The position numbers and the translations under genes are program-made. The notes under the pieces were generated by a model. It did no database searches. It was not told the origin of the DNA and saw only the letters and a list, made by a program, of their open reading frames with translations. A DNA stretch of 64,000 nucleotides from Haloglomus halophilum (lineage in GTDB: Archaea; Halobacteriota; Halobacteria; Halobacteriales; Haloarculaceae), in assembly GCF_024298885.1 (NCBI RefSeq), contig NZ_CP101166.1, forward strand, positions 1,426,001 through 1,490,000. The letters run 5' to 3'. Positions 1 to 64,000 of this stretch are shown here, one piece after another. How positions within the stretch are numbered: position 1 is the first letter of the stretch; the number at the start of each line of letters is the position of its first letter.

Positions 1-677
1 CCGGCCAGTGGGACGACACCACGGTCGTCATCTGTGCGGACCACGGCGAACTCCACGGCGAGCACGGGCTGTACGGCCACGAGTTCTGCATCTACGACCC
101 GCTGGTGAACGTGCCGCTCATGGTCAAATCGCCCGGGCTGGCGCCGGGGCGCGACGAGACGACCGTCGAACTGCTCGATCTCTACCACACGACGCTGGAC
201 GCCGCGGGCGCGACCGAGGCGGCGGGCACACCCGACCACGGTGGCGAGGCGTTCGACCCGACGCGGTCGCTGCTGCGCGAGGAGGCCCGGCAGTTCGAGG
301 GCGGCGAGTACGGCTTCGTCGAGTACCACCAGCCCGTCGTGGAGCTGAACCAGCTGGAGACGAAGGCCGACGAAGCCGGCATCACCCTGGACGAGGACTC
401 CCGGTTCTACTCCCGGATGCGCGCGGCGCGGCGGGCCGACGCGAAGTACATCCGCAACGAGCGCATCCCCGACGAGGGCTACCGGCTCGACGAGGACCCC
501 GGCGAGACCGAGGACGTGGGGACCGACGACCCCGCCGTCGCCGAAGTGGAGGCGACGCTCGCCGAGTTCGAGGAGCTGGTCGGGGGTGAGTGGTCGGACG
601 TGGACGACGACGACGTGCTGGGCGACATGAGCGACGACGCCAAATCCCGACTGCAGGACCTGGGCTACATGGAATGA
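1..677 (+). CDS. Sulfatase / alkaline-phosphatase-superfamily hydrolase, C-terminal part
   Basis: The reading frame is open from base 3, so the gene began before the window; 224 residues are visible. The first visible residues include DHGELHGEHGLYGHEFCIYD, the late metal-binding segment (DHGE...GEHG) of type I sulfatases and related phosphodiesterases. It is followed by the usual VPLMVKSPG strand and an ELLDLYHTTLDAAG segment. The family hydrolyses sulfate or phosphate esters using a formylglycine and a divalent metal; the active-site Cys/Ser would lie upstream and cannot be checked. The C-terminal 70 residues are very acidic. The stop overlaps the next start (ATGA at 674-677), so both genes are probably one operon. 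In haloarchaea such sulfatases often sit in glycan loci, so a surface-polysaccharide role is possible but is inference. Confidence 0.85.
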   Translation, partial: GQWDDTTVVICADHGELHGEHGLYGHEFCIYDPLVNVPLMVKSPGLAPGRDETTVELLDLYHTTLDAAGATEAAGTPDHGGEAFDPTRSLLREEARQFEGGEYGFVEYHQPVVELNQLETKADEAGITLDEDSRFYSRMRAARRADAKYIRNERIPDEGYRLDEDPGETEDVGTDDPAVAEVEATLAEFEELVGGEWSDVDDDDVLGDMSDDAKSRLQDLGYME

Positions 678-1702
678 CGGGCGAGGGGCGGCAGTTCGTC
701 GAGTTCGCGACCCGCGAGACGCTGGCGAAGACGGCCGTCGGCTTCCTCGTCGCGCTCGCCTTCCTCTACCTCGTGACCGTCGGTCTCGGTGTCGAGAAGG
801 TGTCGCAGGCGCTGGCCGGTGCCGAGTGGGAGTGGGTCGCGCTGGGCTGTCTGTCGACGGCGTTCTGTCTCGCCGCGTGGGGGAAGGCCTGGCAGATCGT
901 CCTCCAGGTGGTCGGCATCGACGTGCCGTACCGCCGGCTCGTCGTGACGTACTTCGCGGCCACGTTCGCCAACTACGTCACGCCGCTCGGACAGGCCGGC
1001 GGCGAGCCGTTCATCGCGTACGTCCTCTCGCGGGACACGGACGCGAGCTACGAGGACTCGCTGGCCTCGGTCGTGACGGCGGACCTGCTCAACCTGCTGC
1101 CCTTCTTCAGCTTCGCGGCCGTCGGCCTCGGGGTGTTGCTGAGCCGGCCGTCGCTCCCGGCGGCGACGCGCCCGCTCGCGTTCGGCCTGTTCGGGATGGC
1201 CGTCGGCATCCCCGCGCTCACGGGCGCCGGCTGGTTCTGGCGCGAGCGGGTCCGGAGCGGAATCCTCCGGCTCGTCGCGCCGGTCGCACGCCGGACCCAG
1301 CGGGTCAGCGTCGACGGCGCCGCGAACCGCATCGACGACCTCTACGGCGCGTTCGGGCGCGTCGCGCAGGACCCGCGTGCGCTCGTGAAGGCCGTCGCGT
1401 TCGCCTACGTCGGCTGGGTGTTCTTCGCCTTCCCGCTGTACTGCGCGGGGCAAGCCCTCGGGGTGGACATCAGCCCGCTGACGGTGCTGTTCGTCGTCCC
1501 CGCGTCGACGCTGGCGGGGATGGTCCCGACACCCGGGGGGCTGGGCGGCGTGGAGGCGGCGCTCGTGGCGCTGCTGGTCGCGGTCGCCATCAAGTCCGCC
1601 GCGCTCGCGCTCGCCATCGCCCTTGTGTACCGCATCGTCTCCTACTGGTTCGCGCTCGGTGTGGGCGGCGGCGCCGCGCTGGCGGTCGTGAAGCGCGCCT
1701 GA
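674..1702 (+). CDS. Flippase-like membrane protein (LPG synthase TM-region / UPF0104 family)
   Basis: A 342-residue integral membrane protein with about eight hydrophobic segments. It shows the family's Y..TFANYVTPLGQAGGEP segment near residue 100 and a PTPGGLGGVEAALVALL segment near residue 285; these Gly/Pro-rich re-entrant motifs define the lysylphosphatidylglycerol-synthase transmembrane region family (UPF0104). Bacterial members flip or modify lipids; stand-alone archaeal members are thought to move lipid-linked intermediates, but the substrate is unknown. I chose the ATG at 674, which overlaps the sulfatase stop by four bases, rather than the in-frame upstream start, because the upstream 28 residues are low-complexity shadow sequence. 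Coupling to a sulfatase suggests a role in envelope lipids or glycans; this is inference. Confidence 0.85.
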   Translation: MTGEGRQFVEFATRETLAKTAVGFLVALAFLYLVTVGLGVEKVSQALAGAEWEWVALGCLSTAFCLAAWGKAWQIVLQVVGIDVPYRRLVVTYFAATFANYVTPLGQAGGEPFIAYVLSRDTDASYEDSLASVVTADLLNLLPFFSFAAVGLGVLLSRPSLPAATRPLAFGLFGMAVGIPALTGAGWFWRERVRSGILRLVAPVARRTQRVSVDGAANRIDDLYGAFGRVAQDPRALVKAVAFAYVGWVFFAFPLYCAGQALGVDISPLTVLFVVPASTLAGMVPTPGGLGGVEAALVALLVAVAIKSAALALAIALVYRIVSYWFALGVGGGAALAVVKRA

Positions 1703-1718
1703 GTGGGACCCAGCAGAC

Positions 1719-1726
1719 CGTTTAAC
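1719..1726 (+). promoter_or_regulatory. TATA-like promoter box for the thioredoxin gene
   Basis: GTTTAACC lies about 25-30 bases before the ATG at 1751, the spacing expected for a leaderless haloarchaeal transcript. Called by eye from AT content and spacing. Confidence 0.45.
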
Positions 1727-1750
1727 CGCCCAGAGTGCCTCGGATAGCGT

Positions 1751-2089
1751 ATGAGCGACACCGCAACCACCGACCGACCGATACACCTCGACGACGAGGC
1801 CGCACTGGATGCCTTCCTCGGCGACCACGACCGCGCGCTGGTCGAGTTCTATACGGATGGCTGCTCGATATGCGCGTCGATGGAACCCGTTCTGGGGAAC
1901 GTCGCCCGCGCGACCGACGTGGCGGTGGCGCTGGTGAACCCGCGCGACGACCCGCCGCTGGTCGAGCGGTTCGCCGTGCAGAGCGTCCCGCTGCTGGTCT
2001 ACTTCGAGGACGGGGAGCCGGTGGCGCGGAAGGCCGAGGGGTTCGTCGGTGCCGACGACGTACTCGCGTTCGTCGACTCGGACGACTGA
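1751..2089 (+). CDS. Thioredoxin-family protein with CSIC active site
   Basis: A 112-residue single-domain thioredoxin. The segment LVEFYTDGCSICASMEPVL gives the CxxC redox motif (Cys-Ser-Ile-Cys, near residues 39-42) at the usual place after strand beta-2, and SVPLLVYFEDGEPV supplies the conserved cis-proline (VP). The CSIC motif differs from the classical CGPC, so the redox potential and partners may differ from housekeeping thioredoxin. The role inferred is a cytoplasmic thiol-disulfide oxidoreductase; there is no signal peptide or membrane segment. It has its own promoter and appears monocistronic, between a membrane protein and another membrane-protein gene. The partner is not identifiable from context. 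Confidence 0.9.
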   Translation: MSDTATTDRPIHLDDEAALDAFLGDHDRALVEFYTDGCSICASMEPVLGNVARATDVAVALVNPRDDPPLVERFAVQSVPLLVYFEDGEPVARKAEGFVGADDVLAFVDSDD

Positions 2090-2152
2090 GAGGCCGCCGG
2101 AGCGTCGCCGCCGGAGTAACGAATTTGTGACCTGCCCGAGGTAGCACACACG

Positions 2153-2908
2153 ATGTCGACGAGGACGAGCGTCCGCGGGACGATACAGGGGATGGGGAAT
2201 CGAGCGAACCCGGCGTTCGCGGCCGGTGCCGTGGCCGTGCCGGTGCTGGCACTGGCGTACGTGCTGGTGAACGGGACCGTCCAGCAGCACACGTACGTCC
2301 ACGTGATGGCCGGCGTGCTGTGGACGGGCATCGACCTGTTCATGGCCGCGGTGCTGGGGCCGGTCATCGGCGGCCTCGACGTGGACGCCCGTGCCGACAT
2401 CTTCCAGCGGTTCACGCCGAAGATGACCTTCCTGATGCCGGTCCTGGCGCTGGTGACCATCGTCGGCGGCATCACGCTCGCGCTGCGCCTGGACTACTTC
2501 CCGAACGCCGACCCGTGGCTGGCGCTGATGAACCTCGCCATCGTCGTGCCCGCACTCGGGCTCATCGGCTACCAGTTCCGTGCGTTCGGCGACCGCCGCT
2601 GGCAGGCGGTCTTCGCGGTCGCCACCGTGGCGAGCGTCGCCTACCTCGCGGTGACGCTGCCGGAGTTCGCCATGACCTCGACGGTCATCGCAGTGTCGCT
2701 CGGCATCGTGGTCGTGCTGAGCGTGCTGGGCTTCGGCGTCCTGATGCCCGGCGAGGTGCTGATGTACAGGGAGATGACCTCCGCGGAGCCGGACACCCGG
2801 CGCATCGCCGACATCGGGATGCGCAACGCGAAGCTGGCGGGCATCCAGGGCGTGTTCCAGCTCTCCATCATCTTCGTGATGGTGTACCTGCGGTGGGGCG
2901 GGTTCTGA
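2153..2908 (+). CDS. CopD/DUF2269-like integral membrane protein
   Basis: 251 residues with about seven hydrophobic helices and almost no soluble part. The segment YVHVMAGVLWTGIDLFMAAVLGPVI resembles the H...G..W.G helix seen in CopD-like and DUF2269 membrane proteins, where the histidine may bind haem or metal; this link is tentative. After the last helices there is MPGEVLMYREM, a short loop, and a final helix ending close to the C-terminus. The ATG at 2153 is preceded by an AT-rich patch (GAATTT near 2120), which fits a leaderless transcript. No operon partner is clear: the next gene is convergent, 18 bases away. Function unknown. Confidence 0.7.
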   Translation: MSTRTSVRGTIQGMGNRANPAFAAGAVAVPVLALAYVLVNGTVQQHTYVHVMAGVLWTGIDLFMAAVLGPVIGGLDVDARADIFQRFTPKMTFLMPVLALVTIVGGITLALRLDYFPNADPWLALMNLAIVVPALGLIGYQFRAFGDRRWQAVFAVATVASVAYLAVTLPEFAMTSTVIAVSLGIVVVLSVLGFGVLMPGEVLMYREMTSAEPDTRRIADIGMRNAKLAGIQGVFQLSIIFVMVYLRWGGF

Positions 2909-2926
2909 GGCGCACGCTCGCGACAC

Positions 2927-3544
2927 TCACTCCGCCCGCCACCGCAGGTCCGGCGTCCACACCCCGGGTTCGAGTCCGAGCCGGCCGGTCCGCGCCCGGA
3001 CCCACCACGCGATGGCCGCGATACCGACGAGGATGGCCACCACGCCGAGCAGCCCTACCTCCGGGCCGAACCGCCCGCCAGTCACGAGGTCGGGCCCGGT
3101 CTCGCGGGTGCGGACCACGGCGACCCCCAGCCCGACGCCGCTGACCGGAAACTCGAACAGCACCCCCTGGGCGTAGTTCCACGAGAGGTGCAGGCCCAGC
3201 GGAATCGCCAGCTCCCCGCTGAGGACGTAGCCGGGCGCGAGGAACACGCCCGCGATCGCAATCGCGAGGGCGACCGCAGCGAGGGCGAACAGCGCGCTGG
3301 CGACCCGGAGGACGGTCCCGAGGTCCGACCCCGGGAGCGCACCCGCCAGCGCGCCGCCCCGGTAGTCGTCGGTGAGCAGGCGGATGCCCACGCCGGCGGC
3401 ACGAGAGCACAGGACGAAGAGGACGAGCGTGAGCGCGACGCGAATCGGGAGCCGGAGCCGCCGCTCCGCACGGGACCAGCCGACCCAGACCATGCGGTCG
3501 AGGAGCCAGTCGAGTGGGTCCGGGAGGGCGGGGTGGGGGGACAC
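2927..3544 (-). CDS. CPBP-family (Rce1-like) membrane protein with the catalytic core missing
   Basis: About 205 residues, membrane-embedded. The C-terminal half matches haloarchaeal CPBP intramembrane proteases closely: GVFLAPGYVLSGELAIPLGLHLSWNYAQG, then FPVSGVGLG and TGPDLVTGG.FGPEVGLLG. The HxxxN motif (HLSWN) is present, but the EExxxR glutamate motif and the first catalytic histidine (FxxxH) that should precede it are absent: the N-terminal helix runs almost directly into the last third of the domain. This looks like an internal loss of roughly 100 residues, so proteolysis is not expected. The start is uncertain: GTG at 3544 was chosen because the longer frame overlaps the DsbA-like gene; ATG at 3493 is an alternative. 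It may be a decaying gene or a non-catalytic relative. It probably shares a transcript with the DsbA-like gene upstream. Confidence 0.6.
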   Translation of the reverse strand: MSPHPALPDPLDWLLDRMVWVGWSRAERRLRLPIRVALTLVLFVLCSRAAGVGIRLLTDDYRGGALAGALPGSDLGTVLRVASALFALAAVALAIAIAGVFLAPGYVLSGELAIPLGLHLSWNYAQGVLFEFPVSGVGLGVAVVRTRETGPDLVTGGRFGPEVGLLGVVAILVGIAAIAWWVRARTGRLGLEPGVWTPDLRWRAE

Positions 3545-3599
3545 GGAGGAGCCGTCACACGGGCGGAAGAAGAGTTCCGGGGGCGTGGAGGGAACTGCC

Positions 3600-4220
3600 T
3601 CAGGCGCCCTCGACCAGCCGCTCCAGCTGCTCGGGCGGTACGGCACCGCGGGCCGCGTACCCCTCGTACGTGAACGTCGGGACGCCCGTGACGCCCGTCT
3701 CGCGAGCCGCGTCGAACCGCTCGGTCAGCTCCGCACGGAGGTCCTCGTCGGCGAGCGCCTCGTGGACGACCTCGGCGTCGAGGCCCACGTCGGTCGCGAT
3801 GTCCACGAGCACCTCCTCGTCGCCGATGTCGCGGCCGTTCTCCCAGAGTGCCGCCAGGAGCGCCTCGTCCAGCGCGAGCCACGTCTCGTACGGCTCGACC
3901 TGCTTCACACGATAGGAGACCAGTTGCGCCGGCAGGGAGTCGACCTCCATCGCGATCTCGAGGGTCATCTCCACGTCGTAGCGCTCCTGCAGGCGCCGGA
4001 CGTTCTCTCTGGCCTGCTCGAAGTACTCGTCATCCTTCCCGTCGTCGACGGCGTGGTCGATGGAGCCGTCGGGGCGACGCTTGTTCGCGCGCAGGTCGAA
4101 CGGGTGCCAGTCGATCTCCAGCTCGTCCTCGCGGTCGGCCTGGTAGCGCGACAGCGACTCGCGGCCGAGGTAGCAGAACGGGCAGACGTAGTCGGAGTAG
4201 ACGGTGATGGCGTCGGGCAT
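3600..4220 (-). CDS. DsbA-family (FrnE-like) thiol-disulfide oxidoreductase
   Basis: 206 residues. The N-terminus ITVYSDYVCPFCYLGRESL carries the CPFC active site typical of the FrnE/2-hydroxychromene-2-carboxylate-isomerase branch of DsbA-like proteins, with the thioredoxin fold split by a helical insertion (about residues 60-160). The cis-proline motif appears near the C-terminus as TGVTGVPTFTYEG. There is no signal peptide, so it is likely cytoplasmic, as for FrnE proteins linked to disulfide repair under oxidative stress in Deinococcus. The ATG at 4220 was chosen because homology starts right there; a longer in-frame extension is low-complexity. It is followed at 56 bases by the truncated CPBP-like gene on the same strand. 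Confidence 0.9.
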   Translation of the reverse strand: MPDAITVYSDYVCPFCYLGRESLSRYQADREDELEIDWHPFDLRANKRRPDGSIDHAVDDGKDDEYFEQARENVRRLQERYDVEMTLEIAMEVDSLPAQLVSYRVKQVEPYETWLALDEALLAALWENGRDIGDEEVLVDIATDVGLDAEVVHEALADEDLRAELTERFDAARETGVTGVPTFTYEGYAARGAVPPEQLERLVEGA

Positions 4221-4333
4221 GCGTGGACAGAGGCGCCCACGCCACAAGAGTTGCCGGGCGACCCCGGACGGAAAGCGTGACACTCGGTGCCGTAGCACGC
4301 AACAGCTATCTTCTCACCCGGCGTACCGGTTGT

Positions 4334-4657
4334 ATGAACATCACACTCCTCGAGAACCACTGGTACGGCGCGACCTTCAGCCCCAGCGCCCGCTTCGGTG
4401 GGGACGACGAGAACGGACACGGGCACGAGGACACGACGCCGGAAGCCCACGGGGGCGAGGAATACCAGGAGGGCGGACACGAGGATAGCACCGCCCGCCG
4501 CCTCGCGATGGCCGCCGTGGTCCCGATGGTCGTCGCCGGGGTCGCCGTCGGCGTTGTCGCCGCACGACGCATCCAGGCCCGACGCGCCGCCCACGCCGAC
4601 GAGCTGCGACGAATCGAGGTCGACGCCATCGAGTACGCCAACGATATCGCCGAATGA
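4334..4657 (+). CDS. Small hypothetical protein with one membrane segment
   Basis: 107 residues, not assigned to a family. Residues 1-45 are polar and rich in Gly, Glu and His (ENHWYGATFSPSARFGGDDE, then HGHEDTTPEAHGG); residues 55-77 (LAMAAVVPMVVAGVAVGVVA) form one transmembrane helix; the C-terminus is a charged helix. The ATG at 4334 begins the compositionally sensible part; a longer frame reaching back to 4223 is read-through of the intergenic spacer. The His-rich N-terminal arm could bind metal, but this is speculation. It is flanked by a divergent DsbA-like gene and a 181-base AT-rich spacer. Confidence 0.6.
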   Translation: MNITLLENHWYGATFSPSARFGGDDENGHGHEDTTPEAHGGEEYQEGGHEDSTARRLAMAAVVPMVVAGVAVGVVAARRIQARRAAHADELRRIEVDAIEYANDIAE

Positions 4658-4838
4658 CAGTATCTCTATGTCGCCCATTTATAATAAAAATATAAATATC
4701 TCCGAGAATATTCAGCCAATTTATCTCCGTTGCTAAGCCTATTCCCATAATAGTACGTGTCCAGACAGATTATACACGGCCACGTGCGACTCCGGGTCGG
4801 GACAGGGTTAACGACGGCCGGGGTCGAACAGGTGGTCA
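4658..4838. other. AT-rich intergenic spacer with promoter-like sequence for the ABC pair
   Basis: The stretch 4672-4780 is strikingly AT-rich for this genome, with several TATA-like runs (TTTATAATAAAAATATAAAT near 4678; GATTATACA near 4768). It separates the small membrane protein from the ABC transporter genes. The second box is about 65 bases before the ABC start, so a short 5' untranslated leader is possible. No ORF or RNA gene recognised. Confidence 0.5.
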
Positions 4839-5756
4839 ATGACCGGTGACGAGGGGGAGCCAGCGGTACGGACCGAGGGGCTCGCGAAGCACTACGGTGA
4901 CGTGACCGCGCTGGATGACCTGTCGCTGACGGTGCCGCGGGGGGAGCTGTTCGGCTTCCTCGGCCCGAACGGGGCGGGGAAGTCGACGACCATCAACATC
5001 CTGACCGGGCAGCTCGTGCCCGACGAGGGGACCGCCGAGGTGGTAGGCATCGACCCCGTCGCCGAGCCGGTCCGGGCGCGCGAGGCGGTGGGTATCCTGC
5101 CGGAGAACGGTCGGCCGCCCTCCTTCCTCACCGTCCGTGAGTACTTCGAGTTCGTCGCGGCCACCCGCGACCTCGACGACGGGACGGTCCAGCCCCGCGT
5201 GGACGCGTGGGCCGACCGACTGGAGTTCGAGCACAAGCTCGACACGCTCTGTACGGACCTCTCGCAGGGCGAGCGGCAGAAGGTGCTCATCACGCAGGCG
5301 TTCCTCCACGAGCCCGACGTCGTGTTCATCGACGAGCCGCTGACCAACCTCGACCCCATCATGCAGGAGCGGGTGAAGCGGTTCTTCCGGGAGTACCGCG
5401 CCGACGGCAACACGCTGTTCCTCTCGACGCACTTCATCGGGACCGCCGAGGAGGTCTGCACGCAGGTCGGCATCATCAACCGCGGGCGGCTGCTCGCCGA
5501 GATCGACCCGCGCGAACTCGGAGCCGAGGAGAGCCTGCTGGACCGGTTCTTCGCGGCGGTCGACGCCGACTCGAAGGAAGGGGCCGTAATCGGCGAGGGG
5601 CTGGCGACGGACGCCGCCGACCCCGCGGCGATGGCCGAAGAGGAGGCCGTCGAGGCCGAGACGGACGGCGGCGAGGCGAGCGACGCGCGACGTGGCTCGT
5701 CGGGCCGCCGGTCCGACGACGGCGAGACCGGGCTCGGGGGGACGGAGGACCGGTAG
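4839..5756 (+). CDS. ABC transporter ATP-binding protein (ABC-2 exporter type)
   Basis: 305 residues. Walker A is GPNGAGKST (about residue 45), the signature motif is LSQGERQK (about residue 147), Walker B is DVVFIDEPLTNLD, and the switch histidine is in LFLSTH. The arrangement matches CcmA/NatA-type ATPases that drive ABC-2 exporters. After the nucleotide-binding domain, about 75 residues are an acidic, low-complexity tail unusual for the family, perhaps a haloarchaeal adaptation. The stop codon ends one base before the ATG of the permease gene, so the two form an operon and very likely one complex. The substrate cannot be deduced; members export drugs, lipids or peptides. Confidence 0.93.
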   Translation: MTGDEGEPAVRTEGLAKHYGDVTALDDLSLTVPRGELFGFLGPNGAGKSTTINILTGQLVPDEGTAEVVGIDPVAEPVRAREAVGILPENGRPPSFLTVREYFEFVAATRDLDDGTVQPRVDAWADRLEFEHKLDTLCTDLSQGERQKVLITQAFLHEPDVVFIDEPLTNLDPIMQERVKRFFREYRADGNTLFLSTHFIGTAEEVCTQVGIINRGRLLAEIDPRELGAEESLLDRFFAAVDADSKEGAVIGEGLATDAADPAAMAEEEAVEAETDGGEASDARRGSSGRRSDDGETGLGGTEDR

Positions 5757-7187
5757 ATGGGCGTCTCCTACCGCTACCTGTTCGACCGGATGGTCCGCGA
5801 GGAGTGGCGGCTCCACACGGAGCTGTTCGGCGGGGCACGGTTCGCGACCTTCCCGCTGTTCGTCGCGCTCGTCGCGGCCGGGACGGCTACCTTCTTCGCG
5901 CTGGGGAACGCCGATGCCGACACGCTGCTCGGGGGGCTCCACCTCGTCGTCGCGCTGCTGGGGCTGCAGGTCGGCACCGTCGGCCTCGTCGGACGGGACG
6001 CGCTGGAGGACCTCCTCGGTGACACGACGCTGTTGCTGTTCGCCGCGCGCACGCTCCCCGTCTCCTTCCGCCGGCTGATGGTCGCCTTCGTGTTCAAGGA
6101 CGTGCTCTACTACGCGTTCCTGTTCATCCTACCGCTCGCGGTGGGCGTGGCGCCGCTGGCGTACTTCGGACTCGTCCCGTGGACGACGGTGCCGCTCGTG
6201 TTCGTCACGGCGGCCGGGATGTTCACGCTGGGCGTGTCGCTGTCGCTGTTCCTCGTGGGCGTCTACACGCGCTCGCGGCTCGCGTCGCTCGCGGTCACGG
6301 GCGCGCTCGTGGCCGCGCTCGTGCTGCGGGGCGCGACCGTCGTCAGCGTCACGCCGTACCAGCTCGTCTCGCGGGTGACCCCCGCCGCGGTCGCCGGGAG
6401 CGTCCTGCTCCCGGTCGCCCTGACGGCCGCCGGCATCGCGCTGTTCGAGTTCGACCGGCGGACGCCCGCCCGGACCGCCCGCGACCGCTTTCGCTTCCTC
6501 CACTCACGGCTCGGACGGCTCGACCGGCAGGGCGCGCTCACGAAGTCACTGCTCGACGTGGGGCGCTCCTCGGGCGGGCTCTGGAAGGTCGTCTTCTCGC
6601 AGGGGCTCGTCTTCGGCGTCCTCGCCGTGTTGCTCGCCTACCTCCCCGAGGTCGTCCCCGTCCGGCCGGCGCCGGGGCTGACCATCGCCACCATCCTCGC
6701 GCTGGGGACGTTCACGACCTACAACTGGCTCTGCCAGTTCGAGGACGAGCAGTTCTACCTGCGCTACCCCGTGAGCCTGCCGACCGTCTTCCGCGCGAAG
6801 CTCATCGGCTTCGCCATCCTCGCGCTCCCGGTCGGGCTGGCGTACCTGGCGCTAGGCGGGCTCGTCTTCGGCTACGACACGGCCATCGTCGGCCTGCTCG
6901 TCTTCCCCCCGCTCTCGATGTACGTCTTCGGTGTCACCGCGTACGTCGCCGGCCTGGAGCCGACGGAGCTGCTGTTCGACACGCCGACGTTCGCGCTGTT
7001 CACGCTCGCGATGATGGCGGTGCTAATGCCCTTAGTCATCCTCGCCATCGCGTACCCGCTCTACCCGCCGCTGCAGACCGGCGGCGCTGCGGTCGGTATC
7101 GGGCTGGTCGCGGGCGGTATCGGGGTGGGCCTCTACACCCGTACCGGGGCGCGCTGGGAGCGGAAGTCGCTAAGCGAAATAAATTAA
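5757..7187 (+). CDS. ABC transporter permease, integral membrane subunit
   Basis: 476 residues with about ten to twelve hydrophobic helices and a cytosolic loop in the middle (about residues 225-270). It has no obvious ATPase or substrate-binding domain and immediately follows the ATP-binding protein gene, so it is the membrane partner of that exporter. It resembles the large ABC-2-like permeases of haloarchaea in hydropathy rather than by any short motif I can name. The last codons (AGC GAA ATA AAT TAA) run into the AT-rich island that starts about 7175, so the original C-terminus may have been altered by that insertion. Confidence 0.8.
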   Translation: MGVSYRYLFDRMVREEWRLHTELFGGARFATFPLFVALVAAGTATFFALGNADADTLLGGLHLVVALLGLQVGTVGLVGRDALEDLLGDTTLLLFAARTLPVSFRRLMVAFVFKDVLYYAFLFILPLAVGVAPLAYFGLVPWTTVPLVFVTAAGMFTLGVSLSLFLVGVYTRSRLASLAVTGALVAALVLRGATVVSVTPYQLVSRVTPAAVAGSVLLPVALTAAGIALFEFDRRTPARTARDRFRFLHSRLGRLDRQGALTKSLLDVGRSSGGLWKVVFSQGLVFGVLAVLLAYLPEVVPVRPAPGLTIATILALGTFTTYNWLCQFEDEQFYLRYPVSLPTVFRAKLIGFAILALPVGLAYLALGGLVFGYDTAIVGLLVFPPLSMYVFGVTAYVAGLEPTELLFDTPTFALFTLAMMAVLMPLVILAIAYPLYPPLQTGGAAVGIGLVAGGIGVGLYTRTGARWERKSLSEIN

Positions 7188-8749
7188 ATCTGAATTGAGG
7201 ACATGAGTCGTGAAATTCCAGCATTTCGCAACAGCAAGTATTAAAAGCTTATTTATTCAGATATATTGTCTATCTTGTCTTCGATATCCTCTAGTTTTTC
7301 TTCTATATCATAGAATTTTCTGTTCGGGATATTCTCTATGAACTCTTCCCAATTATATCCGCGAGAAAGTTTCTGATACAAATGCTCTGCATACTCCTGT
7401 GCCACTACATAATTATCATACGATTGCGAAGGATACATGAACTCTGCTTCAATTTTTATATCTACCTGATGAGATATGAAATCATTATTAATTCCAGGTT
7501 CTCCACCATCAGTCAATAATAACGGCGCATGAGGGTTTTCACCTGCTTCTGGATGATTAGGTGGTAAGCCCACTGTAGTCATTCTAGGCCTAGTGTTGAC
7601 AAATATCGAAAATTCACCATCCATAGTTATCTCTATACCTCTAAAGTCATCAGTCACCTTAATTTCAGCACCATCAGGGATAGGTAATCCTTGATCCTTA
7701 TCTTCAGTTGAGGTAGCTTCAGCTTCCTCAATCAAATCGCAAAATTCTGATGGGAATTCATTCACAACCGGATCATCGTTATCACCCATCAAAATATCAT
7801 CTGATGAGATGGTTACAAAATCATAATCCGAAGAGACTGAGCGATCATCCTCAATAGTTTTAATCTGATCTAATAGTCGGTCCCAGCTAATAGAAAACAA
7901 GTCCCTCAATATAGACAGACACGATATTCTCTCAAATAGCACGATATGAAGGTATTCTGTTTCTTCATTATCTGTCTCCCTCTCTATTGCTTCAAGAATA
8001 GAATCGCGGTTTTCAGAAATAGTTTGAAGTATATCGGAGAATTTGTAATAATACCCTGGTTGAAAGTCTAATTTTGGTGTTTCCAGTCTATTTCCGTGCG
8101 TATACCAAAAATTATGCGACTTCTCGATTTCCAAGTCATGTTCATCCTGGAATAGAGATAGCAATTCGCCATCAGAGACCAGGCGTGTAGATTCGCCAGA
8201 TCTGATTCTGTATTCTCTTTTTTGTATTTTGCCCTCCGAATTTTCAGTGATTGCTACCGGTGGCGGATTGCGTTTCTGGTATATTTTAAGTACCAATATC
8301 GATCCCTCGGAAAGATCACCACGGCTTTCTGAAAAGAAGTCGTGCCTGAAATCTATGCTGGGGCTACACCAGTCAGCAGATATTTCAGATATTGTACTCA
8401 GACACTCTTCTTCTATTAGATCTGCTCCCTCAGGCTCGCCTTCATCATTAACCCCAAACACAATTTCACCACCCCTGTGATTTGCAAATCCAGTTATATG
8501 TTTGGCAATTTTATACCTACTTTGACCATCAGGATTCGTTAATAAGCTCGCACTCTTAAAGTCTAATTGATCATTTTCATCGGACTGTAATAATCCCCAC
8601 AGCCCATCATCACTGACAAGAATAGTCATATGATAACAAGATTATCCGATATTATAAAATTACGGTGTATAAATGCGGACAGCAATACCTCGAAGAGTTT
8701 CATTCAGGCGACCACCACCGCTATGGTCGTCACGCCCGCAGCCATATCC
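7188..8749. other. AT-rich island, probably transferred DNA
   Basis: Base composition changes abruptly at about 7175 and again at about 8745. Flanking genes use almost only G/C third positions, while this block is rich in ATA, TTA, AAT and TCT codons and poly-A/T runs. It contains one complete gene (minus strand) and short flanks. No integrase, tRNA edge, transposase or clear terminal repeat was seen, so the mode of entry is unknown. Confidence 0.75.
7253..8629 (-). CDS. AlbA_2 (Schlafen-type) domain protein, low-GC accessory gene
   Basis: 458 residues. The N-terminal 130 residues match the AlbA_2 / Schlafen ATP-binding-like fold: ENDQLDFKSASLL, then KIAKHITGFANHRGGEIVFGVNDEGEPEGA, then a later ILVLKIY strand and PPPVAI. 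In other proteins this domain is found in putative regulators and in defence-related Schlafen-like proteins. The rest (about residues 160-458) is polar, has no membrane segment and is not recognised; it ends in an acidic coiled-coil-like stretch (DIEEKLEDIEDKIDN). The codon and base usage is foreign to the neighbourhood. It lies alone between the ABC operon and the thiamine gene and is divergent from the latter. A role in defence or selfish-DNA maintenance is plausible but only inferred. Confidence 0.75.
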   Translation of the reverse strand: MTILVSDDGLWGLLQSDENDQLDFKSASLLTNPDGQSRYKIAKHITGFANHRGGEIVFGVNDEGEPEGADLIEEECLSTISEISADWCSPSIDFRHDFFSESRGDLSEGSILVLKIYQKRNPPPVAITENSEGKIQKREYRIRSGESTRLVSDGELLSLFQDEHDLEIEKSHNFWYTHGNRLETPKLDFQPGYYYKFSDILQTISENRDSILEAIERETDNEETEYLHIVLFERISCLSILRDLFSISWDRLLDQIKTIEDDRSVSSDYDFVTISSDDILMGDNDDPVVNEFPSEFCDLIEEAEATSTEDKDQGLPIPDGAEIKVTDDFRGIEITMDGEFSIFVNTRPRMTTVGLPPNHPEAGENPHAPLLLTDGGEPGINNDFISHQVDIKIEAEFMYPSQSYDNYVVAQEYAEHLYQKLSRGYNWEEFIENIPNRKFYDIEEKLEDIEDKIDNISE

Positions 8750-10138
8750 ATGAGTACGCGACGCCCAGCACCCGTCGAGCGGCCGGTGATCCTCACCGTC
8801 GCCGGATCGGATTCGGGTGGCGGCGCCGGCATCCAGGCCGACCTGAAGACCATCGAGGCCTGCGGCGGCTTCGGCACCTCCGCGGTGACCGCGGTCACCG
8901 CGCAGAACACGACCGGCGTCCACGGCACGCACGTCCTGCCCGTCGAGGAGGTCGAGGCACAGCTGGACGCGGTCCTCGCGGACTTCGACGTGGCGGCGGT
9001 GAAGACCGGGATGCTCGCCACCGCCGATATCGTCGAGACCGTCACGGCCTACGCCGGTGACCTGAACTGCCCGCTCGTCGTCGACCCGGTGATGGTCGCG
9101 GCCAGCGGCGACCGCCTGCTCGATGAGGCCGCCGAGGACGCCTACGAGGCCCTCGTCGGCGAGGCGACGCTCGTCACGCCGAACGCCGACGAGGCCGCGG
9201 TCCTGACCGACGTCGACGTCGAGGACGAGGCGGGGGCGCGCCTCGCCGGCCAGCGTCTCCTCACGTGGGGCGCCGAGGGCGCGCTCGTCAAGGGCGGCCA
9301 CATCCCCGGCGACGAGGTACTGGACACGCTCGTCACCGCCGACTACATCGAGACGGCGCGGCACCCGCGCATCGACACGGAGGCGACCCACGGCTCGGGC
9401 TGTACGCTGGCCTCGGCAGCGGCCACGCATCTCGCGCACGGCGAACCCCTCCGTGAGGCCGTCGGCGAGAGCGCCGACCTGCTCGAACGGGCCGTCCGCT
9501 ACCACCACGACGTGGGCGAGGGGCCCGGCGCGGTCCACCACCTCGCCGACGTGCGCAACGAGGCCGCACGGAACCCCACGGCCGAACGGGTGCAGGACGT
9601 GGTGGACTGGTTCACGGAGCGGGACGTATCGCCGCTCGTTCCCGAGGTGGGGATGAACGTCGTCGGTTCGACCCCGTACGCCGAGGCACCCGAGGAGACC
9701 GCCGCCGTCGAGGGGCGCATCACCCGCACCCTGTCGGGCGTCCAGCCCAACCGGGGCGTGCGCTTCGGCGCGTCCAGCCACGTGGCTCGCTTCCTGCTCG
9801 CCGCGCGCGAGTACGACCCAAACCTGCGCTGGGCCGTCAACTGTCGGTTCACCGACGACATCGAGGCCGCACTGGCGTCCCTCGATGGCCGGGTCGCCGA
9901 GTACGACCGCGACGCGCAACCAGAGAACGTGGCCGAGGTCGAGGAGTCCACGATGCAGTGGGGCGCCCGGCAGGTGTTCGGCTCGGTAGACGCGGACGGC
10001 GAGCGGCCCGTCGTCGTGCTGGACCGCGGCGCACACGGGAAGGAACCCATCGCGAAGTTCGTCGGGACGGACGCACGGCAGGTGGCCGAGCGGGTGGTGA
10101 GCGTGGTCGAGACGCTGGAGTCCGACTCCGGGGAGTAG
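8750..10138 (+). CDS. thiD: Bifunctional HMP/HMP-phosphate kinase ThiD fused to ThiN thiamine-phosphate synthase
   Basis: 462 residues. Residues 10-270 are a ribokinase-fold Thi[23 protein letters not shown] at the substrate site, [19 protein letters not shown], and the anion-hole motif [11 protein letters not shown] near residue 215. ThiD phosphorylates hydroxymethylpyrimidine twice in thiamine synthesis. Residues about 285-462 match ThiN ([34 protein letters not shown], then [10 protein letters not shown]-like segment), which in archaea replaces ThiE and joins the pyrimidine and thiazole units. The ATG at 8750 starts the conserved part; an ATG at 8723 is an alternative, and a start at 8630 would run into the AT-rich island. 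The upstream 120 bases, shared with the divergent AlbA_2 gene, belong to the island, so regulation may have changed when it entered. Confidence 0.93.
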
Positions 10139-10291
10139 GGTCGACCGCCCCGCGGAGAACAGGGCCCGACAGCACGGCCAGCGCGCCCTGAACCGCCCCC
10201 GCCGCCGAGTTGGCGGCACTCACCGCCGACCTCCGAGTGGTAGTCATTTACACCCATACTTATGCCGCTGCTTCTCGAAATTGCTAGGACG

Positions 10292-11464
10292 ATGAGTCAC
10301 ACTCCGGACCCGATCCACGTCCTCCACGTCGAGGACGATCCGGAGTTCGCCCACCTGACCGCGTCCTTCCTGGAGCGAGAGGGCCAGGGATTCGATGTCG
10401 TCAGCGCCGGGAGCGCCGCCGAGGGGGGTGAGCGGCTCGCCGACGGGGAGTTCGACTGCGTGGTCTCGGACTACGACATGCCGGGGCGCAGCGGTATCGA
10501 GTTCCTCCGGAGCGTCCGCGAGTCACACCCGAATCTCCCGTTCATCCTCTTCACCGGTAAGGGGTCCGAGGAGATCGCCAGCGATGCGATCTCGGCGGGC
10601 GCGACGGACTACCTCCAGAAGGGAACGGGTGGTGAACAGTACGAGTTGCTGGCCAATCGGATCGAGAACGCCGTCTCGCGCGCACAGAGCGAGCAGGCCG
10701 AGCGGCACCTCCGCGAACTCGCCGAGAACACCGACCGCGTCCTCTACATCTTCAGCCACGACTGGACCGAGCTCCTGTTCATCAACTCCGCGTACGAGGC
10801 CCTCTGGGGCCGGTCGGTCGAGGCGCTCCGGAACGACCCGACCGACTTCCTGAGCGGCATCCACCCCGAGGACCGCTCGCGGGCACAGGGTGCGATGGAG
10901 CGGATGTCCGACGGGGAGACGATCGAGCACGAGGTCCGTGTGGACGAACGGTCGGGGTTCGACCGGTGGGTCCGCGTCCGGGGCGAGCCCATCACGGACG
11001 AAGCGGGCGAGGTCGTCCGGGTGGCCGGGTTCGCGACCGACATCACGGAGCGAAAGGAGTTGCAACGGACGCTGGAGGAGCGAACGGAACGGCTCGAGGA
11101 AGCACAGCGTGTCGCGGGCGTCGGGTCCTGGGAGTGGAACGCGGAATCGGACACGGTCGTCTGGTCGGACGAGACCTACCGCATCTTCGGGTGGGACGCC
11201 GACGAACTCCCCACCCCGTCCTTCGAGGACTGGCTCGGCGCCGTGCATCCCGACGACCAGGAACGGGCCCAGGCAGCGGTCGAGGAGGCGATGGCGACTG
11301 GCTCGTTTCCGACGTTCGAGCACCGCATCCAGCGCCCCGACGGCCGGGTGACGTGGGTCCGGTGTCGCGGAGAAGTGACACGGGAGGCGGGCGAGACCGT
11401 CCAGATCACGGGTACCATCCTGGACATCACCGAGCGTCGGACCGGGGAGGAGGTAGCGGAGTAG
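10292..11464 (+). CDS. Receiver - PAS - PAS signalling protein without kinase domain
   Basis: 390 residues. Residues about 8-120 form a CheY-like receiver: VLHVEDDPEF (acidic pocket), DCVVSDYDMPG (phospho-acceptor Asp), LFTGKG (Thr) and DYLQKG (Lys). Two PAS/PAC modules follow (about residues 145-260 and 270-385), each ending in the typical GFATDITERKE / GTILDITERRT motif, with a short coiled-coil linker between them. There is no histidine-kinase, HTH or cyclase output domain, so the protein ends where haloarchaeal homologues normally continue into HisKA/HATPase. It may act as a sensor adaptor or phosphate sink. The ATG at 10292 has a TATA-like ACTTATG 30 bases upstream and fits leaderless transcription. 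It is convergent with the next gene, four bases away. Confidence 0.88.
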   Translation: MSHTPDPIHVLHVEDDPEFAHLTASFLEREGQGFDVVSAGSAAEGGERLADGEFDCVVSDYDMPGRSGIEFLRSVRESHPNLPFILFTGKGSEEIASDAISAGATDYLQKGTGGEQYELLANRIENAVSRAQSEQAERHLRELAENTDRVLYIFSHDWTELLFINSAYEALWGRSVEALRNDPTDFLSGIHPEDRSRAQGAMERMSDGETIEHEVRVDERSGFDRWVRVRGEPITDEAGEVVRVAGFATDITERKELQRTLEERTERLEEAQRVAGVGSWEWNAESDTVVWSDETYRIFGWDADELPTPSFEDWLGAVHPDDQERAQAAVEEAMATGSFPTFEHRIQRPDGRVTWVRCRGEVTREAGETVQITGTILDITERRTGEEVAE

Positions 11465-11468
11465 CGCC

Positions 11469-12473
11469 TCAGTCCGCGCTGGCCGTGCCGGCCACCAGTT
11501 CCTCGGGCGGCCCGCCCGGCAGCGCGTCGCGGTCGTGGCTCGCCTCGAAGTCCAGGTCCGGTCCCACGGCGACGAACGCGGTCGGGTTGATGTCCGTGTG
11601 GGTGGTGTAGTAGTGCTCCTTGATGTGAGCCATGTTGACCGTCTGCTCGATACCGGGCGTCCCGTAGATATCGCGGACGTACGGCCAGAGGTTGTCGTAC
11701 TGCTCGATGAGCTGCCGGTTGCACTTGAAGTGGGTGTGGTAGACCTGGTCGAAGCGCACCAGCGTCGCGAACATGCGGAGGTCAGCGAGCGTCAGCCGCT
11801 CGCCGTCACCGACGAGGTAGCGCTGGTCCGCGAGCACGTCGTCCCAGTGGTCGAGCGCGTCGAACAGCTCGGCCACGGCGTTCTCGTAGGCCTCCTGCGT
11901 GCCGGCGAAGCCCGCGCGGTAGACGCCGTTGTTGATGGGGTCGTAGATGGCGTCGACGACCTCGTCCACCTCGTCGCGGATGTCCGCGGGGTAGAGGTCG
12001 ACGCCGTTGCCGACCTCCTTCATCTCGGTCGCGAGCATCCGCATGATCTCGATGGACTCGTTGTTGACGATGGTCCCCTCCTGCGTGTCCCACAGTACCG
12101 GGACCGTCACGCGGCCGGTGTACTCCGGGTCGGCCTCGACGTAGGCCTCGCCGAGGTAGTCGAAGCCGTTGATGCGGTCGGTCGTGCAGTCGTCCTTCTC
12201 GGGGGTGAACTGCCAGCCCCGCTCGTCGCGGTACGGGTCGACGATGTCCATGCTGATGGCGTCCTCCAGCCCCAGCAGCGACCGGACCATCGCCGCGCCG
12301 TGGGCCCAGGGGCAGGCCCGGGAGACGTAGAGGTGGTAGCGGTCGCTCTCGACGGGGAACTCCTCGCCGAGGGCGTCCCGGAAGGTCGTCGGCTGCCGGT
12401 CGAACTCACCCTCCTCGTCGCTGAACTCGTACGTGTCGGTGCGCCATTCGCCGTCGACGAACATGTTGACCAT
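11469..12473 (-). CDS. Glutathionyl-hydroquinone reductase-like (Xi-class GST) protein
   Basis: 334 residues. The N-terminal thioredoxin-like domain has the Xi-class active-site motif SRACPWAHGAAMVRSLLGLE (CPWAH, near residue 54). Next come the conserved VPVLWDTQEGTIVNNESIEIMRML segment (VPVLWD, NNES) and an all-helical GST C-terminal domain with LTLADLRMFATLVRFDQVYHTHFKCN. Family members reduce glutathionylated hydroquinones with glutathione. Haloarchaea generally use gamma-glutamylcysteine instead, so the true thiol partner here is probably different; this is inference from general knowledge. It is alone on its strand; the start ATG at 12473 gives the family-typical length. Confidence 0.92.
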   Translation of the reverse strand: MVNMFVDGEWRTDTYEFSDEEGEFDRQPTTFRDALGEEFPVESDRYHLYVSRACPWAHGAAMVRSLLGLEDAISMDIVDPYRDERGWQFTPEKDDCTTDRINGFDYLGEAYVEADPEYTGRVTVPVLWDTQEGTIVNNESIEIMRMLATEMKEVGNGVDLYPADIRDEVDEVVDAIYDPINNGVYRAGFAGTQEAYENAVAELFDALDHWDDVLADQRYLVGDGERLTLADLRMFATLVRFDQVYHTHFKCNRQLIEQYDNLWPYVRDIYGTPGIEQTVNMAHIKEHYYTTHTDINPTAFVAVGPDLDFEASHDRDALPGGPPEELVAGTASAD

Positions 12474-12649
12474 GACTGGTCACCCCTACACGCGCGAGAC
12501 ATATCAGCGTCATCGTGACACGGGTGATACCAGCTATGGCGGCCGAAACCGACCTTCAGGACGGTCGGGCGTGCAGGGGCCGGTGGTCGCCACGGACGCC
12601 GGAACCGCCGACAGGTTCAAGTCGGTGTGAGGCATTGACACGCACTGTA

Positions 12650-12796
12650 ATGGGAGACACGAAGAAGGGCCGTGAGCGGAAGGGTCTGGTGAAGCGAGAA
12701 CAGCGACGCGAGCGCGACATCGAGAAGGCGATCGAACACCAGGACGAGGACGTCGACTTCGAGGAACTGTACGAGGGCGAGGAGATCGACCTATAG
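12650..12796 (+). CDS. 48-residue charged protein of unknown function
   Basis: A very short gene with clear coding character: a basic first half (MGDTKKGRERKGLVKREQRR) and an acidic second half (IEKAIEHQDEDVDFEELYEG, ending EEIDL), predicted mostly helical. The overlapping longer frame from 12515 is spacer read-through; the ATG at 12650 begins the regular pattern. The bipolar charge layout resembles small haloarchaeal proteins that may bind nucleic acid or a protein partner, but no function is known to me. It is monocistronic, 143 bases from the convergent beta-propeller gene. Confidence 0.6.
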   Translation: MGDTKKGRERKGLVKREQRRERDIEKAIEHQDEDVDFEELYEGEEIDL

Positions 12797-12939
12797 CGGG
12801 ACCCTCCCGCACCTTCTATCGTCAGCTACCATCCCAGCGACAGCCACGCCGACAGCGGGCGGGCGCGCCGACGTAGAGCGCCCAGCGTCCACCATGCAGC
12901 CGCGGCGCCCCGCGCCCGCGCCGTGCAGCCCCCGGACCG

Positions 12940-14262
12940 TCAGTCGAACGAGACGGCGTGGAGTCGGCCGTCGCCGTACGGCACCAGCACCTCGGCCCGA
13001 CCGTCGGCGTCCACGTCGGCCGTGACGGCGGGCGTGTAGAGCGCGCGGTCGCCCTCGCGCTCGAACGTCGCCCGGACGGTCCCGTCGCCCGCGAGGACCG
13101 CGACGACGCCGTCTCCCGTCACCGCGACGACCTCCGGCCGGCCGTCACCGTCCACGTCGCCGGCCGTCGCGGGCGGGACCGAGCGGAGCGGTGCTTCCGA
13201 GAGCGGGTCGCTCGTCCACTCGACCGCGCCCGTGCCCCCGTCCAGCGCCCGGACACGGGCATCCTCACCCGTCACGTAGACCTCGACCGTGCCGTCGTCG
13301 TCCCCGTCGAGGGCGGGGCCGACCGCCGCGAGGTCGCCCGGGACGCCGTGCCGCCACTCGACCGCGCCGTCGCGGCCGTCGAGCGCGATTATCTCGCCGT
13401 CGGCGGTCGTGACGAGGAACTCGACGGCCGGGTCGTCGTCCACGTCGACGGCCGTCGCCCAGACGATGGTGCCGTCGACGGAGACGTTCCAGTCACTGAC
13501 GCCGTCGCCGGTGAAGGCGACGACGTGGCCGTCCCCGGTTCCGAGGACGAGCTCCGGCGCGCCGTCGGCGTCGAAGTCATCGACGACGGGGTCCGCGAAG
13601 GTGTAGGCACCGAGCGAGCGCCGCCAGACCACGCCGTCGGGACGGACGACGAGCAGTTCGCCACGGGCGTCGACCGTCACGAGTTCGGGCGCGTCGTCGC
13701 CGGCGAGGTCCGCGACGACGGGCGTGACGTAGCCGTAGTCGGTGAGCGAGACGGCGAAGCGGCGTTCCCCGCTCCGGGCGTCGTAGGCGACCGTCTCGGA
13801 CGCCGTGGTCGAGGCGATGACCTCGGGTGCAGGGCCGCCGAGGAAGTCCGCGACGACGGGGTCCGCGACGGCGTGGATGGTGCAGTGTTCGGGCGGGATC
13901 GGAGCGGTCCAGCGCTCCCCGCCGCTCCCGTTCAGCGCGAGCAGTCGGCAGCCCTCCTCGTCGCCGCGGCCGCCGAGGGGGTGTGCGACGACGACGCCGT
14001 CGGTCCCGTTCACGCCCGGGAGCCGCCCGACACCGGGCGAGTGGTGGTTACCGAGGACCTCGGAGTCGCCGGCGACCCAGTCGACGCTGGCCGTCAGGTC
14101 GTCGTCGCTGGCGGTGTCGCCCCCGGGGAGGGTGCAGCCCGCAATGACGAGCAGGGCCGCGAACGCGAGCGCGACGAGCGCACGGGAGGGCAGGCGCGGG
14201 CACCGGCGGTCGTCCGCGGACGCGCCCGCGGACGACCCATCGTCACCCAGCGGCGAGTCCAT
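12940..14262 (-). CDS. Secreted beta-propeller lipoprotein with FG-GAP / PQQ-like repeats
   Basis: 440 residues. Residues 25-50 are a signal peptide with lipobox (ALLVIAGCTL, Cys near residue 48), so the protein is anchored at the outer face of the membrane. The rest consists of about eight similar blades such as PVVADLAGDDAPELVTVDARG, VVDDFDADGAPELVLGTGDG, ATAVDVDDDPAVEFLVTTADG and ATAGDVDGDGRPEVVAVTGDG. The D-x-D-x-D-G pattern is the calcium-binding loop of FG-GAP/VCBS repeats, and the intervening W(R/T)..L segments resemble PQQ-like propeller blades. The start is the ATG at 14262; a longer upstream frame has no signal peptide. It is divergent from the P19-like gene, sharing a 140-base promoter region that contains the 25-bp element. 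Substrate unknown. Confidence 0.82.
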   Translation of the reverse strand: MDSPLGDDGSSAGASADDRRCPRLPSRALVALAFAALLVIAGCTLPGGDTASDDDLTASVDWVAGDSEVLGNHHSPGVGRLPGVNGTDGVVVAHPLGGRGDEEGCRLLALNGSGGERWTAPIPPEHCTIHAVADPVVADFLGGPAPEVIASTTASETVAYDARSGERRFAVSLTDYGYVTPVVADLAGDDAPELVTVDARGELLVVRPDGVVWRRSLGAYTFADPVVDDFDADGAPELVLGTGDGHVVAFTGDGVSDWNVSVDGTIVWATAVDVDDDPAVEFLVTTADGEIIALDGRDGAVEWRHGVPGDLAAVGPALDGDDDGTVEVYVTGEDARVRALDGGTGAVEWTSDPLSEAPLRSVPPATAGDVDGDGRPEVVAVTGDGVVAVLAGDGTVRATFEREGDRALYTPAVTADVDADGRAEVLVPYGDGRLHAVSFD

Positions 14263-14345
14263 ATCCCGGAGTCGGCGAGCGAGCGGCAAACGCCTGTCGC
14301 TCCGGTCGGGTAACGGAAACGGGCAACCGAGGCGCCGAGCGCCGC

Positions 14346-14370
14346 GGTTTCGACGGTCGGACCAGAACCC
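14346..14370 (+). promoter_or_regulatory. 25-bp element before the first P19-like gene, probable operator
   Basis: This 25-base sequence is identical, base for base, to the one before the second P19-like gene (21579-21603, opposite strand). Its core TCGGACCAGAA (14357-14367) also appears inverted inside the palindrome at 15560-15577. It ends 32 bases before the ATG at 14403, overlapping the expected BRE/TATA region, which fits repressor or activator binding. It lies between divergent genes and might act on both. Confidence 0.7.
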
Positions 14371-14402
14371 CTTTCGACGTCTCTCGCGTACCCCACGCAA
14401 GA

Positions 14403-15509
14403 ATGGACAGACGAGAGTTCCTGCGGGCGGGTGGAGTGGCCGGGGCCCTCGCGCTGGCAGGCTGCACGGGAACCGACGGCGGGGACGGCGGGGGCGGTGC
14501 GAGCCCGACACCCACGCCGGCCGGTGGCAGCGGCGGAACACCCACGCAGGCCGACGACGCGTCGCTCCCGGAGGGGGTCTACGTCCAGCGGTTCTCCGAG
14601 ACGATGGCGATGCAGGGGACGGAGACGGCGGACGGCTACGCCGCCGGGCTGATGTACGCCGCCCCGCACGTCTTCTGGAACGTCGTCGGGTCGGAGCTGG
14701 AGCAGACGCCGAAGGAGTCCTCGGACAGCGTCCACCTGATGGCCGTCGTCTGGGACCCGGAGACGAACACGGTCCTCCCCGAGGTGGGCGTCTCCGTCGA
14801 GATCCTCCAGAACGACTCGCTCGTGAGCCAGGAGGTCATCTACCCGATGCTCTCCCAGCGGATGGGGTTCCACTGGGGCGGGAACTTCCCGCTCGACGGC
14901 GACGGGGAGTACGTCGCGCGGGTGAGCATCGGCGGGATGAGTACCCGCCGGACGGGCGCTTTCGAGGGGAAGTTCGGCGAGCCGACCACCATCGACCTCC
15001 CGTTCGCGTTCAACGAGACGGAGCGCTCGAAGGTGACCGTCGAGGAACTGGAGCAGTACGGGCAGCGCGGCGCGGTCCAGCCGATGGAGATGGGGATGAT
15101 GCCACAGGCGTACGCCCCCGCGAAGGCGGATCTGCCCGGCGAGTTCCTCGCGGAGACGACCAGCGACGACGCCGTCTTCCTCTCGACGCAGCTCTCGGGC
15201 GACACCGCGAGCCGGTTCGGGGCCGAACACTACCTCGCCACCTCGACCCGGACCCCGTACAATCGCATCGTCCTGCCGTCGATGGCGGTCGAGGCGACCG
15301 TCACCCGGGACGGAGAGACGGTGTTCGACGGCGCGCTCGCCCGGACGCTGGACCCCGACCTGGGCTACCACTACGGCGCGGCCGTCGAGGGCGGGGTCCA
15401 GGCCGGCGACGAGGTCGAACTCCGGGTCCCGACGCCGCCACAGGTCGCCCGGCACGAGGGGTACGAGCGGGCGTTCCTGCAGATGGAGCCGATGACGTTC
15501 ACGGTCTGA
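14403..15509 (+). CDS. P19/Tp34-like metal-binding Tat lipoprotein (first copy)
   Basis: 368 residues. The N-terminus MDRREFLRAGG is a Tat motif and LALAGC gives a lipobox (Cys21), followed by a Gly/Thr linker to about residue 55. The globular part carries SDSVHLMAVVWDPETNTVLP (His111), SQEVIYPMLSQRMGFHWGGN (Met149, Met154, His157) and a DGDGEYVARVSIGG strand. This Met/His pattern with GFHWGGN resembles the copper/iron site of P19 and Tp34 ('iron transporter' family); the resemblance is by eye and moderate. A further domain of about 180 residues follows, with a TRTPYNRIVLPSMAVEA segment. The second copy at 20484-21548 is clearly homologous. Role inferred: surface capture of Fe or Cu for import. 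A partner permease is not in the locus. Confidence 0.7.
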   Translation: MDRREFLRAGGVAGALALAGCTGTDGGDGGGGASPTPTPAGGSGGTPTQADDASLPEGVYVQRFSETMAMQGTETADGYAAGLMYAAPHVFWNVVGSELEQTPKESSDSVHLMAVVWDPETNTVLPEVGVSVEILQNDSLVSQEVIYPMLSQRMGFHWGGNFPLDGDGEYVARVSIGGMSTRRTGAFEGKFGEPTTIDLPFAFNETERSKVTVEELEQYGQRGAVQPMEMGMMPQAYAPAKADLPGEFLAETTSDDAVFLSTQLSGDTASRFGAEHYLATSTRTPYNRIVLPSMAVEATVTRDGETVFDGALARTLDPDLGYHYGAAVEGGVQAGDEVELRVPTPPQVARHEGYERAFLQMEPMTFTV

Positions 15510-15559
15510 GCGGGCGGGATCCGTTCGACCGCCGCGCCCGTGCAACCGGCGCGACCGTG

Positions 15560-15577
15560 CAATTCTGGTCCGAATTG
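15560..15577 (+). promoter_or_regulatory. Perfect palindrome CAATTC-N6-GAATTG, probable operator
   Basis: CAATTCTGGTCCGAATTG is an 18-base perfect dyad. Its centre TTCTGGTCCGA is shared with the 25-bp elements before both P19-like genes. A TATA-like CTATACGG (about 15587-15594) follows ten bases later, 23-30 bases before the GTG at 15617, so the dyad sits just upstream of or over the BRE site. Confidence 0.75.
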
Positions 15578-15616
15578 GGAAACAGGCTATACGGGACGAG
15601 CGACAGCGTACGGGCA

Positions 15617-22848: not shown

Positions 22849-24462
22849 ATGACCGACGACGACACTCACGGGAGCGACGACACGCCTCCCTCCGCGGCCG
22901 ACACCGGGACACCGGTCGCCGATGGAGGGAGCGCAGCAGGAGCGGACGACGTCGCGCTGGACCCGTGGGGTTCCTCGACCGTCGGGGACTACCGCAAGCT
23001 GTTCGAGGAGTTCGGCATCGAGGAGTTCGACGACGTCCTCCCCGAGGTCCCCGAGCCGCACTACCTGATGCGCCGGGGCGTCCTCTTCGGCCACCGCGAC
23101 TACGGCCGCGTGGCCCGCGCGATGCGCAACGACACCACGGGCCCGGACGAGCCCGCCGACGCCGCCGTCCTCTCGGGGTTCATGCCCACCGGCGACCCGC
23201 ACATCGGCCACAAGATGGTCTTCGATGAGATCATCTGGCATCAGGAGCAGGGGGCCGACGCGTTCGGCCTCATCGCGGACCTCGAGGCCCACGCCGCCCG
23301 CGGGCTCTCGTGGGACGAGATCGACGAGCACACGCGCTCGTACCTGCTCTCGCTGCTCGCGCTCGGCTTCGACCCCGGGGAGGGTGAGCTCTACCGCCAG
23401 TCCACCAACCGCGAGGTGCAGGACCTCGCGTTCGAGCTCGGGACGAAGGCGAACTTCTCCGAACTCTCGGCCATCTACGACTTCGACGGCGAGACCGAGG
23501 TGTCGTACATGCAGTCGGTCGTCACGCAGATGGCCGACATCCTCTACCCGCAACTGGAGAAACCCCGACCGGTCGTCATCCCGGTCGGCCCGGACCAGGA
23601 CCCGCACGTCCGGCTGGCACGGGACCTCGCGGCGCGGATGCGCTTCTTCAAGGTGACCGAGGGGTACGCCAGCTTCGAGGTCGACGACGAGGAGCGCGAC
23701 CTCCTCGCCCGGGCGTACGAGGCGCTGGAGGCCGAACGCGGCGAGGACGACGGCCCGGTGCGCTGCGAGGACGCGGCCGACTGGCTCCGCGAGCACGCCG
23801 ACGCGAGCGACGCCCGCGCAGGCGCGGTCGAGAGCCTCGACTCGGGCGGCAAGGAACCCCTCCGCCCGCGCGTGCGCTTCCTCGACCGGAACGCGACCGA
23901 CGAGGCGTTCGAGGCGCTCATCGACGCCGTCGAGGGCGAGAAGCGGGTCTTCGAGGGCCACGTCGACGCGTTTGATATGGACCGGGCGGCGGCCGAGGAC
24001 CTCGCCCGCGAGGTGGAGGTCGAGCACGGCGGCTACGGCTTCCAGCCGCCGTCCTCGGTGTACCACCGCTTCATGACCGGGCTCACGGGCGGGAAGATGT
24101 CCTCGTCGGTCCCGGCGAGCCACATCTCACTGCTCGACGACCCGGAGGACGGGTACGATAAGGTCAAATCCGCCGCGACGGGCGGGCGCGAAACCGCCGA
24201 GAAACAGCGCGAACTCGGCGGCGAGGCCGACGAGTGCCCCGTCTACGAACTCTATGCGTACCTGCTGGCCGGCGACGACGACGAGTTCGCCGCCGAGGTG
24301 TACGAGGAGTGCGTCGGCGGCGAGCGGCTCTGTGGCGACTGCAAGGAGCAGGCCGCGACGCTGATGCGCGAGTTCCTCGACGAACACCAGGAGAAGCGCG
24401 AGGAGGCTGCCGAGTTGCTGGAGGAGCTGGACATCGAACTGGAGAGCCCGCGGAAGAGATAG
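22849..24462 (+). CDS. trpS: Tryptophan-tRNA ligase
   Basis: 537 residues. Class I aminoacyl-tRNA synthetase motifs are present: FMPTGDPHIGHKMVF (HIGH box, about residue 112) and GGKMSSSVPASHISL (KMSSS box, about residue 410). The archaeal/eukaryal TrpRS features PVGPDQDPHVRLARDLA and the C-terminal C..CK zinc-like CVGGERLCGDCKEQ are also seen. The first 45 residues are an acidic, disordered haloarchaeal extension. It charges tRNA-Trp with tryptophan in the cytoplasm. The insert around residues 290-340 (ERGEDDGPVRCEDAADWLRE) is typical of haloarchaeal TrpRS. A TATA-like CTTTTTGCG lies about 30 bases before the ATG. In haloarchaea tRNA-Trp carries an intron cut by EndA, whose gene is two genes away. 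Confidence 0.96.
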   Translation: MTDDDTHGSDDTPPSAADTGTPVADGGSAAGADDVALDPWGSSTVGDYRKLFEEFGIEEFDDVLPEVPEPHYLMRRGVLFGHRDYGRVARAMRNDTTGPDEPADAAVLSGFMPTGDPHIGHKMVFDEIIWHQEQGADAFGLIADLEAHAARGLSWDEIDEHTRSYLLSLLALGFDPGEGELYRQSTNREVQDLAFELGTKANFSELSAIYDFDGETEVSYMQSVVTQMADILYPQLEKPRPVVIPVGPDQDPHVRLARDLAARMRFFKVTEGYASFEVDDEERDLLARAYEALEAERGEDDGPVRCEDAADWLREHADASDARAGAVESLDSGGKEPLRPRVRFLDRNATDEAFEALIDAVEGEKRVFEGHVDAFDMDRAAAEDLAREVEVEHGGYGFQPPSSVYHRFMTGLTGGKMSSSVPASHISLLDDPEDGYDKVKSAATGGRETAEKQRELGGEADECPVYELYAYLLAGDDDEFAAEVYEECVGGERLCGDCKEQAATLMREFLDEHQEKREEAAELLEELDIELESPRKR

Positions 24463-24489
24463 TTCGGATATCTGGAAATTTTCAATCTT

Positions 24490-24515
24490 ATTTGCACTTT
24501 TAGTAGATTGCAAAT
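24490..24515 (+). terminator. Hairpin ATTTGCA-N12-TGCAAAT after trpS
   Basis: A 7-bp perfect stem (24490-24496 with 24509-24515) and a 12-nt loop lie 28 bases after the trpS stop in an AT-rich stretch with T-runs. It may end trpS transcription or be an element edge. Confidence 0.35.
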
Positions 24516-24594
24516 GCGTTATCTGGCTAAATTGAGGTCCAATCAGCGAAACTGGATCCTGTTGAAAGCCCCCGCCCGCTCGGGGTTCCGGGGC

Positions 24595-25046
24595 TCGCTG
24601 CGCTCCTCGGCCTCACTTCGTTCGGCCTGCGGTGCTTGCTTCGCCCGGGAACCGCCGAGCGGGCGGCCCCTTTCAGTCCCGCCCTGTTGTCTGTTGCACC
24701 GAGCGTTCCGCGTGGCGGTTCCAGCGGAGTGCTCGTGTCCCCTCACCTCCCCGCGCCAGCGGCGCGCGTGTTCCGGCACGCTCGCTCCGCTCGCGGCCTC
24801 CACGGCAGGGCCGCTGGCGCGCTTCCTGATTCCGGAACCGGCCGGTCGCGCAACCGCTCTCCGGCCGGGAGCACGTGGTGAGGCCCCTGCGGCCGAACCC
24901 GCGCGACCTGGGGGAGGGCAGGGCCACTGCGCCCGTGCCACCAGCCCCGTTCCTGGCGGACTCGAAGGGCGAGCGATCTCGACCCGTCCCGGAGGAAGCA
25001 AGCACCGCAGGGAGCGAGCAACGCGAGCGACCGAGGAGCGCAGCGA
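24595..25046. repeat. Long imperfect inverted repeat
   Basis: The left arm 24595-24642 and right arm 24995-25046 are inverted copies. They contain a perfect 16-base block (24595-24610 against 25031-25046, TCGCTGCGCTCCTCGG) and a perfect 17-base block (24626-24642 against 24995-25011, CCTGCGGTGCTTGCTTC), separated by about 15-19 diverged bases. About 350 bases lie between the arms. No transposase is encoded. It could be a MITE-like relic. Confidence 0.7.
24817..24841 (+). repeat. Direct repeat copy 1 (GCGCGCTTCCTGATTCCGGA...)
   Basis: A 25-base sequence that recurs at 25176-25200 with two mismatches. It contains the internal dyad TTCCGGAA. Confidence 0.6.
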
Positions 25047-25175
25047 TTCCCGGACGGTCGAGAGCGCGAGGGCTTCGTAGGTGTCGCCGCCGTCAGTTCG
25101 GTCGCTCTTCGGAGCGCGCGAGGCCTTCGTAGCCGTTCGTGTCGCCGCAGTCGCCGTTATCATAGAAGAGTACCA

Positions 25176-25200
25176 GCGCGCTTCCTGGTCCCGGAACCGG
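25176..25200 (+). repeat. Direct repeat copy 2 (GCGCGCTTCCTGGTCCCGGA...)
   Basis: Second copy of the 25-base repeat at 24817-24841. It lies 44 bases before the start of the next gene, near its promoter region. A separate local duplication (GCGCGAGG.CTTCGTAG...GTGTCGCCGC) occurs around 25063-25150. Confidence 0.6.
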
Positions 25201-25243
25201 GGGTCGGCTCAAGTTGAAATAGGGGGACGCGGCCAGAGGGCCC

Positions 25244-26038
25244 ATGCCCGACACCGACGCGGTCAGGGTCATCGCCGGAGAGAGCACGACCACCTTCTTC
25301 ACGAACAACGGGAGCGACGGCGCGTGGCGGCCCGAGCGCGAGCAGCACGGCCGGCTCGTGACCGTCGTCAAGCCCGACGGGACCACGCTCGTCCACGACG
25401 CCAGCGGCTACCAGCCCGTGGCGTGGCTCACGCGCCCCGAGCACGTGACCGTCGAGCGCGAACGGCCCACGAGCGCCGACGGCGACCAGACGGTCGTCAC
25501 CGCGGTCGACGGGGACAGCCGCCTCCGGGTCCGGGTCGACGCCGCCGCCCGCGAGACGCACCCAACCTCCGCGTCGGGCGCACCCGTCGGAACCTGTGAC
25601 TGTGGCGGCACGCTCGTCCGGGACACCGGCGGGGTCGCCTGCGTGGCGTGCGAGGCGCGCTACGGCCTGCCCGCGGGCGCGACCGTCACCGACGAGTCGT
25701 GCCCGGACTGCGGCCTTCCCCGCTTCCGGGTGGAGCGTGGTCACGCGTTCACCGTCTGTCTGGACCGGACCTGCGAGTCGCTCGACCGGGCCGTCACCGC
25801 CGCGTTCGACGGTGAGTTCGACTGCCCGGACTGCGGCGAACCGCTGCGCGTGCTCCGCAGGGGCGGGCTCATCCTCGGCTGCGACGCCTACCCCGACTGC
25901 ACGTTCTCGGCCACCGTCCCCGACGGCGTCCTGGCCGGCGAGTGCGACTGCGGGCTCCCGACGTACGAACCGCGGGCGGGCGATGGTGCCGGTGACGAGC
26001 GCTGTCTGGCTGCCGGCTGTGGCCACGAAGGGGGCTGA
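25244..26038 (+). CDS. NucS N-terminal-like domain fused to zinc ribbons
   Basis: 264 residues. Residues 1-75 resemble the N-terminal DNA-binding/dimerization domain of NucS/EndoMS, including VTVVKPDGTTLVHDASGYQP followed by VAWL. The RecB-like nuclease domain of NucS is absent. Residues about 118-262 contain zinc-binding pairs: CDCGGTL...CVACEARYG, ESCPDCGLPRF, FDCPDCGEPL, and a topoisomerase-I-type C4 finger GCDAYPDCTFSATVP ending CDCGLPTY...CLAAGCGH. These suggest single-strand or branched DNA binding. In haloarchaea similar proteins are annotated as topoisomerase C4 zinc-finger proteins. It is encoded 75 bases before endA on the same strand; whether it acts with that RNA endonuclease is unknown. 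Confidence 0.75.
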   Translation: MPDTDAVRVIAGESTTTFFTNNGSDGAWRPEREQHGRLVTVVKPDGTTLVHDASGYQPVAWLTRPEHVTVERERPTSADGDQTVVTAVDGDSRLRVRVDAAARETHPTSASGAPVGTCDCGGTLVRDTGGVACVACEARYGLPAGATVTDESCPDCGLPRFRVERGHAFTVCLDRTCESLDRAVTAAFDGEFDCPDCGEPLRVLRRGGLILGCDAYPDCTFSATVPDGVLAGECDCGLPTYEPRAGDGAGDERCLAAGCGHEGG

Positions 26039-26113
26039 GCCGGGCGAGACAGCACCCGTGGGGGGCTGTCATCACACCGTCATCGCTATGCCCGGCGAGG
26101 CGAACGGCCGGCC

Positions 26114-27190
26114 ATGGAGGGACAGTCACGAACCGACGACATCGTCCGGGTGCCGGCCAACGGCCGCGAGCAGTTCTACGACTCGCGCGGCTACGGCCGG
26201 CCGGCGGGTGACGCGCTGGACCTCGCGCCGGTCGAGGCCGCACACCTGCTCTACCGCGGCGACCTCGATTCGGTCGACGGCCGGGGCTTCCGCGAGTACC
26301 TGAGCGCCGTCGACGGCCTCGCCGTCCGCTTCCTCGTCTACAAGGACCTCCGGGACCGCGGGTTCTACTGCTCGCCCACCCGCGAGGGCTGGAGCGAGGC
26401 CGTCGACCCCGACGATACGGCCGACTTCCTCGTCTACCCGCGCGGGAAGGGGCCCTGGGACGAGGTCGTCGAACACCGGGTCCACGTCGTCGGGGAGCGG
26501 ACGACCGTCCCCGCGGCCGAACTCGACGGTGGCGTCCTCGCGGTCGTCGACGAGGAGTCCGAGATCACCTACCTCGACACCCGCCGTGCTGCCGTCGAGG
26601 GCGACACCGACCACGAGCCCCCGGCCGGCGTCGCGGCGACCCTGCTGGGCGACCGCGTCGTGGCGTGGGACCCGCCGGAGAGCCTGTACGAACAGGGATT
26701 CTACGGCCAGCCGCTCGACCGCGACGACGACGCCCTCCAGCTCTCGCTCGTGGAGGCCGCGTACCTCGCCGAGCGCGGGGCGCTGGACGTACAAGCCGAC
26801 GACCGGGGCGACGGGCACGCGGCGGTCCTCGCCCGCGGCCGCGAGGCCGAGGGCGGCCGATTCGACCGCCGGCTCACGGTCTACACGACGCTCCGGGACC
26901 GCGGCGTCGTCCCCAAGACCGGCTTCAAGTTCGGCGCCGACTTCCGGACCTACGCCGAGGTCGAGAGCGTCGAGGAACTGGGGCACTCGGAGTTGCTCGT
27001 CCGGGTGCTGCCGGGCGGCCACACGTTCGCACCGCGGGACCTCGCGCTAGACGTGCGGCTCGCGCACGGCGTCCGCAAGGAGATGGTGTTCGTGCTGGTC
27101 GACAGCCAGGGCGAGGACGCGGCTGCCGCCGGGGGCACAGCCGACGGCCCGGATATCGAATGGCTCCGGGTCCAACGGCTCACACCCTGA
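26114..27190 (+). CDS. endA: tRNA-splicing endonuclease (fused two-repeat archaeal form)
   Basis: 358 residues: two EndA-type modules joined in one chain, as in the euryarchaeal fused homodimer. The first repeat (about residues 1-165, DSRGYGRP..., RFLVYKDLRDRGFYCSPT) is the degenerate structural half. The second (about 180-350) has LTVYTTLRDRGVVPKTGFKF, GADFRTYAEVESVEELGHSE with LLVRVL, and LAHGVRKEMVFVLV, giving the catalytic Tyr, His and Lys. It recognises the bulge-helix-bulge motif and removes introns from tRNAs, including haloarchaeal tRNA-Trp. It follows the zinc-ribbon gene and is convergent with radA (36 bases). Confidence 0.95.
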   Translation: MEGQSRTDDIVRVPANGREQFYDSRGYGRPAGDALDLAPVEAAHLLYRGDLDSVDGRGFREYLSAVDGLAVRFLVYKDLRDRGFYCSPTREGWSEAVDPDDTADFLVYPRGKGPWDEVVEHRVHVVGERTTVPAAELDGGVLAVVDEESEITYLDTRRAAVEGDTDHEPPAGVAATLLGDRVVAWDPPESLYEQGFYGQPLDRDDDALQLSLVEAAYLAERGALDVQADDRGDGHAAVLARGREAEGGRFDRRLTVYTTLRDRGVVPKTGFKFGADFRTYAEVESVEELGHSELLVRVLPGGHTFAPRDLALDVRLAHGVRKEMVFVLVDSQGEDAAAAGGTADGPDIEWLRVQRLTP

Positions 27191-27226
27191 ACGCGGAAGA
27201 GCCGAGGAGAAACTACGTCCCAGCCG

Positions 27227-28261
27227 TCACTCGGGCTTGAGGCCCGCACCCTGGACGCGCATGACGGCCTCCCCGTCGGGGAGGTTGGGCGCGTCGACGA
27301 GTTTGACGATGCGCTTGTCCTGCTTGGACTTCTTCAGGTAGAGCCGGAACGTCGACTTGTGGCCGAGGATGTTGCCGCCGATGGGCTTGGTCGGGTCGCC
27401 GAAGAAGGCGTCCGGGTTCGACTGCACCTGGTTCGTGACGATGACCGCGGTGTTGTAGAGGTTGCCGACGCGGTCGAGGTCGTGGAGGTGCTTGTTGAGC
27501 TTCTGCTGGCGGTTGGCGAGTTCGCCACGGCCGACGTACTCCGCGCGGAAGTGGGCGGTCAGCGAGTCCACACAGAGCAGCCGGACGGGGAACTCGTCGT
27601 CCTCGTACTCGGCAGCGATCTCCTGGGCCTTCTCGGCCAGCAGGATCTGGTGGTTGGAGTTGAACGCCTTGGCGACGTGGATCTTGTCCAGCATGTCCTC
27701 GACGAGCGCCTCCAGTGCGTCCTCGTCGTCGGCGCCGCCCTCGATCTCGCGGGCTTCCAGGGTAGCCTCGATGACCTCGTCGGGGAGCCCGCGGACCATC
27801 TCGTCGATACGCTCCGGGCGGAACGTGTCCTCGCTGTCGATGAAGATGGCGCGGCCCTCCAGCCCGCCGTGTTCCTGCGGGAGCTGGACGTTCACCGAGA
27901 GCTGGTGGGTGACCTGACTCTTCCCGGCGCCGAACTCGCCGTACACCTCCGTGATGGACTGGGTCTCGACGCCGCCGCCCAGCAGCTCGTCCAGCTCGTC
28001 GATGATGAACTGGAGCTTCCCGATCTCCTCGCGTCGGGTCAGCACGTCGGCGCCGGTCTCGAAGCCGCCGATGTCGGCGGCCTCACGAGCAGCGTTGATG
28101 ATGTCGCCCGCGCTTGACTCGCCCACGTCGGCCTTGTTCGAGAGCTCGGCGGGGCTCGCGACAGCGATGGACTGGAAGGAGTCGTAGCCGTTCTCCTTGA
28201 GCTTCTCTGCAGTTGCGGGACCCACACCGGGGAGGTTCTCGAGGTCAGCTGTCGTCGACAT
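27227..28261 (-). CDS. radA: DNA recombinase RadA
   Basis: 344 residues. Residues 5-60 form the N-terminal HhH DNA-binding domain ([20 protein letters not shown]). The RecA-type core follows with Walker [16 protein letters not shown] (about residue 108), Walker [21 protein letters not shown] (about residue 225) and loop segments [20 protein letters not shown] and [18 protein letters not shown]. It forms nucleoprotein filaments and performs strand exchange in homologous recombination; it is the archaeal Rad51 orthologue. No intein is present. A clear TATA box (TCATATAAAG, 28283-28292 on the plus strand) stands about 25 bases from the ATG, giving a leaderless transcript. Confidence 0.97.
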
Positions 28262-28282
28262 ACCCTGGCGTTGTGCCCCCCG

Positions 28283-28292
28283 TCATATAAAG
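28283..28292 (-). promoter_or_regulatory. TATA box of radA
   Basis: CTTTATATGA on the minus strand, centred about 27 bases before the radA ATG. Confidence 0.7.
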
Positions 28293-28501
28293 TCTCGTCA
28301 ACAGGTAGGTGAAAGTGAAATCGCGAGACGTGACCGTGGTTGTCCGGAGGCGGAGACGAGGGTTCAGGTGGGAAGCCAGCAGGGTGCGGAAGTCATCGCG
28401 GACATCCGGGGAATCGCCGTCCCGAGACCGACCGAACGGACCGTGTCGTAGAAGTACGGCTGGTGCGGTTATCCGGGAGAGATAGTTCAGGCGATAGACG
28501 G

Positions 28502-29710
28502 TTACACGAGGATATCAACCTCGTAGCCGTGCGCCTCCAGCGCGTCGACGAGTTCCACGACGTGCTCGTGGCCACGGGTCTCCAGGTCCAGTTTCACGTC
28601 GGCGGCGTTCATCTCGATATCCCGCGAGGTGCGGTCGTGCTGGATTGCGTAGATGTTCGCGCGGGCCCCCGAGATGACCTCGATGAGCTGTTCGAGCGCG
28701 CCCGGGCGGTCCTTCAGCACCGTCCGGAGCCGGAGGTAGCGCCCCGACTCCACCAGCCCCCGCATGATGACCGTCGTGAGCACGTTCAGGTCGATGTTCC
28801 CCCCGCAGAGCGCGGTGACGACGGTCTCGTCGTCCTCGTAGTCGAACGCCCGCTCGAGTACCGCGGCGAGCGGTACCGCCCCGGCCCCCTCGACCAGCGT
28901 CTTCGACCGTTCCAGCAGCGCGACCAGCGCGTTCGCCGTCTCGGCGTCCGTCACGGTCACGACCTCGTCGACGCGCTCCTCGATGATGGGGAACGTCTTC
29001 TCGCCGGTCTTCCGGACCGCGATACCGTCGGAGATGGTGTCGACGCGGTCGCGCTCGACGGGTTCTCCCTTCCGGAGTGACTCGGCCACCGCCGAGGCCC
29101 CCTCGGCCTGCACGCCGACGACGCGAGCGTCCGTCTCGGCCTTCAGGACGGTCGCGATGCCGCTGATGAGGCCGCCGCCGCCGATGGGGACGACGACCGT
29201 GTCCACGTCGGGCATCGCCTCGACCATCTCCAGCCCGATGGTCCCCTGCCCGGCCATGACGTCGTAGTCGTCGAACGCGTGGATGTAGGTCCGGCCCTCC
29301 TCGCGTTCGAGTTCGTGTGCGTGCTCGGCGGCCGCGTCGTAGTCGGCCCCCGCAAGCACCACCTCGGCGCCGTACCCGCGGGTCGCGTTGATCTTCGAGA
29401 TGGGCGCCTGCTCGGGCATCACCACCTTCGCGTCGACGCCCTCGGTCGTCGCAGCCAGCGCCACGCCCTGTGCGTGGTTCCCGGCGCTCGCGGTCACGAC
29501 GCCGGCCGCCCGGTCCGCCTCATCCAGCAGGCGGATCTTGTTGAGCGCGCCGCGGATCTTGAACGCACCCGTCCGCTGGAAGTTCTCCAGTTTCAGATGC
29601 ACGTCGGCGCCGGTCCGCTGCGAGAAGGTGTGCGAGTAGTCGAGCGGGGTCTGCCGGACCACGTCCCCGATGCGGTCCCGGGCCGCCCGCACGTCCTCGA
29701 TATCGAGCAT
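28502..29710 (-). CDS. ilvA: Threonine ammonia-lyase (threonine deaminase) with ACT domain
   Basis: 402 residues. A PLP fold-type II enzyme: TGAFKIRGALNKI (PLP lysine Lys51), VTASAGNHAQGVALAA (SAGNH substrate loop), PIGGGGLISGIATVLK (phosphate loop) and TALCGGNIDLNVL. Residues about 325-402 form one ACT domain (RLRTVLKDRPGALEQLIEVI...IYAIQHDRTSRDIEMNAADV). The length fits the short catabolic-type or IlvA-like enzyme. It deaminates threonine to 2-oxobutanoate, the first step of one isoleucine route; the ACT domain suggests allosteric amino-acid control. The start at 29710 is set by the conserved N-terminus; a longer frame is spacer. It is monocistronic. Confidence 0.93.
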   Translation of the reverse strand: MLDIEDVRAARDRIGDVVRQTPLDYSHTFSQRTGADVHLKLENFQRTGAFKIRGALNKIRLLDEADRAAGVVTASAGNHAQGVALAATTEGVDAKVVMPEQAPISKINATRGYGAEVVLAGADYDAAAEHAHELEREEGRTYIHAFDDYDVMAGQGTIGLEMVEAMPDVDTVVVPIGGGGLISGIATVLKAETDARVVGVQAEGASAVAESLRKGEPVERDRVDTISDGIAVRKTGEKTFPIIEERVDEVVTVTDAETANALVALLERSKTLVEGAGAVPLAAVLERAFDYEDDETVVTALCGGNIDLNVLTTVIMRGLVESGRYLRLRTVLKDRPGALEQLIEVISGARANIYAIQHDRTSRDIEMNAADVKLDLETRGHEHVVELVDALEAHGYEVDILV

Positions 29711-29886
29711 ACGCGGCGCTACCGGCGCGCGGGAGTTGTAGCTTCGCCCCGGCGACGAGTGCCGCCGCTGGCGAGCGGTGAGTGCTTCGGGGAAGCGGAG
29801 CGGGAGCCGCCCCGACCACCCCGGGAGCAAGGGAGCGTGTGTGCACTCGGATAGATGCCGTGATGGTGGATAAACGCCCGCCGTCC

Positions 29887-29906
29887 GCGGTGAAAGTGAA
29901 AACCGC
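29887..29906 (+). promoter_or_regulatory. Hairpin GCGGT-gaaagtgaaa-ACCGC
   Basis: A 5-bp stem encloses GAAAGTGAAA. The 13-mer GGTGAAAGTGAAA here (29889-29901) recurs at 28308-28320 on the other side of ilvA. Possible regulatory repeat; function unknown. Confidence 0.35.
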
Positions 29907-29918
29907 ACGATAGAGGCG

Positions 29919-29943
29919 TGTCTGACGGGGCGAACGTCAGACA
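29919..29943 (+). terminator. Perfect 9-bp hairpin TGTCTGACG-N7-CGTCAGACA
   Basis: A strong dyad (29919-29927 with 29935-29943) in the 276-base gap between ilvA and the DUF2391-like gene. No T-tract follows directly, so it could also be an operator or a protein-binding site. Confidence 0.4.
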
Positions 29944-29986
29944 TCCCGTGCGGCAGCCCGCCACCGCTCGCCGCAAAGCGACTCGT

Positions 29987-30415
29987 CTAGAACACGGAGT
30001 CAGCCGTCGCCGCGCCGACGACGCTGAATATGGCGCCGATACTGACGGCGTAGGCGGTGACCAGCGGCCACTCCGCGACGGGGATACCCAGTCCCGAGAG
30101 GAACGTCTCGGGAGCGCCGAACGCCAGCGCGAGCACGAGCACGGAGCCGAAGGAGACGAGCATCAGCGAGATGAACCGGGCCGGAACCCCGACGACCTCC
30201 GTCTCACGGTCAGGGTCCCGGTCGTCGGCCTGGTACAGCGCGCCGTAGCCGATGGCGAAGACGATGCCGACGGTGAGCAGGGCCTGCCAGACGGACATGC
30301 TCACGGCGAGCACCCACACCTCCTCGGTGACGACGAACGGGCCAGCGAGCAGGAACCCACCGACGACCTGCTGGGCGATGTCGGCGGTCCTGAACCGGCG
30401 CGAGGGTCCGACCAT
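29987..30415 (-). CDS. DUF2391-like membrane protein
   Basis: 142 residues, with four hydrophobic helices. The start DIAQQVVGGFLLAGPFVVTEEVW fits the DUF2391 membrane family (tentative), whose function is unknown. A short basic/acidic loop (ADDRDPDRETEVVG) separates helix pairs. It is alone on its transcript, 69 bases from the next minus-strand gene. Confidence 0.65.
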   Translation of the reverse strand: MVGPSRRFRTADIAQQVVGGFLLAGPFVVTEEVWVLAVSMSVWQALLTVGIVFAIGYGALYQADDRDPDRETEVVGVPARFISLMLVSFGSVLVLALAFGAPETFLSGLGIPVAEWPLVTAYAVSIGAIFSVVGAATADSVF

Positions 30416-30484
30416 GCCACGATACTGAACGCCGGTCGATAAAACGCTCCCGGGCCCCCCGTTGACCGTCTGCCAGTGCCCCTG

Positions 30485-31168
30485 TTACTCCGGGGCGACC
30501 CCGACAGTCAGCAGGGTGCCCAGTTCCCGATATCGTTCGACCATCGCCGCACGCGTGTCGAATCCCTCCGTCGGGAACGCCGTCTCTGGGGGTATCTCGG
30601 TCTCCCTGTCGGGGATGTTGTCCTGCTCTGCGACGAAGAGGCCGGCTTCCCGGAACGCCTCGCGGTACTCCTGTCGGTCCCAGCGGGTCATCTCGATGGC
30701 GATGTTCTCCTGCCAGCCGTGTGAGTGGACGTTCTCCTCGTAGTAGTTCACCGCACAGAAGAACGTGCCACCCGGGCGGAGTACCCGCCGGAGTTCACGG
30801 AGCGTCCGGAGCGGGTCGGAGGCATAGTAGAAGGCCTCCATGGAGAAGACGTGGTCGACGGAATCCGTCGCGAACGGGAGCGCGTCGAAGTCGCCACGGA
30901 CGTAGCTCACCCGACTGTCGTCGGTGTACGAGCGAGCGTTCCGCAGCATCTCGGGGGACGCATCGAGCCCGTAGCCTCGGCCCGCTCCCTTCGTCTCCCG
31001 GAGCGCTCGCAACGCGTACCCGGACCCCGTCCCGAGGTCGACCACCGTCTCCCCCTCCTCGACGGGCATCCGAGCGAGGACGTGCTTTGCGGTGTGCCAG
31101 TGGCGGTCCTCCATCCCACGGTCGCGGCCGTCGGCGGCCCAGGTGTCGAACTCCTCGCGAACGCTCAT
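30485..31168 (-). CDS. SAM-dependent methyltransferase (class I)
   Basis: 227 residues. Motif I is VVDLGTGSGYALRALRE (about residue 42), motif II YGLDASPEMLRNAR, post-II VRGDFDALPFATDSVDHVFS, and LRELRRVLRPGGTFFCAVNYY. This is the UbiE/COQ5-like methyltransferase pattern. The C-terminal part (HGWQENIAIEMTRWDRQEYR) is not diagnostic of a substrate. A start at 31168 (MSVREEF) was chosen over an in-frame GTG two codons upstream. It lies 66 bases after the FtsZ-like gene on the same strand, so the two may share a transcript. Substrate unknown. Confidence 0.85.
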   Translation of the reverse strand: MSVREEFDTWAADGRDRGMEDRHWHTAKHVLARMPVEEGETVVDLGTGSGYALRALRETKGAGRGYGLDASPEMLRNARSYTDDSRVSYVRGDFDALPFATDSVDHVFSMEAFYYASDPLRTLRELRRVLRPGGTFFCAVNYYEENVHSHGWQENIAIEMTRWDRQEYREAFREAGLFVAEQDNIPDRETEIPPETAFPTEGFDTRAAMVERYRELGTLLTVGVAPE

Positions 31169-31234
31169 ACGCACTCCAGCAGGGTGCGCCAGTTACGCTC
31201 TTCGAGAGACGGCCCGACCCGACGATCCCCGGCG

Positions 31235-32281
31235 CTACTCGTAGAGGACGAAACAGGAGAGCAGTCCCGTCCCGTCGCGCGACGCCTCGATGTGGCCACC
31301 CCGGACGCTGGGGACGTCCGCATCGTCGACGAGGACCTCGGAGAGCGTCCGTTCCAGGCGCTGGAACGCGCCCAGCGTGAGGTCATCGCCCGCGACGAGG
31401 TAGGCCAGCCAGCCCTGCGGGGACGACGAGAGGGAGAGCCCCGCGCCGTCGTAGCAGGTCCGAAGCGAGGCCTCGACGGCGTCCCGGTCAGGTGGGGAGC
31501 GAACGAGGGGAGCGTCGTAGTCGACGGCCGCGACGACCGGGACCGCGACGTGACCTGCGGAGAACAGGTCGTGAAGCGTCGCGAGGTCGACCGGGAACGC
31601 CATGGAACTGGACGTCGACCCGAGCACCGCGGACACCAGCTGGTCGGTCACGCCGGCCACGGGCGGCTGTCCCGACCCGGCTCCCGGAGCCGGGGGGAGC
31701 TGACCCGGGTCGACGGGAACCAGGCAGTCCGCGGTCGACCGGAGTGCAGTGAGCGCATCCCGGACCGACGAGTCCATCGAGTCCGCCGGCAACGTCGGGA
31801 TGACGACAGACGGGGCGTCCTCCCGTGCCGCGAGCGCGGTCGTCCGGCGGAGGAGGCGGCGGGCAGTAGAGTCACCCAGCGCGCCGGTGAGCACGTGGAT
31901 GTCGGCGGCCTCGACGAGCGACACCAGTCGGTCGGGGGGGTCCGTCGCGGGCGCTGCCCGTGTCGGGGGGTCGTCGGTCACCGGTGCCTCCCACACCAGT
32001 GTGTCGTCGATGCCGTGGACGTGAGGTGGGTGTCCGTCACCGTCCCTGCCACCGTCGTCGCCACCGCCGCCGGAGACGGACACCGCCGTCAGGACCGTCT
32101 CCCGGACGTCGTCCACGGCTCTGTAGGTGGTGGTGACCCTGCCGACTCGCTCGCCGCCGGCCGCACCGCACCCGATGACCGCCGCCTGCGGGGGGCCGAA
32201 CTCCGAGGCTGCCTCGTCCCGCTCGGCGTCCCGCTGCTCGGCCGCAGCGTGGTCGAGCGCGGCCTCGACGATATCCTCCAT
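31235..32281 (-). CDS. Non-canonical FtsZ/tubulin-superfamily protein, GTPase motif degenerate
   Basis: 348 residues. The N-terminus MEDIVEAALDHAAAEQRDAE and the following FGPPQAAVIGCGAAGGERVG (T1 nucleotide loop, about residues 29-48) are clearly those of haloarchaeal FtsZ. The tubulin signature GGGTGTG is replaced by LTGALGDSTARR, and the next segment SVVIPTLPADSMDSSVRDAL keeps the FtsZ fold pattern (VVT..F..E...R...A). The residues that bind and hydrolyse GTP are therefore largely lost. A C-terminal domain with YLVAGDDLTLGAFQRLERTL is reminiscent of the FtsZ C-terminal sheet. It is likely a regulatory or structural relative, not a canonical GTPase; its role in division or shape is inference. 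Confidence 0.72.
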   Translation of the reverse strand: MEDIVEAALDHAAAEQRDAERDEAASEFGPPQAAVIGCGAAGGERVGRVTTTYRAVDDVRETVLTAVSVSGGGGDDGGRDGDGHPPHVHGIDDTLVWEAPVTDDPPTRAAPATDPPDRLVSLVEAADIHVLTGALGDSTARRLLRRTTALAAREDAPSVVIPTLPADSMDSSVRDALTALRSTADCLVPVDPGQLPPAPGAGSGQPPVAGVTDQLVSAVLGSTSSSMAFPVDLATLHDLFSAGHVAVPVVAAVDYDAPLVRSPPDRDAVEASLRTCYDGAGLSLSSSPQGWLAYLVAGDDLTLGAFQRLERTLSEVLVDDADVPSVRGGHIEASRDGTGLLSCFVLYE

Positions 32282-32504
32282 GTCCCCACTCGTCGTGCCC
32301 GCCGCTTCAACCTTCGTCGGACATCGGGATGACGCTCCACCTGGGCCCTCCAGCTACGGGTACCGCCCGTGCCGGACCTCGCGAGGTGGTGGGTGCACAC
32401 GGCCGCGAGTTCGGGAGGCGCCCCGTGGCCGGAGTGATGTCCCGGCCCGATTCCGGCCGCACCGTTAATTATCCGTGGCCGAGGTATCCGAGATGAGCTG
32501 GTAG

Positions 32505-33971
32505 ATGTCCCACGGTGAACGTGAGCCCGCGGCGGAGCTCGGATTGCTCGACGCGACGATGATCGGGATGGGGGCGATGATCGGCGCCGGCATCTTCGTG
32601 TTGACGGGGCTAGCTGCGGAACTCTCCGGACCGGCGGCCATCCTGGTCTTCGCCCTGAACGGAGTTGTTACCGCCTTCACAGGGCTCTCCTACGCGGAGT
32701 TGGCCTCCGCGATTCCCAAGAGCGGCGGCGGCTACGCCTTCGTCCGGGAGATCTTCGACGACCTGCCGTCGTTCGTGATGGGGTGGATGCTGTGGTTCGC
32801 CTACATGATCGCCGGCGGCCTGTACGCGCTGGGGTTCGCGCCGAACTTCCTCGAGCTCCTCCACGTCTACGGCTACGTCCCACCGCCGGGCGAGGTGGGC
32901 GCCGTCGCGCTCCCGCTGCTGCCGGCGATTCCGGCGACGGTGGCGCTGGCGTTCGCCGCGGTCCTCGTGCTGGTGCTCGTGAACGCCGTCTCGACCGCGG
33001 CGAGCGGCAGCGTCGAGACGATATTCACCATCGTCAAGGTGACCATCCTCGTCATCTTCGTCGCCTTCGGCTTCCTGTCGGCGGGTGGCGGCGGGGAGAC
33101 GAGCTTCACGTTCCAGAACTTCGACCCGCTGTTCACCGGCGACGGCGGCGCGCTCAGCATCCTCCCGGCGATGGGGCTGACGTTCATCGCCTTCGAGGGG
33201 TACGACCTCATCACCACCGTCACGGAGGAGGTGAAGAACCCCCGCGAGAACATCCCGAAGGCCATCTTCGCGAGTCTGGCGGTGACGGTCGTTGTCTACC
33301 TGCTCGTCGTGACGGTCGCCATCGGCACCCTCGGAGCGGAGGGGCTCGCGGCGGCCGGCGAGGCCGGTATCGCCGAGGCGGCGACCTCGTTCATGCCGAA
33401 GGGGCTCCCGGTCATCCAGAACGGGGGCGCGGTCATCGTCTTCGGCGCCGTCTTCTCGACCATCACGGCGCTGAACGCCGTCGTCATCGCCTCCTCGCGG
33501 GTCGCGTTCTCGATGGGACGGGAGGGCCAGTTGCTCCCCCGCTTCGGCCACATCCACCACCGCTTCGGGACGCCGTTCCTCGCGATTCTCGGCAGCGCCC
33601 TCGTGATGCTCGGTTCCGTCGCGCTCCCGACGAAGAGCGCGGGGAACATGTCCAGCCTGTTCTTCCTGCTCTCCTTCATCGTGGTCAACGGCGCGCTCAT
33701 CAAACTGCGACGGGAGCGCCCGGACATGCGCCGACCGTACGAGGTCCCGTACTATCCGGTGACGCCGGTGCTGGCCATCGGCCTGAACCTCCTGCTCACG
33801 GTGGTCCTCGTGGAGTACCTCTTCCGGACCGACCTGCTGGCGCTGGCGCTGAGTGCCGGCTGGATCGCCCTCGGGGTGGTCGGGTACTACGCGCTCGAGC
33901 GCCGCCCGGAGGTGGCAACCGGGGACGAAGGGCCCCCCGAACCGACCCCGTCGGACCCGGAGGATGATTAG
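32505..33971 (+). CDS. Amino-acid transporter, APC superfamily
   Basis: 488 residues with twelve expected transmembrane helices. The first helix MIGMGAMIGAGIFVLTGLAA carries the APC substrate motif GAGIF, and TFIAFEGYDLITTVTEEVKN PRENIPKAI (helix 6 and the following loop) is typical of YfnA-like cationic or neutral amino-acid permeases. The C-terminus is a short soluble tail. A TATA-like TTAATTATCC (32464-32473) is about 32 bases before the ATG. The next gene encodes an RCK protein 22 bases downstream on the same strand, so the pair likely forms a regulated transporter, as for K+ transporters with Trk/Ktr gating rings. The substrate is not determined. Confidence 0.88.
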   Translation: MSHGEREPAAELGLLDATMIGMGAMIGAGIFVLTGLAAELSGPAAILVFALNGVVTAFTGLSYAELASAIPKSGGGYAFVREIFDDLPSFVMGWMLWFAYMIAGGLYALGFAPNFLELLHVYGYVPPPGEVGAVALPLLPAIPATVALAFAAVLVLVLVNAVSTAASGSVETIFTIVKVTILVIFVAFGFLSAGGGGETSFTFQNFDPLFTGDGGALSILPAMGLTFIAFEGYDLITTVTEEVKNPRENIPKAIFASLAVTVVVYLLVVTVAIGTLGAEGLAAAGEAGIAEAATSFMPKGLPVIQNGGAVIVFGAVFSTITALNAVVIASSRVAFSMGREGQLLPRFGHIHHRFGTPFLAILGSALVMLGSVALPTKSAGNMSSLFFLLSFIVVNGALIKLRRERPDMRRPYEVPYYPVTPVLAIGLNLLLTVVLVEYLFRTDLLALALSAGWIALGVVGYYALERRPEVATGDEGPPEPTPSDPEDD

Positions 33972-33993
33972 CCATGCCGTACAGGGGTGACGC

Positions 33994-34647
33994 ATGAACG
34001 GGGACCTGCGTGTCGTCGTGGTCGGCAGTGGGCGGGTCGGACTGCGGGTGACCCGGCTGCTCGACGCCCGCGGCCACGACGTCGTGATGGTCGAACGGAA
34101 CCCGGACCGCGTCGAGCGCGTCCTCGACGCCTACGTCGCGACGGTCATCGAGGGGGACGCCACGCATCCGTCGGTCCTCGAGCAGGTCGACCTCGACCGC
34201 GCGGACGTGGTGGCGACGATGACCGACACGATGGGGACGAACCTCTCGGTGGCACTGCTGACCCGGCGGCTCGCGCCCGACGTCCGGACGGTGATGCGTG
34301 TCGTCGACGGCAACATCGAGGAGTACGAGGACTACGCCGACGCGCTGGTCTTCCCCGAGCGCGCGGGCGCGACCGCCGCCATCAACGCCGTCCTCGGCGG
34401 CGACGTCCGCACCGTCGAGAACCTCCCCGGTGAACTGGAGATCATCGAGATGACCGTCACCGAGGGTGCCCCCGTCGCGGGCAAGACCCTGCAGGAGGTA
34501 TCGCTCCCGCGGGGCAGTCTCGTGGTGTCGGGTGCCGCGGGACACGCCGTCGCGGCGTCCGACACGCGGCTGGAGCCCGGTCACGGCTACCTCGTCGCCG
34601 TCGAGAACCAGGTCGCCGACGAGGTCACGCGGCTGTTCCGTGGCTGA
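33994..34647 (+). CDS. TrkA/RCK-type regulatory protein (RCK_N + RCK_C)
   Basis: 217 residues. Residues 5-125 form a Rossmann RCK_N domain: VVVVGSGRVGLRVTRLLDAR (GxGxxG) and VVMVERNPDRVERV (Glu/Asp at the nucleotide ribose). Residues about 140-217 are a RCK_C domain (LEIIEMTVTEGAPVAGKTLQ). Such proteins gate Trk, Ktr and Kef potassium transporters on binding NAD(H), ATP or c-di-AMP. A Shine-Dalgarno-like GGGGTGA (33984-33990) lies just before the ATG, supporting this start. Its position beside an amino-acid permease rather than a TrkH suggests control of the APC transporter; haloarchaea make c-di-AMP, so that ligand is a candidate, but this is inference. Confidence 0.85.
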   Translation: MNGDLRVVVVGSGRVGLRVTRLLDARGHDVVMVERNPDRVERVLDAYVATVIEGDATHPSVLEQVDLDRADVVATMTDTMGTNLSVALLTRRLAPDVRTVMRVVDGNIEEYEDYADALVFPERAGATAAINAVLGGDVRTVENLPGELEIIEMTVTEGAPVAGKTLQEVSLPRGSLVVSGAAGHAVAASDTRLEPGHGYLVAVENQVADEVTRLFRG

Positions 34648-34681
34648 GACGGCGGCCGGCGAAGCGACGCACGGCCCGCGC

Positions 34682-35272
34682 TCAGACCGAGCGCGCCAGC
34701 CGCTCGCCCGCCTCGATGCGCACCTCCAGCGTGTTCTCCGGCGGCGCCAGCGGGCAGGCGAAGGCCTCGTTGTAGACGCAGAACGGGTGGTACGCGAGGT
34801 TGAAATCGAGGGGGAGTTCGTCGGCCTCGGCGAGGTCGCCCTCCACCTCGAACTCCATGTAGCGGCCCGCGCCGTAGGTGGTGTCACCCGTGGTGCCGTC
34901 CCGGAACGGGACGAACAGCGTCGTGGTGTCGTCCTCGGCGTCGTCGTGCGGGTCGGCCTGCTCGTAGCCGTACAGTTCGTGCTCCTCGCCGTCGAGGTCG
35001 AAGACGAGTTTCGCCACGCGCTCGTACTGCTGGGGCTCGCCCTGCGTCATCTCCAGTTCGATGGTGTCCTCGCCGTCGGCGGGTTCGACCCGCGCCGCCA
35101 CGCGGAACGAGGGGTCCGGGTCGTAGTAGGTCAGCCCCTCGAACTCCTCGCGGTCGGCCTCCGGGATGGGCGACTGCCGGTGCTCGGCGAAGAACTGGTC
35201 CTTCTCGGCGCGGTACTCCTCGAGCTCGCTGGCCCACGCGTCGGCGTCGAAATCGGCGTCGTCGATGCTCAT
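34682..35272 (-). CDS. DUF1684 domain protein
   Basis: 196 residues. It contains the conserved DUF1684 sequence pattern: ELEEYRAEKDQFFAEHRQSP near the N-terminus, LTYYDPDPSFRVAARVEP, and ADELPLDFNLAYHPFCVYNE then FACPLAPPENTL (Asp/Tyr/His and Cys-Pro-Leu core). DUF1684 proteins are widespread; their biochemical role is not known to me. There is no signal peptide. It is the only gene on its strand here and is convergent with the RCK gene (34 bases between stops). Confidence 0.85.
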   Translation of the reverse strand: MSIDDADFDADAWASELEEYRAEKDQFFAEHRQSPIPEADREEFEGLTYYDPDPSFRVAARVEPADGEDTIELEMTQGEPQQYERVAKLVFDLDGEEHELYGYEQADPHDDAEDDTTTLFVPFRDGTTGDTTYGAGRYMEFEVEGDLAEADELPLDFNLAYHPFCVYNEAFACPLAPPENTLEVRIEAGERLARSV

Positions 35273-35505
35273 ACCGGGGGTTGGGTCGGCGGACGGGTAA
35301 ACCGTCGGGGCTCGTAGCCGGTCGGACGATGTAGTGTGGAGACGAGGATATACAGTAATATTCCAGTCAAGTATGCTGATCCCATACTAAATAATTTGAG
35401 CAAACCCCTCGAGATAAATTCGGCACGTTCATTCAGAATCACCCCGGAATGGAACTCGAGCCCAGCGTCTCCGGCGGCAGCGAGTCACCGACGGCCGCCG
35501 AAAAC

Positions 35506-35512
35506 GTATAAC
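35506..35512 (+). promoter_or_regulatory. TATA box of the DUF433/DUF5615 operon
   Basis: GTATAAC lies 24-30 bases before the ATG at 35536, so the antitoxin message is leaderless. Confidence 0.55.
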
Positions 35513-35535
35513 CGACGAGGCAGCATAGACCACCT

Positions 35536-35811
35536 ATGAGCATCACCCGTGACGAGGACGTCCTCGGCGGCGAACCCCGCATCGAGGGGACACGCGTCGG
35601 AGTTCGCCACATCGCGGCACGGGTGATCGATGGCGGCCAGTCCCCCGCGTACGTCGCCGACCAGCTGGACCTCTCGCTGGCAGTGGTCTACGAGTCACTC
35701 TCGTACTACTACGAGCACATCGACGAGATGCGGGAGTTCGAACGGGAGAACAGCGACGCGTTCGAGCGCGTCCGGGAATCGTCGCTGAAACCGAAAGAAC
35801 CGGTGCAGTGA
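35536..35811 (+). CDS. DUF433-family antitoxin
   Basis: 91 residues. VLGGEPRIEGTRVGVRHIAA and then LDLSLAVVYESLSYYYEHID match DUF433, a winged-helix-like antitoxin usually paired with DUF5615 PIN-like toxins (VapB-VapC-related). It probably neutralises the next product and represses the shared promoter. It overlaps the toxin start by four bases (GTGA at 35808-35811), which implies translational coupling. The gene looks intact. Confidence 0.88.
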   Translation: MSITRDEDVLGGEPRIEGTRVGVRHIAARVIDGGQSPAYVADQLDLSLAVVYESLSYYYEHIDEMREFERENSDAFERVRESSLKPKEPVQ

Positions 35812-36174
35812 CGGCGGCGCGGCTTCTCCTCGACGAACACGTCGGTCGCGTCTTCGAGCGGCTACTCCACGAGCGGGGGCACGACGTCGACCAGGCCAAG
35901 GACCGCTTCGGTGAACACACGAGCGACACCGAACTGCTGGAGTGGTGTGGCGAGCACGGCAGAGTTCTCCTGACGAACAACGCGAAGGATTTCGAGCGCC
36001 TGCACCAGGAGCACGACCGCGGGAATACTGCTGTACTACGAACAGAATCTCCCGGACACCGACCCCGAGGGGCTCGCCCGTGCGGTGGATGCGGTCTTCG
36101 ACCAGTACGGAACAGGAGGTGTCGAGAACCAGCTCGTCGAACTCGACGAGTGGCACGACTGGCTCCAGCAGTAG
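35808..36174 (+). pseudogene. DUF5615 PIN-like toxin gene with a frameshift
   Basis: The first part reads LLLDEHVGRVFERLLHERGH, DTELLEWCGEHGRVLLTNNA and KDFERLHQEHDRG, which is a DUF5615 PIN-like start (LLDEH, then LLTNNAKDF). At about 36021-36025 the frame must shift: in the third frame the sequence continues GILLYYEQNLPDTDPEGLAR, then AVDAVFDQYG...LDEWHDWLQQ and stops at 36174, which is the expected family C-terminus. One extra A (GGGAATA instead of GGGATA) explains the shift. In the initial frame translation runs into an unrelated 170-residue product. Either the toxin is dead, programmed frameshifting occurs, or it is a sequencing error. Confidence 0.8.
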
Positions 36175-36186
36175 CACCCGGCACGC

Positions 36187-39066
36187 CTACTCCGACTCAT
36201 CTAGCAGCCGTTTCAGCTCGGACAGCTGGTTCAGCGCCTCCAGCGGCGTCGTGTTCCCGAGGTCCACGGCGTCCAGTTCCGCGACCAGCCGCTCGACATC
36301 GTGGCCGCCGTCCCCCGTGACGGTGCCGGTTCCACCCGAAACGGGAGCGTTCGTGGACGACCCCCCAGTTCCACCGGAAGCCGACCCTTCGGAGGCACCT
36401 GAACCGGCGTCTGCACCCGCAGAGTCGCCGTCATGGGGCTCGCCACCACCCATCTCCCGAGCCAGCAGTTCGTGTGCGCGCTCGACCACCTGTTCGGGCA
36501 CCCCGGCGGCGTCCGCCACCTCCACGCCGTAGGAGGCGGTCGACGAGCCAGGCTGGAGGTCGTGGCGGAAGACGACCTCGCCGTCGCGCTCGGTCGCGGG
36601 GAAGTGACGGTTGACGGCGTCGGGTAACTCGGCCGCCAGCTCGGTCAGGTCGTGGTGGTGGGTCGCGAACAGGACCGTCGCGCCCACCTCGTCGTGGAGG
36701 TACTCCGTGACGGCGCGGGCGAGCGCGAAGCCGTCGGCGGTCGAGGTGCCCCGGCCCACCTCGTCCAGCAACACGAGCGAGCGCGGCGTCGCCGCACGGA
36801 GGATGTCGGCCACCTCGGTCATCTCCACCATGAACGTCGAGCGCCCGCCCGCGATGTCGTCGCTGGCGCCGACGCGGGTGAACACGCGGTCCACGACGGG
36901 CAGGCGGGCCGCCCGCGCGGGCACGAACGACCCCACCTGCGCGAGCACCGAGACGAGCGCGACCTGGCGCATGTACGTCGACTTCCCGCTCATGTTCGGC
37001 CCGGTGATGACCGCGACCGTGCCGGGGTCGAGGTCGGTTCCGTTGGGGACGAACCGCTCCTCGGCGCGCTCGACGACGGGGTGGCGTCCGGCCTCGATAT
37101 CGAAGCGGTCGGCACCGACCTCGGGTCGCGTGTAGCCGTGTTCGGCCGCCACGGTGGCGAGCGCCACGAGCGCGTCGAGGTCGGCCAGCGCCGAGGCGAG
37201 CCCCTGGATGCGCTCGGCTTCGGTGCCCACCTCGTCGCGCAACTCGCGGAACAGCTCGTACTCCAGGTCGTCGGCGCGGTCCTCGGCCCGGAGGATCTCG
37301 TCCTCGCGCTCCTTCAGGTCGGGCGTGACGAACCGCTCTGCGTTCTTCAGCGTCTGCCGGCGCTGGTACTCGTCGGGCACGGCGTCGAGGTTCGCCTTCG
37401 TCACCTCGATGTAGTAGCCGTGGACCTGGTTGTGCCCGACCTTCAGCGAGTCGACGCCGGTCCGCTCGCGCTCGCTCGCTTCGAGGTCGTCGATCCACTG
37501 CTTGCCCTCGCGTTCGGTCGCGCGGAGTTCGTCCAGTCGGTCGTCGTACCCCTCCCGGATGACGCCGCCCTCGGTCAGTTCCGGCGGCGGGTCCTCCCGG
37601 ACGGCAGCGGCGATGGCCTCGCGCACGTCCGCGACGGGGTCGAGGCGCTCGCGGAGGCGGCGCACCGGCTCCGACTCGGCGTCCGCGAGGGCGTTCCGGA
37701 GGTCCGGCACCACCGCGAGCGTGTCGTGGAGCGAGCGGAGGTCACGCGCGTTCGCGCGACCCCGGGAGACCCGGGCGACGAGCCGCTCGATGTCGTAGAC
37801 GTCGGCCAGGCGGTCGTGCAGACGCTCGCGCGTGCGGACATCGGTCAGGAACTCCTCGACGGCGTCCTGCCGGGCCTCGATGCGCTCCGTATCGAGGAGC
37901 GGCCGCCGGAGCCAGTCCGTCAGTTCGCGCCGCCCGAGCGCGCAGGCCGTCTCGTCCAGTACGTCCGCCAGCGCGGTGCCGGCCGCGCCGTGGACGTGCC
38001 GGGGCTCGAACAGCTCCAGCGAGCGCACCGCGACCGCATCGAGGAGCATGTACTCGCGGGGGTCGTAGCGGGTGAGATGGTTGAGGTAGTCGAGCCGCGG
38101 CTCGGGTGGCACCTCCGAGGGGTCCAGCCCGGTCTCGTCCACCTCGCCGTCGTCGACGGCGCCGGCACCCTCCTGGTAGCCGCCGCGCGTGTACTCGGCG
38201 TACGCGAGCAGCGCGCCGCACGAGCGGGTCTCGGCCTCGCTCGCGAGCGAGTCGCTCTCCGCGGAGAAGTACGTCCCGACGCGCTCGCGGGCAACCTCGG
38301 CGTCGAACGCGACCGGGTCGTAGCGGGTCACCATCGCCTCCGCGGGGAACGCCTCGGCGACGGCCTCGTCGTCGACATCGGGACCGACCACCACCTCGCT
38401 GGGCACGAACCGGCCGGCCTCGTCGGCCACCGCGTCCAGCGAGTGCAGGCCGGTCGCGTAGAAGTCGCCCGTCGACACGTCCAGCAGCGCGAGCCCGTAC
38501 GTGCGCCCGCCGGCGACGCCGTCGCCGGCATCGCCCACGGCCAGCGCCGCGACGAAGTTGTTGTCGGCGCCGCGCAGGAGTTCCGTCTCGGTGAGGGTGC
38601 CGGGCGTCACGACGCGCGTCACCGCGCGCTCGACACAGCCCGAGGCCTCCTCGGGGTCCTCGACCTGGTCGGCGACGGCGACGCGGTAGCCCGCATCCAG
38701 CAGCGTCTCGATGTAGCTCTCGGCGCTGTCGATGGGGATGCCCGCCATCGGATACCGGCCGGTCGAGTCCTCGCGCTTCGTGAGCGTGATCTCGCAGAGC
38801 CGCGCGGTCGTCTCCGCCGCCTCGCAGAACGTCTCGTAGAAGTCGCCCACCTGGAACAGCACGAGCGAGTCCTCGTAGCGGGCACACAGCTCGTAGTACT
38901 GGGAGAGCATCGGCGTCAGCTCGTCGGGGTCCATCCCGTCGGGCGCGCCCAGCGCCGGGTCCGCGGGGGCGTCCTCGACATCGTCCCGGGGCGACCCCTC
39001 GGCCGCGCCGCCGTCCGGAGCCCCGTCGGGCTCCCCGTCCCGGTCCGTGCCGGCGTCCTCGTCCAT
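36187..39066 (-). CDS. mutS: DNA mismatch-repair protein MutS
   Basis: 959 residues. After an acidic leader, the domain I mismatch-reading segment is [20 protein letters not shown] with DFYETF (Phe-x-Glu reading motif). Domains II-IV follow, with [20 protein letters not shown] in the clamp. The ABC-type ATPase has Walker [21 protein letters not shown], signature [14 protein letters not shown], Walker [14 protein letters not shown] and ATHHHDL. A helix-turn-helix dimerization end closes at RLLDES. The C-terminal region around residues 850-900 has a Gly/Ser/Asp-rich low-complexity insert typical of haloarchaeal MutS. Mismatch repair by MutS/MutL in haloarchaea may be partly redundant with NucS. 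ATG at 39066 was chosen; a longer upstream frame is spacer. Confidence 0.96.
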
Positions 39067-39223
39067 GGCCGTCCCGTCCGTGCCCGGCCGGGAAATAGCC
39101 GACGGACCGACGGCCGTGCCACACCCGTGCCACCCCGTCTCGTGAGAGGCATAGACACGGTCGTATCGGGGATAAAACCCCGTAGAACTGCCGGCTGAAG
39201 CCTTTTGCAACAGGACCGTCATT

Positions 39224-39229
39224 GGAGGA
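39224..39229 (+). promoter_or_regulatory. Shine-Dalgarno GGAGGA before the first large esterase gene
   Basis: GGAGGA ends one base before the ATG at 39231, an unusually short spacing. It helps choose ATG 39231 over the TTG at 39222. Confidence 0.4.
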
Positions 39230-39230
39230 T

Positions 39231-41849
39231 ATGACCGAGCACGACGTGGCCCAGCCGGCCACGGATGGTGGGACTGCGGATGCGGACGCGGACGCGGATA
39301 CGGACGCGGATGCCGAGGGCGGCACGGCGCCGGAGCCGGCGCCCGCACAGGACCGACGCGAGGACTTCGTCCCCGAGGGGATGCCGCGACCGGGCCCGGA
39401 CGCGCTGTACGGGGAGAACCCGACGCCGCCGGTGCTGCAGAACGGGCCCGGCTGGGAGGCCGAGCCGCTGCTCGTCTCCGGTACCGACGCGTACGCCGAC
39501 GGGGAGTACCTCTACCAGGACTACGTCTTCGACGACCACGGCGCCGACGTGACGCCGATGTACGCCGAGCCGCCCGAGGGGGCGAAGGCGGTCGGCGGGG
39601 TCTACCAGCAGCCGACGGGCGACTACTACTACCCACGCGATGAGGACCGCTACGCGTACAACGCCGCCGACCTGCTGGAGTTCCGCGCCCGACCGACGGA
39701 CGAGGGGGTCGCCTACCGCATCACGCTGAACACGATGCGCGCCGAGGACGCCGCAGCGGTCGCCATCGGCATCGACACCTCCGGCGAGGGCGACCCGGAC
39801 GGGGGCAGAACGGACTGGGGCTACGGCCTCGGCGAGCTGGGCGCCCCGGTCGACCACACGCTCGTGACGTGGGGCACCGGCGCCGAGTTCGACGGCGAGC
39901 CGCTCGACGAGGAGCGTCTCGTCGTCGACATGGAACGCAACCAGATCGAGGTGGAGGTTCCGCTGGAGCCGGGCGCGGAGACCTGGCGCCACTACTGCGC
40001 CGTCGGGCTCTGGGACCGCGAGCGCGAGGGGTTCAAGCGGGTCAACACGGCCGTCGACGACGAGTACCCCGGCGGCGGCGAGGGTGCCGAGGAGCTCCCC
40101 CCCGTGTTCAACGTCGGCTTCCGGTTCGACGAGCCGGTGGCGCGGAACGTGGATGCGGACAACCTGCTCCCGCGGCTGACATCGATGGGCCTGGACCTGC
40201 CGGGGACACTGCTGGGGGAGGTACAGGACCCCCAGCGCCTGCTCGGCCGTGTGCAGGGCATCGGCGACGCCATCGGGGACAGCCTGCGGAACCCGCTGAG
40301 CGGGAACCCGCTGGACCCGCTCGGGCTGGCCGGTGACCTCACCGATATCGTCGGCGACCTCGACGGCTACCCGCGCGTGTTCGGCCACGGGAACTGGCGC
40401 GACACCGCACAGGCGTTCGCGCTCGCCGAGCGCGACATCTCCGAGTTCCACGCCGATATCGACTTCGAGAAGCTCCGCGAGGCGGTGACCGAGCGCGACC
40501 TGCCGACCGGCGGCTACCACTCGTTCCTCTACCCCTCGCGCCACGAGTTCGACCACGACGGCGTCGACCCCCACCGGAACGTCTTCTACGGTCGCCTCCA
40601 GCCCTACAGCGCCTACATCCCCGAGAGCTACGACCACGACGACCCCGACCCGGCGCCGCTGGCACTCCTGTTGCACTCGCTGGGTTGCTGTTACAACCAG
40701 TACGCGACGTTCATGCCCAACTACGTGAAGGGGTTCGCCGAGGAGTACGGCGCCATCGTGATGACCCCGCAGGCCCGCGGTCCGGGGCTGTGGTACCAGC
40801 GCCAGGCCGAGCTCGACGTGTTCGAGGCGATGCGGGACCTCCGGGGGCGCTACGAGGTCGATATGGACCGCGTCACGGTGTCGGGCTACTCGATGGGCGG
40901 CTACGGTGTTCACCTCCTCACTGGGAAGCACCCGGACGTGTTCGCCCGGGGCTTCTCCATCGTCGGCACACCCTCGGAGGACCCGCTGGAGGGCCCGACC
41001 AACAGCATGCTGGAGACGCCCGCGGAGATCATGACGGGCCTGTTCGGCGGCGAGGACGGCGGCGACCTCATCACCGTCTTCGGCGACAAGCCCGAGGACG
41101 CACTCCGCCTGACCGACAACCTCCGGCACGTCCCGATGCTGCTGTGGAACGGCGCAGCCGACCCGCTGGTGCCCATCCTCGGCCCGGCGAACTACGCCCG
41201 GCGGATGGACGAGTTCGACTATCGGCACCGCATCGACGTGTTCCCCGGCGGGACACACATGATACTCGCGGCGTGTGACGAGTGGAGCGGCGGCCCGGAG
41301 TACGTCGCCGAGGGCCACCGCGAGGCCGAACCGAAGCGGGTCACGTACAAGCACGTCCCCGAGTTCGACTACCCCGAGTTCGGCCTGGTCCACGACGGAG
41401 CCTACTGGGTGGACGGCATCACCGCCCACGAGGAGTTCTCCAGCGGCCGCGTCGACGCCATCTCGCTGGCCGAGGGCTACGAGGCGCCCCACGTGAAGCA
41501 TTTCAACTGGACCGGGAGCCAGCCCCAGCCCCACGTCACCCGCGGCGTCGAGTGGGTCGACCCGGACGAGGCGGACGGGGACGGCGAGCGCAACCTCGCC
41601 GACGACGACGAGCGCGACGGCCACGAGCGCTACGCGCCCGCCAACGCGCTCAACATCACCTGCTGGGGCGTCGACGAGGTCACCGTCCACATGGAGGGGG
41701 CGAAGCTCGACCCCACCGCGGAACTGCGCATCGACTACCGCGCGAGCAACGAGACGACGGTCGTCCTCTCCAGTGCCGAGGGCGAGCGCGAGGTCACGCT
41801 TCCCGAGGACCGCGACGGCGCGACCACGACGGTCGACCCCATCGCGTGA
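39231..41849 (+). CDS. Large alpha/beta-hydrolase with N-terminal beta-sandwich module (first of two tandem copies)
   Basis: 872 residues. Residues 60-280 are a beta-rich module ([46 protein letters not shown]...GIDTS) that resembles the C-terminal binding module of glucodextranase-like enzymes (tentative). Residues about 430-690 are an alpha/beta hydrolase: [56 protein letters not shown] (nucleophile Ser554), [13 protein letters not shown] (likely Asp) and PGGTHM (likely His). The layout suggests an esterase or depolymerase acting on a large substrate. No signal peptide or membrane segment is visible; the N-terminus is Ala/Asp-rich. The second copy follows 94 bases downstream. Substrate unknown. 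Confidence 0.78.
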
Positions 41850-41880
41850 GCGGGGGACATCCCGCCCCGACCGGCGCCGA

Positions 41881-41888
41881 TTTATAAA
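41881..41888 (+). promoter_or_regulatory. TATA box of the second large esterase gene
   Basis: TTTATAAA, the cleanest TATA box in the window, 56-63 bases before ATG 41944. The expected transcript would carry a leader of about 30 bases, including the AT-rich CAAGGAAACAGGTTTACAG. This means the second copy has its own promoter. Confidence 0.75.
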
Positions 41889-41943
41889 CACACCACCAGA
41901 AACAAGGAAACAGGTTTACAGTTGCGTACGTAAAGGGACGGCT

Positions 41944-44382
41944 ATGTCCGAGGACCACGGCGACCCGGCCGAGTTGCCGACCACCTCACCGCGGCCGGGG
42001 CCGGACGCGCTGTACGGGTCGAACCCGACCCCACCGCCGCTGGAGAACGGCCCCGGCTGGGAGGCCGACCCGCTGCTCGTCTGTGGCGCCGCCGCGTACG
42101 ACGACGGCGAGTACCTCTACCAGGATTACGTCTTCGACGACCACGGTGCCGACCAGCGGTCCGTGCTGTCGCGGGCGCCGGCCAACACCCAGAGCGCCTA
42201 CGGGAGCTTCTCGCCGGCCACCGGCGACCTGTTCTACCCCAACGACCACAACCGCTACGCGTTCAACTGCGCGGACCTGCTGGAGTTCCGTGCCCGGGTC
42301 GACGCCGACCCGGACGAGGGCGACGAGATCGTCTACCGCTTCACGCTGAACGCGATGGTCGAACCCGACCTGACCGCCGTCGCGGTCGGCATCGACACGA
42401 CGGCGTCGGGCGGGCCCGTCGCCGGGTCGAGCGACTGGGGGTACGGCCTGGGCGACCTGGGTGCCCCGGCCGACCACGTCCTCGTGACGTGGGGCACGGG
42501 TGCCGAGCTGGACGGCGAGCGCCTCGACGACGACCGGGTGAGCGTCGACGTCGAGCGCAACCAGATCGAGGTCCGGGTCCCGCTGGACCCGGGCGTCGAG
42601 ACCTGGCGCCACTACTGCGTGACCGGGCTGTGGGACCCCGACGGGGAGCAGTTCAAACAGCCCCGCGAGAGCCCGACCGACGACCTGCCCGGCGGCGCCC
42701 GGCCCTCCTCGAACCCGCCGCCGGTGTTCAACGTGGGGTTCCGGTTCGACGAGCCGCTCCAGGAGGAGGAGCTCAACCTGCTGGGGCTGAGCCAGGCGTT
42801 CCGGAACGTGCTCATCGGTGGGCTCCCCCGGTTCTTGACGGGGACGCTGAGCCGGGTGACGCCCATCCCGGGGCTGGACTCGGCGGTCGACGAGGTGACG
42901 GCCGCGCTGGACGGGGAACTCCCCCGGACCATCGGGCGGGGCAACTGGCGCGAGTACGGCCAGGCCCGTGCCCTGGCCGAGCGGGACATCTCCCGGTTCC
43001 ACACGGACCTGGACTTCGCCAAACTGCGCTCGGGGCTGGACGACAGCCGCGTCCCGAAGACGGGCTACCTGACGCTGCTGTACCCCTCCCGGTACGACTA
43101 CGGCCGGCAGGGGACCGACCCCTACAACGACGTGTTCTGGGGTCGACTCCAGCCGTACGGCGCGTACGTCCCGCCCGAGCACGACCCCGAGGAGCCCTCG
43201 CCGATGACGCTGATGCTCCACTCGCTGGGCTGTAACTACAACGAGTACAGCGTCTTCATGCCCGGGCTCGTCGAGAGCATCGCGAACGAACAGGACGGCA
43301 TCGTCCTGATGCCCCAGGCCCGCGGCCCGGGGCGCTGGTACCGCAAGGAGGGCGAGGTCGACGTGTTCGAGGCGTGGCGCGACCTCGAGACGCGCTACGA
43401 GATCGACCGCGACCAGGTGACGGTGTCGGGCTACTCGATGGGCGGGTTCGGCACGCAGATCCTCTCCGCGAAGTACCCCGACCTGTTCGCCCGTGGCTTC
43501 TCGGTCGTGGCACCACCCTCGGAGGACCCCATCGAGGGGCCGACATCCGGCCTGCTCCGGTCGCCGCCGCTGCTGACCCAGCGCCTGCTCGGCGGCCGCG
43601 GCGGCGGGGAGTTCCTCACCCTCTTCACCACCCACCAGGAGAACGCGATGGAGCTCTCGGACAACCTCCGGCATATCCCGATGCTGCTGTGGAACGGCGG
43701 CATCGACGAACTGGTGCCGGTGCTGGGGCCCATCAACTACAGCCGGAAGCTCAAGGAGCACGGCTACCGCCACCAGCTCGACATCTTCCCGGCGGCGGGC
43801 CACCTGATGCTCGCGGTCCGGGACCAGTGGAACCGGGGCCCCGAGTTCCTCGCCCGTGGCGAGGTCAAGCGCGGCCCGACACGGGTCACCTACCGGCGCG
43901 ACCCCGAGTTCGACGAGCCCGCGCTCGGGCTCGCCCACGACAAGGCCTACTGGGTGAGCGACATCCGTGTCCGCGATCAGGACGAGGGGGGACTCGTCGA
44001 TGCCCACTCGCTGGCCGAGGGGTACGACAAGGCGGTCTCCGAGAACTTCCGCGAAACCGGAAGCGACCCGCAGACCCGCATCACGAAGGGCACCAAGTGG
44101 GTCGACTTCGAGCACGTCCACGACGAGGCCAACGAACTCCACGTCAAGCTGGAGAACGTCGACGCCGTCACGCTGTGGATCGAGGAGGCCGGGCTCGAAC
44201 CGGACGAGGACCTCACGCTCATCGTCCGGAGCGACGGGCTCGCCGAGCTGATGCTCGCGGGCACGTTCGGCCGCGAGACCGTCGAGGTCATCGAGGGCGA
44301 CACCACCATCGACCTCGGCCCGCTCGTGAACCCCCACCCCGACGACGCCGGCGCGGCCGGGCAACCGGGCGAAGCCGACTAA
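41944..44382 (+). CDS. Large alpha/beta-hydrolase with N-terminal beta-sandwich module (second tandem copy)
   Basis: 812 residues, same architecture as its neighbour. N-terminal module [36 protein letters not shown]; hydrolase domain [56 protein letters not shown] (nucleophile Ser498), LLWNGGIDELVPV and PAAGHLM. The two paralogues are similar along most of their length, but the linker between module and hydrolase (about residues 230-350) differs in length and sequence. No signal peptide. The C-terminal beta domain (HVKLENVDAVTLWIEEAGL) matches that of the first copy. It has its own TATA box, so the copies may be expressed under different conditions. Confidence 0.78.
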   Translation: MSEDHGDPAELPTTSPRPGPDALYGSNPTPPPLENGPGWEADPLLVCGAAAYDDGEYLYQDYVFDDHGADQRSVLSRAPANTQSAYGSFSPATGDLFYPNDHNRYAFNCADLLEFRARVDADPDEGDEIVYRFTLNAMVEPDLTAVAVGIDTTASGGPVAGSSDWGYGLGDLGAPADHVLVTWGTGAELDGERLDDDRVSVDVERNQIEVRVPLDPGVETWRHYCVTGLWDPDGEQFKQPRESPTDDLPGGARPSSNPPPVFNVGFRFDEPLQEEELNLLGLSQAFRNVLIGGLPRFLTGTLSRVTPIPGLDSAVDEVTAALDGELPRTIGRGNWREYGQARALAERDISRFHTDLDFAKLRSGLDDSRVPKTGYLTLLYPSRYDYGRQGTDPYNDVFWGRLQPYGAYVPPEHDPEEPSPMTLMLHSLGCNYNEYSVFMPGLVESIANEQDGIVLMPQARGPGRWYRKEGEVDVFEAWRDLETRYEIDRDQVTVSGYSMGGFGTQILSAKYPDLFARGFSVVAPPSEDPIEGPTSGLLRSPPLLTQRLLGGRGGGEFLTLFTTHQENAMELSDNLRHIPMLLWNGGIDELVPVLGPINYSRKLKEHGYRHQLDIFPAAGHLMLAVRDQWNRGPEFLARGEVKRGPTRVTYRRDPEFDEPALGLAHDKAYWVSDIRVRDQDEGGLVDAHSLAEGYDKAVSENFRETGSDPQTRITKGTKWVDFEHVHDEANELHVKLENVDAVTLWIEEAGLEPDEDLTLIVRSDGLAELMLAGTFGRETVEVIEGDTTIDLGPLVNPHPDDAGAAGQPGEAD

Positions 44383-44517
44383 CCCCCGAACCCGAGCTGG
44401 TACTCCTTCCTCGATTGAGGGCGGTAGCTCGGTGGTCCCGTCCAACGTCGGTGGGGCGGTTCCCGGCATCCGGGACCCACCCCTACACTTTCGGCCCCGG
44501 CAATCGGTAGTCCGGCC

Positions 44518-44961
44518 ATGTACGACACCATCCTGATCCCGACCGACGGGAGCGAACCCGCGACAGCCGCACTGGACCACGCCGCCGAACTGGCGGCCGA
44601 CCACGACGCGGTGGTCCACCTGCTGTACGTCACGGAATCGCCAGCCATCGCGCCGACGCCGACCGCCGGGGACGTGCTGGACGAACTGGAGCGGCACGGC
44701 GAGGAGGTCGTCGACGAGGCCGCCGAGCGGCTGCGGAACCTGCGGGTCCACACCGCCGTCGCCCGCGGGTCGCCACACCGGGCCATCCTCGACTACACGA
44801 AGCGGAACGACATCGACCTCGTCGTGATGGGGACCCACGGCCGGACGGGCCTCTCGCACGCGCTGCTGGGGAGCGTCGCCGAGCGCGTGGTTCGGCTCTC
44901 GCCGGTGCCGGTGCTGACGGTTCGACATGGCGACGCCGCAGCCGACGAGAACGCGGAGTGA
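44518..44961 (+). CDS. Universal stress protein (UspA family)
   Basis: 147 residues. Usp fold: MYDTILIPTDGSEPATAALD, a VVHLLYVTE strand, and the ATP-binding motif VVMGTHGRTGLSHALLGSVA (G-x-x-G-x9-G-S) followed by VPVLTVRH. It is cytoplasmic and probably ATP-binding; members help cells survive stress and often associate with transporters. It is monocistronic between the esterase gene and fttA (convergent). Confidence 0.93.
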   Translation: MYDTILIPTDGSEPATAALDHAAELAADHDAVVHLLYVTESPAIAPTPTAGDVLDELERHGEEVVDEAAERLRNLRVHTAVARGSPHRAILDYTKRNDIDLVVMGTHGRTGLSHALLGSVAERVVRLSPVPVLTVRHGDAAADENAE

Positions 44962-45081
44962 CCTGCCCTCGTAGGGTCGTCCCGGCGCACGCGCACGTCT
45001 CCATCGGCCGACCCAGCGCAACCCGCTGGCGCCCGATGTCGGGGAACCGCTCCATATCGATGGGTCGCCGGTGACCGGCGG

Positions 45082-46986
45082 TCAGTCACACCTGAACGTC
45101 TCGAGGTTGCGCGGCTGGTAGGTCGCCATCCCGAACTCCTCGTACAGTGCCGAGGAGAACTGGTTGGTCGCCGTCTCGTCGCCGTGGACACAGAGGACCC
45201 GCTCCGGGCGGTCGGACATCGTCCGGACGTAGTTCTCCAGTCCCTGCCGGTCGGCGTGGCCCGAGAACCCGCTGACATCCTCGACCCGCAGTTCGAGGGT
45301 GACCCGTGACTCGCCGCCGTCGTAGCGGGGGAGTCGCACGTCGCGTCGGCCCAGCTGGATGCGCCGCCCCATCGTGCCCTCGGCCTGGTAGCCGACGAAG
45401 ACGAGGGTGTTGGCCGGGTCCGTGCCGAGCAGGTCGAGCCAGGAGAAGATGGGGCCGCCGGTCACCATCCCGGAGGTCGAGAGGACGATGGCGGGCTCGC
45501 CGTCGGCGATCTCCTGGCGCTGGTCCGACCCGCCGTCGACGTGCTGGAACTGGTCGGCCAGGAACGGGTTCTCGTCCTCGTAGAGGATGCGCTCGCGGAG
45601 CCCGTCACGCAGGTACTCCGGGTAGGCGGTGTGGATGGCGGTCGCCTCCCGGATCATCCCGTCGAGGTAGACCGGCACCGTCGGCAGGTCGCCGCTCCGC
45701 ATCGCGTCGGCCAGCACCAGCAGCATCTCCTGGGAGCGCCCGACCGCGAACGCCGGGATGACGACCTTGCCGTCGCCCTCGAGCGTCTCGCCGATGACAT
45801 CGACCAGCTTCCGCTCGGCGTCCTCCTGGTCGGTGGAGTAGTCGCCCCGGCGACCGTAGGTCGACTCCATGACGAGCGTCTCCGAGCGGGGGAAGTCGTT
45901 GTCGGCGCCGTTGAACAGCCGGGTGTCCGTGTAGTGGATGTCGCCGGAGAAGACGACGTTGTGGAAGCCGTCGCCGACGTGGAAGTGTGCCGACGCGCTC
46001 CCGAGGATGTGGCCGGCGTTGTGCAGCGTGAGCTTCACGTCCGGCGCGATGTCGGTCACGTTGCCGTACTCGACGGGGATGGTCCGCTTGAGCGCCTCCC
46101 GGACCATCATCGAGTCGTACGGCGGCGAGCGGCCCTGTTTGGAGGCGACATCCAGGTAGTCGAGCTGGAGCAGCCCCATCAGGTCGCGCGTCGGCTCGGT
46201 GAGGTAGATCGGCCCGTCGTAGCCGTACTTGAAGAGGATCGGCAGGAGCGCCGAGTGGTCCAGATGGGCGTGGGTCAGCACGACCGCGTCGATATCGGTC
46301 AGCGGCATCGCCTCCGGCGCCTGGAGGTAGGGGACCTCGCCCTCGGCGCCGGGCTTGTCGCCACAGTCGATCAGGACGCGTGTGTTGGCCGTACTGAGGA
46401 CGAAACTGGCCCGCCCGACCTCCCGGCAGCAGCCCAGCGTCGAGATGCGGACCCACTCCGGGTCCGACGAGCCGGTGTGGATGTTCTCGCCGACGCGCTG
46501 GAGGAACTCGCGGCGGTCGGCCCGCTCACGGGTGAGGTAGTTCCGGACGTTCGCGACGGTATCGGACTCCATCGGGGGGGTCCGGACGACCTCGACGGTC
46601 CAGCCAGCCTCGGAGGCGATCTGGCGTTTGGTCTCGCCCCCACGGCCGATGACCAGCCCCGGCTTCTCGGCCTCGATCAGCACCTCGCCGGTCTCGGGAT
46701 GGAACTCGATGTCGCGAAGCCCCGCCTCCTCGGGGAGGGCGTTCCGGATGATGGTCTCGGCCTCGCTTCGGGTGCTGCGGGCGTCCGCCGTCGGCCGGAC
46801 GGTCAGGCGTTTCTGGAGGGTGCTGGCCAGTCGACCGACGAGCCGGTCGTCCCTGGCGAACACGTCCGGCGTACTGGTGTAGACGACCAGCTCCGGACCT
46901 TCGAACCGGATGTCGTCGAGGTCTGCGTCCGCGGGGAGCTCCTCGCGTAACTGCGTACGGTACTCACTGAGGGTTCCTTCGTGCAT
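45082..46986 (-). CDS. fttA: Archaeal CPSF-like ribonuclease and transcription terminator FttA (aCPSF1)
   Basis: 634 residues. Residues 1-140 hold the N-terminal KH-type RNA-binding domains (PGLVIGRGGETKRQIASEAG). The metallo-beta-lactamase core follows: TLGCCREVGRASFVLSTAN, VVLTHAHLDHSALLPILFKY (HxHxDH zinc motif), GHILGSASAHF and FSGDIHY. The beta-CASP domain follows with PAFAVGRSQEMLLVL and ends with SGFSGHADRQGLENYV (motif C histidine). aCPSF1/FttA cleaves nascent RNA at T-rich sites and ends transcription in archaea. The TATA-like TGTTATACTG (minus strand, 47067-47076) implies a leader of about 55 bases, unlike most genes here. Start ATG at 46986 gives the family-typical N-terminus. Confidence 0.95.
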   Translation of the reverse strand: MHEGTLSEYRTQLREELPADADLDDIRFEGPELVVYTSTPDVFARDDRLVGRLASTLQKRLTVRPTADARSTRSEAETIIRNALPEEAGLRDIEFHPETGEVLIEAEKPGLVIGRGGETKRQIASEAGWTVEVVRTPPMESDTVANVRNYLTRERADRREFLQRVGENIHTGSSDPEWVRISTLGCCREVGRASFVLSTANTRVLIDCGDKPGAEGEVPYLQAPEAMPLTDIDAVVLTHAHLDHSALLPILFKYGYDGPIYLTEPTRDLMGLLQLDYLDVASKQGRSPPYDSMMVREALKRTIPVEYGNVTDIAPDVKLTLHNAGHILGSASAHFHVGDGFHNVVFSGDIHYTDTRLFNGADNDFPRSETLVMESTYGRRGDYSTDQEDAERKLVDVIGETLEGDGKVVIPAFAVGRSQEMLLVLADAMRSGDLPTVPVYLDGMIREATAIHTAYPEYLRDGLRERILYEDENPFLADQFQHVDGGSDQRQEIADGEPAIVLSTSGMVTGGPIFSWLDLLGTDPANTLVFVGYQAEGTMGRRIQLGRRDVRLPRYDGGESRVTLELRVEDVSGFSGHADRQGLENYVRTMSDRPERVLCVHGDETATNQFSSALYEEFGMATYQPRNLETFRCD

Positions 46987-47251
46987 GGATAGGTGCGCCG
47001 TGCGAGGCCGCCAACCGGAGAAACGACGCCCTCGAGCCGGGCGATACTGGCCTCTCCGCGGTCCCGCAGTATAACACTTTTGAGACGCATGGTGGCTCCG
47101 GTGTGTCTCAGGCCCGCCCCGGGACCGAACAGTCCCGTCCCGAGATTCGAACAGGCCGACCCCCGGCGTTGCCGAACGGCTGGGGAGCAGCGGACCACGG
47201 GGAGCGACGGATTCCGAGGGGTTGACACCGGGCGGGCGCCAGCGCCGGCGT

Positions 47252-47983
47252 ATGCACGACGACGACCCGCCATCGGCCATCGTGGTCGGTGCCTCCTCGG
47301 GAATCGGGGAGGCGCTGGCCCGCGAGTTCGCCGACCACGGCTACGAGGTCGGCCTGACAGCCCGCCGACGCGAGAAGCTCGAACTCATCGGGAACCAGCT
47401 CGACACCCAGGCCTACGTCGCGAAGATGGACGTGACCGACCTCGCGGACGCCCGCGAGGGGTTCTTCGAGGTCGCCGACGCGATGGGTGACGTGGACGTG
47501 GTCGTGCTCTGTGCCGGCGTCGGCCAGGAGAACCGCGACCTCGACTGGGAGACCGAACGCGAGACCATCGACGTGAACGTCCGCGGGTTCACGGCGCTCG
47601 CGACGGCCGCGATGGACCGCTTCGAGCAGCAGGGCCACGGCCACCTCGTCGGCATCTCCTCGGTCGCGGCGCACATGGCTAACGGCGCCGTCCCCGCGTA
47701 CCCGGCGTCGAAGGCGTTCGTCTCGAACTACTGCGACGGACTCCGGTACCGGGGCCGGAACCTGGACGCCGACGTGGACGTGACGACAATCGAACCCGGC
47801 TTCGTCGACACGGAGATGGCCGGGGGGACGTTCTGGATGTGCTCGCCCGAGACCGCCGCTGCGCAGATATATCGGGCGGTCCGGCGGGGGAAGCGCCACG
47901 CGTACGTCACCCGGCGCTGGTGGCTGGTCGCGGGCGTCATCGGGCTCATGCCGGACGTGCTGAAGCGGCGGCTGTTCTCGTAG
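47252..47983 (+). CDS. Short-chain dehydrogenase/reductase (SDR)
   Basis: 243 residues. Cofactor motif AIVVGASSGIGEALAREFAD (TGxxxGIG class, Thr replaced by Val-Gly-Ala start), VVLCAGVGQEN (NAG-like), and the catalytic triad GISSVAAHMANGAVPAYPAS then KAFVSNYCDGL (Ser, Tyr, Lys). The C-terminal helices WWLVAGVIGLMPDVLKRRL suggest membrane association, as in lipid-linked SDRs. It reduces or oxidises a carbonyl with NAD(P)(H); substrate unknown. The ATG at 47252 starts the Rossmann domain; ten extra residues upstream are not conserved in style. Confidence 0.9.
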   Translation: MHDDDPPSAIVVGASSGIGEALAREFADHGYEVGLTARRREKLELIGNQLDTQAYVAKMDVTDLADAREGFFEVADAMGDVDVVVLCAGVGQENRDLDWETERETIDVNVRGFTALATAAMDRFEQQGHGHLVGISSVAAHMANGAVPAYPASKAFVSNYCDGLRYRGRNLDADVDVTTIEPGFVDTEMAGGTFWMCSPETAAAQIYRAVRRGKRHAYVTRRWWLVAGVIGLMPDVLKRRLFS

Positions 47984-48032
47984 CGGCGCCGGCCGGGGGC
48001 GCGGGGACTGGTGGACCAGCTCCGGGGCCGCA

Positions 48033-48971
48033 TCAACCGTCCGACGGACGGTCGACACCCCAGGTATCGCGGGCGGCAGACAGCGACTCGCCGGCGGTCT
48101 CGCCACGGTACCCGAGGAGATCGTCGTACCCGGTCTCGGACATGAGGATCGGGACGAACGGCTCGTCGGCCACGTACTCTTCAGTGGCACTCTGGGCGAC
48201 GGTACTCCCCTCGGAGACTCGTTCGAAGTTCTCCACGAGTAGCTCGTAGTCGGGGCCGGACGGTTGCGAGACCGCGTCGGTCACCGTGTAGTAGGTCGAG
48301 TCGCCACCAGTCGGCTCCTCGGGGAGCACGTCGACCAGCCGGAGGAACGCCTCGACGATCCCGGTGGCGTTCTCCGTGGCCTCCTCGGTGAGCTGTCGCC
48401 CCGCCTCGATGCTGATGACGGGGGCAGCGGTCGGGAGCGACCCCTCGATACAGGGCGTCGGATCGACGATGTGCGGTATCGGAAGGCGTGCGGCCAGCTC
48501 CTGGACGGGGGGATACGACCGTGAGACGAAGGCGATGGGGTCGTCGAAGGAGTGGGTCGAATGGATCGAGAGCACCGGACCACAGTCGTCGATCTCCGCG
48601 AGGAGCGCGGCCGCGAGCCGGCGTTCACGGGCCCCACTGTCGGGATCTCCGGGGAACACCCGGTTCATGTCGGCATCGAGGTAGCGACGGTGGCTGGCCA
48701 CTGCGGGCGGGTTCGCCACCACGAGTTTCACCGGGCGCTGGAGGTCGGGGTTGGACTCGATCACCTGCCGCACGGCGCGAACACCGCTCGGCTCGTCACC
48801 GTGGACGCCACCCACGATGGCCACGTCGGCATCGTCGCCGGGACCGAGCACCGTCGTGGCCGGAGTGACATCTTCTCCGAACACACACGGCCGTCCGGGA
48901 GCGAGCGGAAAGACTGACACGGTCCGGCCCAGTGTGCCCACGCTCGCTGGACTCCCGCGTGGCGAACCCAT
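48033..48971 (-). CDS. Succinylglutamate desuccinylase / aspartoacylase family deacylase (M14-like)
   Basis: 312 residues. Zinc site motif VAIVGGVHGDEPSGVRAV (HGxxE) followed by ANPPAVASHRRYLDADMNRV (NP and DxNR substrate-binding motifs), and GPVLSIHSTHSFDDPIAFVS (second His). The glutamate expected as general base is in VISIEAGRQLTEEATENATG. Members remove acyl groups from N-acyl amino acids. The C-terminal domain (about residues 215-312) is a beta subdomain typical of this family. No signal peptide, so cytoplasmic. It is monocistronic. Confidence 0.85.
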   Translation of the reverse strand: MGSPRGSPASVGTLGRTVSVFPLAPGRPCVFGEDVTPATTVLGPGDDADVAIVGGVHGDEPSGVRAVRQVIESNPDLQRPVKLVVANPPAVASHRRYLDADMNRVFPGDPDSGARERRLAAALLAEIDDCGPVLSIHSTHSFDDPIAFVSRSYPPVQELAARLPIPHIVDPTPCIEGSLPTAAPVISIEAGRQLTEEATENATGIVEAFLRLVDVLPEEPTGGDSTYYTVTDAVSQPSGPDYELLVENFERVSEGSTVAQSATEEYVADEPFVPILMSETGYDDLLGYRGETAGESLSAARDTWGVDRPSDG

Positions 48972-49004
48972 GAATATCCGACAGGAACGGAGCCGCGGGG
49001 CGCG

Positions 49005-50012
49005 CTACTCGGCGTTCTCGTTCCGGTTGTTCTGGTCGTTGCTGTTCTCCTCACCCTGCTCGGAGCGCTCGTCACCGGGGGCCTCGCCCTCGTTGTCGAA
49101 CTCGCCGTCCTCCGGGCCGAGCTGGCCGGGCGCGTCGGCCTGCGAGGAGCCCAGGTCGAAGTCACACGTCTCCGGGGACGGGGAGGTGGTGAAGTCACAG
49201 TCGAAGCCGACGAGCAGTTCCTCGCCGCCGCCCGAGACGATGAACTCGTCGCCGCCGCCGAAGCGGATGTCGTCGTCGTCCGCGTAGTTGTCACCGACGT
49301 ACTCGACGCCGAGCGGGCCCAGCGTCAGGGAGCCGCCCTTGTCACACTGGTGATGGCTGGGCTGGCCGACACAGTCGACCGCGCCGTCGCTCGCGCCCGG
49401 ACCGGAGCCGCCCTGGTAGGCGACACCGACCGTCGAGTTGATGCCCTCGCTCTGGAAGAGGCCGACATCGAGGTCGGCGGTACCCGGTGCCTCACCGCCG
49501 GGGGCCGGGAGGGTCGGCGCGCCGCCGGAGCCGCCGTCACCGCCGGAATCGTCCTCCTCGCCGCTCTCGCCGAGCGGCCCGGGCGCGTCGCCCTGCGAGG
49601 ACGTGGCGTTGACCGCGCAGTCGTCGGCCGACGGCGACGTGCTGAGGTCGCAGTCGAACTCGACGGTGGCCTGTTCGCCCTGGCCCGCGACGGTGACCTC
49701 GTCGCCGCCGCCGAAGCGCGTGTCGTCGTCGTCGCTGTAGGTGTCGCCGGTGTAGGTGACCGAGCCGGCCTCGCTGTTCAGCTCACCGCCCTTGTCGCAC
49801 TCGTGGTGTGTGGGCTGGCCCTCGCAGTCGAGCAGGCCGGAGCCGCCGTTGCCGGCCTCGCCACCCGAGGCCGACAGGTCGATGGTCGAGTTGATGCCGT
49901 CACCGGTGGCGATGCCGATGTCGTCGTCAGCGGCCGCGGGCGCCGCGACCAGCGCCAGCGCGGCGACGAGGACCGCCGCCACCGTCAGGGTCGTTCGTGC
50001 GTCGAGTCGCAT
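49005..50012 (-). CDS. Secreted protein with two Cys/His repeats, function unknown
   Basis: 335 residues. Sec signal peptide (TLTVAAVLVAALALVAAPAAA, cut near AADDD). Two homologous modules of about 105-110 residues follow. In each, GINST starts the module, then C.GQP(T/S)HH.CDKGG, GD.(Y/A)DDDD.RFGGGDE, VEFDC/VGFDC and a SS(Q)GDAPG/SSQADAPG ending. Each module has four Cys and a His-His pair, so metal binding or two disulfides are likely. A Gly/Ser/Asp-rich linker joins them and an Asn/Glu-rich tail ends the protein (EENSNDQNNRNENAE). Not recognised as a named family. It is alone on its strand. Confidence 0.75.
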   Translation of the reverse strand: MRLDARTTLTVAAVLVAALALVAAPAAADDDIGIATGDGINSTIDLSASGGEAGNGGSGLLDCEGQPTHHECDKGGELNSEAGSVTYTGDTYSDDDDTRFGGGDEVTVAGQGEQATVEFDCDLSTSPSADDCAVNATSSQGDAPGPLGESGEEDDSGGDGGSGGAPTLPAPGGEAPGTADLDVGLFQSEGINSTVGVAYQGGSGPGASDGAVDCVGQPSHHQCDKGGSLTLGPLGVEYVGDNYADDDDIRFGGGDEFIVSGGGEELLVGFDCDFTTSPSPETCDFDLGSSQADAPGQLGPEDGEFDNEGEAPGDERSEQGEENSNDQNNRNENAE

Positions 50013-50141
50013 TCGTACCCGTACTCTATCCTCCCCCCGGTTGGCGGTTGTCCCGTCCCTGGACGGTCATTGAAGTACTCGCGGCCACCAGGGGCTGCTG
50101 CTCTCCCGACCGAACCGATGCCGACCGGAACTACCGGACAC

Positions 50142-50429
50142 TCACTCGCGGACGTGCAACCGACCGGCGTGCCACTCCCAGGCGACCTCCAGCAGCAGCC
50201 AAGTCCCGAACCAGGCGGCGAACACGACCAGAACGAGCATCGTCGACCCGAGGAGCCCCAGCGCCGTGGTCACCGCCACGAGCGACGAGTAGAGCAGGAC
50301 GACCGCGACGGCGGTCACGACGAGTGCGGCCATGCCGCAGGAGCAGTGCTCGACGGTGCCGACGGTACGGGTCTGCTCAGGAACCGCCCCGGAACTGTTC
50401 GATCGCGACCGTCCGCCTGTGCCGTGCAT
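50142..50429 (-). CDS. Small two-helix membrane protein
   Basis: 95 residues with two hydrophobic helices (MAALVVTAVAVVLLYSSLVA and LLGSTMLVLVVFAAWFGTWL) and a short N-terminal arm bearing a C-S-C-G motif (EHCSCGMA) just before helix 1. The Cys pair could bind metal or form a disulfide. Start ATG at 50429; a GTG three codons upstream is an alternative. Unknown function. Confidence 0.6.
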   Translation of the reverse strand: MHGTGGRSRSNSSGAVPEQTRTVGTVEHCSCGMAALVVTAVAVVLLYSSLVAVTTALGLLGSTMLVLVVFAAWFGTWLLLEVAWEWHAGRLHVRE

Positions 50430-50555
50430 ACATATCACACTCCGACTAGCCCTCGAGGGGCGAGTACCTTCAATATTTGCCCCTACCCAGTGACCAAGCG
50501 GCGGTAATCGAGCGGGGCGCGAACGCCGACGACGGGCGGCCGTCCGGGCTCTCGC

Positions 50556-51743
50556 TCAGGTCGGGGATTCCGCGGAGAACGGCTCCGCCGACGCCATGGA
50601 CGGCGGCTCCGGGGCCCGCTGTAACGGGACACCGAACGTCGTCCCCTCCGGACCGGTCTCGACGAGGTCGATGTCGCCGTCGTAGTGTTCACAGAGCTGG
50701 CTCACCAGGTAGAGGCCGAACCCGTGGTCCGTCGGCCCCGCGTCCGGGCGTTCGAACAGCGTCTCCCGGGCCGTGTCGTCGATGCCCGGGCCGTCGTCCG
50801 AGACGAGGACCTCGACCTCGTCCTCCCCGATGTGGCTCTCGACCCGGACCCGTGGGCTCTCGTTGTCGTTGTGCTCGACGGCGTTGGCGAGGAGGTTCCC
50901 GAAGACCCGCGGCAGCATCTCGTTGCCGTAGACGAACACATCGCTGGGAACATCGAGCGAGATATCGGCGTCCGGATGGGTGTCGCGGAGCTTCCGGACC
51001 TCCTCCTCCAGCGCCCGACGCAGGTCGACGGGCTCGAGCTCCTGGTCGCCCTGGATGACACCGACCAGCCGCCGAACGTCGGAGATGACCGCGGAGATGT
51101 CCTGGCTGTGGCGGACGATGGGCCGGACGTGGGTCTCTTCGAGTTCCTCGTCGTCGAGCTTCTGTTCGAGGAGCAGGCTGTGGCCCTCGATGACGTTCAT
51201 CCCGTTCAGTACCTCGTGGCGGAGCAGGCTGTTCAGGTAGTCCAGCGTCTCGCGCTGGGTCTCAATCTGCTCGGCCTGAAGTCGGGCCCGTTCCGCGTCG
51301 AGGGCGTTCAGCACCGCCCGCATCTCGATGTATCCGACCAGCATCCCGACACCCCCGCCGAGCGCGATACCCCACCGCAGCCACCCGATGACGTACCAGA
51401 TGCTCAGGTCCTCGGTCAGGAGGATGAGCGAGCCGTTGATACAGAGCGACACCACCACGCTGGAGAGGACCCACAGCAGGACCCGCGAGTGGTCGACCGA
51501 GGCGTACCGCGCACGTCTGAGCTTGAGCCCGCCCCAGAAGATGGCGGCGATGAACGGTATCGAGGAGACGACACCGATGAGATACTCGCCGCTGAGGACC
51601 AGCGTCGTCTGCCGGACGGTCACGAACCCGAGCACCCTGAGCAGCGTCTCGGCGGTCAACACCAGCACCAGCACCACGCCGATGGCGAGAACGTACCAGG
51701 AGACCCGCGAGGTATCGGAGTCGGTGGCGCTGGCGTGTTCCAT
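50556..51743 (-). CDS. Membrane sensor histidine kinase
   Basis: 395 residues. Four to five N-terminal transmembrane helices (about residues 18-145) lead into a coiled-coil (DAERARLQAEQIETQRETLD) and the HisKA domain YLNSLLRHEVLNGMNVIEGH (phospho-accepting His near residue 178). The HATPase_c domain has RVFGNLLANAVEHN (N box), VSDDGPGI (G1), and GFGLYLVSQLCEHYDGDIDL (G2). No receiver domain; the cognate regulator is not adjacent. It is a membrane receptor of unknown ligand. A TATA-like TTGATAAGG is about 30 bases before the ATG. Confidence 0.92.
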   Translation of the reverse strand: MEHASATDSDTSRVSWYVLAIGVVLVLVLTAETLLRVLGFVTVRQTTLVLSGEYLIGVVSSIPFIAAIFWGGLKLRRARYASVDHSRVLLWVLSSVVVSLCINGSLILLTEDLSIWYVIGWLRWGIALGGGVGMLVGYIEMRAVLNALDAERARLQAEQIETQRETLDYLNSLLRHEVLNGMNVIEGHSLLLEQKLDDEELEETHVRPIVRHSQDISAVISDVRRLVGVIQGDQELEPVDLRRALEEEVRKLRDTHPDADISLDVPSDVFVYGNEMLPRVFGNLLANAVEHNDNESPRVRVESHIGEDEVEVLVSDDGPGIDDTARETLFERPDAGPTDHGFGLYLVSQLCEHYDGDIDLVETGPEGTTFGVPLQRAPEPPSMASAEPFSAESPT

Positions 51744-51932
51744 ACCCCGGAGGTCGATACTCCAGCCTTATCAAGCCAACCACCAGACCCAGCGTTCGAG
51801 GGCCGTACAGGCCCCCAGACTGCTGAATAGATGGTCAGCCGAGCGTGCGAGTCCCGTTCCAGGTCCCGAACACCGGTTACCACCGGACGCAAAAGTATTT
51901 GTTATATGAAGTTTTCAAATAGATTACCAAAC

Positions 51933-53981
51933 ATGAGTCCGAACCGATTCGACCAGGATGCTTCGTGGAACCGCCGTCGAGTCCTCCGGACGATGGGGCT
52001 GGCCGCCGGTGCGGCCGCCCTCGCGGGCTGCAGCGGTATCAGCAACCGCGAGTTCGTCGCCGGCAACGTGGTGCTGCCGGGCGCGGCCCAGCGTGAGTTC
52101 GGCTTCTCCCCGGTCGCGGAGGGCCAGTCCCAGCGCCGGGAGTTCAGCCGCTCCGTGGCCGGCCAGGACCTCAACGTCACCATCGAGAGCTTCACCTCCG
52201 TCTACGCCGAGGGGGGCGAACCCGGGGATGCGAGGGAGCAACCGCTCCTGTTCCGCTTCGGCGGCGACCGCCCCTTCGGCGCGTCGAACGGCCGCCTCCG
52301 GGCCGCCCCGGCGGACGCGTTCGACATCAGTGGCGGCTCGCTCCCCTTCCTCCGGAGCGCCCTCGTGGACCCGCGTGGCATCGTCCTGTTCGCCCCCGAG
52401 GTCGACGGAGCGGGGCCGACCGCCGACGAGGTGCTGGCGGTCGCACACCGCTCGGCGTTCGACCGCGGCCGCGGGCCGTTCGTCGCCGGCGACGCCGGCG
52501 TCCTGTTCCCGGAGACGGTCTTCTTCCCCGAGACGGTGTTCGACACCTCGCCGGAGTGGCTCGGCGAGGGACTGGCCGCGGCCGGGAGCGGCGAGGGCAG
52601 CGTCGCCTTCTTCGGCGGCAAGCAGGACGGGGAGAACGACGGCCCCGCGGCGGGCAGCAGGTTCGAGGCGGGCGCGGAACTCGACGCGGAGTTCGTCGCC
52701 GCGCCGGCGGCCGCCTTCTTCGGCCCGGGGCTCGCGGTCATCGACCGGGCGGGACTGCGGGACTTCCTCGGCACGCCGGTGACCGGTGCGGAGGCTATCG
52801 TCGGCGAGAACGGCATCGTCGGCGAGAACGGCATCGTCGGCGAACACGGCGTGGTGCTGTTCTCCGACCGCGAGCAGGGGGTCCCCTTCGGCTACCTCGG
52901 TGGGGATGTCCTGTTCCCGGATTCGATCTTCTTCCCGGACACCCTCTTCGAGGAGGGGCGGGTCGTCGCCGCACCGCTGGGCGCGCTGTTCCCGGATTCG
53001 GCGTTCTTCCCGGACGGGTATTTCGTCCCCGACTCGACCTTCTCGCCGGACGCACTGGGGCTGTTCGTCGCCACGGAGCCGCTCGAGGACGTGCCGGAAC
53101 CCTTCCGACTCGTCGAGGCCGGCGCGGAGATCGAGACGACCGGCAGCCTGCTGTTCTTCCCGGTCGGCCCCGACGGCGCCGGCACCGACCCCGAGGCGTT
53201 CCCGGACACCCTCTTCTTCCCCGATTCCACCTTCTTCCCGGACGGGTATTTCTTCCCGGACACCCTCTTCTTCCCGGACACCCTCTTCTTCCCCGATTCC
53301 GCCTTCGCGACGGTGTCGCCGAACGCCGCCCCGATGACTGGCAGCGGCCTCAGGTCGTTCCCCGACACCCTCTTCTTCCCCGACTCGGTCTTCTCGCCCA
53401 CGGAGATGCTTCATCTCCCGGGAAGCGTCGGCTTCCCGGACTCCACCTTCGCCGAGGCGGGGGCGACGACCAGCTACGAGGTCCGGTCGGGCTCGATGGA
53501 CGACGTCACGACCGGGGAACTGGGCGGAGACCGACTCTCCGTCGGCGTCCTGAGCACGCCGAGAGCGTCGGTCGGCGGGCAGTCGCTGAACCCGCTGGCG
53601 GGACTGTCGCTGGCGGACGTGCTGACCGCCCAGCAGGCCGAGTCGTTCCTCGAATCGGCCGGTGTCGGCACCGACCAGGGGGTGAACTGGCTGCGCGGCC
53701 CCACCCTGATCGAGCGGTCGGAGGCGGTCATCCTGGGCACTCCGACGGAGATGGAGACGTACGGCGGGGTGCTGGCCGGATCGGAGCCGAACGCCACCTA
53801 CGTCCACCTCGCGCGGGTCGAGAGCGGCAACAGCGTCGCCATCGTGGCCGGGGTCCACGGGTTCGGGGTCACGGACCCGAACCGGCCGCTCGTCGGCCCG
53901 GACGGCTACCTCACCGAGTCGCAGCTCGACGACCGGCGCGACACGGTCGCCGCGGTCGACGCCGCGCTCGTCGTCGGCTGA
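51933..53981 (+). CDS. Tat lipoprotein with large F-P-D hexapeptide repeat region (DUF6517-like ends)
   Basis: 682 residues. Tat signal NRRRVLRTMGLAAGAAALAG followed by the lipobox Cys. The N-terminal (QREFGFSPVAEG, QRREFSRSVAGQDLNVTIES) and C-terminal parts (ILGTPTEMETYGGVLAGSEP, then THVHLARVESG-like NATYVHLARVESGNSVAIVA) look like the haloarchaeal DUF6517 family (tentative). Between them is a region of about 400 residues with period-6 repeats: VLFPETVFFPETVFDT (about residue 190), GENGIVGENGIVGEHGVV (about 290), LFPDSIFFPDTLFEEG (about 327), LFPDSAFFPDGYFVPDSTFS (about 350), FPDTLFFPDSTFFPDGYFFP and on to DSAF (about 422-455), and FPDTLFFPDSVFS (about 475). ATG 51933 was chosen because TATA-like AAGTATTTGTTATATG (51893-51908) fits a leaderless start. 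Confidence 0.75.
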   Translation: MSPNRFDQDASWNRRRVLRTMGLAAGAAALAGCSGISNREFVAGNVVLPGAAQREFGFSPVAEGQSQRREFSRSVAGQDLNVTIESFTSVYAEGGEPGDAREQPLLFRFGGDRPFGASNGRLRAAPADAFDISGGSLPFLRSALVDPRGIVLFAPEVDGAGPTADEVLAVAHRSAFDRGRGPFVAGDAGVLFPETVFFPETVFDTSPEWLGEGLAAAGSGEGSVAFFGGKQDGENDGPAAGSRFEAGAELDAEFVAAPAAAFFGPGLAVIDRAGLRDFLGTPVTGAEAIVGENGIVGENGIVGEHGVVLFSDREQGVPFGYLGGDVLFPDSIFFPDTLFEEGRVVAAPLGALFPDSAFFPDGYFVPDSTFSPDALGLFVATEPLEDVPEPFRLVEAGAEIETTGSLLFFPVGPDGAGTDPEAFPDTLFFPDSTFFPDGYFFPDTLFFPDTLFFPDSAFATVSPNAAPMTGSGLRSFPDTLFFPDSVFSPTEMLHLPGSVGFPDSTFAEAGATTSYEVRSGSMDDVTTGELGGDRLSVGVLSTPRASVGGQSLNPLAGLSLADVLTAQQAESFLESAGVGTDQGVNWLRGPTLIERSEAVILGTPTEMETYGGVLAGSEPNATYVHLARVESGNSVAIVAGVHGFGVTDPNRPLVGPDGYLTESQLDDRRDTVAAVDAALVVG

Positions 53982-53996
53982 GCCGAGTCCACCGGC

Positions 53997-54545
53997 TCAC
54001 CCCACCACCCGCACCACCAGCGTCAGGTCACGGTGCCCACGTGGCGTCGTCACGGTCACGTCGAACGCCGCCGCCAGGACCACGGTCTCGCCGGCACGCT
54101 CCTGCACGACGACGCCACGGTCGCCACGGCAGGAGCCGAACGCGCGACCGCGGCCGCCGGGGCAGTTCGCGTCGGCCCACGCGTTCGCCGCCGAGCGGTT
54201 GTACCGAACGGCGTAGGCCACCCCTTCCGCGACCTGCGAGGCGTTGAGCGTGTCCAGCCGTGGAGCGAGCTCCGTGCGCACGGTGTCGACCGCGCGGCCG
54301 CGCTCCGGCCAGGCGTGCTCGCCCGTGGCATTCGCCCCGGCCTCGTGGACGGCACGCTCCAGGAACCGCCGCGCGTTCTCCCCGTGCCCGTCGTAGTCGG
54401 CGCTCGCGGCCACGTCCGGGTGATAGCCCAGCTGCAGGTACGCGACGACGACGGGCACGAGCGCGAGGGCGATGATGGCGGCCGCGGCGAGCACGAGCTG
54501 TCCGCGGTCCGGACCGTCCCCACCGGCCGGGAGCGCCTCAGGCAT
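53997..54545 (-). CDS. Type IV pilin-like protein (DUF7261-like)
   Basis: 182 residues. Near the N-terminus, DRGQLVLAAAAIIALALVPV is a type III (PibD-cleaved) signal with the hydrophobic pilin helix. The globular part is polar with one Cys pair (ANCPGGRGRAFGSCRGD) and ends in beta strands (TVTTPRGHRDLTLVVRVVG). It belongs to the haloarchaeal DUF7261-DUF7266 pilin group (tentative). Last gene of the pilin operon, overlapping the preceding start by eight bases. Probably a minor pilin of an adhesion or secretion pilus. Confidence 0.72.
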   Translation of the reverse strand: MPEALPAGGDGPDRGQLVLAAAAIIALALVPVVVAYLQLGYHPDVAASADYDGHGENARRFLERAVHEAGANATGEHAWPERGRAVDTVRTELAPRLDTLNASQVAEGVAYAVRYNRSAANAWADANCPGGRGRAFGSCRGDRGVVVQERAGETVVLAAAFDVTVTTPRGHRDLTLVVRVVG

Positions 54546-54999
54546 ACCACACCTCCACGGTCACGGGCCCGTGCAGCGACGTGACGGTCGCACGCCCGAC
54601 CGGGACACCGGCGGGGCGGCGGAACCCGACGGCGCCGTGTGGCGTCTCCACGCGATAGAGGAGGTTGTCCGGCAGGATGCGGTCGACGCGCCGGTCCAGG
54701 GCGCCGCGCTCGCGCTCGAAGGCGTCCGGCGACCGGGTCACCTCGGAGAGCCGGGTCGCACCCCGGTGGCGCGGGGGCTCGCCGGCCAGGACGGTAGCGG
54801 CGTCGTCGGCGTACGCCTCCAGCTGCGACGTCCGGGTGTCGGCGGCGGGAACGCCGGCGCCGAACGACACCGCGACGGCGAGGATGAACGTCACGCCGAC
54901 GGCCGCCTCCACGACCGGGAGCGAGAGCTGCCCCCGCTCGTCGAGTGCCCGCCAGCGACGGCGAGTTCCACCGGAAGCGGAGGGGTCGCGCTCACGCAT
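54538..54999 (-). CDS. Type IV pilin-like protein (DUF7262-like)
   Basis: 153 residues. ERGQLSLPVVEAAVGVTFIL is the prepilin signal: Gly before a Gln-Leu-Ser start and a hydrophobic helix with Glu at position 5-like (VVEAAVG). The rest is a mixed beta region ending in HGPVTVEVWYA. Eight-base overlap with both neighbours shows translational coupling. Minor pilin role inferred from the operon and signal. Confidence 0.7.
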   Translation of the reverse strand: MRERDPSASGGTRRRWRALDERGQLSLPVVEAAVGVTFILAVAVSFGAGVPAADTRTSQLEAYADDAATVLAGEPPRHRGATRLSEVTRSPDAFERERGALDRRVDRILPDNLLYRVETPHGAVGFRRPAGVPVGRATVTSLHGPVTVEVWYA

Positions 55000-55678
55000 C
55001 GACGGTCACCGCCAGCGTGGCCTTGGTCGTCCGGGCGGGACGGTACGTGACGGCCACGTCGCCCTGTTCGACCGGGCGGTCGGCCGCGAACGCGAGCCGG
55101 AGCGTCTCGAACCGGGAGGTTCGGACCGTATACGCCCCCGCGAGCCCGCCGGGGTCGTGCAAGACCACCCGGTCGTTCGCACGGACGGTCGTGACGTTGG
55201 GCCCGGCGGCGATGTCGAGGGTCACGCTCGCGGTCCGGCGGGGGAGCGTGGTCGCGTTGTCCGCGAGCGGCGGCGTCCGCTCGACCCGCGGCTCGCGCCG
55301 CACGAGGACGACGCGGCGAACCGTGACGCCGCCGGTCGCGTCGCCCCGTCGGAGGACCGTCCGGTCGTCCAGCCGAACCCGGACCTCGTGGTCACCGACG
55401 ACCGGGAACCGCCCATCGATATCGACGGCCCCGAGCGCCGAGGCGTTCACCACGTTCCCCCGCGCCGTGTGCGCGGCGTCGGCCGCGACAAGCCGTTCGG
55501 CGAGTGCGACCGCGACCCGGCGCTCCTCGGGCTGGCGGTCGGTTCCGGCGAAGGCCCCGTCGGCCAGCGTCAGCGCCACGCCGAGCGTCGAGACCAGCAC
55601 CAGCAGCGCCACCGCCAGTGCGGGCAGGTTCATCTGCGCCCGGGCGTCCCGGCCTGTGTCGTCGGCACGGCGGGTCAC
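54992..55678 (-). CDS. Type IV pilin-like protein (DUF7263-like)
   Basis: 228 residues. RAQMNLPALAVALLVLVSTL is the N-terminal helix; the signal is less canonical, with a short positively charged start (TRRADDTGRDARA). The remainder is largely beta (VTVRRVVLVRREPRVE, TVRANDRVVLHD), typical of a pilin head. Four-base overlap with the next gene upstream and eight with the gene downstream. Confidence 0.7.
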   Translation of the reverse strand: MTRRADDTGRDARAQMNLPALAVALLVLVSTLGVALTLADGAFAGTDRQPEERRVAVALAERLVAADAAHTARGNVVNASALGAVDIDGRFPVVGDHEVRVRLDDRTVLRRGDATGGVTVRRVVLVRREPRVERTPPLADNATTLPRRTASVTLDIAAGPNVTTVRANDRVVLHDPGGLAGAYTVRTSRFETLRLAFAADRPVEQGDVAVTYRPARTTKATLAVTVDA

Positions 55679-56163
55679 GACGCATCACCCCGAACGAGCC
55701 GGACGACGAACCCGCCGGGAGCCCGGTCGACGCTGACGACCGCCGGCTGGCGACTCGACCACGACCCCTCGACGCGGACGACGTGGGCCGGGAGCGCGAG
55801 CCGACTCCGCGCGACGAGCGCGTCGTCGGGGTGGTCGAGAACGAGCGCCCGGCCGTCGGTCCGGACCCGGTATCCCTGCCCGGCGATGGTCCGCGGGAGG
55901 TCGACCCGGCTCCGGGCCGTCGCGTGTCGTGTCGCCGGCGGGACGGCCTGCTGGACCCGTTCGGCGGCGCCCGCGAGCGTCCGGTCCGCGACCCGCTGGC
56001 CGGCGACCCGCTCGTACCCCGGAACGACGGCCGTCGAGAGCGCGGTCGTGACGAGGACGACGAACAGGACCACGAGTCCCGCCTCGAGGGCCTTCCCGAC
56101 GACCGGCGCGACGGCGCGGTCCGCTCGACCGGCGGGCGTTCGGAGCGACGACGGGACGGTCAC
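55675..56163 (-). CDS. Type IV pilin-like protein (DUF7266-like)
   Basis: 162 residues. RAVAPVVGKALEAGLVVLFV is a pilin-type helix (AVAPVVGK...EAG: a classic haloarchaeal pilin start with Glu). The C-terminal beta region ends GGFVVRLVRGDAS. Overlaps both neighbours by four bases. Confidence 0.72.
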   Translation of the reverse strand: MTVPSSLRTPAGRADRAVAPVVGKALEAGLVVLFVVLVTTALSTAVVPGYERVAGQRVADRTLAGAAERVQQAVPPATRHATARSRVDLPRTIAGQGYRVRTDGRALVLDHPDDALVARSRLALPAHVVRVEGSWSSRQPAVVSVDRAPGGFVVRLVRGDAS

Positions 56164-57143
56164 GAGTCCACACCCCGCTCGTCGTCGCGGTCGCCCGGCG
56201 GAACGTCGTCGGGAATCGGCGGCTGGATGGGGAGGGGCCCGTCGTCCTGGTCGCGCTCGCCGTCGCCGTCGTACGGGTCGTGTTCGCCATCGTCGTCGGT
56301 GCCGTCGTCAGTGCCGTCGTCAGTTCCGTCGCCCGGTGACGTCCCGGTCGCCGTCGACGAGTCCGCACCGCCCACCGAGAGGTTCAGGTCGTGGACCACG
56401 AGGTAGGCGCGCCGCTGACCGGGGTAGGTCGCGACGACGCTCGGGACGCCGTCGCCGTCGATGTCGCGCTGGTCCACCGAGGCGCCCTGCTCGCGGAAAT
56501 ACGGCGCCAGCGCGCCCGGCGTCCGGGTCTCGACCGCGACGCGGAACCGCGAGACGCCGAGGTCGGTGCGCTCGTGGCTGACGTTCGTCCGGAGCGGGAC
56601 CGTCGTCCCACCGCCGGCGGTGACGGTCCGGCCGGCGTCGGTCCCGAGCCGTGGAGCGCCGACGACGAGGACCCCACCGTCGCCGCGCGAGGCGGTCACC
56701 GGCGGTGGGTCGTGGAGCTCGGCCTGTCCGGGCGTGCCCCGGATCACGGCCCCCGCGACGGAGGCGACCCGGCCACCCGTGCCGGTCCAGACGAGGGCGC
56801 CCGCGTGGAGGCGGTGGACCGTCCGCGTCCCGTTGAGCACCCGGATATCGCGCTCGACGGTCCGGATGCGGCCACCGGTGAACGCGAGCGGCTCGCGAGC
56901 GCGGCCGGTCCGCTCGACCGGTTCGAGCGCCATCGTCATCCCGTCGGCGACGCGGGCCGCGTCGGCGCTGGCGGCGTTCTGCTCGACCACGGTCCCGATG
57001 CCGGCGGTGAGCGCGCCCAGCGAGACGACCGTCAGTCCGAGCAGGACCGCGACGCCGACGACCTGCGCGGCGGCGCGGTCGTCGTGGCCGGATTCGGCCC
57101 GGCAGCCGTCGGGCCACCCACCCCCGGGACCGAGTGCCCGCAC
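56160..57143 (-). CDS. Type IV pilin-like protein with long acidic tail (DUF7289-like)
   Basis: 327 residues. DRAAAQVVGVAVLLGLTVVS is a pilin-type signal and helix, and VEQNAASADAARVADGM continues it. The large beta region (VTASRGDGGVLVVGAPRLGT and later FRVAVETRTPGALAPYFREQ) is followed by a Gly/Asp-rich, very acidic, low-complexity tail (about residues 270-327) that may extend from the pilus surface. GTG start at 57143 directly abuts the PilC stop, so the gene is coupled to PilC. The largest pilin in the operon; perhaps the tip or an adhesin. Confidence 0.68.
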   Translation of the reverse strand: MRALGPGGGWPDGCRAESGHDDRAAAQVVGVAVLLGLTVVSLGALTAGIGTVVEQNAASADAARVADGMTMALEPVERTGRAREPLAFTGGRIRTVERDIRVLNGTRTVHRLHAGALVWTGTGGRVASVAGAVIRGTPGQAELHDPPPVTASRGDGGVLVVGAPRLGTDAGRTVTAGGGTTVPLRTNVSHERTDLGVSRFRVAVETRTPGALAPYFREQGASVDQRDIDGDGVPSVVATYPGQRRAYLVVHDLNLSVGGADSSTATGTSPGDGTDDGTDDGTDDDGEHDPYDGDGERDQDDGPLPIQPPIPDDVPPGDRDDERGVDS

Positions 57144-59102
57144 TCAGACCACCCCCGCCGCCGCGAAGGCGACGTGACAGACGAGGGCGAGCGAGGCGGA
57201 GTGGAGCAGGGCCTCGTACCGGTCCCGGGCGGCGGTCCCGGCGAACCAGCCGCAGGCGAGCATCGTCGCCTGCGCGACCCAGTAGAAGCGCCGGCCGTCG
57301 CGGGCCCGGTCGACGGCATCCGGGTCGAGCGCGGTCGCGGCAGCGCTCCCCCCGGCGTCCTGTACCGCCGAGAGCTGCGCGAACCCGTCGAGAACGTGGC
57401 CGTGGACCGCGAGGACGATGCCGACGACGAGCAACGCGGTCGTCCAGCCGACGGCGACGTACACCATCATCGACGAACGGAGCGCCTTCCGTTCGTGCCG
57501 GAGCCGACCGACCTCCGTCTGGAGCGTCTCGAACGCCGCCTCCGGATCGCCGCCGAGTTCCAGCGCACCGGTCACGAGGCCGATGGTCTGCTCGGCCAGC
57601 GGCGTCCCGACGCTGTCGACGAAGGCGTCGAGTGCGGCCGTTCGGCTGTCGGCCGCCGCCTCGCGCTCGGCCGACTCGCCCCGGACGGGTGCCTCGGCCA
57701 GGTCGAGCCGGTAGGCGAGGTCGTCGACATCGTCGCTCAGCGCACCCAGGTCGGTCTCCCGGGCGACCGCCGCGACCGCGTCGGCGAACGGCCGGCCCAG
57801 CGTGACCCGGCCGGCGACCGCGTGGACGAAGTCCTGTATCTCGCGGTCCTTCGCGTCGTCCAGCCGGGCCCGCCGGACCGCCACCAGCCCCACGGGGAGC
57901 CCGTACGCGACGTACCCGAGGAGGCACGCCCGCGGGATGGGATAGCCGAGCGACAGGGCCGCGCCGAGGACGGCGACGGCTGGCGCGAGGAACACGGCCG
58001 CCGCGCTCGCCGGCGTGCGAAGCGCCGTCAGGAGCGTCCCCAGTCCACCCGGGCGCTCGTGGCTCGGCGGCGCCGCGCTGGGTGGCTGGAGCGACGCGAC
58101 GAGCATCGTCGCGCCCGCACCGACGAGGAGGACGAACCCGGCGCTCCCGTAGGCCAGCAGCGCCCGGGGCGTGGTGGTGCCGAGCGGGGTCGCCATCGGC
58201 GCCGAGAGTCCCGGCGCCAGCACCGCCAGCACGGTGACGACGACCACGAGCAGCGCCGGCAGCACGAGCAGGACCACGAACAGCTCGGCGACGAGTTCGA
58301 GGAAGTCCTCGGCGCGCTGCCGGGCGCGGGCCTGCTGGTGGCTCAGCATCCGCGACTCCATCTCGAGGTACTGCGAGAGCGCGTCGGCGCCCTGGTCGGC
58401 GTGCTCGCGGAACTTGAGCAGGAACGGCGCCAGCGTCTCCCGGGAGGGCGTGTCCCGGGCGACCCGGCGGAGTCCCTCGTCGAGACTCCCCGTCAGGGCC
58501 GCGCGGTTGAGGACGCGCCGGAACGCGGCGCTCGTCTCGCCGTACGCGTCGGCCTCGGCCACCTGCCGGAGCAGCGTCCGCCCGTCGTCGCTCCCCGTGG
58601 CCAGCGCCCGGAGGTACCGAACCGCGCCGGGAAGGGTGCGTTCGATGGCCGCCTGCCGCGCGCTCGCGACCCACCGCAGGTAGGTCCCCGCCAGATGGAC
58701 GGTCCCGCGTTTGGCGAGCGCGCCCGCGAGCAGTCCCAGCACGAGCGCGACGGCCGTGCGCGGCAGGTCGGGCATCGAGAGCCGCTCGACCAGCGGCAGT
58801 CCCTCGTGGGCGACCGACGCGGCCGCGGCCAGCAGGTCGGCGGGGACCGCGAGCCCGCCCACCGCCACCAGCGCTCCGACCCACAGCCCGACGAGCCACG
58901 ACAGCGCGTACACCCGTGCGAGGTAGCGGTCGAAGCCGACGCGGAGGTCGGCGGCGCGGTAGCGCTTCCGGTCGCGGTCGTGCCGCGACCGGTCGGCACG
59001 GCCGGCGAACAGCGCGTACACGCCGCGGTCGAGCGCCTCGACCACGGCGAACGGTCCCGTCCCGTTCCCGCGACTGGCACCGTCGTCAGTCCGGGTCGCC
59101 AT
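57144..59102 (-). CDS. Type IV pilus/secretion assembly membrane protein PilC (T2SS-F, two domains)
   Basis: 652 residues. Two type II secretion F domains: about residues 130-310 (LPGAVRYLRALATGSDDGRT and FLELVAELFVVLLVLPALLV) and about 420-640 (HAVAGRVTLGRPFADAVAAV and GGDPEAAFETLQTEVGRLRH). Six or more transmembrane helices flank them. This is the archaeal PilC/TadC-like platform on which pilins assemble. Normally the gene for the PilB/VirB11-like ATPase lies just upstream, but no such gene is visible here. The start codon at 59102 overlaps the stop of a 25-residue upstream ORF. Confidence 0.9.
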   Translation of the reverse strand: MATRTDDGASRGNGTGPFAVVEALDRGVYALFAGRADRSRHDRDRKRYRAADLRVGFDRYLARVYALSWLVGLWVGALVAVGGLAVPADLLAAAASVAHEGLPLVERLSMPDLPRTAVALVLGLLAGALAKRGTVHLAGTYLRWVASARQAAIERTLPGAVRYLRALATGSDDGRTLLRQVAEADAYGETSAAFRRVLNRAALTGSLDEGLRRVARDTPSRETLAPFLLKFREHADQGADALSQYLEMESRMLSHQQARARQRAEDFLELVAELFVVLLVLPALLVVVVTVLAVLAPGLSAPMATPLGTTTPRALLAYGSAGFVLLVGAGATMLVASLQPPSAAPPSHERPGGLGTLLTALRTPASAAAVFLAPAVAVLGAALSLGYPIPRACLLGYVAYGLPVGLVAVRRARLDDAKDREIQDFVHAVAGRVTLGRPFADAVAAVARETDLGALSDDVDDLAYRLDLAEAPVRGESAEREAAADSRTAALDAFVDSVGTPLAEQTIGLVTGALELGGDPEAAFETLQTEVGRLRHERKALRSSMMVYVAVGWTTALLVVGIVLAVHGHVLDGFAQLSAVQDAGGSAAATALDPDAVDRARDGRRFYWVAQATMLACGWFAGTAARDRYEALLHSASLALVCHVAFAAAGVV

Positions 59103-59163
59103 CGGTCACCCCCACATCCGTCTCCCCGTTCGGGTCCGTGGGTGTCGCTCCCTGCGACAGCAT
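59086..59163 (-). CDS. Putative 25-residue leader ORF overlapping the PilC start
   Basis: MLSQGATPTDPNGETDVGVT followed by DGDPD and a stop. Its ATG at 59163 lies about 25-35 bases after the only strong AT box (AAATTTAAGG on the minus strand, 59188-59198), so a leaderless transcript would begin exactly at this ORF rather than at PilC. It overlaps the PilC start by 17 bases, a layout suited to translational coupling. It has no similarity that I recognise. Confidence 0.4.
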   Translation of the reverse strand: MLSQGATPTDPNGETDVGVTDGDPD

Positions 59164-59720
59164 GGGGCGCTTTTGGCGAGGTATCCGCCTTAAATTTTCA
59201 CGATTTAGACGATAATTCGCACCGCAGATAGATGGCAATATTCGACACCGACCTGTTGTCCGGGTCCCGTGAGAGAAGCACGTCAGCGGCGATATGGAGG
59301 GGATAACCGTGATGTACGGGTCGTTCGCTCGACCGGGACCGTGAGCGCTCCACGCTGAACCGGCGTCGAGCGGCGGCGAACCCTGCTCGGGTAGCCGTCG
59401 CCCGACGACCCAGGGATCGATATACCGCATTTACTCCGCAGAAACTCACAGTTATCGACCGATTATCGGGGATATCTCCGCCTTCGTACGTCCGCTGATC
59501 GGCCGGTGTCCGGCGGGGTGACGTCCAGCCCCGGCCAGGTGTCGTCCGAGGAGTCGACAGCGGACGGGCGGCTCCGGTAGCCGTGAGAGCGCGGGTGTCA
59601 TCCACACCCACATCGTTCAGAGATAATGAATATAGCGCAGATTTCGTCAAATAAACACGCACAGAGCTTAACGGACTTAAGATAGAAGGCTATATACGGC
59701 ACCACTGTTATCCGTCACCC
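59164..59720. other. Intergenic region between the pilin operon and the TRAP transporter
   Basis: 557 bases, noticeably less GC-rich at both ends. It holds the PilC-side AT box (59188-59198) and a TATA-like CTATATACGG (59690-59699) 22-31 bases before the TRAP binding-protein ATG at 59721. No tRNA, repeat or convincing gene found; a 154-residue minus-strand frame (59198-59662) looks like spacer. Confidence 0.5.
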
Positions 59721-60809
59721 ATGAGAGAAAAGCTGTCGCACGACGTAGACAGGCGTTCGTTCCTGAAACACACCGCCGGTGCGGCCGGGGCCGCTGGACT
59801 CACAGCTATCGCCGGCTGTTTCGGTGACACCGGCGACGGTGGCGATGGGGGCGGCGGCGACGGTGGCGATGGCGGCAGTGCCCCGGGCGCCGACGGCGAG
59901 ATGGTCATGAAGACGGCCTCCGAGACGACGGCGGCCTACTCGATGAGCCAGGTCATCGCCTCGGCCGTCAGTCAGAACTCCGACGAGGTGACGGTCAACG
60001 CCCGGCCGAGTCAGGGGACCAACCGGAACGTCGCGGAGGTCACCCAGGGGAAGACCGAGATCGCCTACGTCCAGAACTGGACGGCCAACAAGATCCGCGA
60101 GGGCGAGGACCCGTTCGGCGACCTCGACTACCAGCCGTACCAGGTGTTCCACCTGTACGACCTGGCGTGGTTCATGGCGTCGGCCAACGACGGCTGGACG
60201 AGCGTGAGCGACATCGGCGCCGACAGTGCCGTCTCCCCGACCCCGCGCGGCTCGGGGACGGCGGAGATGCTCGAGTACGCGCTCGGGTTCGCCGTCGACG
60301 ACTACGAGCGGACCAGTATCGGCTACAGCGACCAGGCCAGCGCGATGAGCGAGGGACGCCTGGACGCCGGCGCGGGGACCTACGTCAACCTCTCCATCGA
60401 GCCGGGCTGGCTCCAGCAGATGAAGAGCACGGTCGACCTGCGGGTGCTCGACTTCCCCGACGAGGTCGTCAGCGAGCTGGAGGACGACCCGGCCATCGTC
60501 GTCTCCGACATCGACATGAGTGACTTCGAGGACTACGGCTACACGCCGGACACCCTCAGCACGCCGACGCTGGCGTACAACTTCATCGTCCGCGAGGACC
60601 ACGACTACGACACCCTCTACAACTTCCTGACGACACTGTGGGAGCAGCGCGAGGGGCTCCAGGAGGAGACGGGGCTGCTGGCGCCGCTGGCGGAGGGTGA
60701 CGCCTGGGTGAAGAACGCCTACTCCGACTTCCCCTTCCACCCCGCAGCCGCCGACTTCTACGAGGAGCAGGGTCTCTGGTCCGACGAGTTCGTCCGCGGA
60801 GAGGAGTAA
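59721..60809 (+). CDS. TAXI-family TRAP transporter substrate-binding lipoprotein
   Basis: 362 residues. Tat motif DRRSFLKHTAGAAGAAGLTA and lipobox AIAGC, then a long Gly/Asp linker (about residues 32-60). The binding domain begins MKTASETTAAYSMSQVIASA and contains NRNVAEVTQGKTEIAYVQNW, SPTPRGSGTAEMLEYALGFA and PTLAYNFIVREDHDYDTLYN, the pattern of TAXI-type TRAP binding proteins. The substrate is likely a carboxylate but is not identified. The fused permease gene starts 21 bases downstream. Confidence 0.92.
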   Translation: MREKLSHDVDRRSFLKHTAGAAGAAGLTAIAGCFGDTGDGGDGGGGDGGDGGSAPGADGEMVMKTASETTAAYSMSQVIASAVSQNSDEVTVNARPSQGTNRNVAEVTQGKTEIAYVQNWTANKIREGEDPFGDLDYQPYQVFHLYDLAWFMASANDGWTSVSDIGADSAVSPTPRGSGTAEMLEYALGFAVDDYERTSIGYSDQASAMSEGRLDAGAGTYVNLSIEPGWLQQMKSTVDLRVLDFPDEVVSELEDDPAIVVSDIDMSDFEDYGYTPDTLSTPTLAYNFIVREDHDYDTLYNFLTTLWEQREGLQEETGLLAPLAEGDAWVKNAYSDFPFHPAAADFYEEQGLWSDEFVRGEE

Positions 60810-60830
60810 CGCGGACCCGCACGTTCGCCC

Positions 60831-63176
60831 ATGCCCGAGACCACCGACACCCAGTCGACGTCGCCGTCCGCACTCCTCGCGGAGTTCAGGGACCGCTCGC
60901 CCCAGGAGCGGGTGCTACTGCCGCTCGTATCGCTCCTCGCGGTTGCACTGACCGCCTACACCATCTACTTCGCGTGGGACCGGCCGTTCACGCAGATCAT
61001 CCACGGCATCGTCTTCATGCATATCGGCCTCGCGCTGTACTATCTGGAGCTGGCCTACCGGCGGGTCGCCGAGGGCGGGTCCATCGTGGAGGGGCCGGTC
61101 GTCGGGCGCCTGGGCGAACGGGTCCAGCGTCTGTACGGCGCCGTCGACACGGTCGTCTGTCTGGTGCTGGCCGTCGTCGCGGCGTACTCGGGCTACTTCT
61201 TCGTCACGCAGTACGACCGGCTCACCGGCGACGCCATCCTGCTGGGCTACGCGAACTTCGACCTCTACATGGGGCTGGTCGTCGTCGGCCTCGCCATCGA
61301 CGCGACGCGGCGGGCGTACGGCTGGTCCATCGCGCTCGTCGCGCTGACGGCCATCGGCTACGCGCTGTACGGCTCGGTGTTCCCGGGCTTCCTGCAGCAC
61401 ACCGGCCTCGCCACCACCGACGTCGCACTCTACGGCGCCACCCAGATCGAGCGCTCGGGCGCGTACGGCTTCATCACCCAGGCCGGCGCGAAGTACGTCG
61501 CCATCTTCATCATGTTCGCCGGGCTCGCACGGGCCTACGGCATCCTCGACATCGTGCTGGACCTGAGCGAGAAGCTGGGCAAGCGCCTCCGCAGCGGCAT
61601 CGTCCACGTCGCCGTCATCTCCTCGATGGCGATGGGCTCCATCACCGGGAGCGCGGCCGCCAACGCCGCGACCACGGGCAGCTTCACCATCCCGATGATG
61701 CAGCGCCAGGGCGTCCGCGAGGACTTCACCGCCGCCATCGAGAGTGTCGCCTCCAGCGGCGGCCAGATCATGCCGCCGGTCATGGGCGTCGCGGCCTTCC
61801 TGATGGCCGACTTCATCGGGGTGCCGTACGTCCGCATCATCCAGGCCGGCTTCCTGCCGGCGCTGCTGTTCTACTTCAGCGTCGGCGTCGCCGTCCAGTT
61901 CGTCGTCCTCAAGCACGGCTGGACGAGCGAGCGCGGCGAGGACACGGCCGGGATGGCCGGTATCCTGTTCAGCCGGAGTGCGCTCTCGAAGGTCGGGTAC
62001 ATGGCGCTGGCCATCGGCAGCTTCCTGGCCGCGCGGCAGGGGATCGGCCTCTCGCTGCTCGTCTCCGGCGCGGTGGCGCTCGCCGCGCTGCTGGTCGTGC
62101 GGTACGTCCAGGGCGTGGTCGAGACCTCCGCCCGGGAGGGGGCCCTCGAACTCGGGAAGGCCATCCAGTGGTTCTTCCACGGGACCTACTTCCTCATCCC
62201 GATGGCCGTCCTCGTCTACGCCCTCGCGGTCATGCAGCTGTCGGCGCTCCCGACGGGGCTCTACACGGTACTGACGCTCATCGCCGTGATGTACGTCCGC
62301 GACCTGACGCTGGTGGTGCTCTCGTGGACCTCGGTCGGCGAGGATATCGACCGGGACTGGGTCGCCGAACGCGACGGCGCCAGTCAGGTCGGCGCGACCG
62401 TCGTCGGCACGACGGTGAAGACGCTGCGTGGCTTCCGGAAGGGTGCGCTCGACATGGCGCCGCTGGTCGGCGTGCTGGCCGCGATGGGCGTCATCATCAA
62501 GATGCTGACCCAGACCGGCCTCTCCGGGAAGATCAGCCTCCGGATGGTCGCGCTGGCGGGCGGCGTGTTGCTCGTCGCCCTGCTGCTGGCGATGATCACG
62601 AGCATCCTGTTCGGGCTGGGGATGCCGACACCGGCCGCGTACGTGCTCGTGGCGGCGCTGCTGACGAGCCCGCTGATGGAGCTGGGCGTCCCGCAGATCA
62701 CGGCCCACCTGTTCGTGTTCTACTTCGCGATGCTGTCGGCCATCACGCCACCCGTCGCGGTCGGCGTGGCCGTGGCCTCACGCATCGCGGATGCGGGCTT
62801 CCTCATCTCGGCGAAGCAGGCGCTCCGCATCGGCGCGGCCGGCTTCCTCATCCCGTTCGCGCTGGTCGCCAACAACAGCCTCGTCACGTGGACGCTCACG
62901 GGGACGCCGGTCGCCGCGGCCTGTGTGCTCGTCGGCGTCGTCGCGCTGACGGCCGTCACCATCGGCTACGACGGGCGTCACGTACTCGGGCTCCCGCACC
63001 GCGCGGTCTACCTCCTGCTCTCGCTGGGCGCGCTGTTCGCCCCGGCACTCGGCGGGAGCATCGGCGGGAGCAGTGCCATGGTCCTCCAGCTCGCCACGGC
63101 GGCCCTCGCACTCGCCGGGCTGGGGCTGGCCCAGCTGGACCGGCTCCCGACGGCCGTCACACCCGTCGGCGAGTGA
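60831..63176 (+). CDS. TRAP transporter fused permease (DctQ-DctM type)
   Basis: 781 residues with about twenty hydrophobic helices. The N-terminal part is the small DctQ-like domain. The large DctM-like domain includes SSMAMGSITGSAAANAATTG and TIPMMQRQGVREDFTAAIES, VASSGGQIMPPVMGVAAFLM, and LFGLGMPTPAAYVLVAALLT. These are the TRAP 4TM/12TM signature segments with discontinuous helices. It uses a Na+ gradient to import the substrate delivered by the TAXI protein, an economical design in a high-salt habitat. Confidence 0.95.
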   Translation: MPETTDTQSTSPSALLAEFRDRSPQERVLLPLVSLLAVALTAYTIYFAWDRPFTQIIHGIVFMHIGLALYYLELAYRRVAEGGSIVEGPVVGRLGERVQRLYGAVDTVVCLVLAVVAAYSGYFFVTQYDRLTGDAILLGYANFDLYMGLVVVGLAIDATRRAYGWSIALVALTAIGYALYGSVFPGFLQHTGLATTDVALYGATQIERSGAYGFITQAGAKYVAIFIMFAGLARAYGILDIVLDLSEKLGKRLRSGIVHVAVISSMAMGSITGSAAANAATTGSFTIPMMQRQGVREDFTAAIESVASSGGQIMPPVMGVAAFLMADFIGVPYVRIIQAGFLPALLFYFSVGVAVQFVVLKHGWTSERGEDTAGMAGILFSRSALSKVGYMALAIGSFLAARQGIGLSLLVSGAVALAALLVVRYVQGVVETSAREGALELGKAIQWFFHGTYFLIPMAVLVYALAVMQLSALPTGLYTVLTLIAVMYVRDLTLVVLSWTSVGEDIDRDWVAERDGASQVGATVVGTTVKTLRGFRKGALDMAPLVGVLAAMGVIIKMLTQTGLSGKISLRMVALAGGVLLVALLLAMITSILFGLGMPTPAAYVLVAALLTSPLMELGVPQITAHLFVFYFAMLSAITPPVAVGVAVASRIADAGFLISAKQALRIGAAGFLIPFALVANNSLVTWTLTGTPVAAACVLVGVVALTAVTIGYDGRHVLGLPHRAVYLLLSLGALFAPALGGSIGGSSAMVLQLATAALALAGLGLAQLDRLPTAVTPVGE

Positions 63177-63283
63177 CCGCTGCCCGGTTCCACCACTCAA
63201 TGCCACGCCACACGCCGTCGCTTCGACACGCCGCCCGCGACTCGCCCGCCAGAACTGGATCCACACGCTCGAGAACCACGACC

Positions 63284-63290
63284 GGAGGGG
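63284..63290 (+). promoter_or_regulatory. Shine-Dalgarno-like GGAGGGG
   Basis: Seven bases before the GTG at 63298, supporting that start. Confidence 0.5.
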
Positions 63291-63297
63291 ACGGTCC

Positions 63298-64000
63298 GTG
63301 GTAGCCGACTACACCGGCGCCGACCTGTTCGTCGACGCGCTCGAACAGTACGGCGTCGAGCACGTCTTCGGCAACCCCGGGACGACCGAGCTGCCCGTGA
63401 TGGACGCGCTCTCCCGGAGCGAGCTGGAGTACGTCCTCGGCCTGCACGAGGACATCGCCGTCGGGATGGCCGCTGGCTACGCGAGCACGCGGCGCTACCA
63501 CAGCCACCACGACGACTCGGTCATGCCGGCTGGCGTCGTCAACCTCCACATCACGCCGGGACTCGCCCACGGGCTCGGCAACACGTACGGCGCCGAGTTC
63601 GCGGGCGCACCGCTGGTCATCACGGCCGGCAACCACGAGCGGGACTTCCGCCACGAGGAGCCGCTCCTGCACGGTGACCTGCTGGAACTGGTCGACCAGT
63701 TCACGAAGTGGTCCGACGAGGTGCTGTCCGTCGACGCGCTGCCGACGATGCTGCGCCGGGCGTTCCGCGTCGCGCTGACGCCGCCGACGGGACCCGTCTT
63801 CCTCGGCCTCCCGGTCGACGTGATGCAGGAGGTGACCGCCCCGGATGCCATCGAGCCGCTCGGGCCGGTCCCGAACGGCGGGGGCGGCGACCCCACGCAG
63901 CTCGACCGGGCCGCCGACCTCCTCGCGGCGGCCGACGAGCCGGTCCTCGTGGTGGGCGACGGCATCGCCCGCTCGGGGACCGACGCGGTCGAGGCAGCGG
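63298..64000 (+). CDS. ThDP-dependent enzyme (acetolactate synthase / benzoylformate decarboxylase family), N-terminal part
   Basis: The gene runs off the end of the window; 234 residues are visible. YGVEHVFGNPGTTELPVMDA with LGLHEDIAVGMAAGYA holds the conserved catalytic Glu of the ThDP pyrimidine domain, then VVNLHITPGLAHGLGNTYGA and APLVITAGNHERDF follow; the middle domain begins at GDPTQLDRAADLLAAADEPV. FGNPGTTELP is typical of the benzoylformate decarboxylase / sulfopyruvate-like branch rather than housekeeping acetolactate synthase. It follows the TRAP transporter by 121 bases on the same strand and may degrade the imported acid. Substrate assignment is inference. Confidence 0.85.
   Translation, partial: MVADYTGADLFVDALEQYGVEHVFGNPGTTELPVMDALSRSELEYVLGLHEDIAVGMAAGYASTRRYHSHHDDSVMPAGVVNLHITPGLAHGLGNTYGAEFAGAPLVITAGNHERDFRHEEPLLHGDLLELVDQFTKWSDEVLSVDALPTMLRRAFRVALTPPTGPVFLGLPVDVMQEVTAPDAIEPLGPVPNGGGGDPTQLDRAADLLAAADEPVLVVGDGIARSGTDAVEAA

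Follow-up and report, generated by a model that had tools for sequence, protein, structure and literature searches.

Aromatic Pro-Asp/Gly hexapeptide arrays in a long-insert DUF6517 lipoprotein of Haloglomus halophilum and in non-homologous exported proteins

DUF6517 proteins (Pfam PF20127) are haloarchaeal lipoproteins whose typical full matches lie in reading frames of about 210–350 amino acids without a large insertion; a search of the open-access literature on this family found nothing. Short repeats are already known from exported proteins, and several of these invite comparison with the arrays described below. The hexapeptide repeats of left-handed beta-helices have the same period of six and a hydrophobic first position, but the arrays studied here have no Pfam hexapeptide match, too few units per site and a chemistry of aromatic residues with Pro-Asp or Pro-Gly. 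A Staphylococcus epidermidis plasmid-encoded LPXTG protein annotated as surface-anchored (WP_051954335.1, locus L316) contains P-G-D-T within its tandem EQPGDT hexapeptide, whereas its (EQPGDT)n run, which makes up most of the protein, lacks aromatics, extends over dozens of units and belongs to a protein with a sortase-type anchor; its resemblance to the aromatic hexapeptide arrays is probably convergent at most.

The window analyzed here is a 64,000-nucleotide stretch of the Haloglomus halophilum genome (NZ_CP101166.1, positions 1,426,001 to 1,490,000), and it contains a forward-strand open reading frame at 51831–53981 for which the best start gives a protein of 691 residues (Table 1). As recognized in the first-pass annotation, this protein begins like a Tat lipoprotein: the signal reads N-R-R-R-V-L-R-T-M-G-L...L-A-G-C, matching the haloarchaeal pattern of a twin arginine followed by a hydrophobic stretch and a lipobox cysteine (NRRRVLRTMGLAAGAAALAGC), with the cysteine at residue 42 (DNA 52029–52031). 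The RR...AGC arrangement is kept in aligned homologues, and the protein is predicted to be Tat-exported and lipid-anchored at the cell surface.

Table 1. Positions in the window of the lipoprotein gene, its signal, its repeat arrays and its conserved domain
Feature	Position	Strand	Evidence
Tat lipoprotein gene, long-insert DUF6517 family, 691 aa (start ATG 51906)	51906..53981	+	Open reading frame, start choice, Pfam match
Twin-arginine signal RRVLRTMGLAAGAAALAGC with lipobox Cys42	51972..52031	+	Sequence
Array 1: FPETVF FPETVF	52506..52541	+	Sequence, TRF, shuffle count
Second repeat type: VGENGI twice, then VGEHGVV (GENGIV-GENGIV-GEHGVV)	52800..52859	+	Sequence, TRF
Array 2: FPDSIF FPDTLF	52914..52949	+	Sequence, shuffle count
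Array 3: FPDSAF FPDGYF VPDSTF	52989..53042	+	Sequence, shuffle count
Array 4 (central): FPDTLF FPDSTF FPDGYF FPDTLF FPDTLF FPDSAF	53199..53306	+	Sequence, TRF
Array 5: FPDTLF FPDSVF	53358..53393	+	Sequence, shuffle count
Single unit FPDSTF	53433..53450	+	Sequence
C-terminal DUF6517 core part (PF20127 positions 70-164)	53538..53858	+	Pfam; AlphaFold2 pLDDT mostly 57-77; weak Foldseek similarity to PsbP/LpqN

The C-terminal end of the protein matches PF20127 with an E-value of 1.8e-8 (35.1 bits against a curated cut-off of 23.9, which homologues also exceed), and this is its sole Pfam match at E up to 1. Only one stretch of the core of about 187 profile positions is matched continuously, and an N-terminal core part aligns at about residues 45–100. 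The two parts lie at opposite ends, so approximately 440 residues are inserted into the DUF6517 core. A Salinarchaeum homologue (G130) is matched over profile positions 3–58 and 70–163, with the break between 58 and 70, in line with the earlier suggestion that the ends of the protein look like DUF6517 and that the repeat region is an insertion. Thus, the protein resembles other DUF6517 lipoproteins in the alignment of both ends with the core and in its Tat signal and lipobox, but differs from them in a core split by array-bearing sequence. Foldseek searches with the low-confidence AlphaFold2 model gave a best E-value of 3e-3, and the PsbP and LpqN folds (Mog1/PsbP-like; LpqN is an envelope lipoprotein) appeared among the best weak similarities at 6e-3 to 8e-3 without a counterpart to the insertion.

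All 15 copies of F-P-[DE]-x-x-F lie within the insertion, at six sites (residues 201–212; 337–348; 362–373, continued by V-P-D-S-T-F to 379; 432–467, with six units; 485–496; and 510–515). The strict period-6 arrays noticed on first reading are therefore real, the residue numbers given for them being about 10 too low through counting from a later start; the separate GENGIV-type array was also correctly reported, and the nearest homologue carries VTDPDRMA repeats in its place. Nine of the motifs' junctions are tandem pairs, and in 20,000 shuffles of the protein the mean was 0.16 motifs (maximum 3) and 0 tandem pairs; TRF independently detects 18-bp arrays in the gene. DNA copies had been described as near-identical, which holds in part only, given that the 13 FPDxxF units have nine distinct spellings. 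TTCCCGGACACCCTCTTC occurs four times and TTCCCGGACGGGTATTTC twice, both scattered over different arrays, and some unit spellings have recently been copied between arrays of this gene.

Profile and pattern searches of haloarchaeal genomes recovered long-insert DUF6517 homologues from several families. Nine of these (the window protein counted), from several haloarchaeal families and genera, have units at corresponding sites in the alignment, and each uses a dialect of its own. The closest three are G404, whose units are FPDSTF, FPDGYF and FPDTIF and whose central array also has six units, and G375 and G430, with WPDSVF-like units in arrays that have largely decayed, so that the repeat module is not strictly required. 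Further dialects are FPGDSF/FPGDAF in the Salinarchaeum protein, FPGDHF/FPGGTW in G203, FPGDTW in Natrialba swarupiae (G279) and IPGSTW in Natronosalvus amylolyticus (G204) and G343. Among more distant members, YPGSMW is found in Haloferax profundi, Halobaculum and Halomicroarcula and FPGETY, four times, in G198, while others hold wholly different short repeats (TGNNPFL five times, DRHGPMR, VGGQSPF). A two-unit pattern matched in 14 of 391 haloarchaeal genomes, mostly within the long-insert family, compared with 2 for the reversed-pattern control. A PDB entry, 8zxl, that surfaced for the IPGSTW array was discarded as a composition artefact (bias 271, with no real alignment).

Other arrangements of the family were seen along the way. 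At four loci (L309:5028-6505, L310:5874-7351, L040:8398-9916 and L041:8373-9814) the long protein is split near the insertion point into two adjacent or overlapping genes, one encoding a Tat lipoprotein piece and the other a piece without a signal, as if the two were exported together. Elsewhere (G000:C1:206384-208574, i.e. L033, together with L040 and L042) a fusion gene joins a gp19 phage-tail-tube domain to the C-terminal part of a long-insert DUF6517 protein and has a separate tube gene beside it; ahead of both, G000 and G001 have a short gene for a Tat lipoprotein whose resemblance to DUF6517 is confined to the N-terminal part. Repeats of the types DRHGPMR, TGNNPF, VGGQSPF and KGDTTLF occur at L016, L007/L038, L014/L036, L022/L039 and L307, and some are identical to conserved segments of gp19-type tube proteins in related genomes. 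A gp19 tube gene also lies about 23–24 kb from each IPGSTW array gene (G204:C5, 197307 versus 220093-222138; G343:C12, 435212 versus 408972-411017).

The peptide has been kept while the DNA has changed. By Nei-Gojobori counts between units, in which the motif-based choice of units depresses pN at the fixed positions, pS is 0.45 over all 15 units of the window protein with a pN/pS of 0.40, and pN/pS is 0.39 in G404, 0.20 in G130 and 0.11 in G204, whose 12 units (IPGSTW, IPGSSW and IPGGTW) are 12 distinct DNA copies with a pS of 0.80. Likeness extends across sites: pN in the window protein is 0.181 between separate sites and 0.179 within one array, and in G130 0.150 and 0.113, whereas in G203 and G204 units at separate sites come less close to within-array likeness. 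Units of different homologues mostly stand at pN 0.22–0.50, with only the closest pair, G204 and G343, at 0.12. Part of the between-site likeness in the window protein is due to recent intragenic copying, as two DNA spellings recur in different arrays, but synonymous divergence is too high for such copying to explain the likeness in G130 and G204. The recent expansion proposed in the first-pass annotation is not supported, given the strongly diverged synonymous sites, the matching sites in other genera and families and the equally long central array of G404.

In a further scan, each species was represented by a single genome and the pattern required three [FY]P[DEG]xx[FW] units in a row; it gave at least 80 genome-contig loci, so that the bacterial distribution is a lower bound. 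Sorting these loci on pS and pN/pS, on the length of the frame and on the signal peptide showed many to be low-complexity frames, and we judged roughly twenty, DUF6517 members included, to be convincing on the basis of long frames, export signals and synonymous divergence. Among the convincing matches listed outside DUF6517 are, in Alphaproteobacteria, small proteins with Tat or Sec signals (FPGDMF, FPGDSF, FPGDDF, FPGDNF, FPGEMF), beta-helix and other exported proteins of Myxococcota and Lujinxingia (FPGETF, FPGDMF, FPGQDW, FPGGTW, FPGDSF), a Spirosomataceae protein in Bacteroidota (FPGNIF) and a Balneolaceae protein in Balneolota (FPGDNF/FPGDSF). Most bacterial array proteins that were read have a pN of 0 and a pS of 0.2–1.2, and where pN is zero the free positions of the unit are invariant as well. 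Two further haloarchaeal exported proteins carry the unit, a DUF1102 protein and a lipoprotein encoded on a Natrinema plasmid, whose C-terminal part is unrelated. Searching for F-P-D-x-x-F-type arrays, as first proposed, thus finds them both in homologues and in non-homologous exported proteins. Of eight proteins from the scan outside DUF6517 that were compared with Pfam, one gave a match, to a beta-helix family. Since the scaffolds look unrelated, convergence would be the simplest account of the unit's recurrence. Searches of viral contigs by conserved patterns yielded no relatives; what matched there was for the most part short frames whose synonymous sites had diverged little, which we judged to be low-complexity and rejected as real arrays.

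Two smaller observations concern these carriers. In three alphaproteobacterial loci (L105, L106 and L125) the FPGDMF/FPGEMF Tat gene adjoins a flavoprotein-like gene, with a FAD_binding_3 match for the L106 copy. A PAGWSDW segment is present in three array proteins, two haloarchaeal and one from Balneolaceae (L271, L275 and L147); YPAGWSDW was rejected as a motif specific to array proteins, being found also in two solute-binding-like lipoproteins of haloarchaea (L318 and L320).

With matching sites in homologues, unrelated exported carriers and a peptide kept while its DNA changed, the hexapeptide looks like a module selected at the peptide level rather than a repeat accident. Its general form would be aromatic (or Ile)-Pro-[Asp/Gly]-x-x-aromatic, with copies distributed over several positions of a long insertion. 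Pro-Asp and Pro-Gly turns flanked by aromatic residues are established turn formers, and most simply each unit would be such a beta-turn bracketed by aromatics. That one protein keeps one dialect across separate sites suggests contact of its units either with one another or with a single shared partner. We favour the former and tentatively propose, at somewhat below an even chance and from sequence comparison, that neighboring units, as well as units from different sites of one protein, may pack together into a stiff ribbon or patch lined with aromatics on the outer side of the membrane, which could act as a spacer or cohesive element at the cell surface. A broader claim, which makes the aromatic-Pro-[Gly/Asp]-x-x-aromatic array a recurrent and undescribed module of unrelated archaeal and bacterial exported proteins, with units that match because packing is homotypic and that hence fall into one dialect per protein, is a bolder conjecture that we hold to be rather unlikely as a whole. 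No named family for the array was found by Pfam, PDB sequence or literature searches (open-access literature only, and so weak evidence of absence), as the first-pass annotation had also stated, and a selected, cross-domain aromatic hexapeptide unit appears to be undescribed. So specific a chemistry, recurring in both archaea and bacteria in exported proteins that are unrelated, with the peptide kept and codons diverged, points to an unnamed structural or binding element, and the repeat module offers a first handle on the haloarchaeal DUF6517 lipoprotein family. The dialects carry a prediction of their own, namely that a unit has to match either its fellow units or a single partner.

A common partner is what the foremost alternative supposes: the units would be multivalent docking motifs recognized by, e.g., an envelope receptor or a component of a contractile injection system, with the dialect tracking the partner. 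The single dialect across separate sites fits this, other sites in the family hold other short peptides of which some equal conserved gp19-type tail-tube segments (DRHGP[LM]R at the tube N-terminus; KGDTTLF), and the gp19-DUF6517 fusion adjoins a tube gene in G000, G001, G002 and G109. However, the enrichment of tube genes in genomes that carry the long family is weak (8 of 21 versus 72 of 360, p of about 0.05, uncorrected for phylogeny), the three closest homologues are not among the tube-positive genomes, and no injection genes are recognizable by eye within a few kb of the bacterial array genes. We regard docking as unlikely, though as the most probable of the alternatives.

Less probable again is a low-complexity spacer generated by slippage and intragenic copying under little selection on exact sequence. 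Identical DNA copies in distant arrays and other short duplications in family members (VTDPDRMA, TGNNPFL five times, KVEIKIA) are what such a process would leave, but it does not fit units with high synonymous and low or zero amino-acid divergence, their presence at matching sites in homologues or their recurrence across phyla. Marginally below this we place the beta-solenoid with stacked Phe that was first suggested, of left-handed beta-helix type. Period six, a hydrophobic first position, identical units suited to in-register stacking and longest arrays of 6–10 units speak for it; yet at five of the six sites in the window protein the one to three units present would fill no more than a single coil if each turn took three hexapeptides, the unit counts are not divisible by three, and no Pfam hexapeptide family matches at E up to 1. 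The AlphaFold2 model has a mean pLDDT of 36, with 23–36 in the arrays, almost no strands through the insertion and moderate confidence confined to the C-terminal core, which is weak evidence given a shallow six-row alignment, and an alphaproteobacterial array protein likewise gave no confident array structure and no regular strands (seven rows, also shallow). This lack of a confident array structure also counts against the packing that we favour. PDB sequence searches with these two proteins and a beta-helix array protein returned no match. The outcome that the first-pass annotation had set against its own proposal, disorder together with a lack of repeat-bearing homologues, is not what was found, since homologues with such repeats exist. 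Finally, a RiPP-like precursor from which identical hexapeptides are cut and modified is very improbable: identical units with varied codons and the flavoprotein-like gene beside three alphaproteobacterial array genes would suit it, but the units are contiguous without spacers and, in the window protein, heterogeneous, the arrays form part of long conserved proteins, and no maturation genes were recognized near the window gene.

Two neighboring regions of the window, both on the reverse strand, also drew our attention. At 49005-50012 an exported-looking protein consists of two similar halves (GINST...GQP[TS]HH.CDKGG) and has no Pfam match. Immediately beyond the lipoprotein gene, 53997-59102 encodes DUF7261, DUF7262, DUF7263, DUF7266 and DUF7289 proteins and a T2SSF membrane protein, and looks like a type IV pilus-like cluster.
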